64,000 nt of DNA from NCBI GenBank assembly GCA_000230955.3, contig CP007060.1:1-64000 (forward strand), written 5' to 3'. Positions within the stretch are counted from its first letter, which is position 1, and the number at the start of each line of letters is the position of its first letter. Below are positions 1-64,000 of the stretch, piece after piece. Origin of the DNA: Halobacterium sp. DL1 (lineage in GTDB: Archaea; Halobacteriota; Halobacteria; Halobacteriales; Halobacteriaceae). Both the position numbers and the translations under genes were made by a program. Under the pieces are notes generated by a model. That model saw only the letters and a program-made list of their open reading frames with translations, ran no database searches and was not told the origin of the DNA.

Positions 1-339
1 GAGACTTAAACTTACGGTCCAGACGGCGTCGACGTTGCGGACCGAGCGGCGTCGAGGATTTCGACGAGCGAACTGTCGAGCGAGGGCAGGAAGGAACTGA
101 GCGGCCTCGACAGCTGGGCCGGCTCTACGAGGAGAAGGGGGAGAGGAATCGAGCGAAGAAAGTGGTGATTGGTAACCATGAACAGGCCACGTCAGGGCGA
201 TAGATTAGTGAGAACAGCCGGAAGAAGAGCGGTTCGCGGAGTGCTCGCGACCGATAGGCTGGAATCGAGCGGTTCGCCTGAGGAGGAACTGGTTCCACAG
301 GACCGGTAGACAAGAACGAGAGGGAAGTCTGCAGGGAAT
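1..339. other. Non-coding flank left of the origin
   Basis: No gene can be supported here. One frame is open from the left edge to about 212, but its translation is rich in Arg, Glu and Gly and matches no family I recognise. The block gagcggttcgc occurs twice (about 228 and 269). The stretch is probably the outer flank of the origin or the tail of a decayed gene. Confidence 0.5.
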
Positions 340-370
340 CCCCCACCCCTTCGTTTCGACTGGAACGGTG
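340..370 (-). repeat. Origin recognition box ORB1 (inverted arm)
   Basis: Read on the minus strand it contains the haloarchaeal box core GAAACGAAGGGG with a TTCCA block before it and a G-run after it. It mirrors the box at 548-577. Orc1 proteins bind such boxes with the winged-helix domain touching the inverted half-sites and the AAA+ domain touching the G-run. Confidence 0.88.
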
Positions 371-420
371 AGAGGGACCAGTCCAGCAAACCGATCAGCC
401 GGGAATCCACGCCAAACCCA

Positions 421-510
421 ACTAGAACTAGACCTTTGCAGCCCTACAATTGGATATGTTCTCTGTATTACGGATATTGTTTTTCGGGTAGGTACTTAGT
501 TCTTCCCTAG
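421..510. other. AT-rich duplex-unwinding region
   Basis: Between the two inverted boxes GC falls sharply: 23 of 60 bases are G or C in 421-480, in a genome of clearly higher GC. The stretch has runs such as ggatattgtttttc near 472. Its position between inward-facing boxes is where origin melting is expected. Function is inferred from composition and placement. Confidence 0.75.
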
Positions 511-547
511 GCTAGACGTCGTCTGTTGTGCCCACTCCTCTTTCTCC

Positions 548-577
548 GTTCCACCTGAAACGAAGGGGTGGGGGGTT
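548..577 (+). repeat. Origin recognition box ORB2
   Basis: The sequence has the TTCCAC block, the GAAACGAAGGGG core and a run of six G after the T. It is the inverted partner of ORB1, about 180 bp away. It is the best match to the haloarchaeal consensus in the window. Confidence 0.9.
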
Positions 578-597
578 CGGCCACATCTCGGCGTTCG

Positions 598-620
598 ACC
601 CCCTGGTTTCCGATGGAACG
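598..620 (-). repeat. ORB-like site, degenerate
   Basis: It follows the same pattern as ORB1 (C-run, GTTTC, three variable bases, TGGAAC) but lacks the TTC between the C-run and GTTTC. It lies 20 bp past ORB2 in inverted orientation. It may be a weak Orc1 site or an eroded copy. Confidence 0.5.
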
Positions 621-1030
621 ACCAGTCGACCAGTCTCAGAATTCCAGCTTCGTACGGTCGGGCTACTCCAAAGATCGGGAGCAGATCGAAGAATCGGTAG
701 GTCCTGCAACAGGCTGATACTGCACCGATGAAGTCGTAGTTTGGTCGAACAAATTAACCGCCATGTAGCGATTTTCGTTATCAGATCTCTGCCTTATCCC
801 GAGGAGCGGGCAACGTCCTTGTCAGTTCCTTACATGCTATGGATCGTGTCGAAACTGCTACACGGAGTACGGTCGACCTACAATCTGACCGCTCCAATTA
901 GCATCATCGAAACTTATTAGTCTCTCCTGTTTCCATTGGTTCATCTGCATCAACTGGAGCGTCTGTCGGGAAGCTGTCGCGGAACGCCGCAGTAACGGTC
1001 GTTTCCGGGCCGCTGTCTGGTGACGGCGCT

Positions 1031-1055
1031 CTCCACACGAAACGAAGGGGTATCC
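1031..1055 (+). repeat. ORB in the orc1 leader
   Basis: A CTCCACACGAAACGAAGGGG block ends 10 bp before the orc1 ATG. The nearest good TATA-like sequence (cttattag, about 911-918) would give a leader of over 100 nt spanning this box, so Orc1 binding here could feed back on its own transcription. That autoregulation is inference. Confidence 0.8.
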
Positions 1056-1064
1056 AATCGACAC

Positions 1065-2612
1065 ATGTCTGACGAACCGATGCCGGACGACCGACGCACG
1101 GCCGACCGCGACTTCGAGGTCGACCTCGACGACGTCCTCGTCGACGACGACGAGGGTGACGAGGGGCTCTTCGACGACCTCCTGAGCGGCGAACCGATAT
1201 TCGAGAACAAGGAAGTACTGCGCCCGTCGTACACGCCACACGAACTCCCCCACCGGAAGGACCAGATCAACAATATGGCGACGATTCTCGTCGCCGCGCT
1301 CCGCGGGGAGACGCCGTCGAACATCCTCATCTACGGGAAGACGGGGACGGGGAAGACCGCGAGCGCGAAGTTCGTGAGCCAGGAGCTCGAGCGCACCTCC
1401 AAGAAGTACGACGTCCCCTGCGAGGTCGAGTACATCAACTGCGAGGTCACCGACACCCAGTACCGCGTGCTCGCGCAGCTCGCGAACACGTTCATCGAGC
1501 AGAACCGCACGTTCGTCGACGAGCGCGTCGCCGACCTCCAGGACCTCCGCAACGAGATGGAGGCCGAGACCGACGCACCTGAAACGGGGGGGTTGCCGGG
1601 CGAGTTCGAGATGGGCGACGGGAGCGACGAGTCCAACAACGATGGCTCGGATCTCCGCGAGCAGTTCGACTCCGTCGAGGACGTCGACGACCGAATCGAG
1701 GAGCTCCTCCAGGAGAAATCGGAGATGGAGGAGGTCCCGATGACGGGGTGGCCGACCGACCGCGTGTACGCGACGTTCTTCGACGCCGTCGACTACGTCG
1801 AGCGGGTCGCCGTCATCATGCTCGACGAGATCGACAAACTCGTCGAGAAGTCCGGCGACGACACGCTGTACAACCTCTCCCGGATGAACTCCGAACTCGA
1901 CAACTCCCGGGTCTCCATCATCGGCATCTCGAACGACCTGAAGTTCACCGACTTCCTCGACCCGCGCGTGAAGTCCAGTCTCGGCGAGGAGGAGATCGTC
2001 TTCCCGCCGTACGACGCCAACCAGCTCCGGGACATCCTCCAGCACCGCTCTGAGGTGGCGTTCAAGGGCCAGGCGCTCTCCGAGGACGTCATCCCGCTCT
2101 GTGCCGCGTTCGCCGCACAGGAACACGGGGACGCGCGACGGGCACTCGACCTGCTGCGGACCGCGGGCGAACTCGCGGAACGCGACCAGTCCGACGACGT
2201 CACCGAGGAGCACGTCCGGCGCGCGCAGGACAAGATCGAACTCGACCGCGTGGTCGAGGTCGTGCGCACGCTCCCGACCCAGAGCAAACTCGTCCTCTAC
2301 GCCATCCTCCTCCTGGAGGACAACGGCGTCCACAACGTCAACACGGGCGAGGTGTACAACATCTACAAGACGCTCTGCGACGAGCTCGACGCTGACGTGC
2401 TCACCCAGCGCCGCGTCACCGACCTCATCAGCGAACTCGACATGCTCGGCATCGTGAACGCGGTGGTCGTCTCGAAGGGCCGCTACGGGCGCACGAAGGA
2501 AATCTCACTTTCGGTCCCCGTCGAGGAGACAGAGACCGTCCTCGAAGCCGACTCCCGCCTGAGCGACATCGAGGATGTCACCCCGTTCGTGCAGGCGCGC
2601 TTCGACAACTGA
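1065..2612 (+). CDS. orc1: Orc1/Cdc6 origin-binding initiator (AAA+)
   Basis: It recognises origin boxes and loads the MCM helicase. The 515-residue protein has an acidic N-terminal extension (about residues 1-45), Walker A GKTGTGKT (91-98), Walker B IMLDEID (251-257), and a C-terminal part fitting the winged-helix DNA-binding domain. It is longer than the usual 400 or so residues, owing to the N-terminal tail and an acidic, Gly/Asn-rich insert (about 165-205) between the Walker motifs; such inserts are common in haloarchaeal Orc proteins. The ATG at 1065 is preferred over a GTG at 1020 because the extra 15 residues are encoded by the origin box. ORBs flank it on both sides, so this is the origin-linked paralogue. 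Confidence 0.96.
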   Translation: MSDEPMPDDRRTADRDFEVDLDDVLVDDDEGDEGLFDDLLSGEPIFENKEVLRPSYTPHELPHRKDQINNMATILVAALRGETPSNILIYGKTGTGKTASAKFVSQELERTSKKYDVPCEVEYINCEVTDTQYRVLAQLANTFIEQNRTFVDERVADLQDLRNEMEAETDAPETGGLPGEFEMGDGSDESNNDGSDLREQFDSVEDVDDRIEELLQEKSEMEEVPMTGWPTDRVYATFFDAVDYVERVAVIMLDEIDKLVEKSGDDTLYNLSRMNSELDNSRVSIIGISNDLKFTDFLDPRVKSSLGEEEIVFPPYDANQLRDILQHRSEVAFKGQALSEDVIPLCAAFAAQEHGDARRALDLLRTAGELAERDQSDDVTEEHVRRAQDKIELDRVVEVVRTLPTQSKLVLYAILLLEDNGVHNVNTGEVYNIYKTLCDELDADVLTQRRVTDLISELDMLGIVNAVVVSKGRYGRTKEISLSVPVEETETVLEADSRLSDIEDVTPFVQARFDN

Positions 2613-2641
2613 GCGACTGTCCGCCTATCAGACCAGATTCT

Positions 2642-2668
2642 GACACCCCTTCGTTTCTAGTGGAGAAC
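2642..2668 (-). repeat. ORB downstream of orc1
   Basis: On the minus strand this reads a TTCTCCACTAG block followed by GAAACGAAGGGGT. It sits 30 bp after the orc1 stop, so orc1 is bracketed by boxes in opposite orientation (1031 plus, 2642 minus). Confidence 0.83.
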
Positions 2669-2795
2669 ACCTCACTGAGGCGTGGTTACCATCCAGTTGA
2701 AAGACGAGTACTGTGGTGTCGAACGAACGAAGCGGAATCGAAGAACGGCCGGTACTGGCTGGACGGGAGATGCGCTCCGCAGTGTTCCCGAACGG

Positions 2796-3344
2796 CTACC
2801 CGAGGAGGTAGCGCAGCCAGCCGTTCCGTTCCACGAGGTCGAGTTCCTCGAGTCGGGCGTCGAGGCCGAGGATGCGCCCGGCGCCGAACGCCGCGACGGC
2901 GAGGAAGACGAGCATGTAGGCGAAGTCGCCGTTCACGTAGCCGTGTTGGACGCTCCAGTTCCCGAAGTAGAACAGGAGCATCATGAACGCGCCGAAGAAC
3001 GCGGCGAGTCGGGTGACTGCGCCGAGCAGGAGCGCGACGCCGATAAGCGCCTCGCCCCACGGGACGGCAACGTTCACGAGGTCGAGGAACCACGGCGTAT
3101 TCGCCATCCACGCGAACATCGCCTCGAGGGGGTTCCCGTTCGTGGACGCGACGTTCCCGAGGTAGCCGCCGGCGGCGAAGCTCCCCGAGAGTAGCTTGTC
3201 GACGCCCGACGAGAGGAACGCGTACCCCATCATCAGTCGCAGCGCGAGGACGAACCACGCGCTCAGGCTGTGTGCTTTCCCGCGGACGGTGATGCCGCCG
3301 AGACGGGATTCGAACGTGTTCGGACCGGCCGTAGTTTGGGACAT
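2796..3344 (-). CDS. DoxX family membrane protein
   Basis: The 182-residue protein has about four hydrophobic helices, beginning near residue 28, and resembles DoxX/DoxD-type proteins (SSGVDKLLSG after helix 1; the FGAFMMLLFYFGNW segment). Family members are linked to quinol oxidation or oxidative-stress complexes, but the substrate of this one is unknown. The ATG at 3344 is chosen because upstream codons cross the promoter. A TATA-like CTATATC at about 3382-3390 fits a leader of about 15 nt. The gene diverges from the HTH gene at 3514, which may regulate it. Confidence 0.85.
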   Translation of the reverse strand: MSQTTAGPNTFESRLGGITVRGKAHSLSAWFVLALRLMMGYAFLSSGVDKLLSGSFAAGGYLGNVASTNGNPLEAMFAWMANTPWFLDLVNVAVPWGEALIGVALLLGAVTRLAAFFGAFMMLLFYFGNWSVQHGYVNGDFAYMLVFLAVAAFGAGRILGLDARLEELDLVERNGWLRYLLG

Positions 3345-3513
3345 AGTGTTTCCCTCCAGTTGGACGGAGGTTCTGCGGAACGATATAGCGAGCAGGCGTT
3401 TCCCACGGTCTGAGGCTCGTTCCTGGAGTGTGGGAATCACACTGGTGGTCCCTTCCAGTGGGAGGGTTCTGTCGAACGAATTAAGAGACGGCGCTCCGCA
3501 GGTCGGACTGTCG
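3345..3513. promoter_or_regulatory. Divergent promoter region with a repeated TCCAGTKGGA motif
   Basis: It holds the doxX promoter (minus-strand TATA near 3386) and the promoter of the HTH gene (gaattaagag near 3478-3487, about 30 nt before the ATG). TCCAGTTGGA at 3355-3364 covers the expected doxX start site, and TCCAGTGGGA at 3454-3463 lies just before the HTH-gene TATA box. Two near-identical symmetric sites at these positions suggest one regulator acting on both genes. Confidence 0.55.
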
Positions 3514-3888
3514 ATGCGCGCTCCGTTCGATTCGGAAGAGGCACCCGACCTCCAGGACGTACTGGACGCCCTGGACGACGAGGGCTGTCGACGCATCATC
3601 GAGGTGCTCGAGGAGCCGATGACCGCCAAGCAGGTCGCGGACGCCAGCGACGTGCCGCTGTCGACCACTTACCGGAAACTCGACCTGCTGACGGACGCCG
3701 CGCTCCTCGAGGAGCGTGCGGTGCTTCAGCCGGACGGCCACCACACGACGGAGTACGCGCTCGTGTTCGAGGAGGTGGTCATCCAACTGGCCGAGGACCG
3801 GACGCTCGACGTCGGCATCGCCCGGCCGCCGGAGTCGACGGACGAGCGCCTCGAGACGCTCTGGGCGGAGGTGAGCAAGGAAACATGA
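3514..3888 (+). CDS. Winged-helix transcriptional regulator
   Basis: The 124-residue protein has an HTH segment at about residues 25-60 (MTAKQVADASDVPLSTTYRK), the pattern of ArsR-like winged helices in haloarchaea. No metal-binding cysteines are visible. The C-terminal half is probably for dimerisation. The ATG at 3514 is about 30 nt after a TATA-like box; longer reading would run through the promoter. It overlaps the next gene by 4 nt (ATGA), so the two are co-transcribed. It may control itself and doxX; its ligand cannot be told. Confidence 0.83.
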   Translation: MRAPFDSEEAPDLQDVLDALDDEGCRRIIEVLEEPMTAKQVADASDVPLSTTYRKLDLLTDAALLEERAVLQPDGHHTTEYALVFEEVVIQLAEDRTLDVGIARPPESTDERLETLWAEVSKET

Positions 3889-4157
3889 GACACTACACCA
3901 TCGTCGTCGCGCTGAAGACAGTCACGCTGCTGCTCGGCGGAGCGGTCACGTACTTCGCGCTGAAGGCGTGGAAACGCACCGGCTCGCCCGCGCTGCGGTC
4001 GCTCGCCATCGGGTTCGGGTTCGTGACCCTCGGCTCGCTGCTCGCGGGGGTCGTCGACCAGCTGCTCGTCGTCGACCAGACGTTCGCGGTGCTGACCGAG
4101 AGCGCGCTGACGGCTGTCGGATTCGCGGTTATCGTCTACTCGCTGTACGAGGACTAG
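3885..4157 (+). CDS. Small three-helix membrane protein (DUF7521-like)
   Basis: The 90-residue protein has three predicted membrane helices (about 4-25, 38-60, 65-86). Haloarchaea often pair such a protein with a small HTH regulator; I recall the family as DUF7521, not checked. The 4-nt overlap with the HTH gene implies translational coupling. A plausible role is a membrane partner or sensor for that regulator. Its end overlaps sec11 on the opposite strand by 4 bp. Confidence 0.75.
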   Translation: MRHYTIVVALKTVTLLLGGAVTYFALKAWKRTGSPALRSLAIGFGFVTLGSLLAGVVDQLLVVDQTFAVLTESALTAVGFAVIVYSLYED

Positions 4158-4891
4158 GCGCCCGCGAAAGCGCCTGACTGGGGAGCGGTCGCGTTGGCGG
4201 CGGCCGGCGCTACCGGATCCATCGACGCCGTCCCGGAGACGGTGAGGCGCACCCAGCCGAGGTACGGGATGCGGTACTCCGCCGTTCCCTTGATCCACGA
4301 CGGCCGCACGGGCTCCGAGATGCCCTTCACCTGGTCGTAGTAGTCGTTGGTCACGGAGTTGTCCCCCTTCGTGATGAAGCCGGCGTGGGGCGCGGGGCAG
4401 TTCCGGAGTTCCCCGCAGTCGTCGGCACCGCCGAGGAAGCTCTGGTCGGCCTTCTCGTACCAGTTCTCGCCGTCGTTCACCCAGAAGCGCACGCGGTGAA
4501 TTACCGGCGTCTGCCTGGCGTTCCCGTTCGGCTGATAGACGATGACGTCGCCGGGACCACCGAACTTCCTGAAGTTCTGGTCCGCGCCCGTGCGCGCCGT
4601 GACGATGCCGGTGTCGCCGGTGGCGTACTCGGGGCTGAACCGCTGTTCCTCCATCACGAACACGAGGTCTCCTTTCACCATGTTCGGCTGCATGCTGCCG
4701 CTCTCGACGGCGACCAGTGGGGGCCAGACGCCGCTGACGGCGAACAGCAGCAGTCCGACCATCCCGACGGCGAGCGCGCTGCTCCCGGCCTCACGGAGGA
4801 ACAGCACGACGCCGTTGTCTGTGTGGAGGAACCAGCTCGCGGCGCCGCGAACACCGCCGCGGGAGTCGGGCGAGTCATCGCCGTTCGTCAT
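4154..4891 (-). CDS. sec11: Signal peptidase I (Sec11 type)
   Basis: It cleaves Sec signal peptides at the outer face of the membrane. The 245-residue protein has an N-terminal helix at about 35-58, then the nucleophile motif SGSM (Ser66), His132 in IHRV and Asp177 in KGDNS. A Ser-His-Asp set is expected for archaeal and ER-type enzymes, in contrast to the Ser-Lys of bacteria. A second hydrophobic stretch near the C terminus (YLGWVRLTV region) is weak. A signal peptidase gene next to orc1 and polD1 also occurs in Haloferax as I recall it. It is divergent from polD1 and shares an 86-bp promoter region. Confidence 0.92.
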   Translation of the reverse strand: MTNGDDSPDSRGGVRGAASWFLHTDNGVVLFLREAGSSALAVGMVGLLLFAVSGVWPPLVAVESGSMQPNMVKGDLVFVMEEQRFSPEYATGDTGIVTARTGADQNFRKFGGPGDVIVYQPNGNARQTPVIHRVRFWVNDGENWYEKADQSFLGGADDCGELRNCPAPHAGFITKGDNSVTNDYYDQVKGISEPVRPSWIKGTAEYRIPYLGWVRLTVSGTASMDPVAPAAANATAPQSGAFAGA

Positions 4892-4977
4892 TCACAGGGA
4901 ATTCGGCGCTGGCGGGTTTCAACCTTCCCCTCTGGCGACCGCCACGCTTTTGCTGAACCTCCGCGTCCGTCAGTAAC

Positions 4978-6636
4978 GTGCCCCTAGAACCCCCGGTTCG
5001 GGTGGTCCGCGAACTCACAAGCCGGGGCTACAACGCCGACCGCGAGGCGGTGACGCTGCTCGCGGGTGCGGACGACCCGTCGGCTGCCGTCGAGCGAGCC
5101 GTCGACGAGGCGCCCGCAGACGCCCTGACGCTCACGGTCGACCACGTGCGGTCCGTGCTGGAAGACGACCTTACCGACGCCCGGACGGACGGCGCGAGCG
5201 AGGCCGCCGACGCGGCGGCTGACGCCTTCTCGCCGGACGCACAGACGCCGGATAAATCCAACTCTACCGACGCTACCTCTGGTTCCACTGAAGTAGAAAC
5301 GGAGACAAATCATACCACGGAAACAGGTTCTCCACTAGAAACGAAGGGGGTCGACGACACCAGCGGAACGACTGAGTCTGTCGGGTCCGCCGACTCACAG
5401 GACGCTCCGAATCCCGCTGGTGACCACGACGAGCGCAGTCTCGACATCGCGGGCGACATCACCGGAGAGTCCACTGGGACCGGCGAGTACAAGAACTTCG
5501 TCGCGACGTTCCGCGACCGCTACGACCGGCTCTCGAAGAAGCTCCGCGGGCGCGTCAACCACCGTCCGACGTCGGCGCTGGACTCGATGCCGGGTGGCAG
5601 CGACGCCGCCGTCGTCGGCATGGTCAACGACGTCCGCTCTACTGCGAGCGGCCACTGGCTCGTGGAACTGGAGGATACGAACGGCGTCTTCCCCGCGCTC
5701 GTGATGAAGGATAAGGACATCGCGGCGGACGTCGACGAACTCCTGATGGACGAGGTCATCGCCATCGAGGGGACGCTCTCGGACGACGGCGGCATCCTGT
5801 TCGCCGACGACATCTTCTTCCCGGACATCCCGCGGACGCACGAGCCGAACACCGCCGACCGCCACGTCCAGGCGGCGCTCGTCTCCGACGTCCACGTCGG
5901 CAGCCAGGAGTTCGCCGACGACGAGTGGTCGGCGTTCGCCGACTGGCTCCACACGCCCGAAGCCGACGCCGTCGAGTACCTCCTCGTCGCGGGCGACATG
6001 GTCGAGGGCGTCGGCGTCTACCCCAATCAGGACGAGGAACTCGACATCGTCGACCTCTACGAGCAGTACGAGACGTTCGCCGAGCGCCTCAAGGAGGTGC
6101 CCGGCGACACGGAGATCGTGATGATCCCGGGGAACCACGACGCCGTCCGCCTCGCGGAACCCCAGCCGGCCTTCGACGAGGAACTCCGCTCCATCATGAG
6201 CGCACACGACGCCCGGTTCACCGGCAACCCCTCCACGGTCACCGTCGAGGGCGTGAATATCCTGATGTACCACGGCGTCTCCATCGACGAAATCATCGCC
6301 GAACACCCCAGCGAGGACGTCTCCTACGACAACCCGCACCGGGCGATGGAACTACTCCTCCGGAAGCGCCACGTCGCCCCGCAGTTCGGCGGGCGCACCC
6401 GCCTCGCGCCCGAGGAAGAAGACTACCTCGTGATGGACGAGGTGCCCGACGTCTTCCACACGGGTCACGTCCACAAACTCGGCGTCGGCACCTACCACAA
6501 CGTCCGGATGGTCAACTCGGGCTGCTGGCAGCACCAGACCGAGTTCCAGCAGTCGGTGAACATCGACCCGGACGTCGCCACCGCGCCCATCCTCGACCTC
6601 GACACGCTCGACGTGACGGTCCGGAAGTTCGTCTGA
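4978..6636 (+). CDS. polD1: DNA polymerase D small subunit DP1 (3'-5' exonuclease)
   Basis: It is the proofreading subunit of the archaeal replicative polymerase PolD. The 552-residue protein has a helical N-terminal domain (1-70), an acidic Ser/Thr-rich linker (about 70-165), an OB-fold (about 205-285) and a calcineurin-like phosphoesterase domain with SDVHVGS (303 on), GDMVEG, PGNHD, YHGVS and GHVHK. The metal ligands look complete, so the nuclease is probably active. The start is GTG at 4978; upstream in-frame codons fall in the divergent promoter. The linker contains an origin recognition box and an unusually AT-rich stretch. Confidence 0.95.
   Translation: MPLEPPVRVVRELTSRGYNADREAVTLLAGADDPSAAVERAVDEAPADALTLTVDHVRSVLEDDLTDARTDGASEAADAAADAFSPDAQTPDKSNSTDATSGSTEVETETNHTTETGSPLETKGVDDTSGTTESVGSADSQDAPNPAGDHDERSLDIAGDITGESTGTGEYKNFVATFRDRYDRLSKKLRGRVNHRPTSALDSMPGGSDAAVVGMVNDVRSTASGHWLVELEDTNGVFPALVMKDKDIAADVDELLMDEVIAIEGTLSDDGGILFADDIFFPDIPRTHEPNTADRHVQAALVSDVHVGSQEFADDEWSAFADWLHTPEADAVEYLLVAGDMVEGVGVYPNQDEELDIVDLYEQYETFAERLKEVPGDTEIVMIPGNHDAVRLAEPQPAFDEELRSIMSAHDARFTGNPSTVTVEGVNILMYHGVSIDEIIAEHPSEDVSYDNPHRAMELLLRKRHVAPQFGGRTRLAPEEEDYLVMDEVPDVFHTGHVHKLGVGTYHNVRMVNSGCWQHQTEFQQSVNIDPDVATAPILDLDTLDVTVRKFV
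5328..5356 (+). repeat. ORB embedded in the polD1 coding sequence
   Basis: The sequence reads TTCTCCACTAGAAACGAAGG followed by a G-run, matching the box at 2642-2668 base for base over the TTCTCCACTAG and GAAACGAAGGGG blocks. It encodes part of the disordered linker of DP1 (about residues 117-125, in ETGSPLETKG). The 60 bases at 5281-5340 have only 27 G or C and use codons rare here (CTA, TCT, AAT). Confidence 0.8.
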
Positions 6637-6651
6637 CCCGGTTTCACCTGC

Positions 6652-6891
6652 TCACTCCGGCGCCGTCACGCCCCAGGAGATGCGGTTCCAGAGGCGCTCG
6701 TAGCCGTAGTACGTCCCGGTCTTGATGAGGTTCGTGACGAGGCCGATGTTGATCGCGTCCGTCGTACTCCCGGTCACCACCCACGCCACGACGATGGTGA
6801 TCGCGACCATCAGGGCGCGGTAGCAGAGCGTCTTGACTACCGCGCGGAGTCGCGCCTCGTGTGGTCGCCTGGAGATGTAGTCTCGGAGCAT
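6652..6891 (-). CDS. DUF2061 family membrane protein
   Basis: The 79-residue protein has two hydrophobic segments (about 17-38 and 44-58) and the DUF2061 pattern: a basic N terminus followed by KTLCYRALMVAITIVVAWVV and the ending YYGYERLWNRISWG. The function of this family is not known. The start at 6891 is chosen over an earlier one at 6927 because the family begins near this point. It is convergent with polD1, with 15 bp between stops. Confidence 0.88.
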   Translation of the reverse strand: MLRDYISRRPHEARLRAVVKTLCYRALMVAITIVVAWVVTGSTTDAINIGLVTNLIKTGTYYGYERLWNRISWGVTAPE

Positions 6892-6951
6892 GGTCGCCGC
6901 TGTCCGAACCCTCGAACGGCAACGCAATAACTGGTCCGTAGCCGATACCGG

Positions 6952-9132
<2,181 letters not shown>

Positions 9133-9243
9133 TCATCGTTCGACAGCGCTGTCGAAGGCCGCGGAGAGTCCGACTGCGACCGACACTCGGCAGACGTTGC
9201 ACGCATCCCGCTATCTTATCCGCGCTCGCGCCGACACTCCTGT

Positions 9244-10416
9244 ATGCGCGAGGACTTTCTCCTCCTGAACCCCGGCCCCGTCCCCGTGACGCGGGCGGTC
9301 CGAGACGCGATGGCTGAACCGATGGTCTCCCACCGCTCGGCGGATTTCGAGGCCGTCTACGAGCGCGCACAGGACCACCTCGACTACGTGTTCGAACACT
9401 CGGCACCGAGCGGTCTCACGACGTCCAGCGGCGGCACCTCGCTCATCCTCAACGGCACCGCGACGATGGGGATGGAGGCCGCCGTCGCGAACCTCACGGA
9501 CGACGACAGCGAGGTCGTCTCCGTCGTCAACGGGAAGTTCGGCCGCCGGTTCGCCCGCATCGCGGACCGACACGCCGACGTGACCCGCGTGGAGTTCGAC
9601 TGGGGCGAACCCGTCGACGTCGACGCGGTCGCGGACGCAGTGAGCGACGACACGGACGTCGTCACGATGGTCCACAACGAGACGAGTTCGGGCATCCTCA
9701 ACCCCGTGGAGGCGGTCGGTGAACTCGCCAGCGAGCAGGACGCGCGCTACGTCGTCGACGGCGTGACGAGCATCGGCGGCGACGAGTTCCGCATCGACGA
9801 CTGGCACGTCGACGTCGCCGTCACGGACGGCCAGAAGGCGCTCGCGGCGCCGCCGGGTATCAGCGCGCTGTACGTGACCGAGGCGGCAGAAGCCTACCTC
9901 GACGGCGAGAGCGCGCCGTTCTACGAGGACCTCGACTGGCACCTCCGGAAGGCCGAGTCCCACCAGACGCCTTTCACGAGCGCCGTCCCGCTGTTCCGCG
10001 GTCTTGCCGAAGCGGTCTCGGATATCCGCGAGGAGGGGATGCCCGACCGCATCGAGCGCCACCGCCGGCAGGCCGCGGCGTTCCGCGACGCGTTCCACGC
10101 GATGGGCCTGGAGTCGTTCCCGCGGCTGAACGAGGACGCGGAGTACTCGAACACCGTCACCGGAATGGTTCTGCCAGCGGGCGCGCGCGGTGACGACGCC
10201 CCCGCGTTCTTCGACGCCGTCGAGGCGCGAGGTGTCTCCATCAGCGGCGGGCAGGGCCACCTGGGCGGGGACATTTTCCGGGTCTCGAACATGGGGAACA
10301 TCACGAGCGAGCAGCTCCTCCGGGGCGTGCGCACCATCGGCGAGGCGTTCGACGAGGTCGGCGTCGACGTCGACACGGACGCGGCCCTCGATGCCGCTCG
10401 GGACCGACTGCGCTAG
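9244..10416 (+). CDS. Class V aminotransferase (serine-pyruvate/alanine-glyoxylate type)
   Basis: The 390-residue PLP enzyme has the family N terminus LLNPGPVPV, the cofactor aspartate in VVDGVTSIGG (about 170-179) and the Schiff-base lysine in DGQKAL (Lys198). It most likely moves an amino group between serine or alanine and glyoxylate or pyruvate. The exact substrate cannot be told from sequence. With serA and serB 8-10 kb away, a serine-related role fits, but the genes are not linked in one operon. The ATG at 9244 is preferred; the 48 upstream codons cover the promoter region before ligA. Confidence 0.88.
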   Translation: MREDFLLLNPGPVPVTRAVRDAMAEPMVSHRSADFEAVYERAQDHLDYVFEHSAPSGLTTSSGGTSLILNGTATMGMEAAVANLTDDDSEVVSVVNGKFGRRFARIADRHADVTRVEFDWGEPVDVDAVADAVSDDTDVVTMVHNETSSGILNPVEAVGELASEQDARYVVDGVTSIGGDEFRIDDWHVDVAVTDGQKALAAPPGISALYVTEAAEAYLDGESAPFYEDLDWHLRKAESHQTPFTSAVPLFRGLAEAVSDIREEGMPDRIERHRRQAAAFRDAFHAMGLESFPRLNEDAEYSNTVTGMVLPAGARGDDAPAFFDAVEARGVSISGGQGHLGGDIFRVSNMGNITSEQLLRGVRTIGEAFDEVGVDVDTDAALDAARDRLR

Positions 10417-11579
10417 GCGGCCACCTTCTTCGGCGCGAGTCTCACGAGCGCGGGGAGCGCGAGCGCCGCGAGCAGCAACTCCGCCCCGCCAGCGAGGAGG
10501 AACGCGTCTGCGAACCCCCACTGCTCGGCGACCCAGCCGCCGCCGACGATGCCTGCGAGGAACCCCAGTGAGCCGGCGGCGTTGAAGCCAGCCATGCTGA
10601 CGCCGCGCTCGTCGTCGCCGGCCACGTCGGTGACGAGCGCCATCGTCGCGGGCGCCATCAGCGCGCCGAGCACGCCGACGACGACCATCCCGCCCTGCGC
10701 GAGCAGCAGGCTGGGCGCGAGGCCGACGCCGACGACGGCGAGGCCGTAGGTCGCGGAGCCGGCGGCGATGGGGAGCGTGCGGCCGACGCGGTCGGAGAGC
10801 TTCCCGAACGGATACTGGAGGAGCGCGAACGGCGCGAAGAACAGCGCGAGCGTGAGCCCCGTTTCGCCGGCGCCGAGGCCGAACTCCTGCCGGAAGTACA
10901 GCGTCCCGACGAGCGCGAAGAAGCCCGCTGTGAAGCGGTCGATGAAGCCGAACGCGAACGGGACGCCGAGCGCCGGCCGGTCGGCGAGGACGCGGAACCC
11001 TTCGCGGAGCGAGTCGCCGTGGCCCGAGGGCGCGCGGTCCGGCACGCGCAGCGCGAACAGTCCCGCGAGCACGAGGACGACGCTCCCGACGACGAGCGGC
11101 GCGCGAACCGCGAACTCGGTGAGCTGGCCGCCGACCGGTGCGCCGAGCGCGGTGCCGAGGCCGATGGCGATGCCGGCGGCGCCCATGTCCTTGCCGTGGT
11201 CGTCGGAGAGGTCCATTAGCATCGTCATCGCGAGCGAGAACGCGCCGATGGTGGCCGCGCCCTGGGCCGCCCGGAGGACGAGCGCGCCCGCGAGGCCGAC
11301 GTCGAGGACGGCGAGCGCGGCGTAACCGAGGCCGCCGCCGACGGCGCCCGCAGCGATGAACGGAACGCGCCGGCCGGCACGGTCGCTGAGGGCGCCCCAG
11401 ACGCCCGCGAACGCGACGAAGGCGGCGAACTCCGCGGCGAGGAACCACCGGCTGGCGGTCTCCGGGTCGTCCGCGCGGAACGCCGCGACGAGGTCGGTGG
11501 CGCCGGGGTAGAGGAGCACCTGGGCGAACAGCACCGCGAAGACGACGCCCGCCAGCGAGGCGCGCTCCCGCCTGACCAT
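10413..11579 (-). CDS. MFS transporter
   Basis: The 388-residue protein has about 12 hydrophobic helices and the MFS loop 2-3 motif variant GALSDRAGRR, with a second loop GKLSDRVGRT in the C-terminal half. It is a secondary carrier in the drug:H+ antiporter-like group; the substrate is unknown. It is convergent with the aminotransferase and overlaps its stop by 4 bp. It starts at ATG 11579. Confidence 0.9.
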   Translation of the reverse strand: MVRRERASLAGVVFAVLFAQVLLYPGATDLVAAFRADDPETASRWFLAAEFAAFVAFAGVWGALSDRAGRRVPFIAAGAVGGGLGYAALAVLDVGLAGALVLRAAQGAATIGAFSLAMTMLMDLSDDHGKDMGAAGIAIGLGTALGAPVGGQLTEFAVRAPLVVGSVVLVLAGLFALRVPDRAPSGHGDSLREGFRVLADRPALGVPFAFGFIDRFTAGFFALVGTLYFRQEFGLGAGETGLTLALFFAPFALLQYPFGKLSDRVGRTLPIAAGSATYGLAVVGVGLAPSLLLAQGGMVVVGVLGALMAPATMALVTDVAGDDERGVSMAGFNAAGSLGFLAGIVGGGWVAEQWGFADAFLLAGGAELLLAALALPALVRLAPKKVAA

Positions 11580-11691
11580 GCCAGCCGGTTAGGAGGGACT
11601 GGCTATGAACGCGGTGGAATCGGCCACCCCGCCGGGCAAACGTTGCCGTAACTGACGCGCATATTTGACGGGAGAACTATTACTCGTAGCA

Positions 11692-12975
11692 ATGACTGAC
11701 GCGAGCCACGGGCCGCGCACCCGGAGCGTCCACGCGGGCCACGAACCGGACGCGACTGGCGCCCGGGCGCCCCCCATCCACCAGACCACCTCCTACGTCT
11801 TCCCCAGCGCCGACGAGGCGGCCGCTCGCTACGCCCTCGACTCCGAGGCCGACGTCTACTCCCGCATCTCCAACCCCACCGTCTCCATCCTCGAGGACCG
11901 CCTCGCCAGCCTCGAAGGCGGCGTCGACGCCGTCGCCACGAACGCCGGAATGGGCGCCATCGACGCCATCACCACCACGCTCGCCGAGAGCGGGCGCAAT
12001 ATCGTCGCGGGCGCCGAGATGTACGGCGGCACCGCGTCGTACTTCTCGCACATCGCGAGCAAGCGCGGCGTTGGCATCCGCACCGTCGACGCGCTCGACC
12101 CCGAGGCCGTCGCCGACGCCATCGACGACGACACCGCGTTCGTCCACGTCGAGACGGTCGCCAACCCGTCGCTCGTCACGCCCGACTTCGAGGAACTCGC
12201 CGCCGTCGCCCACGAACGCGCCGTCCCGCTCGTGGTGGACAACACGTTCGCGACGCCCCACCTCTGCCGCCCCATCGAGCACGGCGCCGACGTCGTCTGG
12301 GAGTCCACCACGAAGTGGATCCACGGCGCCGGCACCACGCTCGGGGGTGTCGTCGTCGACGGCGGGACGTTCCCCTGGGACCACGCGGACGCGAACTTCC
12401 CGGAGCTCTCCGGGGAGAACCCCGCCTACGGTTTCGACTTCACGGAGCGCTTCGGCGAGCGCGCGTTCGCCGCCGCCGTCCGCCAGCGCGCCGTCCGTTC
12501 CTGTGGCACCGGCCAGACGGCCTTCGACGCCTGGCAGACACTCCAGGGCGTCGAGACCCTCCCGCTCCGGGTGGAGAAGCACTGCCAGAACGCCCGGGCG
12601 CTCGCCGAGGCGCTACGCGAGAACCCCGACGTCGCGTGGGTCTCGTATCCAGGACTGGACGACCACCCGACCCACGACGCCGCGAGCGAGTATCTCGAGG
12701 GCGGGTTCGGCGGGATGCTCACGTTCGGTCCCGAAGGGGGCTTCGACGCCGCCAAGGCCGTCTGCGAGGGCGTCGAACTCGCCTCGTTCCTCGCGAACGT
12801 CGGCGACGCGAAGACGCTCGTCGTCCACCCCGCCAGCACCACGCACGCACAGCTAGACGCCGAGGAACAGCGCGAGGCGGGCGTCGCGCCCGACATGGTC
12901 CGCGTCTCCGTCGGCATCGAGGACGCCGCTGACATCGTCGCGGACTTCGAGCAGGCGCTGCGGGGTGCCCGCTGA
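11692..12975 (+). CDS. Cys/Met metabolism PLP enzyme (O-acetylhomoserine sulfhydrylase or cystathionine gamma-synthase)
   Basis: The 427-residue protein belongs to the trans-sulfuration PLP family: [10 protein letters not shown] near the N terminus, SRISNPT, and the PLP lysine in STTKWIHG (Lys208). Its length and the QTTSYVF motif favour O-acetylhomoserine aminocarboxypropyltransferase. It overlaps metX by one base (TGATG), so the two form an operon in which MetX makes the acetylated substrate. A TATA-like sequence lies about 30 nt before the ATG (catatttgac region). A close paralogue follows at 14237. Confidence 0.9.
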
Positions 12976-14156
12976 TGCCGTCGACGAGCATCGGGTCCTT
13001 CGAGTTCGACTGCGGACAGAGCGTCGAGGACCTCACCGTCGCCTACGAGACGTACGGCGAATTCACTGGCGACAACGCCGTCCTCGTCTGTCACGCGCTC
13101 ACGGGCAGCCAGTACGTCCGCGGCGGCGAAGGGGGGCAGGGCCGGGGCTGGTGGCACGACGTCGTCGGCCCCGGGAAGGCCATCGACACGAATCGCTACT
13201 ACGTCGTCTGCGCGAACGTCCCCGGGTCGTGCTACGGGACGGACGGCCCGTCCAGCGAGGGACCGGACGGCGAACCGTGGGGGACCGAGTTCCCGCCGGT
13301 CACCGTCGGCGACTGGACGCGCAGTCAGCGCCGCCTGCTCGACGAACTCGGTGTCGGCCGCCTGCACGCCGTCCTCGGCGGGAGCGTCGGCGGCATGAAC
13401 GCCCTCGACTGGGCGCGGCGCTACCCCGACGACGTCCGCCGCGTCGCCGCCATCGCCGCCGCGCCGCGCCTCGACGCGCAGTGTCTCGGGCTGAACGCCG
13501 TCGCGCGCCGCGCTATCCGCAGCGACCCGAACTGGAACGGCGGCGACTACTACGGCGGCGACCCGCCGGAGGGCGGCCTCGCGATGGCCCGCCAGCTCGG
13601 CCACCTGATGTACCTCTCGAAGGACTCGATGGCCCAGAAGTTCGGCCGCCGGACCGCGGGCCGGGCGTCCGGCAGCGACCCGTTCCCCACCGACGAGGCT
13701 GCCGCGTTCTTCCCCTACCGCGACGTCGAGTCCTACCTCGACTACCAGGCCGAGAAGTTCACGGACCGCTACGATGCGAACAGCTACCTCTACCTCACGC
13801 GGGCGATGGACGACTACGATCTCGCCGAGGGGTACGACTCGGACGCCAGCGCCATCGGCGCGTTCACCGGCGAAGCGCTGCTCATGTCGTTCACCGGCGA
13901 CTGGCACTTCACCGTCGAGCAGAGCGAGGAACTCGCCGAGGCGTTCCGCGAGCGCGACGTCCTCGTCGCCCACCACGTCGTCGACTCCGACCACGGCCAC
14001 GACGCGTTCCTCGTCGAACCCGAGTCCGTCGGTCCGCCGCTGAAGGACTTCCTCGCCGACGGCGTCGCCGGCGCCTCGGTCACGGACACCGTCGAACACG
14101 AGGACGACGACCGCACGCGGTACGCGCCCGTCCACAACAGCCTCTTCTCCGGATAG
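12975..14156 (+). CDS. metX: Homoserine O-acetyltransferase
   Basis: It acetylates homoserine with acetyl-CoA, the committed step to methionine. The 393-residue alpha/beta-hydrolase has an N-terminal strand-rich part, the nucleophile in GGSVGGMN (Ser137), and candidate acid and base in TGDWHFT and SDHGHDAF near the C terminus. Family members may use succinyl-CoA instead; sequence alone does not settle this. The start overlaps the stop of the upstream sulfhydrylase. Confidence 0.92.
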
Positions 14157-14236
14157 AACCGCGACTGCTGTTGTAGAGACCGGCAGGTACTGCAGGTGAC
14201 TACCGGGCTTAACCCGCTACCGCTCCTCCCAACGGT

Positions 14237-15526
14237 ATGGCTGACGACTACGGCTTCGACACGAACAGCGTCCACGCGGGCCAGGACGTCGACCCGACCA
14301 CCGGGTCGCGCGCACCGCCGATCTACCAGACCACCTCGTACGTCTTCGAGGACAGCGACGACGCCGCCGCGCAGTTCGGCCTCGAGAAGCCCGGCTACAT
14401 CTACTCGCGGCTGATGAACCCAACCGTCGAGACGCTCCAGGAGCGCCTCGCGGCACTCGAGGGCGGCGTCGGTGCCGTCGCCACCTCCTCCGGGATGGCG
14501 AGCCTCGACCTCGCTACCTTCCTGCTGGCGAGTGCGGGCGACAACATCGTCGCGTCCAGCGACCTCTACGGCGGGACGTACACCTACCTCACGCACAGCG
14601 TCGAGCGCCGCGGCGTCACGACGGAGTTCGTCGACGTCCTCGACTACGACGCCTACGAGGCGGCCATCGACGAGGACACGGCCTACGTGCTCGTCGAGAC
14701 CATCGGCAACCCGAGCCTGAAGACGCCGGACCTCGAGCGCATCGCGGAGATCGCCCACGACAACGGCGTCCCGCTGATGGTCGACAACACGTTCCCCACG
14801 CCGTACCTCTGCAACCCCATCGAGCACGGCGCGGACATCGTCTGGCACTCGACCACGAAGTGGATCCACGGCGCGGGGACGACGGTCGGCGGGGCGCTCG
14901 TCGACGCGGGCAGCTTCCCGTGGGCCGAGCACGCCGAGAAGTACCCCGAGATAGCGGCGGAGAACCCGGCGTACCACGGCGTCAACTTCGCCGAGGCGTT
15001 CGGGGAGGCGGCGTTCACGTACGCCGGCATCGCGCGCGGCCTGCGCGACCTGGGCAACCAGCAGTCGCCGTTCGACGCGTGGCAGACCCTCGAGAAACTG
15101 GAGTCGCTGCCCCTCCGGATGGAGAAACACTGCGAGAACGCCCAGCAGATCGCGGAGTACCTCCAGGACCACGACGACGTGTCGTGGGTCACCTACCCCG
15201 GCCTCGAGGACCACCCGACCCACGACACCGCCACGGAGTACTTCGGCGGCGAGTACGGCGGGATGATCACGTTCGGCCTCGAGGGCGGCTACGACGCCGC
15301 GCAGGCGACCACGGAGAACACGGAACTGGCGAGCCTGGTGGCGAACGTCGGCGACGCGAAGACGCTCATCATCCACCCCGCCAGCACCACGCACCAGCAG
15401 CTCACCGACGAGGAACAGGAGAACGCGGGCGTCACCGGCGACCTGGTGCGCCTCTCGGTCGGCATCGAGGACCCCGCGGACGTCGTTGCGGACCTCGAAC
15501 GCGCCATCGAGGCCGCCTCCCAGTAA
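14237..15526 (+). CDS. O-acetylhomoserine sulfhydrylase (second copy)
   Basis: The 429-residue PLP enzyme has SVHAGQDVD at the N terminus, YIYSRLMNPT and the lysine in STTKWIHG (Lys208, the same position as in the copy at 11692). It would use sulfide or cysteine with the acetylhomoserine made by MetX. It has its own promoter: gggcttaaccc lies about 28 nt before the ATG. It differs from the first copy throughout, so this is an old duplication, perhaps with divided roles (sulfide versus cysteine). Confidence 0.92.
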   Translation: MADDYGFDTNSVHAGQDVDPTTGSRAPPIYQTTSYVFEDSDDAAAQFGLEKPGYIYSRLMNPTVETLQERLAALEGGVGAVATSSGMASLDLATFLLASAGDNIVASSDLYGGTYTYLTHSVERRGVTTEFVDVLDYDAYEAAIDEDTAYVLVETIGNPSLKTPDLERIAEIAHDNGVPLMVDNTFPTPYLCNPIEHGADIVWHSTTKWIHGAGTTVGGALVDAGSFPWAEHAEKYPEIAAENPAYHGVNFAEAFGEAAFTYAGIARGLRDLGNQQSPFDAWQTLEKLESLPLRMEKHCENAQQIAEYLQDHDDVSWVTYPGLEDHPTHDTATEYFGGEYGGMITFGLEGGYDAAQATTENTELASLVANVGDAKTLIIHPASTTHQQLTDEEQENAGVTGDLVRLSVGIEDPADVVADLERAIEAASQ

Positions 15527-16174
15527 CTACTCGCGGAGGCGGTGCACGAGCGAACTCCGCTGCTCGTACGTCTGGTAGGCGGCAGAGGCGACGACGACGC
15601 AGAAGACCACGACCGCCCACGTCCCCGCGCTCAGCGCGCCGACGACGGGCACCCCGATTCTCGCGGCGACCACGAGCAGCACGCCGAGCACGCCGAGCGC
15701 GCCGTAGAACTCGCTGTACGCCAGCCCGTACTTCGGCACCACTTCCATGTAGACGCCGAGCGTCGAGGCGTTCGTCGCTGGCGTCACTTCCTTCGTGTTC
15801 TCGTCGTAGTCCACGACGCCGAGTCCAGCGAGTTTCGGGAGGTGGGTCTGCTGGAGGGAGATGTAGACGCTCTGCCGGACGTCCCGGGGCGGCGGGTCGG
15901 CGTCGGCTTCGCGGGCCGCGATGGCTTCCGAGAGCTCCCGCGTCGTCACTGGTTCGCCGGCGTCCCCGAGCAGTTCGAGGACCATCCGGCGTCGGTCGTT
16001 CCGGAGGACGTCGTGGATCTCTCCCTCGGCGAGTTCGCCCCCCGCTCCCCCCGTGCCGTCGAAGCCGCTGCTCGTTGTCAACCTTGCACAGTCTGTGTTC
16101 AATCTAGTCGATAAGTGTTTGGTTGTGTCACTGACCACGACGGCGAGCACTGGCGGCTCGGCGAGATAGCTCAT
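15527..16174 (-). CDS. Membrane-anchored HTH regulator (DUF7344-like)
   Basis: The protein (up to 215 residues) has a winged-helix segment at about 50-120 (HDVLRNDRRRMVLELLGD, then a hinge and QQTHLPKLAGLGVVDYD) and two C-terminal membrane helices (about 157-200). This layout is common in haloarchaeal regulators of unknown target; I recall it as DUF7344. The start is uncertain: the ATG at 16174 is only about 12 nt from the TATA-like ttaatt, so a leaderless start may be a GTG at 16150 or 16138. Its stop abuts the sulfhydrylase stop. Confidence 0.75.
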   Translation of the reverse strand: MSYLAEPPVLAVVVSDTTKHLSTRLNTDCARLTTSSGFDGTGGAGGELAEGEIHDVLRNDRRRMVLELLGDAGEPVTTRELSEAIAAREADADPPPRDVRQSVYISLQQTHLPKLAGLGVVDYDENTKEVTPATNASTLGVYMEVVPKYGLAYSEFYGALGVLGVLLVVAARIGVPVVGALSAGTWAVVVFCVVVASAAYQTYEQRSSLVHRLRE

Positions 16175-16407
16175 TAAGCACCAATTAAGAAAGGGTCAGA
16201 GCGTCGTACGAACGGATGCCCGGGTGCGGAACCACCAGTGTGCCCTGGCCATTTCACCCGGTGCTCCCGCGATCCACCCGTCGCGGGGTTCGGAACGCAG
16301 TCTTTCTCTCGGCTCCCGGACCAGTCAACGCCCACGGAGCTAATTCCACGCACTCGGCGCCGAAGGTATGTCCAACGTTTAACTCGCACGCTCGGAATCG
16401 TAGCGTG

Positions 16408-17124
16408 ATGTCGGGCCAACACGAAGACGCTGACGTGTCGACTGAACAGGCAGCCGAACCGCAGGCCGTGGGGGAGCGGCCGGCCGCAGAACCGTCGATT
16501 ACGGACCTCGCCACCGACCCGGCGACGAAGGCGTACGTGAAGTTCCTCACCGCCTGTTTCGCGCTGGTCGGCGCAGCGGCGGGCCTCGGCGCGCTGTTCG
16601 TCGGGTTCATCGGTGGAGCGCCGCTCTCGCCCGAGACGGTGGTGAGTCCCAGTACGTTCGTCCAGAACTTCGACGCGGTCATGGGACAGCTGTACGTCAA
16701 CCGCCTGGCGTTCCAGGCGATGAACGCCGCACCGCTCGTCGCGGGCGTCCTGGGGGTCGCCGGCGGATTCTACGTTGCGAGTAATCTGGACGGCTCCGAC
16801 CGTCACACGTACGTCGCGAGCGCGCTCGGCGGTGGCGTCGGTGCGTTCGCCCTGGTCGTGGTCGTCGGCGTGCTCGGCTCGTTCGCCATCTCGGCGGTGC
16901 CGATGCCCCAGCCGACCGAGACGGCGTCCGCGTTCGGCGGCCTCTCCTCGATGGAGACGTCCCAGCTCCAGAGCGCCTCCGGCGCCATCTCCGCGGTGTA
17001 CATCGGCGGAACGAAGCTCGCCTTCGACAAGCTGGCGTTCAACGCCGTCGCCATCGGCGCGGGCGTCGGCCTCGTCAGCGCGGCGGCCGCCTACGTCAGC
17101 CGGGAGTACGCGCCGACGCACTGA
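16408..17124 (+). CDS. Four-helix membrane protein, paralogue A
   Basis: I do not recognise this 238-residue protein. It has a polar N-terminal tail (1-40) and four membrane helices with a polar loop between the first two. It shares with the next gene the start MSGQ, the segment before helix 1 (PSITDLATDPATK here, PSYVDLLTAPLTK there) and the same topology. A TATA-like cgtttaac is about 30 nt before the ATG. Transport, envelope or anchor roles are all possible. Confidence 0.7.
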   Translation: MSGQHEDADVSTEQAAEPQAVGERPAAEPSITDLATDPATKAYVKFLTACFALVGAAAGLGALFVGFIGGAPLSPETVVSPSTFVQNFDAVMGQLYVNRLAFQAMNAAPLVAGVLGVAGGFYVASNLDGSDRHTYVASALGGGVGAFALVVVVGVLGSFAISAVPMPQPTETASAFGGLSSMETSQLQSASGAISAVYIGGTKLAFDKLAFNAVAIGAGVGLVSAAAAYVSREYAPTH

Positions 17125-17156
17125 GCGTTCGAAGTACCACTCTCGTAACTATCGGA

Positions 17157-17168
17157 AACTTATAAGTT
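17157..17168 (+). promoter_or_regulatory. Palindromic TATA box of paralogue B
   Basis: AACTTATAAGTT is a perfect 12-bp palindrome containing a TATA core. Its centre lies about 29 nt before the ATG at 17192, which predicts a leaderless transcript. Confidence 0.7.
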
Positions 17169-17191
17169 GGACAGCGGGTATTCTGCGTTCG

Positions 17192-17809
17192 ATGTCAGGA
17201 CAAGGGAGCGAACCAGGAGGAGAACCGCAGCCGACTACGCACCAGCAGCCACAGCGGACCGCCGAGCCGTCGTACGTCGACCTGCTCACCGCGCCGCTGA
17301 CCAAGCGCTTCGCGACGTTCGCGAGCGCGACGGGCGCCGGCACCGGCGTCGGCCTCGGCGTGATGTTCCTCCTGCTGAAGTTCGCCGGGAAGCCGGCCAT
17401 CGAGTCGCCGGACGGCGGGTTCGCGTCGCAGTCGCCCAAGGCGGGCGAGATCGCGGCGACGCAGTTCGTCAACCAGGCCGCGCAGCTCGCCATCTACGTG
17501 CTACCGCTGCTCGCCGCGGCGCTCGCGGCGGTGCTCGGACTGTACGCCGCTCGAAGGCTCGACGTGGGAGACCGGGAGACGTTCGTCGCGGCCGCGGTCG
17601 GTGGCCTCGTCGGGGCGGGCGTGCTCGTCGTCGTCGGGACGTTCTTCGTCTCGATGGGCTTCGGCAGCGTCACCGTCGAGGGTCAGCAGGCCGTCCGGAA
17701 GCCCGGCAGCGTCGCGTTCGGTAACCTCGTCGTGAACGCAGTCGCAGTCGGCCTCGGCGCGGCGGTGCTGTCCACCGTCACCTCGTGGGCCGACCGCACG
17801 CAGGCCTAG
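17192..17809 (+). CDS. Four-helix membrane protein, paralogue B
   Basis: The 205-residue protein has a Gln/Pro/Gly-rich N terminus (1-25) and four hydrophobic helices (about 48-67, 92-114, 127-150, 175-195). It is a tandem paralogue of the gene at 16408 but has its own promoter 67 bp after it. No catalytic motif is seen. Its stop overlaps the end of serB by 4 bp. Confidence 0.7.
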   Translation: MSGQGSEPGGEPQPTTHQQPQRTAEPSYVDLLTAPLTKRFATFASATGAGTGVGLGVMFLLLKFAGKPAIESPDGGFASQSPKAGEIAATQFVNQAAQLAIYVLPLLAAALAAVLGLYAARRLDVGDRETFVAAAVGGLVGAGVLVVVGTFFVSMGFGSVTVEGQQAVRKPGSVAFGNLVVNAVAVGLGAAVLSTVTSWADRTQA

Positions 17810-18444
17810 TCGAGCAGTCCTCGCTCCCCGAACAGTTCCTCCAGTTCTTCCACCGACGAGACGGAGACGTCGCAGTGGTCGTCGACGCCGGATTTCGGCT
17901 CGAAGCCGACCGCGAACCCGGCCTCCTCGAGCATCGGAACGTCGTTGGCGCCGTCGCCAACGGCGACCGCCTCCTCGGGCGTCTCGTCGAACTCCCCGCA
18001 CGCTTGCCAGAGCGCGTCGTCCTTCGTCCCCTCGACGAGCGGCCCCTCGACGTCGCCAGTGAGGCCGTCGTCGTCCGCCGGCAGGCGGTTCGCGACCACG
18101 CTGTCGGCCTCGGCGTCCGCCGCCTCGAGGGCCGCCTCCACGCCCGGCGCGAACCCACCGGTGAGGACGACGACGGTGACGCCGGCGTCCCGGAGCGAGC
18201 GAATCAGGTCGCCGGCCCCCTCCCGCAGGCGGACGTCGCCGTAGACGTCCTCGGTGTCGTCGTTCGAGAGGCCCGCGACGAGTTTCGCGCGCTCCCGGAG
18301 GCTCTCCGGATAGGAGAGTTCCCCGCGCATCGCGCGCTCGGTTATCTCGGCGACCTCGTCGCCGACGCCGTGGCGCGCGGCGAGTCGGTCGAGCATCTCG
18401 GAGTCGGCGAGCGTGCCGTCGAAGTCGAACGCGACCAGAGTCAT
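17806..18444 (-). CDS. serB: Phosphoserine phosphatase
   Basis: It removes phosphate from O-phosphoserine, the last step of serine synthesis. The 212-residue HAD enzyme has motif I DFDGT (nucleophile Asp7, acid Asp9), motif II in VVLTGGF, a lysine in EGTKDD and motif IV VGDGANDVPM. A cap region with the AMRGELSYPESLRER segment fits SerB. serA lies 2 kb away in the opposite direction. Confidence 0.93.
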   Translation of the reverse strand: MTLVAFDFDGTLADSEMLDRLAARHGVGDEVAEITERAMRGELSYPESLRERAKLVAGLSNDDTEDVYGDVRLREGAGDLIRSLRDAGVTVVVLTGGFAPGVEAALEAADAEADSVVANRLPADDDGLTGDVEGPLVEGTKDDALWQACGEFDETPEEAVAVGDGANDVPMLEEAGFAVGFEPKSGVDDHCDVSVSSVEELEELFGERGLLD

Positions 18445-18501
18445 TACGGGGTCGTTCGCGGCGGGGCGGGAAAAACGTCGCTGCCGTGGCAGAGATTGGG
18501 G

Positions 18502-19380
18502 CTACGTGTCGGGGGCGTACCGGTCGAGGACGCGCTCCCGGCTCTCGACGAGTGCGCCCAGGTGGTCGACGCCCGCGAGGACGGAGCACTCGCAGTCCGG
18601 GAGGCGGTTGGCTACCCTGCGCGCACCGTCGACGGGCACGTTGGCGTCGTCCTCGCCGTGCCACCACCGCACCTCGGCGTCGACGGCTGAAAGCGGGAAC
18701 GTCCAGTCGCCGGTGAACTGCCGGGACTCCCGGACGACGCCGGCGCGGTGCGCCGCGAGCGCCTCGAGGAAGTCCCGCTTCACGAGTTCTCGAACCGCCT
18801 CCGGTAGGTCCTCCCCGCCGTCGGTCGTGTACTGGGCGACGACGAACGACGCCGGGAGGCGACGGGCCGCCCACGCCTGCCCCCGGAGCAGTCCACCCAG
18901 GAGGCGGGGCGCGTGCTCGGCGAGCGACCCGAGCACGCGCTGCGGGGTCGGCGTCTCCTCGCGGACCGAGGCGGGCACCCCACCAGACACCACGTCGACG
19001 TCCCCGACGCGGTCGGCGTTCGCGGCGGCCGCCGCGAGGGCGTGGGGGGCTCCCCCGGAGAACGCCACGAGGTCCGCGCTCTCGACGCCAGCGTCGTCGA
19101 GGACGGCCGCGAGCAGTTCCGGGGAATCGGTCTGGTCGTACTCCGCGACCGGCGGCGTCTCCCCGTAGCCGGGCCGGTCGAAGGAGAGCACGCGCACGCC
19201 CCGGGTCTGCGCCGGGTCGTCGTACAGTCCGGCGAGCAGTCGCGACCCGGGCGTGCCGTGGAAGAACACGACCGGTTCGCCGTCCGGGTCGCCGAACTCG
19301 GTGTACGCTACCGGTGTGCCGTCGTAGTCGGCGGTGCGCCCGGCACGTTGCTCGTCGGTCGTCGCTGTCGTCGCGCTCAC
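18502..19380 (-). CDS. Alpha/beta-hydrolase
   Basis: The 292-residue protein has the oxyanion segment FFHGTPGS (about 39-46), a nucleophile elbow AFSGGAP, a candidate acid in HGEDDANVP and a histidine in GVDHLGAL near the C terminus. It is probably an esterase or peptidase-like hydrolase; the substrate is unknown. The start is GTG at 19380. It lies upstream of serB on the same strand, with 57 bp between, including a T-run on its strand (about 18470). Confidence 0.85.
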   Translation of the reverse strand: MSATTATTDEQRAGRTADYDGTPVAYTEFGDPDGEPVVFFHGTPGSRLLAGLYDDPAQTRGVRVLSFDRPGYGETPPVAEYDQTDSPELLAAVLDDAGVESADLVAFSGGAPHALAAAAANADRVGDVDVVSGGVPASVREETPTPQRVLGSLAEHAPRLLGGLLRGQAWAARRLPASFVVAQYTTDGGEDLPEAVRELVKRDFLEALAAHRAGVVRESRQFTGDWTFPLSAVDAEVRWWHGEDDANVPVDGARRVANRLPDCECSVLAGVDHLGALVESRERVLDRYAPDT

Positions 19381-19463
19381 GCGTCGAAGTTGCGGCCGGC
19401 GACAGGAGGGCGTTTCGTCGGATGCATCCGGTCTTTTAAGTTAACCGCGGCATCACTGCCGGT

Positions 19464-20105
19464 GTGAAACGCGTCGCCTTCGCTGCCGACTATCCCGTCG
19501 ACCTGACCCACCCGCTCCACCGGGCGGTCGTCGAACACGCCGCCGTCTCGCGCGCCGAGGTGCTGACGTGGGGGCCGGTCGGGAGCGCGACGACGCTGAT
19601 CTGGGTCGACGCGGACCGCGAGACCGCGACGGAGATGCTCGAATCCGAGCCGGTCGCCGAGACGAGTCTCGTCGCGGGCGACGGCGGCACCTACGCGTTC
19701 ACACGCCAGACAGAGTACGCGTTCGCCGACGACCTGCTGGACCTCGTCGCCGCCGCGGACGTCGCCTTCCTCCCACCGCTCGCGTTCCGCGCGGACCGCA
19801 CCGCGCGCTTCGAGGCCGTGGGGGAGGCCGACGCACTCGGCGCGTTCTACGCGGCCCTCTCGGACCTGCTCGACGTCTCCGTGGAGTCGGTGCACGACTT
19901 CCAGCGCGGCGACACCCCGGCGTCGCTGACGGACCGCCAGCGCGCCGCCCTCGACACGGCACTCGACCTGGGCTACTACGACGTGCCGCGGGCGGCGTCG
20001 GTCGCGGACGTCGCCGTGGAACTCGACTGCGCGACGAGCACGGCGGGTGAACTCCTCCGGAAAGCCGAGGCGTGCGTCGTCCGGGACGCCGTCGGCGGCG
20101 CGTAG
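19464..20105 (+). CDS. Bat-type HTH transcriptional activator
   Basis: The 213-residue protein ends in the HTH-10 domain typical of haloarchaeal bacterio-opsin activator-like regulators (SLTDRQRAALDTALDLGYYDVPR, then VADVAVELDCATSTAGELLRKAE). The N-terminal part resembles the sensor-less domain found in stand-alone members. The GTG start at 19464 is 27 nt after the centre of a clear TATA-like cttttaagttaac (19433-19445), so the transcript is likely leaderless. The target is unknown; the divergent hydrolase and downstream serA are neighbours. Confidence 0.88.
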   Translation: MKRVAFAADYPVDLTHPLHRAVVEHAAVSRAEVLTWGPVGSATTLIWVDADRETATEMLESEPVAETSLVAGDGGTYAFTRQTEYAFADDLLDLVAAADVAFLPPLAFRADRTARFEAVGEADALGAFYAALSDLLDVSVESVHDFQRGDTPASLTDRQRAALDTALDLGYYDVPRAASVADVAVELDCATSTAGELLRKAEACVVRDAVGGA

Positions 20106-20214
20106 CCCGGCAAACGCCGCCGGAGGCGGACGCGAGTGTGGATAGACACGACGGCACCGCTGGCGAGAAGATACAAGATTGTGGATATTATGGCTGCTCG
20201 GAACCATCGTCAAT

Positions 20215-20224
20215 ACGTGCACGT
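20215..20224. promoter_or_regulatory. Palindrome before the serA promoter
   Basis: ACGTGCACGT is a perfect 10-bp palindrome directly before the BRE/TATA region of serA (acccttatcc, centre about 20236, 28 nt before the ATG). Its position suits an activator site. The match is short and could be chance. Confidence 0.4.
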
Positions 20225-20263
20225 GCGGAAACCCTTATCCCCGCGGGCGCCGACCCACACTGC

Positions 20264-21847
20264 ATGAAGGTACTCGTCACGGACCCCATCGCGGACGCCG
20301 GTCTCGACCGGCTCCGGGACGCCGGCCACGACGTACAGACGGCCTACGACGTCGAGGGCGACGCGCTGCTCGACGCAGTCTCCGACGCCAACGCGCTCGT
20401 CGTGCGGTCTGGGACGCAGGTCACGGACGAACTGTTCGACGCCGCGCCCGAACTCGTCATCGTCGGGCGCGCGGGCATCGGCGTGGACAACATCGACATC
20501 GACGCCGCCACCGACCACGGCGTCATCGTCGCAAACGCGCCGGAGGGCAACGTCCGGGCTGCCGCCGAACACACCGTCGCGATGGCGTTCGCCACCGCGC
20601 GCTCGATTCCCCAGGCCCACGCCAGACTCGCGGGCGGCGAGTGGGCGAAGGGCGACTACCTCGGCACGGAACTCAACGGGAAGACCCTGGGCGTCGTCGG
20701 CCTCGGCCGTGTCGGCCAGGAGGTCGCCAAGCGACTCGGCGGCCTCGGCATGGACCTCGTCGCCTACGACCCGTACATCGGCGAGGACCGCGCCGAGCAG
20801 CTGGGCGCCGAACTCGTCGACTTCGAGGAGGTCGTCGACCGCGCCGACTTCCTCACCGTCCACGTCCCGCTCACAGACGAGACGGAGGGGCTCGTCGGCG
20901 AGGCGGAACTCGCGGAGATGGAGGGCGGCTACGTCGTCAACGTCGCCCGCGGCGGCGTCGTCGACGAGGACGCGCTCGCCGAGGCGGCCCAGGACGGCGT
21001 CATCGCGGGGGCGGCCCTCGACGTGTTCGCCGAAGAGCCGCTCTCGACGGAGTCGCCGCTGCTCGACGCCGAGAACGTCATCCTGACGCCGCACCTCGGC
21101 GCGTCGACGGCGGCCGCACAGGAGCACGTCGCGACGACCACCGCCGACCAGATCGTCGCCGCGCTGAACGACGAACCCGTGCTGAACGCGCTGAACGCGC
21201 CGAGCGTCGACGAGAGCGCGTTCGGCCGCATCGAGCCGTACATCGGCCTCGCGGAGACCGCCGGGAAGGTCGCGGCCCAGCTGTTCGACGGCCGTATCGA
21301 ACGCGTCGGCGTGCGCTACGAGGGCGACATCGCCGAGGAGGACCTCGACCTCGTCACAGCGAGCGCCCAGAAGGGCGTCTTCGAGCCCCTGGAGTGGCAG
21401 GTGAACGCCGTCAACGCGCCGCGAGTCGCCGAAGAGCGCGGCATCGAGGTGACCGAGACGAAGACCCGCCAGAGCGAGGACTTCCAGAGCCTCGTCTCCG
21501 TCACGGTGGGCAACAGCGACGACGAACTCACCGTCTCGGGCACGTTGTTCGCGGGCGACGACCCGCGCCTCGTGAGGATCGACGGCTACCGCGTCGACGC
21601 CATCCCGCACGGCCACATGCTCGCCGCGCGCAACCGCGACGAACCCGGCGTCATCGGCTTCATCGGCACCGCGCTCGGGGAGGCCGGCGTCAACATCGCG
21701 GGGATGTTCAACGCCCGCGAGACCATCGGCGGGGAGGCGCTCACCGTCTACAACCTCGACGAGCCGGTTCCGAGCGGTGCCATCGAAGCGCTGCTCGCCG
21801 ACGACCGCATCACCGATGTCCGGAGCATCGAACTGAACGGCGAGTAG
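20264..21847 (+). CDS. serA: D-3-phosphoglycerate dehydrogenase
   Basis: It oxidises 3-phosphoglycerate with NAD, the first step of serine synthesis. The 527-residue long form has the Rossmann motif VVGLGRVGQEVAKRLGG (about 144-160), the catalytic region NVARGGVVDEDAL, a His in LTPHLGAST, an intervening allosteric domain (about 320-450) and a C-terminal ACT domain (DEPGVIGFIGTALGEAGVNI) that usually senses serine. The start ATG at 20264 is 28 nt after a TATA-like box; the longer frame crosses the promoter. Confidence 0.95.
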   Translation: MKVLVTDPIADAGLDRLRDAGHDVQTAYDVEGDALLDAVSDANALVVRSGTQVTDELFDAAPELVIVGRAGIGVDNIDIDAATDHGVIVANAPEGNVRAAAEHTVAMAFATARSIPQAHARLAGGEWAKGDYLGTELNGKTLGVVGLGRVGQEVAKRLGGLGMDLVAYDPYIGEDRAEQLGAELVDFEEVVDRADFLTVHVPLTDETEGLVGEAELAEMEGGYVVNVARGGVVDEDALAEAAQDGVIAGAALDVFAEEPLSTESPLLDAENVILTPHLGASTAAAQEHVATTTADQIVAALNDEPVLNALNAPSVDESAFGRIEPYIGLAETAGKVAAQLFDGRIERVGVRYEGDIAEEDLDLVTASAQKGVFEPLEWQVNAVNAPRVAEERGIEVTETKTRQSEDFQSLVSVTVGNSDDELTVSGTLFAGDDPRLVRIDGYRVDAIPHGHMLAARNRDEPGVIGFIGTALGEAGVNIAGMFNARETIGGEALTVYNLDEPVPSGAIEALLADDRITDVRSIELNGE

Positions 21848-21884
21848 GGCGAGCAGTTTTGTCGGCGCCGGACCTTCGTTCACC

Positions 21885-22334
21885 GTGCCCAGCGTCACCG
21901 ACACGTTCATCGAGAACCGCGTGCGCGTCCAGCCCGACGACACCAACAACTACGCCTCCGCGCACGGCGGCAACGTCGTCAAGTGGATGGACGAGGTGGG
22001 CGCGATGTCGGCGATGCGGCTCGCCGGCGAGACCTGCGTGACCGCGCGCATCAACAGCCTCGACTTCGAGCGCCCGATTCCCCGCGGCGACATCTGCGTC
22101 ATCCAGTCCTACGCCTACGCGACGGGCCGGAGCAGCGTCCGGGTCCGCCTGCGTGCGTTCCGCGAGGACCCGCGGTCGGGCGAGGGCGAGCAGACGACGA
22201 GTTCCTACTTCGTCTTCGTCGCGGTGGACGAGGAGATGAAACCCACGCCGGTGCCCGACCTGACCGTCGAGACGGAGCGCGACCGGCGACTGGAGCAGGA
22301 GGCGCTCGCCGGTGAGACGGGGTCCCGGGACTGA
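21885..22334 (+). CDS. Acyl-CoA thioesterase (hotdog fold)
   Basis: The 149-residue protein has the hotdog thioesterase pattern: NYASAHGGNVVKWMDEVGAMSA with the catalytic-site aspartate, and RINSLDFERPIPRGD. It resembles cytosolic acyl-CoA hydrolases of the YciA/BFIT group. The start is GTG at 21885. It lies 37 bp after serA on the same strand, possibly with its own weak promoter (cagttttg about 21853). Confidence 0.9.
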   Translation: MPSVTDTFIENRVRVQPDDTNNYASAHGGNVVKWMDEVGAMSAMRLAGETCVTARINSLDFERPIPRGDICVIQSYAYATGRSSVRVRLRAFREDPRSGEGEQTTSSYFVFVAVDEEMKPTPVPDLTVETERDRRLEQEALAGETGSRD

Positions 22335-22382
22335 ACGACCGGAACCCCGCCGCTGAAATACGCGCCGCCCGTCCCTCCGGTA

Positions 22383-23558
22383 GTGACGGAGAGCGCGACC
22401 GAGGAGCGCCTGGTGACCGGCTACGCGGGCCGCCTGCTCGTCGGCACGTCCGTGGGCTGGCTGGCCATCCAGGCGGGGCGACTCGTGCTGTCGCCGATGC
22501 TCCCGCAGGTGACCGCCGACCTCCAGATATCGGACGCGCAGGCCGGCTTCGCGTTCAGCCTGCTGTGGGGGCTGTACGCGCTCCTCCAGTACCCCAGCGG
22601 CCGCCTCTCGGACGCGCTCTCCCGGAAGACGCTGCTCACCACCGGGCTCGCGCTCGTGGCGGTCGGCTTCGGCGCGCTCGCCGCCGCGCCCTCCTACGCC
22701 TTCTTCCTGGTCGGCGCGGCGGTCGTCGGTCTCGGCGCGGGGCTCTACCCGACCGCCGCTCGCGCGCTCGTCTCCGACCTCTACTCCGACAAGCAGGGCC
22801 GCGCGTTCGGCCTCCACACGGCCTCCGGTGACCTCGGCGGCGTCGCGGCGGCGGGCCTCGGTGCGACCGTGCTTGCGGTGGCGACGTGGCGCGCCGCGTT
22901 CGTGCCCGTCGTCGCCGTCGCTCTCGTCGTGCTCGTCTCGCTGCACGCCTGGAGCCGCGAGGACTACGTCTTCGAGCGGCGGACCCTCGACGTCCGCGCG
23001 ACGCTCGGTCGGCTGTTCGGCACGCCCCGGTTCCGCGGCCTCCTCGTCGCCTACGCGCTCTACGCGTTCACGTGGCAGGCGACCGCGGCGTTCCTCCCGA
23101 CGTTCCTCAACACCGGCAAGGGGTTCGGTCAGGGTGTCGGGAGCGCGGCGTTTGCGGCGCTGTTCGCCGTCGGCGCCGTCGTCAAACCGACCGCGGGCAC
23201 GCTCTCGGACTACGTGCCGCGGCGCACCCTCACCGTCTCCAGTCTGCTGCTCGGCGCGGCGTCGCTGTCGGCCGTCGTGCTCGCCCGGGAACCGCTGTTC
23301 GCCGTCGTCGCCGTCGTCGCGTTCGCCGCGGGCTTGATGTCGTTCCCGCCGGTGATGCAGTCGTACCTGATGGACTCGTTCCCCGCCGACTCGGCGGGCG
23401 GCGACCTCGGCGCGATGCGCACCGTCTACATCGGCCTCGGGGCGCTCGGCCCGACCTACGTCGGCACCGTCGCCACGCTCGCGGACTACCGGCTCGCGTT
23501 CTGGGGACTGGTCGCCGCGCTCCTCGTCTGCGCTGGACTCGTCGCCGCGACCACCTAG
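22383..23558 (+). CDS. MFS transporter
   Basis: The 391-residue protein has 12 hydrophobic helices and the loop motif GRLSDALSRK, with LSDYVPRRT in the second half. The pattern is near the OxlT/NarK-like or general sugar-phosphate group; the substrate is unknown. The start is GTG at 22383, 48 bp after the thioesterase. It is convergent with the sensor kinase and overlaps it by 4 bp. Confidence 0.9.
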   Translation: MTESATEERLVTGYAGRLLVGTSVGWLAIQAGRLVLSPMLPQVTADLQISDAQAGFAFSLLWGLYALLQYPSGRLSDALSRKTLLTTGLALVAVGFGALAAAPSYAFFLVGAAVVGLGAGLYPTAARALVSDLYSDKQGRAFGLHTASGDLGGVAAAGLGATVLAVATWRAAFVPVVAVALVVLVSLHAWSREDYVFERRTLDVRATLGRLFGTPRFRGLLVAYALYAFTWQATAAFLPTFLNTGKGFGQGVGSAAFAALFAVGAVVKPTAGTLSDYVPRRTLTVSSLLLGAASLSAVVLAREPLFAVVAVVAFAAGLMSFPPVMQSYLMDSFPADSAGGDLGAMRTVYIGLGALGPTYVGTVATLADYRLAFWGLVAALLVCAGLVAATT

Positions 23559-25234
23559 CGCGTGGGCTCTTCCGCCAGACGGTCGACCGCCTCGACGCCC
23601 GTGACGTCGAGCCGTGCGCCGCCCGCGTCGCTCTCGCCGAGTCTCGCCCGCCAGCCGTGGGCCTCCGCGATGTCCAGGACGATGGCCAGACCGAGGCCCG
23701 TCCCGGTGTCGCTCGTCGTGTAGCCCCGCTCGAAGACGTCGCCGCGCTGGCGCTCCGGGACGCCCGGGCCGTCGTCGGCCACGAAGAATCCGTCATCGGT
23801 GGCACCGACCGTCACGGTGACCGCGGGGTCGTCGTCGGCCGCCGTCGCGACGGCCGACCCGTGTTCGACGGAGTTGTGGAAGACGTTCTCCAGGAGGCTC
23901 TCTAGCTGGTCCGGGTCGGCGCGGACCACGCGGTCGCCGACGTCGACGCGGAGCGCGGCCGTCTCGGTAGGGACGTTCTCCCAGGCCCGCTCGACGACGG
24001 TCGTCAGCGGCACGTCGCTCATCTCGGGGTCCTCGAGGCCGGTGCGGGCCAGTCGCAGCGTCCCATCGATGATGTCGTCCATCCGGTCGAGGGCGCTGCG
24101 GACGCGCTCGAAGTCCGCCGGGTCGCCCTCCGCCTCGGCCAGGTCGAGGTAGCCCTCGGCGACGCTCAGCGGGTTCCGGAGGTCGTGGCTGATGGTGTCG
24201 GCGACCCGCTCGAGGCGCTCGTTCTCCCGGTCGAGTTCGGTGCGCTTGCGCTCCAGTTCGGTGACGTCCCGGAGCACCACGAGGCGCCCGGACGGGTCTT
24301 CGCCGACGAGACTCGACTGCACCGTCAGCCACCGCGTCTCCCCGCCCGCGACGACCCGCACCGGGTCGCAGCCCTCCGCTTCGAGCGCGCGAGCGATGGC
24401 CCCCGGAACGACCGCATGGAACGTGTCGCCGGCCGAGAAATCGACGCCGAGCAGTCGCCGCGCCGCGGCGTTGTAGTCCGCGACACGGCCGCGACCGTCG
24501 ACGACCACGACGCCGTCGTCTAGTTCCGCGAACACCCTGTCGCGGGCCACGGGGAGCAACTCGAAGAGGTCGTACTCCAGCATGGCGTAGGCGAACGCGA
24601 CGGCGGTGACGCCGAAGAACGCCTCCGGTTCGATGGTCGTCGACCCGGAGAGGTAGGCGACGTGTGCCAGCCACGGCACGCTCGCGCCGACGAGCACGGC
24701 GGCGGTCTGCCGGCGGTACTGGCCGCCGACCTTGACCGCGGCCGTCAACAACATCACGGTCCCCACGGCGTTGACGAGGTTCGAGTACGCGCTGGCGACC
24801 CAGAACAGCCAACCGAACTCGCGGCTGAGGCGGACCACACCGCCGCTCTCCTCGAGAGTCGCGCTCACCTGCACGAGGTGGTGGTAGTCGTTGGTCAGCA
24901 CGAACGCGAACATCACCACCGGGAACACCGACAGCACGCCGAGCGTCCGGCGGTTCACCCACTCCTCCCGGCCGGTGTACTCGGCGGCGAAGACGAACCA
25001 CGCCACCGGCACGACGAGGATGCCGACCCACTGGACGTCGACGGCGAGCAGTTTCGCGTCGAGTGTGGTGGCCGCCACCTGCATCGCGTTCCCGCCGGCC
25101 CAGACGCCCGCGGCGGCGGTGAACGCGACGAGGCCGACGGTCCCCGGTGCCTTCCGCCGCCACGCCAGCGCAGCGACGGCGAACGAGACGACTGCCGACG
25201 CGACGGAGAGCGCCACCCCGACAGTCAGTTGCAT
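23555..25234 (-). CDS. Sensor histidine kinase with N-terminal 7TM region and PAS domain
   Basis: The 559-residue protein has seven membrane helices (about 1-220, a histidine-kinase 7TM type sensor), a PAS domain (about 230-325), a HisKA phospho-acceptor in SHDLRNPL (about 350) and an HATPase domain with ENVFHNSVEHG (N box), DDGPGVP (G1) and GTGLGLAI (G2). All key residues are present. No response regulator is adjacent, as usual in haloarchaea. A TATA-like catttattc (25257-25265) is 27 nt before the ATG. Confidence 0.94.
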   Translation of the reverse strand: MQLTVGVALSVASAVVSFAVAALAWRRKAPGTVGLVAFTAAAGVWAGGNAMQVAATTLDAKLLAVDVQWVGILVVPVAWFVFAAEYTGREEWVNRRTLGVLSVFPVVMFAFVLTNDYHHLVQVSATLEESGGVVRLSREFGWLFWVASAYSNLVNAVGTVMLLTAAVKVGGQYRRQTAAVLVGASVPWLAHVAYLSGSTTIEPEAFFGVTAVAFAYAMLEYDLFELLPVARDRVFAELDDGVVVVDGRGRVADYNAAARRLLGVDFSAGDTFHAVVPGAIARALEAEGCDPVRVVAGGETRWLTVQSSLVGEDPSGRLVVLRDVTELERKRTELDRENERLERVADTISHDLRNPLSVAEGYLDLAEAEGDPADFERVRSALDRMDDIIDGTLRLARTGLEDPEMSDVPLTTVVERAWENVPTETAALRVDVGDRVVRADPDQLESLLENVFHNSVEHGSAVATAADDDPAVTVTVGATDDGFFVADDGPGVPERQRGDVFERGYTTSDTGTGLGLAIVLDIAEAHGWRARLGESDAGGARLDVTGVEAVDRLAEEPTR

Positions 25235-25273
25235 ACCACTACCTGTCCGTTACCCTGAATAAATGTATCGGGA

Positions 25274-25298
25274 ATACACGACGTTTCACGGCGTGTAT
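25274..25298. promoter_or_regulatory. Inverted repeat upstream of the sensor kinase promoter
   Basis: ATACACG (25274-25280) and CGTGTAT (25292-25298) are a perfect 7-bp inverted pair with an 11-bp spacer. The site lies just outside the BRE/TATA of the kinase gene, where activators bind. It is also 50 bp past the thrC stop, so a role in transcript ending cannot be excluded. Confidence 0.5.
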
Positions 25299-25322
25299 CA
25301 GTGGAATAACCGGTGTCGGTAC

Positions 25323-25334
25323 GTGAAAAAAGAA
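25323..25334 (-). terminator. T-run terminator of thrC
   Basis: On the minus strand TTTTTT lies about 15 nt after the thrC stop codon. U-runs end transcription in archaea. Confidence 0.6.
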
Positions 25335-25347
25335 CGAATGGTCGGTC

Positions 25348-26595
25348 TCAGAGTGCGTCGAGAACGCCGTCGGCGTCGGCCGGAACCGGGGTCGGGTCCC
25401 CGCCCGCGGCGGCCGCCGCGTCCGGGTCCTTCAGCAGGTGCCCGGTCGTGAGGCAGACGACCCGCTCGTCGGCGTCAATCTCGCCGCGCTCCCGGAGTTC
25501 CAGGAGGCCGGCGACCGAGGCGGCCGAGGCGGGCTCGACGCCGACGCCGTCCTCGGCGAGCATGCGCTGAGCGTCCGTAATCTCCTCGTCGGAGACGGCC
25601 ACCGCGGTGCCGTCCGTGTCGTAGATGCCCGGGAGCGCCTTCGGCGCGTTCACCGGGTTGCCGATGCGGATGGCCGTCGCCCGCGTCTCTACGTCGTCCC
25701 AGCGCTCGACGTGGTCGCGACCGGCCTCGACGGCCTCGACCATCGGCGCCGCGCCCTCGGCCTGCACGCCCGTGAGCTTCGGCATCTCGTCCTCGCTCAT
25801 CTCGCCCGCGGCGACGAGTTCCCGGAAGCACTTGTAGAGCGCAGCGGTGTTCCCGGCGTTCCCGACGGGGAGGACGATTCGGTCGGGCCACTCGCCGGTC
25901 GCCTCACGCGACTGTTCGAGAATCTCGAGGCCGATGGTCTTCTGGCCCTCGAGACGGAACGGGTTCAGCGAGTTCAGCAGGTAGGCCTCCCCGCGGTCGG
26001 CGAGCTCCGCGACGACGTCGAGGCAGTCGTCGAAGTTGCCGTCGACCTCGCAGATGCGCGCGCCGTGGAGCGCCGCCTGCGCGACCTTCCCTGCCGCTAC
26101 CTTCCCCGCCGGCAGGAGGACGAGCACCGGGGTGTCGGCCCGCGCGCCGTACGCGGCCAGTGCCGCGCTCGTGTTCCCCGTCGAGGCGCAGGCCAACCGC
26201 CCGACGCCGAGCTCGTCGGCGACGCGCACGCCGACGGTCATCCCGCGGTCCTTGAAACTCCCCGTCGGGTTCATCCCCTCGTGTTTCACGCGGAGGTCCG
26301 CGACGTCCGCGCGGTCCGCGATCTTCGGCACCTCGTACAGCGGCGTGTTCCCCTCGGAGATGGAGACGCCGGCCTCGAACGGGAGCGCCGCCCGGTAGCG
26401 CCAGACGCCCGCGCCGTCGAACTCGTCGAACGTCGGGTAGTGGGCGTACCGCGCCTCCAGGAGGCCGTCGCAGTCGGGACAGCTGTACACCACGTCGTCG
26501 AACGGCGCGAGCGTCGCGCCACACTCCACGCACGCGAGCCAGACGCCGTCGTCGGCGACGGCCGGCGTGTCACCACCTAGCGAGAGGTCGGTCAT
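25348..26595 (-). CDS. thrC: Threonine synthase
   Basis: It converts O-phosphohomoserine to threonine. The 415-residue PLP enzyme has an N-terminal zinc-ribbon-like set (Cys22, Cys25, Cys39, Cys42), the Schiff-base lysine in GSFKDRG (Lys115), the phosphate-binding STGNTSAAL and the glycine-rich GNAGNTAAL. Homoserine is thus shared with the methionine cluster at 11.7-15.5 kb. The ATG at 26595 is 28 nt from the centre of a TATA-like cgtatttgtg; the earlier start at 26622 would lie in the promoter. Confidence 0.94.
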   Translation of the reverse strand: MTDLSLGGDTPAVADDGVWLACVECGATLAPFDDVVYSCPDCDGLLEARYAHYPTFDEFDGAGVWRYRAALPFEAGVSISEGNTPLYEVPKIADRADVADLRVKHEGMNPTGSFKDRGMTVGVRVADELGVGRLACASTGNTSAALAAYGARADTPVLVLLPAGKVAAGKVAQAALHGARICEVDGNFDDCLDVVAELADRGEAYLLNSLNPFRLEGQKTIGLEILEQSREATGEWPDRIVLPVGNAGNTAALYKCFRELVAAGEMSEDEMPKLTGVQAEGAAPMVEAVEAGRDHVERWDDVETRATAIRIGNPVNAPKALPGIYDTDGTAVAVSDEEITDAQRMLAEDGVGVEPASAASVAGLLELRERGEIDADERVVCLTTGHLLKDPDAAAAAGGDPTPVPADADGVLDAL

Positions 26596-26675
26596 GGTCA
26601 CGTCTCGGAGTCGGACACACAAATACGGGCCGGGTGGTGCGGGTTTTGCCAGCTATCGACTGTCGGCTCGACGCG

Positions 26676-26681
26676 AAAAAA
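26676..26681 (-). terminator. T-run terminator after the zinc-ribbon gene
   Basis: TTTTTT on the minus strand lies 14 nt after the stop at 26696. It isolates this gene from thrC downstream. Confidence 0.55.
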
Positions 26682-26695
26682 TGGGGGGTCGTCGC

Positions 26696-26965
26696 TCAGT
26701 GAGAGACCGCGTCGCAGGTCCAGCCGGGGTCGTCGCCCGTGTGTTCGATCAGGTCCGAGCGGCAGGCCGGGCAGTAGTCGGGCGTAATCGAGGCGTTTCG
26801 GGGGACGTACACCGCGCCGCCACACTTCACGCACGCGTCGGATTCGACGGTCACACAGTCGGCACAGAGGTGGAAGTCGTCGACTGTGAGGTCGCGCAGG
26901 GGTTCGAGTTGTTTGTCCAGGGTGTACTCGTCGATAACCGCCTGACAGTTGTGGCACGGTTTCAT
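26696..26965 (-). CDS. Small double zinc-ribbon protein
   Basis: The 89-residue protein has eight cysteines in four CxxC pairs (CHNC at the N terminus, CADC, CVKC and CPAC), which could bind two zinc ions. The line MKPCHNCQAVIDEYTLDK is typical of a conserved haloarchaeal family without known function. It may bind nucleic acid or a protein partner. The ATG at 26965 is favoured; the earlier frame to 26998 would cover the operator-like site. A strong symmetric site overlaps its promoter. Confidence 0.82.
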   Translation of the reverse strand: MKPCHNCQAVIDEYTLDKQLEPLRDLTVDDFHLCADCVTVESDACVKCGGAVYVPRNASITPDYCPACRSDLIEHTGDDPGWTCDAVSH

Positions 26966-26983
26966 GGCGATGCCCTTAGAGGG

Positions 26984-27003
26984 ATGTGACCATCTCACAT
27001 ATG
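26984..27003. promoter_or_regulatory. Operator-like inverted repeat overlapping a TATA box
   Basis: ATGTGA (26984-26989) and TCACAT (26995-27000) form a perfect 6-bp inverted repeat around CCATC, and the second arm runs into CATATG (26998-27003), the likely TATA element of the zinc-ribbon gene. A protein bound here would block transcription, so a repressor site is the likely reading. Confidence 0.55.
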
Positions 27004-27048
27004 CTTACCCCTCGTGGCAACCACGGCCCGGCAGTCCAGTCCACGCCG

Positions 27049-27447
27049 TCAGTCGCGGCCTGGGGCCACGACGGCGTCGTCCTCCTCGAACTCCTCGATT
27101 CGCCCGTGGACGTAGTCCGCCCACGCAGTGAGTTCCTCGTGCATCCGCGATTTCAGCTCCGGCAGCGGGACCGCCTCGTAACAGAACATCTCGCCGCCGT
27201 GGTCGAGTATCACCCGGTGGCGCTCCGTGACGTCCTTCTCGTGAAGTCTCGTGAGTGCCCGCGCCACCGTCGAGCGGTCCCGGTCGAGGCCGTCGGCGAG
27301 TTCGCCCGCACTGGCCTCCCCCGTCGCGCGCAGTGCGAGGTAGGTGTCCACGTCGCGCTCGTGGAGGCCGAACACGCACCGGAGTATGTCGCCGGAGTCG
27401 GGCTCTTCGACGAGCATCAGCGCTCGCAGGGTGGGTTCGTCGGACAT
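27049..27447 (-). CDS. TrmB-like HTH regulator
   Basis: The 132-residue protein has a winged helix at about 30-95 with the TrmB pattern (VDTYLALRATGEASAGELAD, then RSTVARALTRLHEKDV). It lacks the C-terminal sugar-binding domain of full TrmB, so it is a short form. A TATA-like gtttacgg (about 27470-27478) lies near 27 nt before the ATG. It is divergent from the membrane protein at 27550, a possible target. Confidence 0.87.
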   Translation of the reverse strand: MSDEPTLRALMLVEEPDSGDILRCVFGLHERDVDTYLALRATGEASAGELADGLDRDRSTVARALTRLHEKDVTERHRVILDHGGEMFCYEAVPLPELKSRMHEELTAWADYVHGRIEEFEEDDAVVAPGRD

Positions 27448-27549
27448 ACTGAACTATTCGACGACGACCACCGTAAACCCCACCTCGGGTGTGCGTCGCC
27501 CGTACACGTCCGCAGCAGCGGTTTATCCGGTCTCGTGGTGTGTTCTCGT

Positions 27550-28008
27550 ATGGCAACCGAGACAGCAGACGCCACGGCGGTCGAAACGAACTGGCCAGAG
27601 TGGGCGCGCGGCGTCCTCGCGGGCGTCGTCGCGGGCATCGTCTTCGGTGCGATGCTGAGTGTGGTGATGACGCCGGTCATCGAGAACGCGATTCCCGCGC
27701 TGTACGGGCTCTCCGGCGGCACGGTGGGCTGGATACTCCACCTCAGCCACAGCGCGGTATTCGGGGTCGTCTTCGCCGCAATCGCCACCGCTGGTGGGTT
27801 CGAGAAGCTGGGCCGAACCACGCTCGTCGGCGCCGCCTACGGCGTCGTCCTGTGGGTAGTGTTCGCCGCGGTCGTGATGCCGGTGTGGCTGCAGGCGGTC
27901 GGCTTCGGCGCGGCGCCCGCGGTCCCGAACCTGAACCCACAGAGCCTCGTCGGGCACGTCGTCTACGGCGTCGTCCTCGGCGGGCTCTACGCGGCGCTCG
28001 CGGAGTAG
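27550..28008 (+). CDS. Four-helix membrane protein of unknown function
   Basis: The 152-residue protein has four hydrophobic helices, with glycine-rich first and last segments (GVLAGVVAGIVFGAMLSVVM and HVVYGVVLGGLYAAL). It looks like a haloarchaeal conserved family often annotated as histidine-kinase-like or DUF6789-like, which I cannot confirm. The ATG at 27550 is about 27 nt after the TATA-like gtttatcc. Only 4 bp separate its stop from the argF stop on the other strand. Confidence 0.72.
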   Translation: MATETADATAVETNWPEWARGVLAGVVAGIVFGAMLSVVMTPVIENAIPALYGLSGGTVGWILHLSHSAVFGVVFAAIATAGGFEKLGRTTLVGAAYGVVLWVVFAAVVMPVWLQAVGFGAAPAVPNLNPQSLVGHVVYGVVLGGLYAALAE

Positions 28009-28012
28009 CAGT

Positions 28013-28894
28013 TCAGTCCACGAGTTCCACGAGCAGCGCCTTCTGGGCGTGCAGCCGGTTCTCGGCCTGCTGCCAGACGACCGAGTTGGGGCCGTCGACG
28101 ACGCTCGAGGCCACCTCCTCGCCGCGGTGGGCGGGGAGACAGTGCATGAACACCGCGTCGCCGAGCAGCGCCTCGTCGACCTGAAACCCCTCGAAGGCGT
28201 CGAGGCGGGCCGCGCGCTCGTCCTCGTCGCCCATGCTCACCCAGACGTCCGTGTAGACCACGTCGGCGTCCGCCGTCGCGGCCTCCGGGTCGTGGCCGAC
28301 GGCGACGTCGCCGTAGGACTCGGCGCGCGCGAGGACCGACTCCTCGAACGGGTATCCCTCGGGCGTGGCGGCGCGCACGTCGTAGCCCATCATCGCCGCG
28401 CCGACGAGGAACGACGCGGCGACGTTGTTGGCGTCGCCGACCCACGCGACGGTCCCCGTCTCGCCGACCACCTCGCGGAGCGTCAGCAGGTCCGCGAGCG
28501 TCTGGGCGGGGTGGGCGTCGTCGGTCAGCCCGTTCACCACCGGCGCCCGGGAGTTCGCGGCGAGCTCCGTCAGGTCGTCGTGGTCGAAGACCCGGGCCAT
28601 CACGGCGTCCGCGTAGCGGCCGAGCACCTGGCCCGTGTCCGCCACCGGCTCGCCGTTCCCGAGTTGGATGTCGTTCTGGCCGAGGAAGACGGCGTGGCCG
28701 CCGAGCTGGGTCATCCCCACCTCGAAGCTCACGCGCGTCCGCGTCGAGGGCTTCTCGAACAGCATCGCGAGCGTTCGGCCCGCGAGCGCGGGGTGGGGGA
28801 TGCCGTCGGCCTGCGCGCGCTTCAGCGCAGCCGCGTCGTCGAGTACGCTCGCCAGCTGTTCGGGGGTCAGGTCGTCGATTGTCAGGAAGTGCAT
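28013..28894 (-). CDS. argF: Ornithine carbamoyltransferase
   Basis: It joins ornithine and carbamoyl phosphate to give citrulline. The 293-residue protein has the carbamoyl-phosphate motif STRTR (about 50-54), the HPAQTLADL segment, the ornithine-binding DVWVSMGDE and the HCLPAHRG motif with the catalytic cysteine. It is last in the long arginine operon; the start overlaps the end of lysK by 13 nt. Confidence 0.95.
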   Translation of the reverse strand: MHFLTIDDLTPEQLASVLDDAAALKRAQADGIPHPALAGRTLAMLFEKPSTRTRVSFEVGMTQLGGHAVFLGQNDIQLGNGEPVADTGQVLGRYADAVMARVFDHDDLTELAANSRAPVVNGLTDDAHPAQTLADLLTLREVVGETGTVAWVGDANNVAASFLVGAAMMGYDVRAATPEGYPFEESVLARAESYGDVAVGHDPEAATADADVVYTDVWVSMGDEDERAARLDAFEGFQVDEALLGDAVFMHCLPAHRGEEVASSVVDGPNSVVWQQAENRLHAQKALLVELVD

Positions 28895-29892
28895 AATCTG
28901 TCTGCCGCTGTCGTCAGTACTGCGACCCCGCGGTCGAAGTCCGCGAGGTCGATGCGTTCGTCCGGCGCGTGGTCGAGCGCCGAGTCGCCCGGGCCGTACG
29001 TGGCGACGGGGCAGTCCCACGCCGCCGCGTAGTGGTTCGCGTCGCTGGTCCCGGTCTTCCGGAGGTGCGTCGGCTCGCCGCCCGCCTCCCGGATGCCCGC
29101 ACGGAGCGCGCCAGCGACGGACGTCCGGGGGCTCGACACCACCGGTGGAATCGCCTCGCCCCACGTCACCGTCCCGTGGTCGGTGCAGTCCGCGACGGTC
29201 GCCCGCACGTCATCGGCCGTCGTTCCAGGCGGCAGGCGGAACTCCACTTCGACGGTCGCCTCCACGCGTTCGCCGTCGGCGGAGAGCCCTCCCTGGACGG
29301 AGACGGGCTTGACCGTCACCGACTCGAACACCGACTCCCCGGGCTCGAAGGCGGCCTGCACGCGCTCGGTCCACGCGGTGGCGTGCTGGACGGCGTTGGG
29401 CTCCGGCCGCGAGGAGTGGCCGCTCGCGGTCGTCACCTCGTAGTCGGCGCGCACGAGGCCGCGGTAGCCCAGCGCGATGGCGTCCCAGCCGGAGGGTTCG
29501 CCGTTCACCACGGCGTCCGGTTCCTCGCGGTCCGTCACGAGGTGGCGCGCGCCCGCCGAGGTGGTCTCCTCCTCGACGACGCCCGCGAACGACGCGCCGG
29601 TCTCGACGCTCGCCGCGGCCATCGACGCGAGCGGCCCGGTGGCGTCGACGCTCCCCCGACCCCAGAGCTCCCCCGCTTCCTCCCGCACCTCGATCTCCCC
29701 GGGGACTGTGTCGACGTGGCTCGTCAGGAGAACTGCGTCGTCGCCGGGCGCGCGGACGTTGCCCGCGTCGTCGGTCCACGCCTCGCGCCCGGCGGCCTCG
29801 AAGTAGTCCACGAGGACGCCCGCGGCCTCGGCCTCTCCACCCGAAACAGAGGGGGTAGAGACGAGCTCGTGGAGGAGTCCCCGGGGCGTCAC
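28882..29892 (-). CDS. lysK: LysW-ornithine/lysine hydrolase (M20 family)
   Basis: It releases ornithine (or lysine) from the carrier protein ArgW. The 336-residue zinc peptidase has SHVDTVPG (first metal ligand, with the aspartate), GRGSVDATGPLA, and EEETTSAGARHL with the catalytic glutamate pair. The final motif near GPGDSALDHAPDE carries the last histidine ligand. It sits between argD and argF; the GTG start overlaps argD by 4 nt. In the LysW pathway this enzyme replaces ArgE/ArgJ. Confidence 0.92.
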   Translation of the reverse strand: MTPRGLLHELVSTPSVSGGEAEAAGVLVDYFEAAGREAWTDDAGNVRAPGDDAVLLTSHVDTVPGEIEVREEAGELWGRGSVDATGPLASMAAASVETGASFAGVVEEETTSAGARHLVTDREEPDAVVNGEPSGWDAIALGYRGLVRADYEVTTASGHSSRPEPNAVQHATAWTERVQAAFEPGESVFESVTVKPVSVQGGLSADGERVEATVEVEFRLPPGTTADDVRATVADCTDHGTVTWGEAIPPVVSSPRTSVAGALRAGIREAGGEPTHLRKTGTSDANHYAAAWDCPVATYGPGDSALDHAPDERIDLADFDRGVAVLTTAADRLCTS

Positions 29893-31001
29893 AGCACCGC
29901 CTCCAGCGCGTCCACCACGCTGTCGGCGTCAGTCTCGTCGACCGTTAACGGCGGCAAGAGGCGCACTACCGTCCGCCCCGCGGGGAGTGCGAGAATGCCG
30001 TGTTTCATCGCGAGCGACTGAAGGGCGCGGTTCGCCCCCCGTTTCACCTCGACACCGACTAGCAAACCAGCGCCGCGCACGTCGCGCACCGGGAGGTCAC
30101 CGAGCGCCGACTGCAGGTGCTCCCCCACGGATGCCGCGTTCGCCGCCAGCTCCTCGTCCTCGATGACGTCCAGCGTGGCGAGCGCCGCGGCGCAGGGGAC
30201 GGGACCACCGGAGAACGTCGACCCGTGGTTCCCCGCGTCCTCGGCTATCCAGTCCGCGCAGAGCGTCGCGCCGATGGGCAGGCCGCTGCCGAGCCCCTTC
30301 GCCACGGTGAGTACGTCGGGTTCCACGCCCACTCCCTCGCAGGCCCACAGGTCGCCCGTCCGACCGAGGCCGGTCTGTATCTCGTCGAAGACGAGCGCCG
30401 CGCCCGTCTCGTCGCAGGCCTCGCGGGCGGCCTGCAGGTAGCCCCCTGGCGCCGCGTGGACGCCGCCCTCGCCCTGGATGGGTTCGAGCAGGACGGCGGC
30501 GGTGTCGTCGTCCACCGCGTCGGCGAGCGCGTCCGCGTCGCCGTAGTCGACGAACTCGACGTTGTCGGGGACCGCGAACCCGTCCTTGTACTTCTGCTTC
30601 CAGGTCGCTGCGAGCGACCCCAGCGTGCGGCCGTGGAACGCGCGCTTCGCCGCGACCACCTTCTCGCGGCCGGTGGCGTGGCGCGCGAACTTCAGCGCGG
30701 CCTCGTTGGCCTCCGTGCCGGAGTTGCAGAGCCAGACGTTCGAGCAGTCCCCGGGCCCCAGTCCGGCGAGGCGGTCGTACAGCGCGGTGCGCGTCGGCGT
30801 CGGGTACGACCCCTGGACGAACAGCAGGTCGGCGGCCTGCTCCTGGACGGCCGACACCACGTCGGGGTGGCAGTGGCCGGCGGGCGCGCAGGCGTAGGAG
30901 GCGCCCATGTCGAGGTACTCGGTGCCCCCGGTGTCGTAGAGGTGGACGCCGTCGCCGGACTCGATCTCGATGGGTTTCTCGCCGAAGACGAAGCCGCTCA
31001 T
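29889..31001 (-). CDS. argD: LysW-glutamate-semialdehyde aminotransferase (ArgD/LysJ)
   Basis: This class III PLP enzyme of 370 residues transfers an amino group from glutamate to the carrier-bound semialdehyde. It has NSGTEANEAALK, the PLP aspartate in FDEIQTGLGRTG and the lysine in VAKGLGSGLP (about 242). The start ATG overlaps the argB stop (ATGA). Its position in the operon with argW and argX shows that its substrate is carried on ArgW rather than free acetylornithine. Confidence 0.94.
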   Translation of the reverse strand: MSGFVFGEKPIEIESGDGVHLYDTGGTEYLDMGASYACAPAGHCHPDVVSAVQEQAADLLFVQGSYPTPTRTALYDRLAGLGPGDCSNVWLCNSGTEANEAALKFARHATGREKVVAAKRAFHGRTLGSLAATWKQKYKDGFAVPDNVEFVDYGDADALADAVDDDTAAVLLEPIQGEGGVHAAPGGYLQAAREACDETGAALVFDEIQTGLGRTGDLWACEGVGVEPDVLTVAKGLGSGLPIGATLCADWIAEDAGNHGSTFSGGPVPCAAALATLDVIEDEELAANAASVGEHLQSALGDLPVRDVRGAGLLVGVEVKRGANRALQSLAMKHGILALPAGRTVVRLLPPLTVDETDADSVVDALEAVL

Positions 31002-31813
31002 ACTGCCTCCGGGTCGAAGCGCGTCCCCGCGCCGTCGAGGGCGCGCACGACGGGGTCGCGGCTGTTCGCGTCCGCCACGACAACCGACTCCGCGCCGCTC
31101 TCAAGGGCTTCCGTCGCGGCGAGCACCTTCTTCGACATGAACCCCTCGGCGGCGTCCTCGGCAGCCGCGAGGTCTGTGGGCGTCAGCACCTCCTCGATGA
31201 GCGAGTCCGGGTCCTCGGGGTCCTCGTAGACGCCCTCGACGTCGGTCAGCACGACCAGCGTCGCGTCGAGCGCGCCCGCGACGGCCGCGGCAGCGCGGTC
31301 CGCGTCCGCGTTCACCGCCACGCCGTCGTCGGCGAGCATCGGCACCGAGACGACGGGCACGTAGCCCGCGTCCAGCTGGGCCTCCAGGAGGTCCGTGTTC
31401 ACGGACTCTATCTTCCCGGAGTGGTCGCCCCGACGGATCTTCTTCTTGCCGTCCTCGACGACCTTCACCGCGGACTTCCGCGGCCCCGTCAGCAGGCCGC
31501 CGTCGACGCCGTTGAGACCCACCGCGGGCACGCCGGCGTTCTCGAAGGCGGCGACGAGGTCGGTGTTCACCTTCCCCATCGCCATCGTGAACACGTCCAT
31601 CGTCTCCTCGTCGGTGAACCGGCCGGTCATCCCCGAGGGCGACTCGACGTACTCCGGTTCCGTCCCGAAGTCCTCGAGCGCGCCGTCCACTGCGGTCGAC
31701 CCGCCGTGGACGACCACGACGTCCTCGTCGTTCACCGTGAGGTGGGCGACGTCCGTCACTGCGCCCGCCGGGTCGACGGCGCGAGCGCCGCCGATTTTGA
31801 CTACTACAGTCAC
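30998..31813 (-). CDS. argB: LysW-glutamate kinase (ArgB/LysZ)
   Basis: The amino acid kinase of 271 residues has VVVKIGGARAVD at the N terminus (ATP-site lysine), VVVHGGSTAVD, and the phosphate-binding region GVAVNADADRAAAAVAGAL. It phosphorylates the gamma-carboxyl of carrier-bound glutamate. The GTG at 31813 is chosen because the family begins at V-V-K-I-G-G; upstream codons are encoded by the repeat-bearing gap after argC. It overlaps argD by 4 nt. Confidence 0.92.
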   Translation of the reverse strand: MTVVVKIGGARAVDPAGAVTDVAHLTVNDEDVVVVHGGSTAVDGALEDFGTEPEYVESPSGMTGRFTDEETMDVFTMAMGKVNTDLVAAFENAGVPAVGLNGVDGGLLTGPRKSAVKVVEDGKKKIRRGDHSGKIESVNTDLLEAQLDAGYVPVVSVPMLADDGVAVNADADRAAAAVAGALDATLVVLTDVEGVYEDPEDPDSLIEEVLTPTDLAAAEDAAEGFMSKKVLAATEALESGAESVVVADANSRDPVVRALDGAGTRFDPEAV

Positions 31814-31897
31814 GCGAACCACCCCGCGTGGTGAGCGTGACGCCGAGAGTCGCAGCGCGCCTCGCGCGACCGTCTCTCGGAAGTCGAATCGTCGCCT

Positions 31898-31942
31898 GCG
31901 AGCGGAGCGAGCAAGCGACATTCGAGTTCGCTTTGCGAACTC
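31898..31942 (-). promoter_or_regulatory. Hairpin and repeat in the argC-argB gap
   Basis: GAGTTCGC (31925-31932 less one) and GCGAACTC pair perfectly around TTT, making an 8-bp stem that begins at the argC stop codon. Next to it is GCGAGCGGAGCGAGC (31898-31912), a motif also seen near 46.4-47 kb. This 127-bp gap is the only large break in the seven-gene run, so the hairpin may process or partly end the message. Confidence 0.5.
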
Positions 31943-33008
31943 ATGGACTTCCCACCGGGTGCATCCCGAGCTGGTTCAGTCCGGCCGTCTCCTCGTAGCC
32001 GAGCGCGATGTTCGCCGCGTGAACGGCCTGCCCGGCCGACCCCTTCACCACGTTGTCGATGGCCGAGAACGCGACCACGCGGCCGTTCTCTTCGTCCAGT
32101 TCGAAACCGACCTCCGCGTCGTTCGTGCCGGCGACGACCTTCGGTTCGGGGTAGCGGTAGACACCGCTCCCGCCGGCGACCGTCTCCACGAACGGCTCGT
32201 CGTCGTACGTCTCGCGGTAGGCGCCCCAGAGGTCGCCCTTCGTGGGCGTCTCCTCGGGGAACACGTGGCACGTCGCCGCGGCCCCACGCACCATGTCGAC
32301 GGCGTGGGCCGTGAACGACACCGAGAGGCCGAGTTCCTGCTCGATCTCGGCCTCGTGACGGTGGCCTGTGGGCGCGTACGGACGGACGACGCCCGAACGC
32401 TCGGCGTGCGAGGAGGCCTTCCCACCGCTCGCGCCGCCCTCCGAGGAGCCGACTTTCACGTCGACGACGACGTGGGCGTCCTCGAGGAGGCCGGCCTCGT
32501 GCAGCGGGAGCAGGCCGAGAATCGTCGCGGTAGCGTTGCAGCCACCGCCCGCAATCAGGTCCGCGCCCGCGAGTTCGTCGCGGGAAATCTCGGGGAGCGC
32601 GTAGACGGAGTCGTCGAGGTTGTCGGGCGCGGTGTGGCCGTCGTACCACTCGTCGTACTGCGCCTCGGTCCCGAGGCGGAAGTCCGCGCTCAGGTCGACG
32701 ACGGTGTCCGCGGCGTCCTGCCACGCGTCGACGTGCTCCATCGCGACGCCGTGGGGCGCCGCGGCGAACAGCACGTCCACCGATTCGAGGTCCGTCGGCT
32801 GGGTGAACCGGAGGTCGAGGCCGCGGAGATTCGGGTGGACGCTGCCGACCGTCTTGTTCGCGTACTCGCGGCTGGTCGCCTGGGCCACCGCGAACTCCGG
32901 GTGGCCGGCGAGCAGGCGGAGCAGTTCGCCGCCCGCGAACCCGCTCGCGCCGACGACCGCAGCGGTCGCCGTCGCCGCGTCCGCGTCGTCTGCTGCCGCC
33001 GTCGCCAT
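31941..33008 (-). CDS. argC: LysW-glutamyl-phosphate reductase (ArgC/LysY)
   Basis: It reduces the carrier-bound glutamyl phosphate to the semialdehyde with NADPH. The 355-residue enzyme has the dinucleotide motif VVGASGFAGGELLRLL (about 18-33), the catalytic cysteine in GGGCNATA (about 153) and a histidine in GHRHEAEIEQEL. The first 15 or so residues are an Ala/Asp-rich extension. It overlaps argX by one base (TGATG). Confidence 0.94.
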   Translation of the reverse strand: MATAAADDADAATATAAVVGASGFAGGELLRLLAGHPEFAVAQATSREYANKTVGSVHPNLRGLDLRFTQPTDLESVDVLFAAAPHGVAMEHVDAWQDAADTVVDLSADFRLGTEAQYDEWYDGHTAPDNLDDSVYALPEISRDELAGADLIAGGGCNATATILGLLPLHEAGLLEDAHVVVDVKVGSSEGGASGGKASSHAERSGVVRPYAPTGHRHEAEIEQELGLSVSFTAHAVDMVRGAAATCHVFPEETPTKGDLWGAYRETYDDEPFVETVAGGSGVYRYPEPKVVAGTNDAEVGFELDEENGRVVAFSAIDNVVKGSAGQAVHAANIALGYEETAGLNQLGMHPVGSP

Positions 33009-33874
33009 CAGGCGGTCACCTCCACCTGGGAGGCGGCCTTCGCCTCCAGCCAGTCGACGACCGCGGCGGGCACGTCGACGTCCGTCGCCTCGTTCAGCGC
33101 CTTGAACTCGACGGTGTGGTTGACCTCGTGGACTGTGTAGCCGTCTGCCGTCTCCATCGCATCCACGCCGAGCAGACCGCCGCCGACGGCGTCACTCGCG
33201 TCCTTCACGAGTGCAGCGAGTTCGTCGTCGACGTCGAAGGCGTTCACCTCGCCGCCCTTCGCGGCGTTCGTCAGCCAGTGGTCGCCCGAGCGCGTCATCG
33301 CCGCGACTGGCTCGCCGTCGACGGCGACCACGCGGATGTCGCGGCCCGGCTTGTCGACGTACTCCTGGACGTAGAAGACGCTGTGCTCGTAGTGGCCGAG
33401 CGTCGCCTTGTGTTCGAGGATGGCCTCGGCTGCCGACCGCGACTCGACCTTCGCCATGAGACGCCCCCACGAGCCCACGACGGGCTTCAGGACGCAGGGG
33501 TAGCCGTAGGACTCGATGGCCTCGAGCGCGCTGTCGGTGGTGAACGCGACGGTCGTGTCGGGCGTCGGGATGCCGGCGTCCGCGAGTGCGATACTCGTCT
33601 TCGCCTTGTCTGCGCAGAGCGCGGCCGTCTCGGCGCTGTTCACGACCGGGACGCCGTACGACTCGCAGAACTCCGTGAGGTACGTCGAACGGCTCGTCGC
33701 GAGGCAGCGGTCGACCACCAGGTCGCAGTCCGCGAGCGGCGCGTCGGTGCCGTCGAGGGCGAAGCCGTGCTTGCGCACGTCCACCTTCTCGACGTCGTGG
33801 CCGCGCTCGCGGAGCTCCGTCAGCAGGAGCTTCTCGTCCTGGCGGATGCGCGAGTACAGCAGACCGAAGCGCAA
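33008..33874 (-). CDS. argX: ArgW-glutamate ligase (ArgX/LysX)
   Basis: This ATP-grasp enzyme of 288 residues joins glutamate to the C-terminal glutamate of ArgW. It has the N terminus RFGLLYSRIRQDEKLLL, the substrate-side LKPVVGSWGRLM, QEYVDKPGRDIRV and the metal-binding EVNHTVEFK. The start is TTG: no ATG or GTG lies in frame between the argW stop and the first conserved residues. Only one base separates it from argW, which suggests coupled translation. Confidence 0.93.
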   Translation of the reverse strand: MRFGLLYSRIRQDEKLLLTELRERGHDVEKVDVRKHGFALDGTDAPLADCDLVVDRCLATSRSTYLTEFCESYGVPVVNSAETAALCADKAKTSIALADAGIPTPDTTVAFTTDSALEAIESYGYPCVLKPVVGSWGRLMAKVESRSAAEAILEHKATLGHYEHSVFYVQEYVDKPGRDIRVVAVDGEPVAAMTRSGDHWLTNAAKGGEVNAFDVDDELAALVKDASDAVGGGLLGVDAMETADGYTVHEVNHTVEFKALNEATDVDVPAAVVDWLEAKAASQVEVTA

Positions 33875-33875
33875 C

Positions 33876-34040
33876 TCACTCCCCCCAGTCCTCGGCGAGC
33901 TCGGGCGCTTTCTCCAGTGTCAGGGGGTCGTCGTCGACGACCTCCAGTTCGGTACCGCAGGTGCCACAGTCGACGATCTCTCCGGTCTCGGCGTCGTCGT
34001 GGAGGGCCACGTCGGCCCCGCACTCGGTGCAGGTAGTCAT
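33876..34040 (-). CDS. argW: Amino-group carrier protein ArgW/LysW
   Basis: This 54-residue acidic carrier holds glutamate and all later intermediates through its C-terminal glutamate. It starts MTTCTECGADV, has the zinc-binding pairs CTEC and CGTC, and ends in EDWGE, the family signature. The gene is too short for many gene finders. It begins the argW-argX-argC-argB-argD-lysK-argF run and may be the most highly translated member. Confidence 0.95.
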   Translation of the reverse strand: MTTCTECGADVALHDDAETGEIVDCGTCGTELEVVDDDPLTLEKAPELAEDWGE

Positions 34041-34100
34041 TACAACTCACCGTATCCACTGGTACCACTTAAGCTAATCGAACCTGTCAAACAATATAAA
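34041..34100 (-). promoter_or_regulatory. Promoter of the argW operon
   Basis: The minus strand has TTTATATT (about 34088-34098) and agcttaag (about 34070-34077) before the argW ATG. The second gives a start at about the ATG, the first a leader near 25 nt. The 34041-34258 gap is otherwise free of genes; a GCCCC-TCT-GGGGC hairpin (about 34188-34200) may mark the end of the argH transcript. Confidence 0.6.
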
Positions 34101-34258
34101 CAAACTACACTAACGGCTACCGGCGCGAGAACGCGCAAGAATTGCGAACGACCGAAACGGAATCGAGTTCAGAGAGTTGACTAGTTTTGCCCCAGAGGGG
34201 CGGTCGCGGTCGTCGAAGCGGGGCGGCGAGTGCGGCTGCCGCGCGCAGAGCGGCGACC

Positions 34259-35710
34259 TCAGACATACGTCGCCACCTCCGCGTTGAGGTCGGCTGTCGC
34301 CGATTCGAGCGCCGCTTCACGGTCCGCGACGCCGGTCTCGTCGGCGTCGATGCCGTCGAAGACGTCCACGAGCGCGTCGCGAACCGCCTCCGGCGCCGGG
34401 CCGCCCGTCGAATCGCGTTGCACGACGCTCTCAACCGGGTCGAGCGCCGCCGCCACGAGTTCGGGGTCGACGAGGTCCGACAGCGAGTTGCCGGTCACCT
34501 CGCGGGCGGCGGCGTCCACCGCGTCGAGGTCCGCGCCCTGGTCAGCAGCGAGCGCAACAATCTCGTGCGCAGTCCGGAACGGCAGTCCCGCCGCGGCGAG
34601 TGCGTCGGCTACGCCCGTCGCCGTCGAGAAGCCCTCGCCGGCCGCCTCGACGAGCGTCTCCGCGGGCCAGTCGGCGGTCGCGACAGCGCCGCCGGCGACC
34701 TCGGTGGCCTCCGAGACGCAGTCCACCGCGTGCCAGACGTGCACCGTCGCGCGCTGCAGGTCGCGGTTGTAGGCGCGGGGGAGCCCCTTCAGCGTCGTCG
34801 CGAGGGCCTGGTAGGCGCCGACGGCGTCGCCCGCCGTCGCGCGCACGAGTTCCAGCGTGTCCGGGTTCTTCTTCTGGGGCATGATCGACGAGGTGGAGGC
34901 GTAGTCGTCGTTCAGGTCGACGAACCCGCGGTTCGCGAAGAACACGAGGTCCTCCGCGAGGCCCGAACAGGTCACGGCGACCGAGGAGAGCGCGGCGACG
35001 GACTCGAGCAGGAAGTCGCGGCTCGCGGCCGCGTCCGTCGCGTTCGTCACCACGCCGTCGAAGCCGAGCAGGTCGGCGGTGCGCTCGCGGTCGACGTCGA
35101 ACGTCGTCCCCGCGAACGCCGCCCCGCCGAGCGGCGACTCGTTCGTGCGGTCGTAGGCGTCCAGCAGGCGCGCCGCGTCGCGGGCGAGCGTCCCCTCGTA
35201 AGAGAGCGCCCAGTGCGCGACGGTCGTCGGCTGCGCGGGCTGGAGGTGCGTGTAGCCGGGCATCACCGTCTCGGCCTCGGCCTCTGCAACCGCGGCCAGC
35301 GACTCGCGCAGCGCGAGGACGGAATCGAGTGCGTCGAGCAGGTCCTCGCGCAGGCGGTGGCGGATGCAGGTCGCCACCTCGTCGTTGCGGGAGCGCGCGG
35401 TGTGCATCTTCCCGCCGACGCGACCGACGCGCTCCACGACGGCCGTCTCGATGGCTTCGTGGACGTCTTCGCCGTCGGGGAGTGCGTCGAAGCCCGCGCT
35501 CTCCACGTCGTCGAGTGCGCCCAGAATCTCGGCCGCCTCGTCGTCGGTGACGACGCCCTGTTCGGCGAGCATCACTACGTGCGCGCGGTCCACCGCGAGG
35601 TCCGCGGCGAAGATGCGCGCGTCGCCGTCGAGCGAGGAGAGGAACGACCGCGCGGGGCCGCCGCTGAAGCGGTCGCGGCGCACCACCGTGCCGTCGTCCT
35701 CCCCGCTCAT
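34259..35710 (-). CDS. argH: Argininosuccinate lyase
   Basis: It splits argininosuccinate to arginine and fumarate. The 483-residue protein has the N-terminal VRRDRFSGGPARSFLSS, GGKMHTARSRNDE, TVMPGYTHLQPAQPTT with the catalytic histidine, and the superfamily signature SSIMPQKKNP with its catalytic serine loop. It overlaps argG by 4 nt (ATGA). It is the second gene of the two-gene argG-argH operon. Confidence 0.96.
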   Translation of the reverse strand: MSGEDDGTVVRRDRFSGGPARSFLSSLDGDARIFAADLAVDRAHVVMLAEQGVVTDDEAAEILGALDDVESAGFDALPDGEDVHEAIETAVVERVGRVGGKMHTARSRNDEVATCIRHRLREDLLDALDSVLALRESLAAVAEAEAETVMPGYTHLQPAQPTTVAHWALSYEGTLARDAARLLDAYDRTNESPLGGAAFAGTTFDVDRERTADLLGFDGVVTNATDAAASRDFLLESVAALSSVAVTCSGLAEDLVFFANRGFVDLNDDYASTSSIMPQKKNPDTLELVRATAGDAVGAYQALATTLKGLPRAYNRDLQRATVHVWHAVDCVSEATEVAGGAVATADWPAETLVEAAGEGFSTATGVADALAAAGLPFRTAHEIVALAADQGADLDAVDAAAREVTGNSLSDLVDPELVAAALDPVESVVQRDSTGGPAPEAVRDALVDVFDGIDADETGVADREAALESATADLNAEVATYV

Positions 35711-36999
35711 TCGTCGCTCGCCTCTGTCTCGGTCAGGTCAGCCTCGCTGCTCGCGGCGTCGCCGCTCGCTGTTCCCGAGGCGCCGTGCGCCTCGCCCGCG
35801 CCGCCGTCGGTCTTCAGTTCGGGCTTGCTCGCGTTCGCGAGGCGGGACTGGAAGCCGTGATACTTCGCGACGCCAGTGGCGTCCTCCTGTTCGATGCCGT
35901 TGACCGTCTCCGTGTCGAAGGAGGCGGCGTCCGCGGAGTAGACCGCGTGCTCGCTCTCGCGGGCGACCGGACGGGCCTGTCCGCCCTCGAACTTGATGGT
36001 CACCGTGCCCGTGACCGACTGCTGGGTCTGGTCGATGAACGCGTCGAGCGCCGCGACGAGCGGGTGGTCGGCGAGGCCCTCGTAGGCCTTCTGGGCCCAC
36101 TGCTGGTCGACCTGCTGCTTGAAGTCGCGCTCGTCCTTCGTGAGCACGAGCCCCTCGAGGGCCTCGTGGGCGGCCAGCAGCGTGGTGGCTGCGGGGTGCT
36201 CGTAGTTCTCGCGGACCTTCAGGCCGAGCATGCGGTCCTCCATCAGGTCGGTGCGACCCACGCCGTAGCTCCCGGCGAGGTCGTTGAGGTACTCGATGAG
36301 GGCGACGGGCTCCATCTCCTCGCCGTCGACGGAGACGGGGACGCCGTTCTCGAAGCCGATGTCGACAGTTTCGGTGTCGCCCGTCGGGGCGTCAGTCCAG
36401 TCGTAGATGTCCTCGGTTGGCTGGTAGCCCGGGTCCTCCAGGTCGCCGCCCTCGACGGAGCGGCTCCAGAGGTTCGTGTCGATGCTCCACTCGCCGTCGT
36501 TGCCCGCCTCCACGGGGAGGCACTTCTCCGCGGCGTACTCGATCTCCCACTCGCGCGTGAGGCCGAGTTCGCGGACGGGGGCGAGCACCTCGAGGTCGCT
36601 CGCGCGCCACACCGCCTCGAAACGCAACTGGTCGTTGCCCTTCCCGGTGCAGCCGTGGGCGACCGCCGCACAGCCCTGCTCCTCGGCCACCTCGAGAATT
36701 GCCTCGGCGATGACCGGGCGCGCGAGCGCCGTGCCGAGCGGGTAGCCCTGGTAGGTCGCGTTCGCCTTCACCGCGTCGAAGCAGCGCTCGGCGAACTCCG
36801 CCTTCGCGTCGACGACGAAGTGCTCGACGCCGAGCGCATCGGCCGTCTCGTGGGCCTCCGCGAACTCCGCGTCGGGCTGGCCGACGTCGACCGTGACGCC
36901 GATTACCTCGTCGTAGCCGTACTCCTCTTTCAACAGCGGTACGCAGACCGTCGTGTCGAGCCCGCCCGAGAAGGCGAGCGCGACTTTCTGTCCTGTCAT
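35707..36999 (-). CDS. argG: Argininosuccinate synthase
   Basis: It condenses citrulline and aspartate using ATP. The 430-residue protein starts with the P-loop-like AFSGGLDTTV (about 9-18) and contains AHGCTGKGNDQLRFE, both typical. The last 35 or so residues are an acidic Ala/Ser/Glu tail absent from most homologues. The gene starts the upstream half of the arginine block. The 37000-37263 gap before it shows no clear TATA box for the minus strand. Confidence 0.95.
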   Translation of the reverse strand: MTGQKVALAFSGGLDTTVCVPLLKEEYGYDEVIGVTVDVGQPDAEFAEAHETADALGVEHFVVDAKAEFAERCFDAVKANATYQGYPLGTALARPVIAEAILEVAEEQGCAAVAHGCTGKGNDQLRFEAVWRASDLEVLAPVRELGLTREWEIEYAAEKCLPVEAGNDGEWSIDTNLWSRSVEGGDLEDPGYQPTEDIYDWTDAPTGDTETVDIGFENGVPVSVDGEEMEPVALIEYLNDLAGSYGVGRTDLMEDRMLGLKVRENYEHPAATTLLAAHEALEGLVLTKDERDFKQQVDQQWAQKAYEGLADHPLVAALDAFIDQTQQSVTGTVTIKFEGGQARPVARESEHAVYSADAASFDTETVNGIEQEDATGVAKYHGFQSRLANASKPELKTDGGAGEAHGASGTASGDAASSEADLTETEASDE

Positions 37000-37263
37000 G
37001 TGATGTGATTACCGCGACGCTCGAACGCTGATGCAACCGACCGAGAACTGGGGGAGAACTGTAGTGGGGTCAGGGGGACCCCGGTCGTCGCGGCGGGCGT
37101 CGAGCGGCGGCCGCGCGGCTCCCGGCGGGAGTACCCGTGAGGGGAGCCGGCGACGTCATTGTACCCTACCGAACTGGCTCCGTGGGCTTAAGCGTTGTTC
37201 CCCGACCGAGGTTTGCCGCGAACGGCCCGAACGCTGATGGGCGTCGTCTCGCAACAGCCGGGC

Positions 37264-37458
37264 ATGACACGCTCACGGGCCGCGCTGGACACCGACAGCC
37301 TGCTCAAAATCGTCCTCCTGCTCGTCGTCGTCTGGCTCGTCCTCGAGATCGTCGAGACGATCGTGGGAACGCTGGCGTCCATCCTCGGCGTCTTCAAGCC
37401 GGTCATCGGTATCGTGCTCGTCGTGCTCATCGTGCTGTGGCTGCTCGACCGCATCTAA
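37264..37458 (+). CDS. Small membrane protein (DUF7554-like)
   Basis: The 64-residue protein has two hydrophobic segments filling most of it (LLKIVLLLVVVWLVLEIVE and a second ending LVVLIVLWLLDRI). It resembles a conserved haloarchaeal family I recall as DUF7554. ATGs at 37264 and 37237 are both possible; the family starts near the first. A TATA-like gcttaagc is at about 37181. Confidence 0.7.
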   Translation: MTRSRAALDTDSLLKIVLLLVVVWLVLEIVETIVGTLASILGVFKPVIGIVLVVLIVLWLLDRI

Positions 37459-37495
37459 CGTCAGCGCTTTCACGCTCCGGTCCCGACTGGAGGGC

Positions 37496-38023
37496 GTGTA
37501 CAGCGTGAACGCGCCGGTTCCCCCGGCGGTGAACGAACTCGCCGACGACCTCCGCCCGGCGCTCTCGGAGTTCGCCCGCGTCCGCGAGTGGCACGAGCGC
37601 ACGCTCCTCCTGAAGCGCGTCCCCGCCGACGACCGCAAGGAACTCCGGACCGCCTGGCAGACCGCCAAAGAAGCGCTCCGCGGCGCGCCCGCGGTAGAAG
37701 CCCGCGTCTCCGAGGTCGACACGTTCGACAACCCGCCGAACGGGTCGAGCCCCGTCGTCTACCTCGCCGTCGAGAGCCCCGGCATCCACGACCTCCACGC
37801 GCGCCTCTGTGAGGTGTTCGACCCCGTTCCGATTCTGGAGGGCGGCGACGACTACGACCCCCACGTCACGCTCGCCCGAGACGCCGACGGCTTCCAGGGC
37901 CGCCGCGCCGTCGACAACGTTCGCGGCCGCGAGGTCGGGCCGGTGACGTGGACCATCGGCGAACTCGAACTCTACGACGCCGAGTACGGCGAACGCGTCG
38001 ACACCATCTCGCTGCCGGCGTAG
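37496..38023 (+). CDS. 2H phosphoesterase-like protein (LigT/2'-5' RNA ligase family)
   Basis: The 175-residue protein is of the size and shape of LigT-like phosphoesterases, with a clear second motif PHVTLARD (about 121-128). The expected first motif H-x-T at the start of a strand reads HERTLLLKR (about 33-41): the histidine is two residues early and Arg fills the usual spot. This may reduce or change activity. The GTG start at 37496 follows the membrane gene by 37 bp. A more standard family member, thpR, lies at 59833. Confidence 0.75.
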   Translation: MYSVNAPVPPAVNELADDLRPALSEFARVREWHERTLLLKRVPADDRKELRTAWQTAKEALRGAPAVEARVSEVDTFDNPPNGSSPVVYLAVESPGIHDLHARLCEVFDPVPILEGGDDYDPHVTLARDADGFQGRRAVDNVRGREVGPVTWTIGELELYDAEYGERVDTISLPA

Positions 38024-38098
38024 CACCCGACCGCAGGCACTTTTCCCGGAGTGTCAAACTCCCACACATTCATTACAGGTGTAGACAATTCGAGGTTG

Positions 38099-39190
38099 AT
38101 GAGCAGGCACGTCGACCCGACCAGCGAGCACGCGGCGGTCGCCGGGAAACCGCTGTTCGTCCGGTTCCTCGGACGAATCGGCTTCGAGAACATCACTGCC
38201 GTCGCTGGGGCTCGGGCCGAACCGCTCACGGCCTACGCGCTCCTCGTCGTGTTCGTCGAGGTGGTCGTCCTCCAGGGGTTCAACGCGGTCACGAACCGTC
38301 CCGTCGCGTTCGTCGAGAACCCGCTGTGGCTGGTGCGCCCGGTGGTCCTCGTCGGCGCGGCGCTCGCGACCCACTCGCTGTTCCAGCGCTACGAGTCCGC
38401 CGTCCAGGAGAGCCGCCTCCTCGACCGCGCCGGTTCGCCGGACCAGCTGCGTGAGTTCGTTCCGCCCGCGCTCGGCGCAATCGTCGTCGCCGTGGGCGTG
38501 GGCTTCACACTGGTGAACGCCACCGTCCTCCTCGGTATCGAGCAACTCTACGCGGCGGGCGGGCCGGCGCGAGTGTTCCGCTTCCTCGTCGTCACGCCGT
38601 TCGGCTACGTCCCCATCTTCGGCACGTTCCTCGCCACGTACCTCACCGTCGAGGTGCTCGTCCCTCGTCGCATCGCCCGCGCGGAGGTGAACGTCGACTT
38701 CCTCGACCCCGAGGGACTGGGCGGGATGCGGCCCGTCGGGGAACTCCTCAAGTACGCGTACTACTGCGTCATGGTCGGCCTCGTGGCGTACGCGCTCGCG
38801 ATGTATGGGCCGCACGTGCTCGGTGGCCCCTTCGCGTACGATGAACTGTCGGCGCCGGGAGCAGCGGTGAACGCTGGCTTCACGGCCGTCTGGGTGGTGG
38901 CCGTCGGCGTGATGGCCTACGGCATCTACGAGCTCCACCGGTTCATGGCGCGCGAGAAGCGAGAGGAGGTCCGCCGCCTCGATGACCTCGCCCGGGAGCA
39001 GCTAGACGAGCCGTGGGACATCCGACAGTTCGACGCCCACGACCCGCCGGCCGAGTACTTGACCTACCGCGAGCGACTGAACCTCGTCACCGCGACGCGG
39101 GAGTACCCGGCCACGTTCACGATGTGGTCACAGCTACTGGTCGGCGTCATGGTTCCGAAAGCGCTCCAGATGGCGCTTTCGGCGTTTTGA
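38099..39190 (+). CDS. Polytopic membrane protein of unknown function
   Basis: I do not recognise this 363-residue protein. It has about five or six hydrophobic helices, two early (about 43-62 and 77-93), a polar stretch, further pairs to about 280, and a hydrophilic tail rich in Glu and Arg with a final hydrophobic patch. No enzyme motif is seen. ATG at 38099 is chosen; a longer GTG start at 38051 is possible. Confidence 0.68.
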   Translation: MSRHVDPTSEHAAVAGKPLFVRFLGRIGFENITAVAGARAEPLTAYALLVVFVEVVVLQGFNAVTNRPVAFVENPLWLVRPVVLVGAALATHSLFQRYESAVQESRLLDRAGSPDQLREFVPPALGAIVVAVGVGFTLVNATVLLGIEQLYAAGGPARVFRFLVVTPFGYVPIFGTFLATYLTVEVLVPRRIARAEVNVDFLDPEGLGGMRPVGELLKYAYYCVMVGLVAYALAMYGPHVLGGPFAYDELSAPGAAVNAGFTAVWVVAVGVMAYGIYELHRFMAREKREEVRRLDDLAREQLDEPWDIRQFDAHDPPAEYLTYRERLNLVTATREYPATFTMWSQLLVGVMVPKALQMALSAF

Positions 39191-39231
39191 GGCGCGGCCC
39201 GACCCCCACACGGTTACGTTTCTGCTGGGTA

Positions 39232-41448
39232 TCACGGACTGGGCGGGTCGCCGTCGTAGGCGTCGAGGTCGCCGTAGAAGTTGAGCATCGAGAACCGCAG
39301 CTTCTCCGGGTCGATGTCCACGAGCTCCGAGCGGTCCTCCGGCGGGAACGTGGAGTTGACGCTGTACTTCCGCATCTCTGTCCTGCTGCCCGCGGTGTAC
39401 CGGCGGTCGACGAGCATCCGGACGCCGAAGTCCTCGGGCGACCGGATGACGCGGCCGATGGCCTGCCGGGTCTTCCGGACGGTCGGAATCTCGACGGCGT
39501 ACCGCCAGCCCGCGTCCTCGTTCCGCCGGGAGTCCTCGCGGTCACCGAACGCGCGGTCGTAGGCGTCCTGGACGGCCTCCGCGCGGGCGTCGAGGTGGGG
39601 GTAGGGGACGCCCACCACCGCGACCGTCCGGGCGTCGTCGCCGTCGAAGCTCACGCCCTCCGCGAGCGTCCCCCACAGCGAGGTGAACAGCGCGCCGTTC
39701 CGGTCGGCGACGAACGACTGCCGGAGCTCCTCGGCGGCGACGCCGGGTTCGTCGAGGTAGCGCGCGGCGTCGACGTCCGAGAGGAGGTCGTGGTAGCGCT
39801 CGGCCTCCGCGTAACTCGGGAAGAAGAACAGGCAGTTCCCGGGCGTGAACCGCACTGCGTCGCGGAGGACGTCGGCGACCTCCCGCTGGACGCTCCGGTC
39901 GTCGCGCTTCGAGGCGAACAGCGGCTCCGTGTCGACGGCGAACGTGCGCCGGCGCTCCGCGGGGAACTGGAGCCCGAACGCCATCTCCACGGGGTCTTCG
40001 AGGCCGAGGACGTCGCCGACGACGTCGAACGGCCGCAGGGTCGCGCTCATCAGCACGCTCGCGTGGACCGCGTCGAAGAGGGTCGTCGTCACCTCCCGCG
40101 GTATGCAGGTGTACAGTTCCGCGCGGCCGTACACCGCCTCGGTGCCCTCGTCGCGGCGGACCGCGGCGGTCGGATACTGCCCGAGTTCGCCGCCGTCCTC
40201 GACGTACGTCTCGACGAACTCGGCGACCTGCAGGACGTGGCAGTCGCGGCGGGTGGTGGTCTCGCCGTTGCGGTAGGCCTCCTCGTACTCCTCCTCGAGG
40301 TACTCCCCGAGCGCGAGCGCGTCGTCGACGTCCTCGTGGATGCCCGGTCCGGTGTACTGCTGGAGGAAGGCGAGAGTGAGGTCGTCCCGGCGGTTCTCGT
40401 TCGCGACCGGGACGTCCTCCCAGTTCGGCCCGACCTCCGACTTCGCGCGGGGTGGCCCCTGGCCGCCCGGCCCGAACGACTCCTCGTACGTTTCGACGAG
40501 CGCGTCACGGAACGCGGAGACGACGCGTTCGGCAGCGGCCGCACGGTCCTGGGTCACCTCCTCCAGTTCCGAGAGCGCGCTGTCGAGGGTGTTCTCCGTG
40601 AGCGTCTGGGCGGCGTGGTCGCGGGCGGCGTCCTCGATGTTGTGGGCTTCGTCGAACACCACAACGACGTCCTCGGGGTCCCGGCCGAGCCAGCGGAAGA
40701 ACTGCGCGCGGATGCCCGGGTCGAGCAGGTGGTGGTAGTTACAGACCGCGAGGTCGACGCCCTCCATCCCGTCTTTGAGCAGTTCGTAGCCGCAGAGCCC
40801 CGCCTCCTCGGCGTAGTCGTAGATGTCCTCGGGGGTCCGCACGTCGTCGTAGAGCCAGCCGTAGAACTCGTCGTTGTCCCGCGCGAGGTTCTCGTAGTAG
40901 CGCTCGCAGACGTTGCCCTCGCGGAGGTCCTCGAGGTCCGCCTCCACGGACTCGAGTTCGTCGAGGACCGCCTGCCGGGCGTCCGCCGCGTCGGCGTCGC
41001 CGCCCTGGCTCTCCTCTAAGAGCGCCGCTTGCCGCTCCTCCAGTTGCCGCTTGTCGCGTTCGGCGTCGACGAGTTCGTGGGTGTTGTCCCGGAGCACCTG
41101 GCACTCCTGATAGTCGACGTCGATGTGGCACATCGACCCCTTCCCCTTGAACACGACGGAGCGGATGGGTTCGGCGTCGTGGATCTCCCGGGCTTCCCGG
41201 ACGAACTGGCGCATCTGCTGGTGGACGTTCGTCGTGATGACCACCGTCTTGTCCGTCTCGCGGGCGTGCGCGAGCGCCGGCGCGAGCGCTGCGAGCGTCT
41301 TCCCCGTCCCGCAGGCCCCCTCGAACAGCACGTCCCTGCCGGTGTCGAGGGCGTCCCGGATCCCGTCCATCGCCGCCCGCTGGTTGTCGTACGGCGAGGG
41401 CTTCGGGAAGAACTGCATGTACTCGTCGGGTGGGTCGCTCGCGGCCAC
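39232..41448 (-). CDS. XPD/DinG-like ATP-dependent DNA helicase
   Basis: This SF2 iron-sulfur helicase of 738 residues unwinds DNA 5' to 3' in the families known; its exact repair role is unknown. It has Walker A GACGTGKT (about 45-52), DEAH box VVFDEAHNIED, and four cysteines in KGSMCHID, YQECQV, GNVCERY and GLCGYE that fit the 4Fe-4S site. A coiled, acidic insert lies near 130-180. The GTG at 41448 is favoured by the TATA-like gtttatacg 30 nt before; an inner ATG is at 41418. Confidence 0.93.
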   Translation of the reverse strand: MAASDPPDEYMQFFPKPSPYDNQRAAMDGIRDALDTGRDVLFEGACGTGKTLAALAPALAHARETDKTVVITTNVHQQMRQFVREAREIHDAEPIRSVVFKGKGSMCHIDVDYQECQVLRDNTHELVDAERDKRQLEERQAALLEESQGGDADAADARQAVLDELESVEADLEDLREGNVCERYYENLARDNDEFYGWLYDDVRTPEDIYDYAEEAGLCGYELLKDGMEGVDLAVCNYHHLLDPGIRAQFFRWLGRDPEDVVVVFDEAHNIEDAARDHAAQTLTENTLDSALSELEEVTQDRAAAAERVVSAFRDALVETYEESFGPGGQGPPRAKSEVGPNWEDVPVANENRRDDLTLAFLQQYTGPGIHEDVDDALALGEYLEEEYEEAYRNGETTTRRDCHVLQVAEFVETYVEDGGELGQYPTAAVRRDEGTEAVYGRAELYTCIPREVTTTLFDAVHASVLMSATLRPFDVVGDVLGLEDPVEMAFGLQFPAERRRTFAVDTEPLFASKRDDRSVQREVADVLRDAVRFTPGNCLFFFPSYAEAERYHDLLSDVDAARYLDEPGVAAEELRQSFVADRNGALFTSLWGTLAEGVSFDGDDARTVAVVGVPYPHLDARAEAVQDAYDRAFGDREDSRRNEDAGWRYAVEIPTVRKTRQAIGRVIRSPEDFGVRMLVDRRYTAGSRTEMRKYSVNSTFPPEDRSELVDIDPEKLRFSMLNFYGDLDAYDGDPPSP

Positions 41449-41530
41449 GATAGGGGCGAGTTGGTCGCCACGTCGTATAAACGTCCGCCTCGTCGAGGCG
41501 GCCGATGCGTCAGGCCGGGTGTCCGGGCGC

Positions 41531-42478
41531 TCAGCTCCCGTCTTCCGGTTCGACGTACACCTTCGTGATGCTGGAGTTCGCCGACTTGAGCGCGTCCCTG
41601 AGCCCCGAGATGGTGGCCTCCATCTCCCGGGTTTCGGGGCCGTGGACGAACTCGACGTCGGCGGTCACCACGATGTCGTTGGGCCCGAAGAAGACGGTCC
41701 GGAGGCCGACGACGGAATCGACGCCCTCGAAGTTCTCCACGACCGACCGGAGTTCGTTCTCCTCGTCCTCTGCGAGGCTCTCGCCGAGCAGCAGGCGCTT
41801 GTTCTCCCACGCCAGCGCGACGGCGAAGAACATCAGCAGGACACCGATGGCGAGCGCCGCCGCGGCGTCGTAGGCGGGGTTCCCCGTCTGCTCGGTGAGG
41901 AAGATGCCGGCCAGCGCCAGCAGCAGGCCGAGGAGTGCGACGGTGTCCTCCGTGAGCGCGGTCAGCGTCGTGGTGTCGCTCGTGCGCCGGAACGCCTGCC
42001 GGAAGCTCCCCCAGCCGTGCTCTCTCATCTGGCGTTTCATCTCCTCGTAGGCCTTCGCGAACGCGTAGGACTCGAAGGCGACGGCGCTGAGGAGGACGGA
42101 GTAGTTCACCCAGACGCCGGGGAACTGGTAGCCCAGCAGTTCTGCCTGCTGGGTGAGCACCCGGCCGTGGCCCGTGAGCGCGTCGTAGCCGTGTTTCGCG
42201 GACTCCCAGCCGGCGATGCCGAACAGCATCACGCTGACGAGGAAGGAGTAGAAGAACTGCGCCTTCCCGTAGCCGAAGGGGTGCGAGCGCGTCGCGCTCC
42301 GCTCGCCGTAGCGCAGCCCGATGAGCAGGAACACCTGATTGCCGGTGTCAGAGACGGAGTGGTAGGTCTCCGAGAGCATCGCGGGGCTCCCCGTGACGAG
42401 AAAGCCGAGGAACTTCAACACCGCGATGGCCCCGTTGGCGAACAGTGCGGCGAGAACGACGGACTTGCTGCCGGCCAT
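41531..42478 (-). CDS. Cation diffusion facilitator (CDF) transporter
   Basis: The 315-residue protein has six hydrophobic helices and a cytosolic tail. The helix-2 metal-site region reads SETYHSVSDTGNQ, and SRSHPFGYGK is a typical loop. The metal is not clear; CDF proteins export Zn, Fe, Mn or Co. The tail has the expected alpha-beta fold pattern. A TATA-like ctacttagtg is 27 nt before the ATG. Confidence 0.91.
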   Translation of the reverse strand: MAGSKSVVLAALFANGAIAVLKFLGFLVTGSPAMLSETYHSVSDTGNQVFLLIGLRYGERSATRSHPFGYGKAQFFYSFLVSVMLFGIAGWESAKHGYDALTGHGRVLTQQAELLGYQFPGVWVNYSVLLSAVAFESYAFAKAYEEMKRQMREHGWGSFRQAFRRTSDTTTLTALTEDTVALLGLLLALAGIFLTEQTGNPAYDAAAALAIGVLLMFFAVALAWENKRLLLGESLAEDEENELRSVVENFEGVDSVVGLRTVFFGPNDIVVTADVEFVHGPETREMEATISGLRDALKSANSSITKVYVEPEDGS

Positions 42479-42578
42479 TGGACGGAGTTCGGCCGGCCGA
42501 CACTAAGTAGTAGCCCTTGGCACCGGACCGTCGGCGTCGCTCGTAACAGTGACGGGCCGCGGCCTCGTAGCCCGGGAC

Positions 42579-43091
42579 ATGATCGCCGTGTTGTCGGACA
42601 CGCACAGCCAGGATGGCCACGCGCTCGCCGGCAGAGCGCTGGAGGCGGTGCGCGAGGCAGACCCCGTTGTCCACGCGGGAGACTTCACCACCGAGCGGGC
42701 GCTCGACGCGTTCCACGGGGCGAGCGAACGACTGCTCGCGGTCCACGGGAACGCCGACGACCCGGCCGTCCAGGACCGCCTCCCAACTGCCCGGACGCTC
42801 GACGCAGCGGGGCTGACGGTCGCGGTGACTCACCGACAGCGCGGCGGCGCGACCGGCCTGGAACTGTTCGGGCGGGAGCGTGGCGCCGACCTCGTCGTCT
42901 CCGGCCACACGCACCGGCCGACGGTGACCGAGACGCGGGAGACGACGCTGCTGAATCCGGGGAGTCACGCGGACCCGCGCGGGAATCCGGCGGCACACGC
43001 GGAGTTGTACCCAGTAGCGGACGGTGTCCGCGGCGAACTCAGGAACCGGGCGGGGGACGTGTTAGGAGAGTTCCGGGTGGAGGGCCGGTAG
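42579..43091 (+). CDS. MJ0936/YfcE-type metallophosphoesterase
   Basis: The 170-residue protein has the full motif set: LSDTHSQ, HAGDFT, HGNADD, and SGHTHRP with NPGSH following. Such proteins cleave phosphodiesters with two metal ions; the native substrate is unknown. The ATG at 42579 begins the first strand; the earlier GTG at 42549 falls in the promoter zone. Confidence 0.9.
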   Translation: MIAVLSDTHSQDGHALAGRALEAVREADPVVHAGDFTTERALDAFHGASERLLAVHGNADDPAVQDRLPTARTLDAAGLTVAVTHRQRGGATGLELFGRERGADLVVSGHTHRPTVTETRETTLLNPGSHADPRGNPAAHAELYPVADGVRGELRNRAGDVLGEFRVEGR

Positions 43092-43177
43092 CGTCAGGGG
43101 GTCGCAGGCCGTGTCGGCCTGTACCACACTGTACGCAACACGGTATCAAGTAGGCACCGTACACTCAAATAGCCGTT

Positions 43178-43828
43178 TTAGCTACGGTAGAACCACGCGA
43201 CGGCGACGAGGGAGAACACGAGCAGGCCGCCGAGGAAGAACGTGAGGCCGACCGGGAGTGACCCCATCCCCTGGCTCGCCGCGTCGGCCGCGACTCGCGT
43301 GGGCTCCTGGTTCTCCGCGACGAACCCCGCGACGGTGCTGGTCGTCTCTGCGGCGCCCGCGTTCCCCGTTCCGGTGCCGGGCGCGGAGAGGCCGCTCCCG
43401 AAGATGCGCTGGACGAGCAGGCTCGCCACGCCCAGCACGCCGATGCCGCCGAGGAGACTGGTGAGCGCCGTCTGGACGTTCTCACCCTCCTCCTCGCTGC
43501 CCGCGAACAGCACGACGGGGGCGTCACAGGGGGCGTAGACGCTCATCTCTCGACCTTTCGCGGAGTAGCGCGTGTCGCACTCCTCGATGAGTTCGGCGTC
43601 CTGGAGGTTCTCGAGGTGGTACTGGGCGTTCTGGAGCGACGTGTCGACGTCCTCCGCGAGTTCGGAGGGCGTGGCGGGTCGGTCGTGGAGCGCGGCGTAG
43701 AGGCTCCGGGACGTCCCCGAGGAGAGCGCCGACAGCAATCGGTCTGCGTCGTTGGAGTCCACACCGACCACGCGAGGTTCGCCCTCGGGGTCGGCCGCCT
43801 CCGAACGGGAGGGCAGCAGGCCGGACAT
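43178..43828 (-). CDS. ArsR-like HTH protein with C-terminal membrane helices
   Basis: The 216-residue protein has a winged helix at about 28-100 (SLYAALHDRPATPSELAEDVDTSLQNAQYHLENL), then a hydrophobic helix near 125-140 and a C-terminal one (last 22 residues, ending WFYRS). The loop between is Gly/Ala/Thr-rich. It is a membrane-tethered regulator, similar in layout to the one at 15527. The ATG at 43828 is preferred over GTG 43834. Confidence 0.85.
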   Translation of the reverse strand: MSGLLPSRSEAADPEGEPRVVGVDSNDADRLLSALSSGTSRSLYAALHDRPATPSELAEDVDTSLQNAQYHLENLQDAELIEECDTRYSAKGREMSVYAPCDAPVVLFAGSEEEGENVQTALTSLLGGIGVLGVASLLVQRIFGSGLSAPGTGTGNAGAAETTSTVAGFVAENQEPTRVAADAASQGMGSLPVGLTFFLGGLLVFSLVAVAWFYRS

Positions 43829-43932
43829 GACCACCCCTTTGAGATGCAGTGCAATGAGTTTTGTCTTGACACGACACGGCCCGGCCGCCCGGCCGGCGAA
43901 ACCCCTATTGTCACGCGCAGGAACTACGACGT

Positions 43933-44061
43933 ATGGTGGAGTTCGGCCCCGTGTTCTACGCCCTCGCGGCCGCAGTGCTGCTGTTCGTGTTCTTCATGTT
44001 CATGTTCATCCGGCGGACGTTCACCGGATTCAGGGAGGGCATGGACCGCGGGAAACGCTAG
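43933..44061 (+). CDS. 42-residue single-helix membrane protein
   Basis: It begins MVEFGPVFYALAAAVLLFVF and continues FMFMFIRRTFTGFREGMDRGKR: one hydrophobic helix followed by a basic amphipathic tail. I recall similar short haloarchaeal proteins (perhaps DUF7859). The reading frame has no disruption and follows haloarchaeal codon bias. Its stop overlaps the last bases of the aldolase gene on the other strand. Confidence 0.65.
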   Translation: MVEFGPVFYALAAAVLLFVFFMFMFIRRTFTGFREGMDRGKR

Positions 44062-45074
44062 CGGGCGCGCTCGACGGCGGCGACGCACTCGTCCACGTCA
44101 GCGGCGTCCACGTCGAGGTGCGTGCAGAACCGCACCGTGTACTCCCCGAACTCCGAACCGAGCACCCCCTCCGCTTCGCAGTTTTCGAGGAACTCGGCCG
44201 CGCTCAGACCCGTCTCCGTCGTGTCGACGAGCACGATGTTCGTCTCCGGGACAGGGACAGACAGCCCCTCCAGGTCGTCGAGTTCGGCGGCCAGTCGGCG
44301 TGCGTTCTCGTGGTCGACGTCGAGCCGCTCGCGGTTCTCCAGCGCGAGCAGCCCGGGTGCCGCGATGACGCCGGCCTGGCGCATCCCGCCACCCATCAGC
44401 TTCCGCGTGCGGCGGGCGCGCTCGACGAACGCCTCGCTCCCCGCGAGCATCGACCCGACGGGCGCACCCAGCCCCTTCGAGAGACAGAACATCACGGAGT
44501 CAGCGGGCGCGAGGAGGTCCGCGGCGTCGACGTCGAGCGCGGTGGCCGCGTTGAACACCCGTGCGCCGTCGACGTGCACCGGGAGACCGAGGTTGCTTGC
44601 GGCGTCGGCGGCGGCCGCGAGTTCGTCGCGCGGGACCGGGACGCCCCCCTTCACGTTGTGCGTGTTCTCCAGGCAGAGCAGCCCCGTGCCCGGCCGGTGG
44701 AGTTCCTCCTCGACGTAGCCCTCGCGGACCTGCTCGGGGGTCGGACAGCCGTTGGCGCCGCCGGCGTACGTCCGCACCTGTAGCTGGGAGTGCTGGGCGA
44801 ACCCGCCGAGTTCGTACTTGTAGACGTGGCTCTCCTGTTCGACGAGCACCTCCTGTCCGCGCTCGGTGTGGACGCGCGCGGCGATCTGGTTGCCCATCGT
44901 CCCCGACGGCACGTACAGCGCGGCCTCCATCCCCACGGCGTCGGCGGCGCGCGCCTCGAGCTCGTTGACGGTCGGGTCCTCGCCGTAGACGTCGTCGCCC
45001 ACGTCGGCGTCCGCGGCGGACTGGCGCATCGCCTCGCCGGGGGTCGTCACCGTGTCACTGCGGAGGTCTATCAC
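44058..45074 (-). CDS. Low-specificity threonine aldolase
   Basis: It cleaves threonine to glycine and acetaldehyde. The 338-residue PLP enzyme has IDLRSDTVTTP at the N terminus, VYGEDPTVNELE, the PLP lysine in CLSKGLGAPVG and HVDGARVFNA. The GTG at 45074 is 27 nt from the centre of the TATA-like ccacttttgtc, so it is probably leaderless. It may link threonine (thrC) and glycine/serine supply. Confidence 0.92.
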   Translation of the reverse strand: MIDLRSDTVTTPGEAMRQSAADADVGDDVYGEDPTVNELEARAADAVGMEAALYVPSGTMGNQIAARVHTERGQEVLVEQESHVYKYELGGFAQHSQLQVRTYAGGANGCPTPEQVREGYVEEELHRPGTGLLCLENTHNVKGGVPVPRDELAAAADAASNLGLPVHVDGARVFNAATALDVDAADLLAPADSVMFCLSKGLGAPVGSMLAGSEAFVERARRTRKLMGGGMRQAGVIAAPGLLALENRERLDVDHENARRLAAELDDLEGLSVPVPETNIVLVDTTETGLSAAEFLENCEAEGVLGSEFGEYTVRFCTHLDVDAADVDECVAAVERAR

Positions 45075-45189
45075 GGCTCTCTCTGCGCACCGGAGCGACA
45101 AAAGTGGCCGCGTCCTTGACCCGTCCTCTCCTGTCTGTGACATGTACTGTTCCGAAAAACCCTTCAGAACCGTTGCGTGAATGTACCCC

Positions 45190-46299
45190 ATGGATCCCCG
45201 GATTCGGAGGCACGCGGAGGTCATCGTCGACCGAGCTATCGACCTGCAACCCGACGAGAACGTGGTGGTCAGCATGCCGCCCGTGGCCGAGGACCTCGCC
45301 GTCGCGCTCTACGAACAGATCGGCGAGGTCGGCGCGAACCCGATGATGGTCGCTCGCGGCGACCGTGGCATCGGCACGGACCGCGCGGCCCGCGCGTACC
45401 TCCGCGCCGCCGACGAGGACGACCTCACTGCACCTGAACACCTCCTCCAGCTGTTCAAACACGCGGACGCGGCCGTCGTCGCCCGCCCCCACGAGAACGT
45501 GACCGAGCAGAGCGACGTCAGCACGGAGATGGGCGCAGCCTTCGGTCGCGCGTACCGCGAGGTGCTGAACGCCCGCCTCGAGACGAAGTGGTGTCTCACC
45601 CAGCACCCCGCGCCCGCCGACGCCCAGCTCGCTGGCATGTCCACGGCGGCCTACGAGGACTTCGTCTGGAGCGCGGTCAACAAGGACTGGGACGCCGTCG
45701 AGGAACACCAGGAGCAGATGGTCGAAATACTCGACGGCGCCGACCAGGTCCACATCGTCTCCGGCGACGAGACGGACGTCACGATGAGCGTGAAGAACAT
45801 GATCACGCTCAACGACTGCGGGACGAACAACATCCCAGCGGGCGAGGTGTTCACCGCGCCCGTCCCGGACAGTGTCGAGGGCGAGGTGCTGTTCGACAAG
45901 CCGGTCTACCACCAGGCCCGCGAGGTCCAGGGCGCGTGGCTAAAATTCGAGAACGGCGAGGTCGTGGACTTCTCCGCCGAGCAGAACGAGGGCGTCCTCG
46001 AGGGCATCCTCACGACTGACGAGGGCTCGAACCGCCTCGGCGAACTCGGCATCGGGATGAACCGCGACATCGACCGCTTCACCTACAACATGCTGTTCGA
46101 CGAGAAGATGGGCGACACCGTCCACATGGCGCTCGGCCGCGCGTACCCCGCGACGGTCGGCGAGGGTGTCGAGCAGAACGACTCCGCGAAGCACGTCGAC
46201 ATGATCGTGGACATGAGCGAGGACTCGTTCATCGAGGTGGACGGCGAGGTCGTGCAACGAAACGGGACGTTCCGATTCGAGGACGGGTTCGAGGAGTAG
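45190..46299 (+). CDS. M29 family aminopeptidase
   Basis: The 369-residue metallopeptidase resembles thermophilic AmpS-type enzymes: FTAPVPDSVEG near a metal-binding glutamate (GTNNIPAGEVFTAP), LGELGIGMN, YNMLFDEKMGDTVHMALG and the ending KHVDMIVDMS, which carry further metal ligands. The ATG at 45190 matches the usual family N terminus MDPRI; ATG 45181 is an alternative. It is cytosolic, with no signal peptide. Confidence 0.9.
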   Translation: MDPRIRRHAEVIVDRAIDLQPDENVVVSMPPVAEDLAVALYEQIGEVGANPMMVARGDRGIGTDRAARAYLRAADEDDLTAPEHLLQLFKHADAAVVARPHENVTEQSDVSTEMGAAFGRAYREVLNARLETKWCLTQHPAPADAQLAGMSTAAYEDFVWSAVNKDWDAVEEHQEQMVEILDGADQVHIVSGDETDVTMSVKNMITLNDCGTNNIPAGEVFTAPVPDSVEGEVLFDKPVYHQAREVQGAWLKFENGEVVDFSAEQNEGVLEGILTTDEGSNRLGELGIGMNRDIDRFTYNMLFDEKMGDTVHMALGRAYPATVGEGVEQNDSAKHVDMIVDMSEDSFIEVDGEVVQRNGTFRFEDGFEE

Positions 46300-46652
46300 C
46301 GCGGCGCGACGGAGTCGGGCCGCGAGCCGCGAGCAGCGGTCGGGTTTTAGCGTGGATTTTGCCGGCGCGAGCGGAGTGAGCGCCGAGAAAAGGTACGCGC
46401 AGGTTCCCCAGCACGACGCCGACGTTCCAGGTAGTGCCCAGTTCTCGCTGCCCGCTCGAACCCTGTACAGTTGTGCTGGAAGTTGTACACTGTTCCCACT
46501 GGACGAAATCTGCCACAAAGGGTTTACTACGACTGTTCGGTGCCAATTCGGACGAATCCGGTGCTCCATCGCTGTAGCGACGCTCTCCGACTTTGTTATG
46601 GTGCTTCTTGACAAGGGGTAATTTAAGTCAGTGGCGTGTGTATCCCTGTCAC
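46300..46652. other. Intergenic region without a supported gene
   Basis: It holds GCGAGCGGAGTGAGC (46367-46381), one of a family of short repeats, and two copies of TGTACA near 46467 and 46487. An open frame at 46352-46621 has no recognisable similarity and poor codon use. The end carries the TATA-like taatttaag (46619-46627) for the next gene. Confidence 0.5.
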
Positions 46653-46802
46653 GTGCCCAAGCTCGACTGCCCGGACTGTGGTCGTGGCATCGCAATGCAC
46701 GAACTCGAGACGCGAACCGTCGCCCAGACCACTGGCTTCGAGACGAGCTACCGCTGCCCGTTCTGCCGCACCGACTTCGAGGAAGTCAAGCAGCTGATGT
46801 AG
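46653..46802 (+). CDS. 49-residue zinc-ribbon protein
   Basis: The protein has two CxxC pairs (CPDC and CPFC) about 30 residues apart, enough for one zinc ion, and reads like a small haloarchaeal family of unknown role. The GTG at 46653 lies about 29 nt after a strong TATA-like taatttaag, so the message is likely leaderless. Confidence 0.78.
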   Translation: MPKLDCPDCGRGIAMHELETRTVAQTTGFETSYRCPFCRTDFEEVKQLM

Positions 46803-47019
46803 GACGGGCCCGGTACGATTTCGCCCCTTCGAGTAGACGCTGGCTCTTCGCTCGCGTATCCGTAGGCGTTTTTGCGGAGGCGAGTAGCATTCGTGGCCAG
46901 AGGCCGCGATTCACTGCGCGAACGGAGTGAGCGCAGGAGTTTTTAGCGTAGCTTTTTGCGAGACGGGTTGCCGCAGCGAGCGGAGCGAGCGAGCAAACCC
47001 GTCGAAGTAAAAAGGTACA
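46803..47019. terminator. T-rich terminators and repeat-rich intergenic region
   Basis: TTTTT runs occur near 46869, 46939 and 46953 on the plus strand, fitting terminators for the zinc-ribbon gene. GCGAACGGAGTGAGC (46918-46932) and GCGAGCGGAGCGAGC (46976-46990) are repeats. GACGGGTT and AAACCCGTC around the second copy could form a long stem. No gene is supported. Confidence 0.5.
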
Positions 47020-47041
47020 CGGGCACGAGGGGATTCGAACC
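47020..47041 (-). repeat. Duplicated 3' end of tRNA-Arg
   Basis: The 22 bp here are identical to 47120-47141, the acceptor/T-arm end of the tRNA gene, exactly 100 bp away in the same orientation. A further T-arm-like block, agggttcgaaccc, lies at about 47070-47083. This is what an integrase site or a tRNA-gene remnant leaves behind; see findings. Confidence 0.7.
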
Positions 47042-47119
47042 GGAGGGAGACTCACTGCGTTCGTCTCCCAGGGTTCGAACCCGTGCCGCTTCGCTCCTCG
47101 CGTTCGCTCGTCGCAGAAG

Positions 47120-47194
47120 CGGGCACGAGGGGATTCGAACCCCCGGCCGTCTGGTTAGAAGCCAGACGCTCTGTCCGAACTGAGCTACGTGCCC
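47120..47194 (-). tRNA. tRNA-Arg (anticodon TCT)
   Basis: The 75-nt cloverleaf is complete: 7-bp acceptor (GGGCACG/CGTGCCC), D arm GCTC/GAGC with GG in the loop, anticodon stem TCTGG/CCAGA with loop CTTCTAA, and T arm GGGGG/CCCCT around TTCGAAT (one G-T pair). The loop gives anticodon TCT, reading AGA. CCA is not encoded and no intron is present. A TATA-like gtttttacg (47219-47227) lies 29 nt before the 5' end. Confidence 0.95.
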
Positions 47195-47251
47195 TCGGCG
47201 TTGGGTACAGCGGGCGGGCGTAAAAACCGACTGGATACGTCGTTCCGGGGG

Positions 47252-48463
47252 TTAGTCGGCCGGCTGTCCGTCGCCGACGGCCGCTTCGCTCCCGGGTCGC
47301 TCCCAGACGAAGACGAGGGTACCGGCGAGGAGGAAGAAGCCCCCGAGGCCAGCGATGGCAGCGAGCGGGGTGGTGGCGTCGGCGAGCGCGCCAGCGGCCG
47401 GGTTCATCGGGAGGCGAACGAGCGCGTACACCATCGACGCGGCGCTCAGGACGGTGGTGCGGCCGGCCGCGTCGGCGTGGTCGTTGATGTAGCCACTGGC
47501 GATGGGCGCCACGGCCGTTCGGGCAGACTTCATCAGGAAGAACACGGGGAGTGCGGCGACCGGGAGCAGGAGGGGGACGACGAAGAACGCACCGACGAGG
47601 CCTGGGACGAGGAGGAGTGCCCACTGCGTCGAGAGCAGGTCTTCGATGTCCCCAGCGAAGTAGCTCGTGACGGCCGCGAGAACCGTGAACCCCGCGTACA
47701 GCGGGCCGAGCGCGGTCTCGGAGAGGCCGGCAGAACCGGTCGCCACGGGCTGGATGAACTCGTCGGCGGCGGTGACGACCCCGAAGAACAGCGCGAGGTA
47801 GAGCACGGTTGAGCGCAGCGGCGGGTTCCTCAGTTGCTCCCTGAGCACGGGGAGCGCGTCGAGGACGGTGAAATCCTCGTCGCCGTTCGCGTGCCGGTCG
47901 GTCTCGGGCATCGAGAGCAGGACCGGGACGGAACTCGCCAGCAGCAGGCCACCGGCGAGGAACGGCAACCGGGGGTCGTAGCTGTACAGCACGCCTGCGG
48001 TGAGCATCGTCGCGGCGCTCAGCGACTGGTTGACCGACCCGCCGCGGCCGCGGACCCGGGTGAATTCTTGTTCGTCCAAGCGCTCCTCGAGGGTCTCGTA
48101 GAGCCAGGCGTCGCCGCTGCCCGAGCGGAACGCGAGCCCGAGCGCCCACACCACCCAGAGAACGACGAACGCGGGGAACGTCCGGGCGACGAGGAAGCCG
48201 AACACGGAGAGCGCGAGCAGCACCGACCCGACGAGGAGGCTGTTCCGGCGGCCGATGCGGTCGCCGACGTAGCCGGTCGGTATCTCTCCGACGACGACGA
48301 ACGCCGCGGAGATGCTACCGAGCAGACCGATCTGGGTGAAGTTCAGCCCACGGTCGAGCAGGAAGATGGTGAACACCGGCCAGAAGAACCCGAACGTCGC
48401 CGTCGTCTGGTAGAGGTAGTACTTCAGGATGATTCGCGGCGGCAACCGGTCCCGGTTCAGCAT
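47252..48463 (-). CDS. MFS transporter
   Basis: The 403-residue protein has 12 hydrophobic helices and the loop motif GYVGDRIGRRNSLL. The central loop is charged (LPVLREQLRN). It belongs to the general sugar/drug-like MFS group; the substrate is unknown. The ATG at 48463 is used; no better start is seen. Confidence 0.9.
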   Translation of the reverse strand: MLNRDRLPPRIILKYYLYQTTATFGFFWPVFTIFLLDRGLNFTQIGLLGSISAAFVVVGEIPTGYVGDRIGRRNSLLVGSVLLALSVFGFLVARTFPAFVVLWVVWALGLAFRSGSGDAWLYETLEERLDEQEFTRVRGRGGSVNQSLSAATMLTAGVLYSYDPRLPFLAGGLLLASSVPVLLSMPETDRHANGDEDFTVLDALPVLREQLRNPPLRSTVLYLALFFGVVTAADEFIQPVATGSAGLSETALGPLYAGFTVLAAVTSYFAGDIEDLLSTQWALLLVPGLVGAFFVVPLLLPVAALPVFFLMKSARTAVAPIASGYINDHADAAGRTTVLSAASMVYALVRLPMNPAAGALADATTPLAAIAGLGGFFLLAGTLVFVWERPGSEAAVGDGQPAD

Positions 48464-48665
48464 CGTCGGAGCTCACCGGGCCCACGGACCGCTACTGGCT
48501 GCGGCACGTCCATATTCGGCGTACCGAGTGACTGGCCCAAAAGCGTTCGCTGACGAGGAAATCAGTAGCGGGTTTGACGTTTTCGTGGCGACGGAACGGC
48601 GACCGGGCCGACCGCGAGGGGATACATCGAAGCACACAGGTAGCGGGCGCTACTTCCCTCGGGCA

Positions 48666-49211
48666 ATGAGAGTCATCGGGACCGTGGGGATGCCGGGCAG
48701 CGGCAAGAGCGAGGCTGCCACCGTCGCCGAGGAACTGGACGTTCCCGTCCTCATCATGGGCGACGTCATCCGGCAGGAGTGCCGGGACCGTGGACTGGAC
48801 CCGGCCCAGCACCACGGCCGCATCGCGGGGGCGCTCCGCGAGGAGAACGGACCGGCGGCCATCGCGGAGCGCTCGCTCCCGGTCATCGAGGAGTACCTCG
48901 AGGATATCGACGTCGTGCTCGTCGACGGCATCCGGTCGGCGGTGGAGGTCGAGCGCTTCAGGGAGGCGTTCGGCGACGAGTTCACGCTCGTCCACGTCTC
49001 GGCACCCTACGAGGTGCGCCGCGAGCGCATCGAGGACCGGGGCCGGCCGGGCGACAGCGACGGCGAGAGTCTCGCCGACCGCGAGGAGCGCGAGCGCGGG
49101 TTCGGGATGGACGAGGCCATCGAGCGCGCGGACGTCGAGATCGAGAACACCGACTCCATCGAGGCGTTCCACGAGCGCGTCGCCGACCTGCTCCGGGGTG
49201 AGACGGCGTGA
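48666..49211 (+). CDS. UPF0200 P-loop nucleotide kinase-like protein
   Basis: The 181-residue protein has Walker A GMPGSGKSEA (about 8-17), VDGIRSAVEVERF and an LID-like ERIEDRGRPGDSD, as in dephospho-CoA kinase/adenylate kinase relatives. The archaeal family is known as UPF0200; its substrate is not settled. It overlaps the next gene by 4 nt (GTGA). The shared operon with a UPF0201 protein is conserved in many archaea. Confidence 0.9.
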   Translation: MRVIGTVGMPGSGKSEAATVAEELDVPVLIMGDVIRQECRDRGLDPAQHHGRIAGALREENGPAAIAERSLPVIEEYLEDIDVVLVDGIRSAVEVERFREAFGDEFTLVHVSAPYEVRRERIEDRGRPGDSDGESLADREERERGFGMDEAIERADVEIENTDSIEAFHERVADLLRGETA

Positions 49212-49627
49212 CCGACGTCGTCTACAGCGTCGACGTCCGCGTGACCGCGCCGGTCAACCCGACGGAAGTCACCGACCGCGTCGCCGACGCGGTGACGAAC
49301 CTGTTCCCGACCGCGGACGTCGAGCAGCAGAGCAGTCGCGTGGTCGCGGCGGGCCACTCGGTCGAGGCGTTCCGCGAGCGCCTCTTCGAGCAGCAGATCC
49401 TCGACACGGCGCGCAAGCAGTTCCACGCCAACCGGACGAGCGAGGGGTTCAGCTTCGACCTGAAGAAGCAGGCGGCGTTCAACGGCACGGTGAACTTCGC
49501 GGTGGGGAACCCGAACGAACTGGGCGACATCCACGTCGAGGTGGACGTCCACGAACCGGACGTGGAGTCGTTCATCGACTACTTCGCGCCCGAGACGGAG
49601 GACGGCGAACCGGTCGACGGGACGTAG
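49208..49627 (+). CDS. UPF0201 family protein (RNA-binding-like)
   Basis: The 139-residue protein has the RNA-binding domain-like pattern of UPF0201 (DUF54) with VRVTAPVNPTEVTDRVADAV at the start and FSFDLKKQAAFNGTVNFAV in the middle. No catalytic residues are evident. It is translationally coupled to the kinase-like gene. The convergent mgtE genes end 100 bp away. Confidence 0.87.
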   Translation: MTDVVYSVDVRVTAPVNPTEVTDRVADAVTNLFPTADVEQQSSRVVAAGHSVEAFRERLFEQQILDTARKQFHANRTSEGFSFDLKKQAAFNGTVNFAVGNPNELGDIHVEVDVHEPDVESFIDYFAPETEDGEPVDGT

Positions 49628-49659
49628 GCAGCGGTCTCTTTCGGTTCTTCTCACGGAAC

Positions 49660-49720
49660 GGGGGTGGAGTCGGCTTGCCGGCTCGGCCCCGTCTACTCCG
49701 CCGCAGGTGTCGCCACCCCC
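49660..49720. terminator. Possible bidirectional terminator
   Basis: GGGGGTGG (49660-49667) and CCACCCCC (49713-49720) pair across the 100-bp gap between convergent genes. The loop is long (about 45 nt), so the call is weak. Confidence 0.35.
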
Positions 49721-49727
49721 ACTTCAA

Positions 49728-50285
49728 TCACACGAGCAGTTCCACGACGCCGAACAGGACGAGCACGCCCAGCACGTCGCAGACGTTCGTGACGACGGGA
49801 ATCACCACGTCGTCGGGGTCGAGTTCGAACCGGTAGGCGGCGTACGTCGCGGCGACAGTGACGACGACGGCGAGCACGGCGAGCGCGGCCCCGGAGAGCG
49901 AGGCCACGACGACCACCGTCTCGACGGCGAGGTCGGCGCCCTGCGTGAGCGTCGCGAGTCCCCACGCGCCGACGCCCACGATGGGGAACAGCGTGAGCGC
50001 CAGCGCGACGGTGGCGACAGCGTTGCCGGCCAGCTGGTCGTCGGCCGGGTCGAAGGAGAGCGTCCCGAGGTGGAACGCCGTCGAGAGCCGCGAGGCGAGG
50101 ATGCTGCCCAGGTTGCCCGCGGTGCCGATTGTGACCGGCACGAGCACCAGCAGCGAGGGGTGGGCGAGCAGCGTCGCCTCGAAGGAGCCGAGGACCAGCC
50201 CGCTCCCGACTTCGACGACCGTGAGCGCGAGCAACACGGGGAGTGTGGCTCGCGTGATTGCCGCGACGCTCCACTCCCGGCGCAC
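49728..50285 (-). CDS. MgtE-type divalent cation channel domain, second half
   Basis: The 185-residue protein has five hydrophobic helices and the MgtE/SLC41 membrane-domain pattern (GTAGNLGSILASRL; the VTNVCDVLGVLVLFG helix near the end). It has only the membrane domain, lacking the CBS and N domains of bacterial MgtE. The GTG start abuts the stop of the preceding gene with no gap. The two halves probably pair to form the pore. Confidence 0.88.
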   Translation of the reverse strand: MRREWSVAAITRATLPVLLALTVVEVGSGLVLGSFEATLLAHPSLLVLVPVTIGTAGNLGSILASRLSTAFHLGTLSFDPADDQLAGNAVATVALALTLFPIVGVGAWGLATLTQGADLAVETVVVVASLSGAALAVLAVVVTVAATYAAYRFELDPDDVVIPVVTNVCDVLGVLVLFGVVELLV

Positions 50286-50858
50286 TCAGCCACCCCCGAC
50301 GACGACTCTGACCGCGACCACGAGGAACGCGAGGCCGAACACGTCGCCGGTCGTCGTCACGAGCGGGCCGACCAGCGTGTCGGGGTTGTGGCCGCGCCGG
50401 AACCCGACGAAGACGACGGCGACGACGGCCACGGTGAGCGCGACGCCCGAGAGCAGGCCGGCGACGAACGCGACACCGACGAGCGTCCAGACGTCGGCGA
50501 CCGGCCGTCCGAGCACGACCAGCGTGAGGAACGCGACGAGCGCGGCGAACACGCTCGCTATCAGTCCGTTCGACATCGCCGCCGCGGCCGCCGCCCGGAG
50601 CCGTTCGTCGCCGGCGGTGACGTGCGGTTCGACGACACCCTGGTGGAGGCCGGTGGCGAGGCGCGCGCCGAACGCGCCGTAGACGTTCCCGCGGGTCGCA
50701 AGCAGCGCGGGAACGAGCACGAGCAGTCCCTCCACGATGCGGAGTTGTCCGCGCATCCCGCCGAGGACGACGCCCGCGAACAGACCCCCGACGACGCTCG
50801 CCGCGAGCGCCGGGGCGGCCTCCCGGTACGCGTCGACGGCGACCGCTCGAACGCTCAT
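50286..50858 (-). CDS. MgtE-type divalent cation channel domain, first half
   Basis: The 190-residue protein has five or so helices and the related pattern ATRGNVYGAFGARLATGLHQG, with VTTTGDVFGLAFLVVAV near the end. It is a paralogue of the next gene; splitting the duplicated SLC41 domain into two adjacent genes is common in haloarchaea. The ATG at 50858 is chosen; an upstream frame crosses a T-run terminator. Confidence 0.88.
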   Translation of the reverse strand: MSVRAVAVDAYREAAPALAASVVGGLFAGVVLGGMRGQLRIVEGLLVLVPALLATRGNVYGAFGARLATGLHQGVVEPHVTAGDERLRAAAAAAMSNGLIASVFAALVAFLTLVVLGRPVADVWTLVGVAFVAGLLSGVALTVAVVAVVFVGFRRGHNPDTLVGPLVTTTGDVFGLAFLVVAVRVVVGGG

Positions 50859-50902
50859 GGCCGACCGGACGCACCGTGCGGGGAAAAAACCCGACGGCGC
50901 CC

Positions 50903-51820
50903 TCACTCAGGTTCGGTCCGCAGGAGGTAGACGAGGGCGCCCGCGCCGCCGACGAAGACGGCGCCCGCGACCCACGCCGCGAGGTTCGAGCGGGAGTCGC
51001 CGTGGCGGCCGGTTCGCCCGTCGAGGAAGACGGCCAGCGGCGCCAGCACCCAGGCGTGGACGAACAGCGCGAGTCCGAACTCGTACGTCGGGTCGAACGC
51101 GGCGAGCACGAGGCCCGCGGCGAACACGGCTACGGTGCCGACGAGTACGTCGCGCCAGACGTGCGGTGCGCTCTCCGGGTCGTCGACGGCGGCCGTCTTC
51201 CGGACGAGATAGGCGGCGCCGACGGCGACGTTCACCAGCGGCACGAGCCCGCCCACCGCCCACGGGAGCGCCCGCGGCGACCACGTCTCGTTGTCGGTCT
51301 GCCAGGCGTCGTAGCCCAGCGAGAGCGCGAGCACGACGGCCGCGGTGACTCCGAGGGCCAGCGCCGGGCCGGTCGCGCCGGTGCGGAACGCGACGAACGC
51401 CAGCAGTCCGGCGAGGACGCCCGTCGCGACGACCACCTCCGTCAACGAGTGGCTCCTCTCCCGTGCCGGGTCCGCCGGCTCGCGGAGCGCGCGCGTCGCG
51501 TCGACGTCCACCGCGTAGTCGCCCTGCTTCTCCACGAGCGTGACGCGCTCGCCGGTGAGCGCTCGCGGACTGTCAGTCCCCTTCCCGACGGCGTCGAGGA
51601 GGCGCGCGAGTCGGCTCGACGCGTGGCCGCCGGTCGGCCACGACTCGTACACGCGGACCATCTCGCCGTCGTCGAGTTCCACGGAGAGCGCGAGCGCGTG
51701 GCTCGCGTCCACGTCGACCGGGTAGTCGTGGGAGACGTCACTGGCGTCGATGCGCGTCGCTCGCCGAACCACGCCGGCCACGCGGCGGCCGGTCCGCCCG
51801 GTCGCTCCCCTGTGGCGCAT
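50903..51820 (-). CDS. Membrane protein with soluble N-terminal domain, unknown function
   Basis: I do not recognise this 305-residue protein. Residues 1-120 are soluble (ELDDGEMVRVYESWPTGG; TLVEKQGDYAVDVD); five or six hydrophobic helices follow (about 128-300). It precedes the MgtE pair with 44 bp between, including a TTTTTT run on its strand. No catalytic motif is seen. Confidence 0.7.
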   Translation of the reverse strand: MRHRGATGRTGRRVAGVVRRATRIDASDVSHDYPVDVDASHALALSVELDDGEMVRVYESWPTGGHASSRLARLLDAVGKGTDSPRALTGERVTLVEKQGDYAVDVDATRALREPADPARERSHSLTEVVVATGVLAGLLAFVAFRTGATGPALALGVTAAVVLALSLGYDAWQTDNETWSPRALPWAVGGLVPLVNVAVGAAYLVRKTAAVDDPESAPHVWRDVLVGTVAVFAAGLVLAAFDPTYEFGLALFVHAWVLAPLAVFLDGRTGRHGDSRSNLAAWVAGAVFVGGAGALVYLLRTEPE

Positions 51821-51867
51821 TCACGCGTGGTTTCGCGAGCGGGGGCAAAACACTACTGGCCGTCCGC

Positions 51868-53250
51868 TCAGAACATGCCGCCGAAGCCGCCGCCGCCTCC
51901 GCCACCGCCGCCCTGCATCTTCTTCATCATGCGCTGCATGTCACCGTCGCCCATCCCCTGGAACTGCTTCATCGTGCGGGCCATCATCTTGTGCTGGTCG
52001 AGCAGTTCCTTCACCGTCTCCTCGGACTGCCCCGACCCCTTCGCGATGCGCTTGACCTGCGAGGCGCCGACGGAGCGCGGGTTCGCCATCTCCGCCTCGG
52101 TCATCGAGTCCATGATGACCTCGAAGTTCCGCATCCGGTCCTGGGTGACGTCCATCGCGTTGTCCGGCAGTTCGTCCATCAGGCCGCCGCCCATCCCCGG
52201 AATCATGTCCATCACCTGGTCCAGGGGGCCCATGTTGTCCATCGCCTGCATCTGCTTGCGCATGTCGTGGAGCGTGAACTCCCCCTTCATCATGTCCTCG
52301 GGGTCCCAGTCGTCCTCGCCCTCCTGGGTCTCGTGCATCGCGCGCTCGACGCGCTCGGTGAGCTGCTTGAGGTCCCCCATCCCGAGCAGCCGGGAGATGA
52401 AGCTGTCCGGCTCGAAGCGCTCGACGTCCTGGACCGTCTCACCGGTCCCCAGGAACGCGATGGTCGACCCCGTCTCGTTCACCGCGGTGAGCGCCCCGCC
52501 ACCCTTCGCCGTCCCGTCGAGTTTCGTGATGGTGACGCCGTCGATGCCGATGGACTCGTCGAACTGCTTGGCCTGGTCTTTCGCGCCCTGGCCGATGGCG
52601 GCGTCGAGCACGAGCAGGTTGCGGTCCGGGTCGACGGCCCGCTCGATCTCCTCGATCTCCGAGATGAGGTCGTCCTCCAGCGCGTGTCGGCCCGCCGTGT
52701 CCACGATGTGGACGTCCGCGTCTTCGGTGGCTTCGAGGCCGTCGCGGGCGATCTGGACGGGGTCCTCGCCGTCCGGGTCGCCGTAGAACTCCACCTCCGC
52801 GCGCTCGGTCATCTCCTTCGCCTGGTCGTAGGCGCCCGGCCGGAACGTGTCCGTCTGGATGACCGCGGGCCGCAGCCCCTTCTTCGAGAACCACCACGCC
52901 ATCTTCGCCGCGGTGGTCGTCTTCCCGGAGCCCTGCAGGCCTGCCAGCAGGATGGTCTGGTCCTCAAGGGGGATATTCGTCGAGTCGCCGACGAGTTCGA
53001 CGAGCTCCTCGTAGACGATGCGGAGGACGTGGTCGCGGGCGGACGTGCCGCTCGGTGGCTCCTCCTCGAGTGCGCGCTCCTTGATGGAGTCCGAGAGGTC
53101 CATGACGAGGCTGACGTCGACGTCGGCCTGGAGCAGCGAGCGCTGGATCTCCTTGACCACGTCGTCGACGTCCTCCTCGGAGATACGGGACTTCCCGCGG
53201 AGGGTGTCGAGCGTGCCCCGCAGGGAACTCCCGAGGTCGTCGAGTACCAT
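51868..53250 (-). CDS. ffh: Signal recognition particle 54 kDa protein
   Basis: It binds signal sequences and 7S RNA and docks with FtsY at the membrane. The 460-residue GTPase has the N domain (1-90), G1 [13 protein letters not shown] (about 104-116), [16 protein letters not shown] and the methionine-rich M domain (about 300-440). The Gly-rich end (nine glycines) is unusual but typical of haloarchaeal proteins. No SRP RNA gene is visible here. Confidence 0.96.
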
Positions 53251-53303
53251 TGTTGAGCGGAAGTAGACGGCGACCCCCTAAGAGCCTTGTTCCCTGGGTC
53301 GCC

Positions 53304-55613
53304 TCACTCCTCGTCGCCGTGTATCGCCTTCCACACCGTCTGGTCGGTCACGGGCATGTCGAGATGCTGGACGCCGAACGGTTCGAGGGCGTCGACGATT
53401 GCGTTCACGACGGCCGGCGGGGCCGCGATGGTGCCGCCCTCGCCGATGCCCTTCACGCCGAGTTCGTTCCGGGGGCTCGGCGTCTCGGTCGTCCGGGTCT
53501 CGATGTCGGGCAGGTCCCCGGCCTTCGGGACGCCGTACTCCTGGAGGCCGGCAGTGTGGAGCGAGCCGTTCTCGCCGTAGACCGCGTGCTCGGAGCGGGC
53601 CTGCCCGATGCCCTGCGCGACGCCGCCGTGGATCTGGCCCTCGACGAGCGTCGGGTTCACCTGGACGCCGCAGTCGTCGTGGGCGACGTACCGTTCGACC
53701 TCGACCTCGCCGGTCTCCGGGTCGATGGCGACCACGGCGGCGTGCGCGCCGAACGGGTACGTCGAATCCTCGGCCTCGTAGAACGTCGTCGCCTCCAGGC
53801 CCGGGTCGGGGTCGCCGGCCCCGTACGCGGCGCTGGCGACGTCCGCGAGCGACACCGAGCGCCCCGGCGCGCCGCGAACGTGGCACTCGCCGTCGTCCAC
53901 GACCACGTCCTCGGGCGGCGCTTCGAGTTCGCTCGCCGCGGCCTCCCGCACTTTCTCGGCTACCTCGCGGGCGCTCTCCGCGACGGCGTTTCCGCCGACG
54001 ACGGTGCTGCGACTCCCGAACGTCCCCGTGCCCTGTGGCACCTGGTCGGTGTCGCCCTCGCTCACCGAGATGTCGTCGTAGGCGGCCCCGAGTTCGTCCG
54101 CGACGATCTGGGCGTACGTCGTCGCGTGTCCCTGGCCGTGGGAGTGCGTGCCCGCGTTCACTTGCACGCTCCCGTCCGGGTGGATGCGCACCACCCCGCT
54201 CTCGAAACCGCTGCCGGCGTCCTCCACGTGGAGTGCGACGCCGACACCCACGTAGCGGCCGTCGTCCCGTTCGACGGCGTCGAGAGCCCCGTCGAATGCG
54301 TCCACTACCTCGTCGAGCGCGCGCTCGTAGTCCCCGGAGTCGAGGGTCACGCCGGTCGCCGTCTCGTGTGGGAAGTCGTCCGCGTGGACGAGGTTCTGCC
54401 GGCGGAGCGCCACGGGGTCGACGCCGAGTTCGCGCGCCGCCGCGTCGACCAGGCGCTCGGTGACGTAGATGGCCTCCGGGCGGCCCGCGCCACGGTAGGC
54501 GTGGACGGGCGCGGTGTTCGTGAACACCACCGTCGTCTCGCAGTGGACCGCGGGCACGTCGTAGGCGTTCGGGAGCAGTCGCCCGTAACTCGCCGCTATC
54601 GCGGGTCCGACGTCGACGGCGTACGCCCCCGCGTTCGCCGTGGTGTCCGCCCGGATGCCGCGAATCGTGCCGTCGTCGTCCACGGCGAGTTCGGCGTGCG
54701 TTCGGTGGTCGCGGCCGTGGGTCCCGGCGCGACAGTTCCCGCTCCGCGTCGCCGTCCACTTCACGGGTCGGCCGAGCTGCATCGCCGCCCACGCCGTCAC
54801 CGCCTCCCCGGGGTACGGCCGGCCCTTGTGGCCGAACCCGCCGCCGACGTCCGGCGAGACGACTCGTACGTCGCTCTCCGCGAGGCCGAGGGCGTGTGCG
54901 AGGTTGCTCCGCTGGCCGTGGGGGTTCTGGCAGGCCACCGTCACCGTCAGCCGTCCGTCCGCGTCGTCTCGCCGCGCGAGCGCCGCTCGGGGCTCCATCG
55001 CCGTCGGGAGTACGCGATTGTTCTCGAGGTCCAGTTCGACCACGCGGTCGGCGGCCGCGAACGCCGCGTCCGTGGCCGCCTCGTCCCCGACGTCACCGCG
55101 AACCGCGACGTTGTCCGCCGCGTCCTCGAACAGTGCGGTCGCGTCCGGGTCGGTGGCTGCCTCGGGGTCGACCTCCACGTCGAGGGCGTCGTAGCTCACG
55201 GAAACGTCGCTGGCCGCGGCGCTTGCGGCGTACCGGCTCTCGGCGACCACGGCGGCGACCGGCTGGCCGTCGTAGCGCACGCGGCCGTCCGCCAGCACCG
55301 GCTGCCCGGGCGGGTCGAAGTCGAGGGGCGAGGTGGCCACCGGGAGGCGACCCGGCGCGTCCGACGCCTCGACGTCCTCCCACGTGTACACGGCGAGGAC
55401 GTCGTCGCGTTCGAGTGCGCTGCTCGCGTCGACGTCCTCGACGCTGGCGTGGCCGCGCTGACTCCGAACGAACGCGAGGTACGCCTGGCCGGGGGCGTCC
55501 AGGTCGTCGGTGTACGCCGCGTTCCCGGTGACGAGCGCGGCGTCCTCCCGGCGCGCCACTCGCTCGCCGACCAGTCCGTCCGGCTCGCGGGCGTCGGGGT
55601 CGCGGTCTGACAT
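53304..55613 (-). CDS. Xanthine dehydrogenase/CoxL-like molybdenum hydroxylase large subunit
   Basis: The 769-residue protein binds molybdopterin cytosine dinucleotide and hydroxylates a substrate such as a purine or aldehyde. It has GRARREDAALVTG-like entry residues, the PTAMEPRAAL motif, the AYRGAGRPEA sequence that marks CoxL form II relatives rather than true CO dehydrogenase, and GVKGIGEGGT with the catalytic glutamate near the end. No FAD or iron-sulfur subunit lies beside it. The ATG at 55613 is preferred to a much earlier frame. Confidence 0.9.
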   Translation of the reverse strand: MSDRDPDAREPDGLVGERVARREDAALVTGNAAYTDDLDAPGQAYLAFVRSQRGHASVEDVDASSALERDDVLAVYTWEDVEASDAPGRLPVATSPLDFDPPGQPVLADGRVRYDGQPVAAVVAESRYAASAAASDVSVSYDALDVEVDPEAATDPDATALFEDAADNVAVRGDVGDEAATDAAFAAADRVVELDLENNRVLPTAMEPRAALARRDDADGRLTVTVACQNPHGQRSNLAHALGLAESDVRVVSPDVGGGFGHKGRPYPGEAVTAWAAMQLGRPVKWTATRSGNCRAGTHGRDHRTHAELAVDDDGTIRGIRADTTANAGAYAVDVGPAIAASYGRLLPNAYDVPAVHCETTVVFTNTAPVHAYRGAGRPEAIYVTERLVDAAARELGVDPVALRRQNLVHADDFPHETATGVTLDSGDYERALDEVVDAFDGALDAVERDDGRYVGVGVALHVEDAGSGFESGVVRIHPDGSVQVNAGTHSHGQGHATTYAQIVADELGAAYDDISVSEGDTDQVPQGTGTFGSRSTVVGGNAVAESAREVAEKVREAAASELEAPPEDVVVDDGECHVRGAPGRSVSLADVASAAYGAGDPDPGLEATTFYEAEDSTYPFGAHAAVVAIDPETGEVEVERYVAHDDCGVQVNPTLVEGQIHGGVAQGIGQARSEHAVYGENGSLHTAGLQEYGVPKAGDLPDIETRTTETPSPRNELGVKGIGEGGTIAAPPAVVNAIVDALEPFGVQHLDMPVTDQTVWKAIHGDEE

Positions 55614-55742
55614 GGCCTTGGGTTGGGGGCCGTCACTGAAGGCTGTTTCCTGAACTGGATTCGAGGCGCAGCCGCCAGCGGACGGTCCCGCACGTCGGCC
55701 GGCAGCGGCACGTTCAACCCGCTCGCGCCCATAGCCCCGCTC

Positions 55743-56177
55743 GTGTCCACCGTCCACGCCACGCGAGGGCTCGTCGACGTCCTCTGTGAACTCGCAGCGG
55801 ACGCCGACCCGGAGTCGCTGTCGGTGCGACTCGCAGCCACGCCGGCAGGCGACCTCCGGCCCTTGGACGGCGCGCTCACCGGCCTCGAGCCGGAAACGCC
55901 GGTGCTCTCGGATTTCTACTTCCCCGAGGCCGGCGACGCGCTCACCAACGTCTTCGGGGTGGACCTCGCGACCCCGACCGGCCAGACGGCCGGCCGGTTC
56001 GCGTCCCACCCCGACGGCAACCCGGACGTCGCCGTCACGGACGACCTGCACGCCCAGCTGCTCGTCGCCGTGCCACCGTGGAAGACGGGGAACGTCCGCG
56101 CGTACGACCGCAACGGCACCGCTCGCGACCTGGTGCTGGTCGACGCGGAACCTCCGGAACCGGACGCGCTGGGCTGA
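55743..56177 (+). CDS. Conserved haloarchaeal protein of unknown function
   Basis: The 144-residue protein contains HATRGLVDVLCELAADADPE, PVLSDFYFPEAG and RFASHPDGNPDVAVTDDLHA and ends Pro-rich. I recognise its general look from other haloarchaea, but no function. The GTG start at 55743 is chosen because the upstream codons lie in the region before the divergent hydroxylase. It is the only plus gene between ffh and ftsY and its stop is 4 bp from the ftsY stop. Confidence 0.72.
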   Translation: MSTVHATRGLVDVLCELAADADPESLSVRLAATPAGDLRPLDGALTGLEPETPVLSDFYFPEAGDALTNVFGVDLATPTGQTAGRFASHPDGNPDVAVTDDLHAQLLVAVPPWKTGNVRAYDRNGTARDLVLVDAEPPEPDALG

Positions 56178-56180
56178 CCG

Positions 56181-57380
56181 TCAGTCGGCCAGCAGGTCCT
56201 CGACCATCGCCTCGGGGTCGAACTTCTGGAGGTCGTCGTACCCCTGTCCGGTGCCCAGGAAGAGAATCGGCTTGCCGGTGACCTGCGCGACGGAGATGGC
56301 GGCGCCGCCCTGGCTGTCGGCGTCCGCCATCGTCAGAATCGTGCCGTCGACGGACGCCGCTTCGTCGAACTCGCGGGCGCGGTTGACCGCGTCCTGGCCC
56401 GCCACCGCCTCGTCGACGAACAGCGTGAGGTCGGGGTCGACGACGCGGCCGAGCTTCTCCAGCTGGCTCATCAGGTCGTTCGACGTGTGCAGGCGGCCCG
56501 CCGTGTCGCCGAGCACGACGTCGACGTCGTTGGCCTCGGCGTACTCCACGGCGTCGTAGATGACCGCCGTCGGGTCGCCGCCCTGCTCGTGGCGGATGAG
56601 CTTCAGCCCGAGGTTGTCGGCGTGTTCCTGTATCTGCTCGTTCGCGCCGGCGCGGTACGTGTCGCCGTTCGCCAGCACGGTCGAGTAGCCGCGGTCCTCG
56701 AGGTACTTCCCGAGTTTCGCGATGGAGGTCGTCTTCCCGACGCCGTTGACGCCCGTGAAGACGACGGTGACTGGTTTCTCGGCGGTCGCGATGGCCTCGT
56801 CGAAGTCGAAGTGCCCCACGTCGATGACCGACAGCAGGGCGTCACGGAGCGCATCCTCGACGAGTTCGTCGGTGCTCTCCGTGAACTTCCGCTCGGCGCC
56901 GACGAGGTCCTCGCGGATGGTCTCGACGATTTCGTCGGCGACGCTCATCTCCACGTCGCTCTCCAGGAGCGCGAACTCCAGTTCCCGGAGCGGTTCCTCG
57001 AGGTCGTCCTCGTGGATTTTGACGCGCCCCTTCGCGAACGAGGTGGCGGAACTCAAGAAGCCGCCGGAGTCGTCGTCGCTCTCTTCGGCATCGTCCGCAG
57101 GAGTGTCGTCCGACTCGCCCGCGTCCGCATCGGCTGCGGAGTCGGCGTCCGCGTCTGCGTCGGTGGACGCCTCGGGTTCGTCCGCTTCCGCGGTCGCCGC
57201 CGGCTCCTCGACGGATTCGTCGTCCGTGGTTCCCGGGGCCGCGTCGGTGTCCGCTGCGGCTGCCTCGGCGTCCTCCGGCGCTGCCGCTTCCTCGTCGTCG
57301 AGTTCTTCCGCGTTCTCCTCGGCGACCTCCTCTGCGTCCTCCCGGAAGTCCGAGAGTTTGTCCTTCAGACCGTCGAACAT
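56181..57380 (-). CDS. ftsY: Signal recognition particle receptor FtsY
   Basis: It docks the SRP-ribosome complex at the membrane. The 399-residue protein has a long acidic A domain (about 15-115, runs of Ala, Asp, Glu), then the N domain and a GTPase domain with GVNGVGKTTSIAKL (about 205-218), GDTYRAGANEQ, GDTAGRLHTSNDLM and TMADADSQGG. The closest stop to the start of pfdA is 4 nt away. Confidence 0.96.
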   Translation of the reverse strand: MFDGLKDKLSDFREDAEEVAEENAEELDDEEAAAPEDAEAAAADTDAAPGTTDDESVEEPAATAEADEPEASTDADADADSAADADAGESDDTPADDAEESDDDSGGFLSSATSFAKGRVKIHEDDLEEPLRELEFALLESDVEMSVADEIVETIREDLVGAERKFTESTDELVEDALRDALLSVIDVGHFDFDEAIATAEKPVTVVFTGVNGVGKTTSIAKLGKYLEDRGYSTVLANGDTYRAGANEQIQEHADNLGLKLIRHEQGGDPTAVIYDAVEYAEANDVDVVLGDTAGRLHTSNDLMSQLEKLGRVVDPDLTLFVDEAVAGQDAVNRAREFDEAASVDGTILTMADADSQGGAAISVAQVTGKPILFLGTGQGYDDLQKFDPEAMVEDLLAD

Positions 57381-57384
57381 GCCC

Positions 57385-57846
57385 TTATTCGCCGTTCTGC
57401 TGCTGCTCCTGGGCCTGCATCTGCTGCTGCATCATCTGCTGCTGGGCCTGCTGAGCCTGCTGTTCGAGCGAGGACTGCTCCTCCTCGACCGTCGAAATCT
57501 CCTCGCGCACGTCGTCGATCTGGTCGTCGACGGCGTCCTTGCGCTCCTCGAGCACGTCGACGGCGTCGTCGCTGGACTGCTCCGCAGCGTAGCCGCCGCC
57601 GAGGCTGACAACGACCTCGTCGATGTCCTGGATCTCGGCGCGCACGTAGGCGTCGCCGCCGAGGGGGACCTGCACCGTCGACCCCGTCTCGAGGACGTCG
57701 AGGGCCTCCTTGGCCTCCTCGATTTCGGCCTTCTCGGCCTGGAGCGCTTCGATGTCGTTCTCAAGCTCCTCTTTCTCCTCCTCGAGGGCCTGAATTTCCT
57801 GGGACAACTGCTGCAACTGCTGTTGACCGCCGCCTCCAAGACTCAT
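57385..57846 (-). CDS. pfdA: Prefoldin alpha subunit
   Basis: It forms the prefoldin chaperone that hands nascent proteins to the thermosome. The 153-residue protein is a long coiled coil (about 8-50 and 85-135) with a central beta region (VQVPLGGDAYVRAEIQDIDEVVVSLGGGY). The C terminus is Gln-rich, unusual for the family. It precedes ftsY in one operon. Confidence 0.93.
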   Translation of the reverse strand: MSLGGGGQQQLQQLSQEIQALEEEKEELENDIEALQAEKAEIEEAKEALDVLETGSTVQVPLGGDAYVRAEIQDIDEVVVSLGGGYAAEQSSDDAVDVLEERKDAVDDQIDDVREEISTVEEEQSSLEQQAQQAQQQMMQQQMQAQEQQQNGE

Positions 57847-57953
57847 GGGGGAAAATCGGAGAGCGAGCGGGAAGTATCTTCCCTTCCCAGGACTCGTGTC
57901 GCCGCGCCGACGCCGGCAAACACTGACAACCCGGGACGACGAACGGCGGCAGT

Positions 57954-58658
57954 GTGCCCCCCGACGACGACCCCATCGCGGAGGACGCCTACGACGAACT
58001 CGCCGACGAGTACGACGAGGACGTGAAGTCGAACGCGTACAACGCCCACCTCGAGTTCCCGGCGACTAGTTCGCTCGTCCCGGACGTGGAGGGCAAACAG
58101 ATCCTCGACGCTGGCTGTGGCACGGGCGTCTACACGGCGTGGCTGCTCGACCAGGGCGCCGACGTCGTCGGCGTCGACGTGAGCGAGGCGATGCTGGCCC
58201 GAGCCAGGGAGAACACCGGCGGCCGGGCGGACCTCCAGAGAGCCGACCTCGGAGCGCCGCTGCCGGTCGCCGAGGACTCCTTCGACGGCGTCCTCAGCGC
58301 GCTCGCCCTCGACTACGTCGAGCAGTGGGAGGCTCCGCTCTCGGAGTTCGCGCGGCTGGTGCGACCGGGTGCCTTTCTCGTCTTCTCGGTCGCCCACCCA
58401 CTGGACGTCTTCGAGGAGGGCGGGGAGTCGAACTACTTCGCGGTCGAACGCCAGACGAAGGAGTGGGCGGTCGACGTGCCGTACTACCGCCGGCCGTTCT
58501 CGGCGGTCGTCGAGCCACTGCTCGACGCCGGGTTCGACCTGGAGCGCGTCGTCGAACCCCAGCCCACCGAGGCGTTCAGAGAACTGCGGCCGGAGCGCTA
58601 CGAGAAGGAATCGCGGAATCCCGTCTTTCTCTGCGTTCGGGCGCGGCTGGCGGAGTGA
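57954..58658 (+). CDS. SAM-dependent methyltransferase
   Basis: The 234-residue class I enzyme has motif I LDAGCGTGVYTAWLL (about 50-64), DVSEAMLARARE and a motif IV DSFDGVLSALALDYV. Its substrate is unknown. It uses GTG at 57954. It lies on the plus strand between pfdA and eif6, interrupting an otherwise minus-strand block. Confidence 0.88.
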   Translation: MPPDDDPIAEDAYDELADEYDEDVKSNAYNAHLEFPATSSLVPDVEGKQILDAGCGTGVYTAWLLDQGADVVGVDVSEAMLARARENTGGRADLQRADLGAPLPVAEDSFDGVLSALALDYVEQWEAPLSEFARLVRPGAFLVFSVAHPLDVFEEGGESNYFAVERQTKEWAVDVPYYRRPFSAVVEPLLDAGFDLERVVEPQPTEAFRELRPERYEKESRNPVFLCVRARLAE

Positions 58659-58679
58659 GTGCCGGGAGAAACCGCTCCG

Positions 58680-59345
58680 TCAGTCGATGTAGCCGAGGGC
58701 GTCGTCGATGCGGCCGAGCTCCGGGCCGGTGGTGTCCTGCCCGACGACGTAGCCGTTCTCGTTGGCGACCAGACCGGAACCGACGAGCGGCGCGCCGTAG
58801 TTGATGGTGCCGATGTCCGCGTGGACGCCGAGGGCGTCCTCGATAGCGTCGAGTTCGTCGTCCGTGGACTTCGGGTGGCAGAGCACGCCGTCGTTCGTCG
58901 CGACGGCGGCGGTGCCGACGGTGTTGACGCCCGCGAGGCGGCCGCGGGTCACGGGCACGTCGAGGGCGTCTTCGACGGCCTCCACGGCGTCCCGGGTGAG
59001 TTCGGAGTGGACGTAGGCGCCGTTGTCGTTGGCGACGACGACGTTCCCGGCGGCGTTGACGCGGCCGGGGAGTTCGCCGACGGTCACGCCCACCTGGTCG
59101 TCGATGCGGTCGAGTTCGCGCTGCCGGACGCGGCCGCTGACGAGCAGTCCGTTGCCGTTACCGGCGACCAGTGAGCCGACGGTCGTCGACCCGCCGATGG
59201 TCGTCTCTACGGCGGGGACGCCGAGTTCGTCGGCCACGTCCGCGGTCAGGTCGTCGTCGAGGTCCTGTCTGAGGAGGACGCAGTCGTCGGTGGCGCGGGC
59301 GAACACACCGACGTACGGGGACCCGATGAAAGCAGCGCGTAGCAA
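58680..59345 (-). CDS. eif6: Translation initiation factor 6
   Basis: It binds the large ribosomal subunit and keeps subunits apart. The 221-residue protein has the pentein fold's repeated pattern, with [14 protein letters not shown] near the start, [16 protein letters not shown] and TNDGVLCHP further on. The start is TTG: the in-frame codon two positions upstream is the rpl31e stop, and no ATG or GTG occurs before conserved residues. The gap after rpl31e is 3 bp. Confidence 0.95.
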
Positions 59346-59348
59346 ACT

Positions 59349-59627
59349 TTACTCTTCGAGTTCGGCTTCGACGACCGTCTCGCCGTCCTCGACGAAGCGG
59401 GCGGCGTGGACGCGGAGCTTCCGCGGCGGGTTCTTCTGGCCCTTGTCCCAGACCGCCTCGTTGATGGAGGGGTCGAGGCGGACCTCGTCGTTCTCGACGG
59501 CGAAGTGCTTCGCGAGGTGCTCGCGCACGATGGTCATCGCCTGCCCGGCCTGCTCGTGCTTTGGCACCTTCGTCACGTCGCGGAGCGGTACGGTGACGAT
59601 GCGCTCCTCGAAGTCGCTGGCACTCAT
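59349..59627 (-). CDS. rpl31e: Ribosomal protein L31e
   Basis: The 92-residue large-subunit protein has ERIVTVPLRDVTKVPKHEQA at the start and the conserved AMTIVREHLAKHFAVENDEVR segment, with VRLDPSINEAVW following. The start ATG overlaps the rpl39e stop (TAATG). It belongs to the rpl39e-rpl31e-eif6 operon conserved in archaea. Confidence 0.96.
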   Translation of the reverse strand: MSASDFEERIVTVPLRDVTKVPKHEQAGQAMTIVREHLAKHFAVENDEVRLDPSINEAVWDKGQKNPPRKLRVHAARFVEDGETVVEAELEE

Positions 59628-59779
59628 TATTCGTCGGTGTCGTTACGCCGCCAGTTGCGGCGCTTCGGGTTTCGCTGGACCTCACGGTTCGTCTTCATCA
59701 TGACCCACGCCGGCACGCGGCTGTTCTGCCGCTCGAGCTTCGCCAGGCGCTTCTTCTTCGCCTTCGACTTCTTGCCCAT
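59627..59779 (-). CDS. rpl39e: Ribosomal protein L39e
   Basis: The 50-residue basic protein begins [20 protein letters not shown] and ends with the family pattern [17 protein letters not shown]. It lines the peptide exit tunnel. A TATA-like ggttttaacg (59804-59813) lies 29 nt before the ATG, so it leads the operon as a leaderless message. It is shorter than common gene-length cut-offs. Confidence 0.95.
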
Positions 59780-59832
59780 AGTACCCGCTTCTACCCTCGC
59801 CGACGTTAAAACCTTGTTCTTCTGTGGCCGGC

Positions 59833-60390
59833 TCAGAGACGCACTGCGCGCACCGTCTCGTAGTTCGGTCCGTCGGCTGTGAGCCTGCTCTCCGTGAGCC
59901 GGACCGCCGAGACGCGCACCGTCCCGACCGTAGGGTCGCGCTCGCGGACGACGTCCTGGACGAGTTCCTTCCCGCCGGCGTGCTCCATCCGCGCGAGCGT
60001 GACGTGTGGCGTGAACTCGTGGTCCTCCCGGCCGAAGCCGTGTTCCTGCACGAACTCCCGCTCGATGGCCTCGTGGAGCCGTGTCAGCTCTGCACTGCCG
60101 TCGCCGACGCCGAGCCACACCACGGAGATGTACTCCAGACTCGGGAAGACGCCCAGCCCCTCGAAGGTGGCCTCGAACGGCTCGACGTCCGCCCGTTCGA
60201 CGGCAGTCTCCAGGGCGTCACCGACCGCCTCGACACGGGTGTCCGGGACGTCGCCGAGGAACTTCAGCGTGACGTGGGCCTGCTCGGGGTCCACGAAGTT
60301 CAGCCCGCTCGCACCCGCGAGTTCCTCTTGTACGTCTGCCACCGCGTCGGCGAGCGCGTCGGGCAGGTCGACGCTGACGAACAGCCGCAT
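59833..60390 (-). CDS. thpR: RNA 2',3'-cyclic phosphodiesterase (2'-5' RNA ligase family)
   Basis: The 185-residue protein has both 2H motifs, HVTLKF (about 40) and HVTLAR (about 129), as expected for ThpR. It opens 2',3'-cyclic RNA ends, perhaps in tRNA splicing. The start ATG at 60390 begins [10 protein letters not shown], the family start. TATA-like ggttaaggg lies before it (about 60412-60420). It is divergent from the TPR gene. Confidence 0.93.
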
Positions 60391-60445
60391 ACCCCCACGT
60401 TCGGCGTGCGTTGCCCTTAACCACCCGCCTCTCGTATCCGCTCGC

Positions 60446-61180
60446 ATGACCGACCGAGAGGACCACGACCACGACTTCTCCGAGGGGCAGGGGTTCGACG
60501 ACCCCTACGAGGGGTTCGACCTCGACCCGCCGGAGCTCGAAGTCGACCCGTCGCAGGTCGACCCCGTCGACACGCGCGTCGTCACTGACTCGCTCGACGA
60601 ACGCATCACGCAGAACGACGACGTCGACGCCGACGAACTCGTCGACGTCGGCCTCAGCTACCTCGGCATCAACCGCCACGAGCAGGCCGCCGACGCCTTC
60701 GAGCGCGCCGCCCGCTTCACCGACGACGAGGACCTCGAGCAGGAGGCGTGGGTGAACAAGGGCATCGCTCACGGCCAGATGGAGGAGTGGGACGACGCCG
60801 TCGGCGCCCACCGCGAGGCGCTGTTCGTCGCCGAGGACGGCGACTTCGAGGCCGAGGCCCACACGAACCTCGCGTACGCGCTCTGGGAACTCGGCGAGGA
60901 CGAGCAGGCCTACGACCACGCCGAGAAGGCCGTCCGCGCGAACGAGCGCCTCCCGCAGGCGTGGTACAATCTCGGCTTCATCGAGAACGAGAGCGCCCGC
61001 CACGAGCAGGCCCTCGACGCCCTCGACAACGCCATTCGCCTGGGCTTCCAGCAGGCCGACGTCTACGAGGAGAAGACCCGCGCCCTCGAGGCGCTCGGCC
61101 GCGACGAGGAGGCCCAGCAGGTCGCCGAACACGCCGAGGAACTCCGCGAGGCCAAGGAGCGCGACCTCGTCCAGGAATGA
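60446..61180 (+). CDS. TPR repeat protein
   Basis: The 244-residue acidic protein has an Asp/Glu-rich N terminus (1-60) and about five tetratricopeptide repeats (about 65-235; DVGLSYLGINRHEQAADAFERA, then QAWYNLGFIENESARHEQAL). It is a scaffold for protein contacts; the partner is unknown. It overlaps the DUF424 gene by 4 nt. Confidence 0.9.
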   Translation: MTDREDHDHDFSEGQGFDDPYEGFDLDPPELEVDPSQVDPVDTRVVTDSLDERITQNDDVDADELVDVGLSYLGINRHEQAADAFERAARFTDDEDLEQEAWVNKGIAHGQMEEWDDAVGAHREALFVAEDGDFEAEAHTNLAYALWELGEDEQAYDHAEKAVRANERLPQAWYNLGFIENESARHEQALDALDNAIRLGFQQADVYEEKTRALEALGRDEEAQQVAEHAEELREAKERDLVQE

Positions 61181-61467
61181 TCCTCACGGAGCGCCGGACC
61201 GACCGCGGACTGCTCGTCACCGTCTGCGACGCGGACGTGCTCGGCGAGACGTTCGAGAACGGCGAGGTCGAGTTCACGGTCAACGAGGAGTTCTACGGCG
61301 GCGACGAGGCAGACGAGGCAGCCGTCCGGGACTCACTCGCCCGCGCGAACGTAGCCAACCTCGTCGGCGGCGGCGTGGTGGACATCGCTATCGAGGAGGG
61401 GTACGTCGAGGAGGGCAACGTCCTCGACCTCGACGGCACCGTTCACGCGCAGTTCATGCGGCTGTAG
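61177..61467 (+). CDS. DUF424 family protein
   Basis: The 96-residue protein has the DUF424 pattern ILTERRTDRGLLVTVCDADVLGETF and the ending DGTVHAQFMRL. Family members are conserved in archaea; the function is not established. It is translationally coupled (ATGA) to the TPR gene. Confidence 0.87.
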   Translation: MILTERRTDRGLLVTVCDADVLGETFENGEVEFTVNEEFYGGDEADEAAVRDSLARANVANLVGGGVVDIAIEEGYVEEGNVLDLDGTVHAQFMRL

Positions 61468-61508
61468 TCGCTGTTCTTCTGGAGTCCTGAATCGGAGCCG
61501 ACTACGTG

Positions 61509-61610
61509 TAGAAAGCCCCGACCGCCTCGACTCGGGGGACTTGCTGCGCGCTCTCCCTGCGGTCGAGTGCTTGCGTCGTCCGCCAGCGCCGAGGCGGTCG
61601 CCCCTTTCAG
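61509..61610. mobile_element. MITE-like long hairpin element
   Basis: GAAAGCCCCGACCGCCTCGA (61511-61530) is mirrored by the complement at 61590-61608 (CGAGGCGGTCGCCCCTTTC), with a few mismatches over about 20 bp, enclosing an insert of about 60 bp with its own GGTCGAGT-like block. No gene is inside. It resembles non-autonomous ends of IS200/IS605-type elements, but could be a structured RNA. Interval 61468-61747 has no gene. Confidence 0.5.
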
Positions 61611-61747
61611 TCCCACCCTCTCGGACGTCGAGTGAGGCTGGAACGCGTCGGCTGCCGGGTCGCAGCGAGCGACGTCGTAGTTCGGGATAGGCTCCATCTT
61701 CCCCGGCACCGAAGGACAGTTGAAGCCACGCTCCCTACTTCCCGGCA

Positions 61748-62992
61748 ATGAAAGCGAGCGAACAGGAGCCGCTCGACGTCGAGCGCATCCGCGAGGACTT
61801 CCCCATCCTCGAGCGCGAGGTATCCGACGGGAAGCAACTCGTCTACCTCGACAACGCGGCGACCGCGCAGACGCCCGACCAGGTCGTCGACGTCATCGCG
61901 GACTACTACCGGCGGTACAACGCGAACGTCCACCGCGGCATCCACCAGTTGAGCCAGGAGGCCTCCGTCGCCTACGAGGACGCCCACGACCGCCTCGCGG
62001 AGTTCGTCGGCGCCGACGGCCGCGAGGAGATGGTGTTCACGAAGAACACCACGGAGTGCGAGAACCTCGTCGCAGGCGCGTGGGGACTGAACGAACTCGG
62101 GCCCGGCGACGAGGTCGTGCTCACGGAGATGGAACACCACGCCTCCCTCGTCACGTGGCAGCAGGTCGCCAAGCGCACGGGCGCCGAGGTGAAGTACATC
62201 CCCGTCACCGACGAGGGCTACCTCGACATGGACGCGGCCGCGGAACTCATCACCGACGACACCCAGCTGGTCAACGCCGTCCACGTCTCGAACACCCTCG
62301 GGACCGTCAACCCGGTCGCCGACCTCGCGGACCTCGCCCACGACCACGACGCGCTGTTCTTCGTCGACGGCGCGCAGTCCGCTCCCACCCGCCCCGTCGA
62401 CGTCAAGGAGATGGACGCGGACTTCTTCGCGTTCTCCGGCCACAAGATGCTCGGCCCGACCGGCATCGGCTGTCTGTACGGCAAGCGCCACCTCCTCGAG
62501 GAGATGGAGCCCCACCTCTACGGCGGCAGTATGATCGAACGCGTCACCTTCGAGGACTCGACGTGGGCGGACCTCCCGTGGAAGTTCGAGGCCGGCACGC
62601 CCGTCATCGCGCAGGGTATCGCGCTCTCGGCGGCCGTCGACTACCTCGACGACGTCGGCATGGAGCGCATCCAGGCCCACGAGGAGCGCCTGACGGGGTA
62701 CGCCTACGACCAGCTGGACGCCCACGACGACGTCGACATCCTCGGCCCGCCGGGCGACGACCGCGGCGCCGTCGTCTCGTTCAACGTCGACGGCATCCAC
62801 GCCCACGACCTCTCGACCATCCTCAACGACTACGGCGTCGCCATCCGCGCGGGCGACCACTGTACCCAGCCACTCCACCAGAAACTCGGCATCCCCGCGT
62901 CCACCCGTGCGTCGTTCTACCTCTACAACACGAAGTCGGAGGTGGACGCGCTCGTCGAGGGCGTCGACGCAGCCCGCGATATCTTTAACTGA
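61748..62992 (+). CDS. sufS: Cysteine desulfurase SufS
   Basis: It removes sulfur from cysteine for iron-sulfur clusters. The 414-residue PLP enzyme has the N terminus VYLDNAATAQTPDQV, HASLVTWQQVA, the PLP lysine in FSGHKMLGP (Lys233) and the active-site cysteine in AGDHCTQPL (Cys372), as in the group II type. A T-run follows the stop (62997-63001). It is followed by sufU. Confidence 0.96.
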   Translation: MKASEQEPLDVERIREDFPILEREVSDGKQLVYLDNAATAQTPDQVVDVIADYYRRYNANVHRGIHQLSQEASVAYEDAHDRLAEFVGADGREEMVFTKNTTECENLVAGAWGLNELGPGDEVVLTEMEHHASLVTWQQVAKRTGAEVKYIPVTDEGYLDMDAAAELITDDTQLVNAVHVSNTLGTVNPVADLADLAHDHDALFFVDGAQSAPTRPVDVKEMDADFFAFSGHKMLGPTGIGCLYGKRHLLEEMEPHLYGGSMIERVTFEDSTWADLPWKFEAGTPVIAQGIALSAAVDYLDDVGMERIQAHEERLTGYAYDQLDAHDDVDILGPPGDDRGAVVSFNVDGIHAHDLSTILNDYGVAIRAGDHCTQPLHQKLGIPASTRASFYLYNTKSEVDALVEGVDAARDIFN

Positions 62993-63234
62993 GCACTTTT
63001 TCCAGCGCTCGCGGCCTCCGGCCGCTCGCTTGCAAAAACTTGCGGAAAAACCACTCCTCGCTCCCGTCGCGCCCTCCGGGCGCGCTGGTCACTCGTCGGC
63101 CCGCGCTCACTACGTTCGCGCGGTGAATCTCTTCGCTCGGGCTTTCCAAGCCGCTCGCTCGAGAATGCGAGACCAGTGGGCAGTCTCGGCCGCGCGGAAC
63201 GCTTTTAGGGCGTTCTACCCTACCAGCAGTCAAG
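62993..63234. other. sufS-sufU intergenic region
   Basis: Starts with a TTTTT terminator for sufS. Contains GC-rich inverted repeats, including gcgccctccgggcgcgc near 63068-63084, and another GCG/CGC repeat copy near 63102. TATA-like gcttttaggg (about 63200-63209) serves sufU. No gene is supported. Confidence 0.55.
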
Positions 63235-63660
63235 ATGAGTATGGGCTCGGACATGTACCGGCAGCAGATTCTGGACCACTACCGCAACCCCCGGAATCAC
63301 GGTGAACTCGGCGACCCGACGTTCAGCCACGAGGGGTACAACCCGTCCTGTGGCGACGAACTGGAGTTCGACGTGGAACTCACCGAGGACGGGGAGACCA
63401 TCGAGCGCGTGGCGTTCCGCGGCGAGGGCTGTGCCATCAGCCAGGCCTCCGCGAGCATGCTCTCCCAGGAACTCCCGGGGATGACGCTCGACGAGGTCGC
63501 CGACCTCGACCGCGACGACGTCCTCGAGATGCTCGGCGTCGAGGTGACGCCGATGCGCATCAAGTGTGCGGTGCTCGCGGAGAAGGTCGTCCAGGACGGC
63601 GCGCGGATCTACGAGGGCGAGGCCGAGGTCGACCAGACGACCACCGAGGACGACGCGTAG
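63235..63660 (+). CDS. sufU: Iron-sulfur cluster scaffold SufU
   Basis: The 141-residue protein starts MSMGSDMYRQQILDHYRNPR and has the three conserved cysteines Cys39 (PSCGDE), Cys66 (GEGCAISQAS) and Cys111 (IKCAVL), as in SufU, with the insert GDELEFDVEL typical of the scaffold/sulfur-transfer type. It receives sulfur from SufS. Own promoter suggests regulation separate from sufS. Confidence 0.95.
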   Translation: MSMGSDMYRQQILDHYRNPRNHGELGDPTFSHEGYNPSCGDELEFDVELTEDGETIERVAFRGEGCAISQASASMLSQELPGMTLDEVADLDRDDVLEMLGVEVTPMRIKCAVLAEKVVQDGARIYEGEAEVDQTTTEDDA

Positions 63661-63711
63661 CCCGACACCCACCCGAATTCTTTTGTCGAGCGGCTGTGAT
63701 GTAGCACCCGT

Positions 63712-64000
63712 ATGCCCTCCAGACGGCTCGCAGCGGCCCTCGTAGCGATGGTGCTGCTCTCCGGTTGTTCGATGCTTCCCGGTGGCGGCGGTGGTGACGC
63801 GCCCGCGGAACGGACCAGCCCGAACTACCACGAACTCGCGTTCTACTCGCACACGGACGGCGCGCCCTACGACGGCACGCTCACCGTGACGAAGGACGGC
63901 GAACCAGTCCACGAGACCACCCTCGACGGTGACGGAAACGGAACCTACCTAAACGTCACCAGGTTCGACGAACCCGGTCCGTACACTGTTGTCGTGGACA
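63712..64000 (+). CDS. Lipoprotein, partial (cut by the right edge)
   Basis: The protein starts MPSRRLAAALVAMVLLSGCS: a twin arginine, a hydrophobic core and a lipobox LSGC with the modified Cys19. Tat-dependent lipoproteins of this kind are common in haloarchaea. After the cysteine come Gly-rich linker residues, then NYHELAFYSHTDGAPYDGTL, suggesting an Ig-like or binding domain. The frame is open to the window end, so the C terminus is missing. Confidence 0.8.
   Translation, partial: MPSRRLAAALVAMVLLSGCSMLPGGGGGDAPAERTSPNYHELAFYSHTDGAPYDGTLTVTKDGEPVHETTLDGDGNGTYLNVTRFDEPGPYTVVVD

Follow-up and report, generated by a model that had tools for sequence, protein, structure and literature searches.

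Within the reading frame of the gene for the small subunit of DNA polymerase D (polD1), Halobacterium sp. DL1 carries a sequence that resembles the origin recognition boxes (ORBs) of its own replication origin. Does this sequence serve the encoded protein, the nearby origin, or a separate function at the DNA level? The window analysed here is the 64,000-nucleotide stretch at positions 1 to 64,000 of contig CP007060.1, in which oriC1, orc1 and polD1 lie in a row. The features that bear on the question are as follows.

1065–2612, plus strand: orc1, Orc1/Cdc6 initiator and presumed binder of the boxes (Pfam PF09079 Cdc6_C, PF22703 Cdc6_lid)
4978–6636, plus strand: polD1, DNA polymerase D small subunit, DP1 (Pfam PF04042 DNA_pol_E_B, PF00149 Metallophos)
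5176–5430, plus strand: codons of the disordered DP1 linker (residues 67–151, AlphaFold pLDDT <50), host of the box pair
5329–5350, plus strand: F box, ORB TCTCCACTAGAAACGAAGGGGG, in frame, encoding SPLETKG, without the extended G-string, score 27.9 by position weight matrix (PWM)

The ORB core GAAACGAAGGGG was located at 5338–5349 (plus strand) and is read in the polD1 frame as GAA ACG AAG GGG (ETKG), so that the preliminary description of this DNA was correct in placing an ORB in frame within polD1. The F box scored 27.9 of 39.6 with the PWM (p=0.003 versus synonymous-codon shuffles). The resemblance already reported to a box near 2642 was borne out as well, as the 23-mer at 5328–5350 matched the minus-strand box at 2645–2667 at 22 of 23 positions; the chance expectation for a 23-mer with no more than three mismatches in the window was zero (100 shuffles). 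Of the eight exact copies of the core in the 3.16 Mb genome, five fell within the first 5.4 kb. The linker that hosts the box was described as disordered, and probably is, based on an AlphaFold model from a 20-sequence alignment in which residues 67–151 had pLDDT values of ∼22–32. An AT-rich island had also been proposed, and the GC content of 5245–5356 was indeed 50.9%, versus 67.7% for the remainder of polD1. The figure given for the 60 bases just before the box (27 G+C) was corrected to 30 for those preceding 5328, with the lowest 60-bp window (26 of 60) starting at 5282.

polD1 was compared among 12 other Halobacterium genomes, 21 named haloarchaeal records and another 100 genomes of haloarchaea. 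An ORB profile was built from 246 distinct sites within the 2.2 kb that precede orc1 (i.e. oriC1 boxes, with polD1 boxes excluded); it favours its core because it was seeded with the core allowing one mismatch. The stretch scanned with this profile was the linker that joins the N-terminal domain to the OB/phosphoesterase part. The usual state of the haloarchaeal linker was found to be a pair, consisting of a minus-strand box followed by a plus-strand box with their G-ends facing outward. The best two sites were spaced 56 bp apart (start to start) in 96 of 128 distinct linkers and 53 bp apart in a further 12, and an inverted pair at one of these spacings was thus present in 108 of 128. The F box scored at least 15 in 101 of the 128 linkers, and codon phase was nearly invariant (phase 0 for the plus box in 126 and phase 1 for the minus box in 118). 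In 110 of 112 loci from ten haloarchaeal families, one box or more reached p≤0.01 by codon resampling; families represented by just one to three loci weigh little here. Of 13 Halobacterium genomes, 12 retained the box in the linker, and it was likewise kept across haloarchaeal families, while the linker protein around it could not be aligned. The inverted partner, which the preliminary description had missed, is also recognizable in the window.

5273–5294, minus strand: R box ACTTCAGTGGAACCAGAGGTAG, the inverted and decayed partner; the F box follows at 56 bp (start to start)
5295–5328, plus strand: spacer between the boxes, 34 bp, sequence not conserved

The R box of the window sits inside the proposed AT island, lines up with the R boxes that other species have kept intact, and exceeded both codon controls (p=0.020 by codon permutation, p=0.007 by codon resampling); a sister genome (L059) has a better-preserved copy. 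The pair was absent from one Halobacterium genome (L070) and from a Haloquadratum-like locus (L168). Since it was also absent from several reduced-genome basal Halobacteria, and since 40 loci from other Halobacteriota classes, with mostly short linkers, gave negative scores, the pair arose within Halobacteria.

Mean best scores over the 128 linkers were 22.7 for the plus and 15.0 for the minus strand, falling to -0.1 and -6.1 when synonymous codons were permuted and to -5.3 and -11.9 when they were resampled from each species' own codon usage. Codon fixation was counted in 86 aligned pairs. Where the ORB needs it, CCA was used for 77/77 prolines (expected 4.7), GTT for 58/58 valines (4.0), ACT for 56/56 threonines (3.5), GGA for 65/66 glycines (5.3), GAA for 86/86 glutamates (24.4) and TCT for 34/36 serines (1.0); these counts come from related sequences and are not independent events, the remaining linker nonetheless being unalignable. 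Codons of the spacer were far less constrained than those of the boxes. The codon controls and the fixed rare codons strongly support the earlier suggestion that DNA sequence, and not protein only, is under selection here, and on this comparative evidence the polD1 boxes are almost certainly a real DNA-level element.

Two explanations at the level of the gene product were weighed against these data. The boxes could be a by-product of the codons of a conserved DP1 peptide motif (DPSVS...SPxETKG) serving, for example, in protein docking. ETKG and DPSVS-like peptides do recur between species, and an M20 peptidase contains a comparable PSVSG stretch, but rare synonymous codons are fixed in the boxes, and neither codon-shuffle control reproduced the observed scores. 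Furthermore, both strands fit one independent profile in different phases, and because the boxes lie on opposite strands and in different frames no single peptide motif accounts for both. With the linker itself predicted to be disordered, we consider a peptide motif very unlikely, and as the sole cause it was rejected on the codon evidence. The inverted repeats could also form a hairpin in the polD1 mRNA, and their arms are complementary in many species. The arms did not covary, however, with 17.19 of 22 positions identical versus 17.16 when shuffled between species; a weak trend was confined to the three variable positions -3 to -1 (3% of shuffles), and boxes are also retained singly, as in the window. 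The other ALTERNATIVES, an mRNA hairpin, was rejected for this lack of covariation over the arms, and is in our estimation very unlikely as well.

The pair was essentially specific to polD1, as far as sequence searches can tell. Boxes scoring at least 20 occurred at 3.53 per kb in the linker and 1.64 per kb upstream of orc1, versus 0.076 per kb elsewhere in the loci, and none was found in the rest of polD1 (166 kb). A strict pair pattern, in which the spacer was left free over nine lengths, was run on 172 whole genomes and matched in 23 of them, once per genome and always over 76 bp. By coordinates, 21 of the 23 matches were placed directly before the catalytic part of polD1; the other two matches were in the draft genomes G096 and G103.

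Comparison with the origin itself separates two classes of box. The true origin class is represented in the window by the two boxes of oriC1.

345–366, minus strand: left ORB of oriC1 with the GGGGTGGGGG string, score 37.7
548–569, plus strand: right ORB of oriC1 with the GGGGTGGGGGG string, score 38.6

The polD1 boxes share with haloarchaeal oriC1 ORBs the 22-bp sequence TCCA-N3-GAAACGAAGGGG and the inverted, outward-facing arrangement; they differ in lying within coding sequence, in their 56-bp spacing, and in having neither the extended G-string nor an AT-rich unwinding element. With the extended G-string defined as at least four G among the five bases at +13 to +17, it was present in 5 of 164 polD1 boxes versus 206 of 311 oriC1 boxes, in none or one of 69 boxes at the orc1 start (two scans), and in none of 25 boxes behind orc1. 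The box in polD1 had been called full-length, which is not correct, as it lacks this halophile string. In Haloarcula hispanica, mutation of the G-string abolishes replication from oriC1 (PMC3936714).

An accessory replication origin within polD1, or an extension of oriC1 as previously proposed, would account for inverted ORBs that lie close to oriC1 in most species, and for the local GC dip in the window. Against it stand the missing G-string and the 56-bp spacing, where oriC1 pairs are mostly 200–280 bp apart. The 34-bp spacer had a mean GC of 0.62 over 89 species, versus a minimum of 0.29 among windows upstream of orc1, and no AT-rich unwinding element between the boxes was conserved across species. 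The AT-rich island is mostly a local dip particular to this species. The pair also stays in place when oriC1 is elsewhere: the G-string pair of oriC1 lies ∼1.5 Mb from polD1 in G101, ∼153 kb in G107 and ∼156 kb in G036, and the polD1 boxes persist in all three. Only such genomes with a distant oriC1 are informative on independence from the origin. Natronomonas and similar genomes were also considered as proof of independence, a case weakened by polD1 lying 6–194 kb from orc1 there. A copy of the origin in polD1 was rejected for the absent G-string, the short spacer and the lack of a conserved AT-rich element, and an accessory or extended origin is highly improbable.

Origin and initiator gene are separated in the three genomes with a distant oriC1, an exception to their usual adjoining in haloarchaea. 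No orc1 match was found at the oriC1 loci examined among G101, G036 and G107. Pairs of the oriC1 type with G-strings lie far from orc1 at L278 (8722/9038, ∼1.35 Mb), L280 (8604/8940, ∼160 kb) and L281 (8561/8874, ∼147 kb). In the two loci examined at the orc1 start of split-origin genomes (L279 and L282), the box without a G-string was kept.

Boxes of this second class also flank orc1 in the window.

1030–1051, plus strand: orc1-promoter ORB, G-string-less class, score 35.4, with its end 13 bp ahead of the orc1 ATG
2645–2666, minus strand: ORB just 3' of orc1, nearly the same in sequence as the polD1 F box and without the extended G-string

Of 111 loci, 69 had an ORB directly before orc1; it was invariably on the plus strand and ended 12 bp (median) ahead of the start codon. 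Many haloarchaeal transcripts have little or no leader. With such short leaders an ORB at this position would overlap the core promoter, which suggests that it is likely a site of orc1 autoregulation. The simplest reading would be that ORBs without the G-string are regulatory Orc1 sites, with orc1 and polD1 as two conserved targets.

The linker boxes match the oriC1 profile and are very probably recognised by Orc1. We propose that Orc1 would bind both boxes of the pair, probably cooperatively, and that the complex formed without the extended G-string would not start replication. Bound Orc1 would instead act as an intragenic operator, by roadblock or feedback, tying polD1 expression to the level of free Orc1, and a parallel arm would be provided by the G-string-less ORB on the orc1 promoter. 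In our opinion the sequence data are best read as a non-origin Orc1 operator, orc1 and polD1 together making up a small Orc1 regulon, though we hold this reading with no greater assurance than an even balance allows, and we are similarly divided as to whether regulation of polD1 is the main role of the pair. That Orc1 regulates its own gene and also, through a pair of sites encrypted in the coding sequence, DP1, and so links initiation to replisome supply, is put forward somewhat more tentatively. Counting against an operator, the pair lies ∼350 bp inside polD1, away from the promoter. The decay of one box in the window counts against it too, as does the lack of the pair in L070, L168 and the reduced-genome basal lineages.

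The main rival to the operator is titration, in which the pair would serve as a datA-like depot of Orc1 close to the origin, or as a parS-like organiser, and limit free Orc1 near oriC1. Its location in polD1 would then be incidental, polD1 having been a neighbour of orc1 since the haloarchaeal ancestor, and polD1 was indeed 6–194 kb from orc1 in the genomes checked. Outside oriC1-orc1 and polD1, 58 of 65 strict ORBs in 29 genomes were within 150 kb of orc1 (6.6 expected), a clustering whose tail probability takes no account of relatedness among the genomes. These dispersed ORBs lie inside genes or at their 3' ends, which is odd for promoters. For such G-string-less ORBs in or behind unrelated genes near orc1 a titration or domain role fits better, and they are possibly Orc1 depot or chromosome-domain sites. 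There is also a precedent in Haloarcula, where oriC2 is restrained by an ORB cluster behind cdc6E, titration being the probable mechanism (PMC3936714, PMC4010727). Each dispersed site, however, is a lone box beside which no 56-bp partner was found, so that the polD1 pair is still special. Titration does not need a fixed spacing, two boxes would add little capacity, and G101 keeps its boxes with 1.5 Mb between polD1 and the oriC1 pair. We regard titration as a possible but rather unlikely explanation of the pair, which may also titrate Orc1 in addition to acting as an operator.

Several known systems resemble the operator proposed here in part. Sulfolobus oriC2 contains a mini-ORB, a shortened ORB (PMC4010727), but Sulfolobus mini-ORBs lie in a working origin, and the polD1 boxes keep the GGGG and are without the halophile extension only. 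Non-origin ORBs near an initiator gene are known from oriC2D of Haloarcula hispanica, downstream of cdc6E, where Cdc6E is titrated (PMC3936714); that site is an intergenic cluster for another initiator, whereas polD1 has two boxes at fixed spacing within a gene. Control of transcription by an Orc1-family protein has a precedent in Sulfolobus Orc1-2 (PMC9738581), a non-initiator paralogue of the DNA-damage response, whereas here the binder would presumably be the main initiator at an intragenic site. Binding of an initiator outside the origin is likewise seen at datA of E. coli, which titrates DnaA (compared in PMC4010727), although with a different initiator and no homology to the polD1 pair.

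A survey of haloarchaeal origins covered only the intergenic regions adjoining orc/cdc6 genes (PMC3528665), and we found no report of ORBs in polD1 in the open-access literature. Non-origin initiator sites have been little studied in archaea. Here a disordered protein linker hosts a DNA code throughout an archaeal class, and the presence of an initiator-type site inside a replicative polymerase gene makes it testable whether the initiator controls replisome supply. As the site consists of synonymous choices it could be erased without any change to the protein, which opens the way to a clean genetic test in Haloferax or Haloarcula.

Individual ORBs elsewhere were recorded in Halobacterium. In the window, one lies at 29836–29854 in the M20 peptidase gene (28882–29892, minus strand), where it encodes a STPSVSG stretch with rare codons and recurs in three other Halobacterium genomes. 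Another, recurrent in the genus, is found ∼7.5–8.3 kb on the far side of oriC1 in an ABC-transporter ATPase-like coding region (L258 3520, chromosome ∼2840021, with equivalents in L260–L270). A third is found a short distance 3' of both a hel308-like helicase and the next small gene (L259 4676, L261 4459), 40–62 kb from oriC1 in several Halobacterium genomes. The hel308-like reading frame at L277 3–3545 encodes 1181 aa and contains an intein-like insertion.
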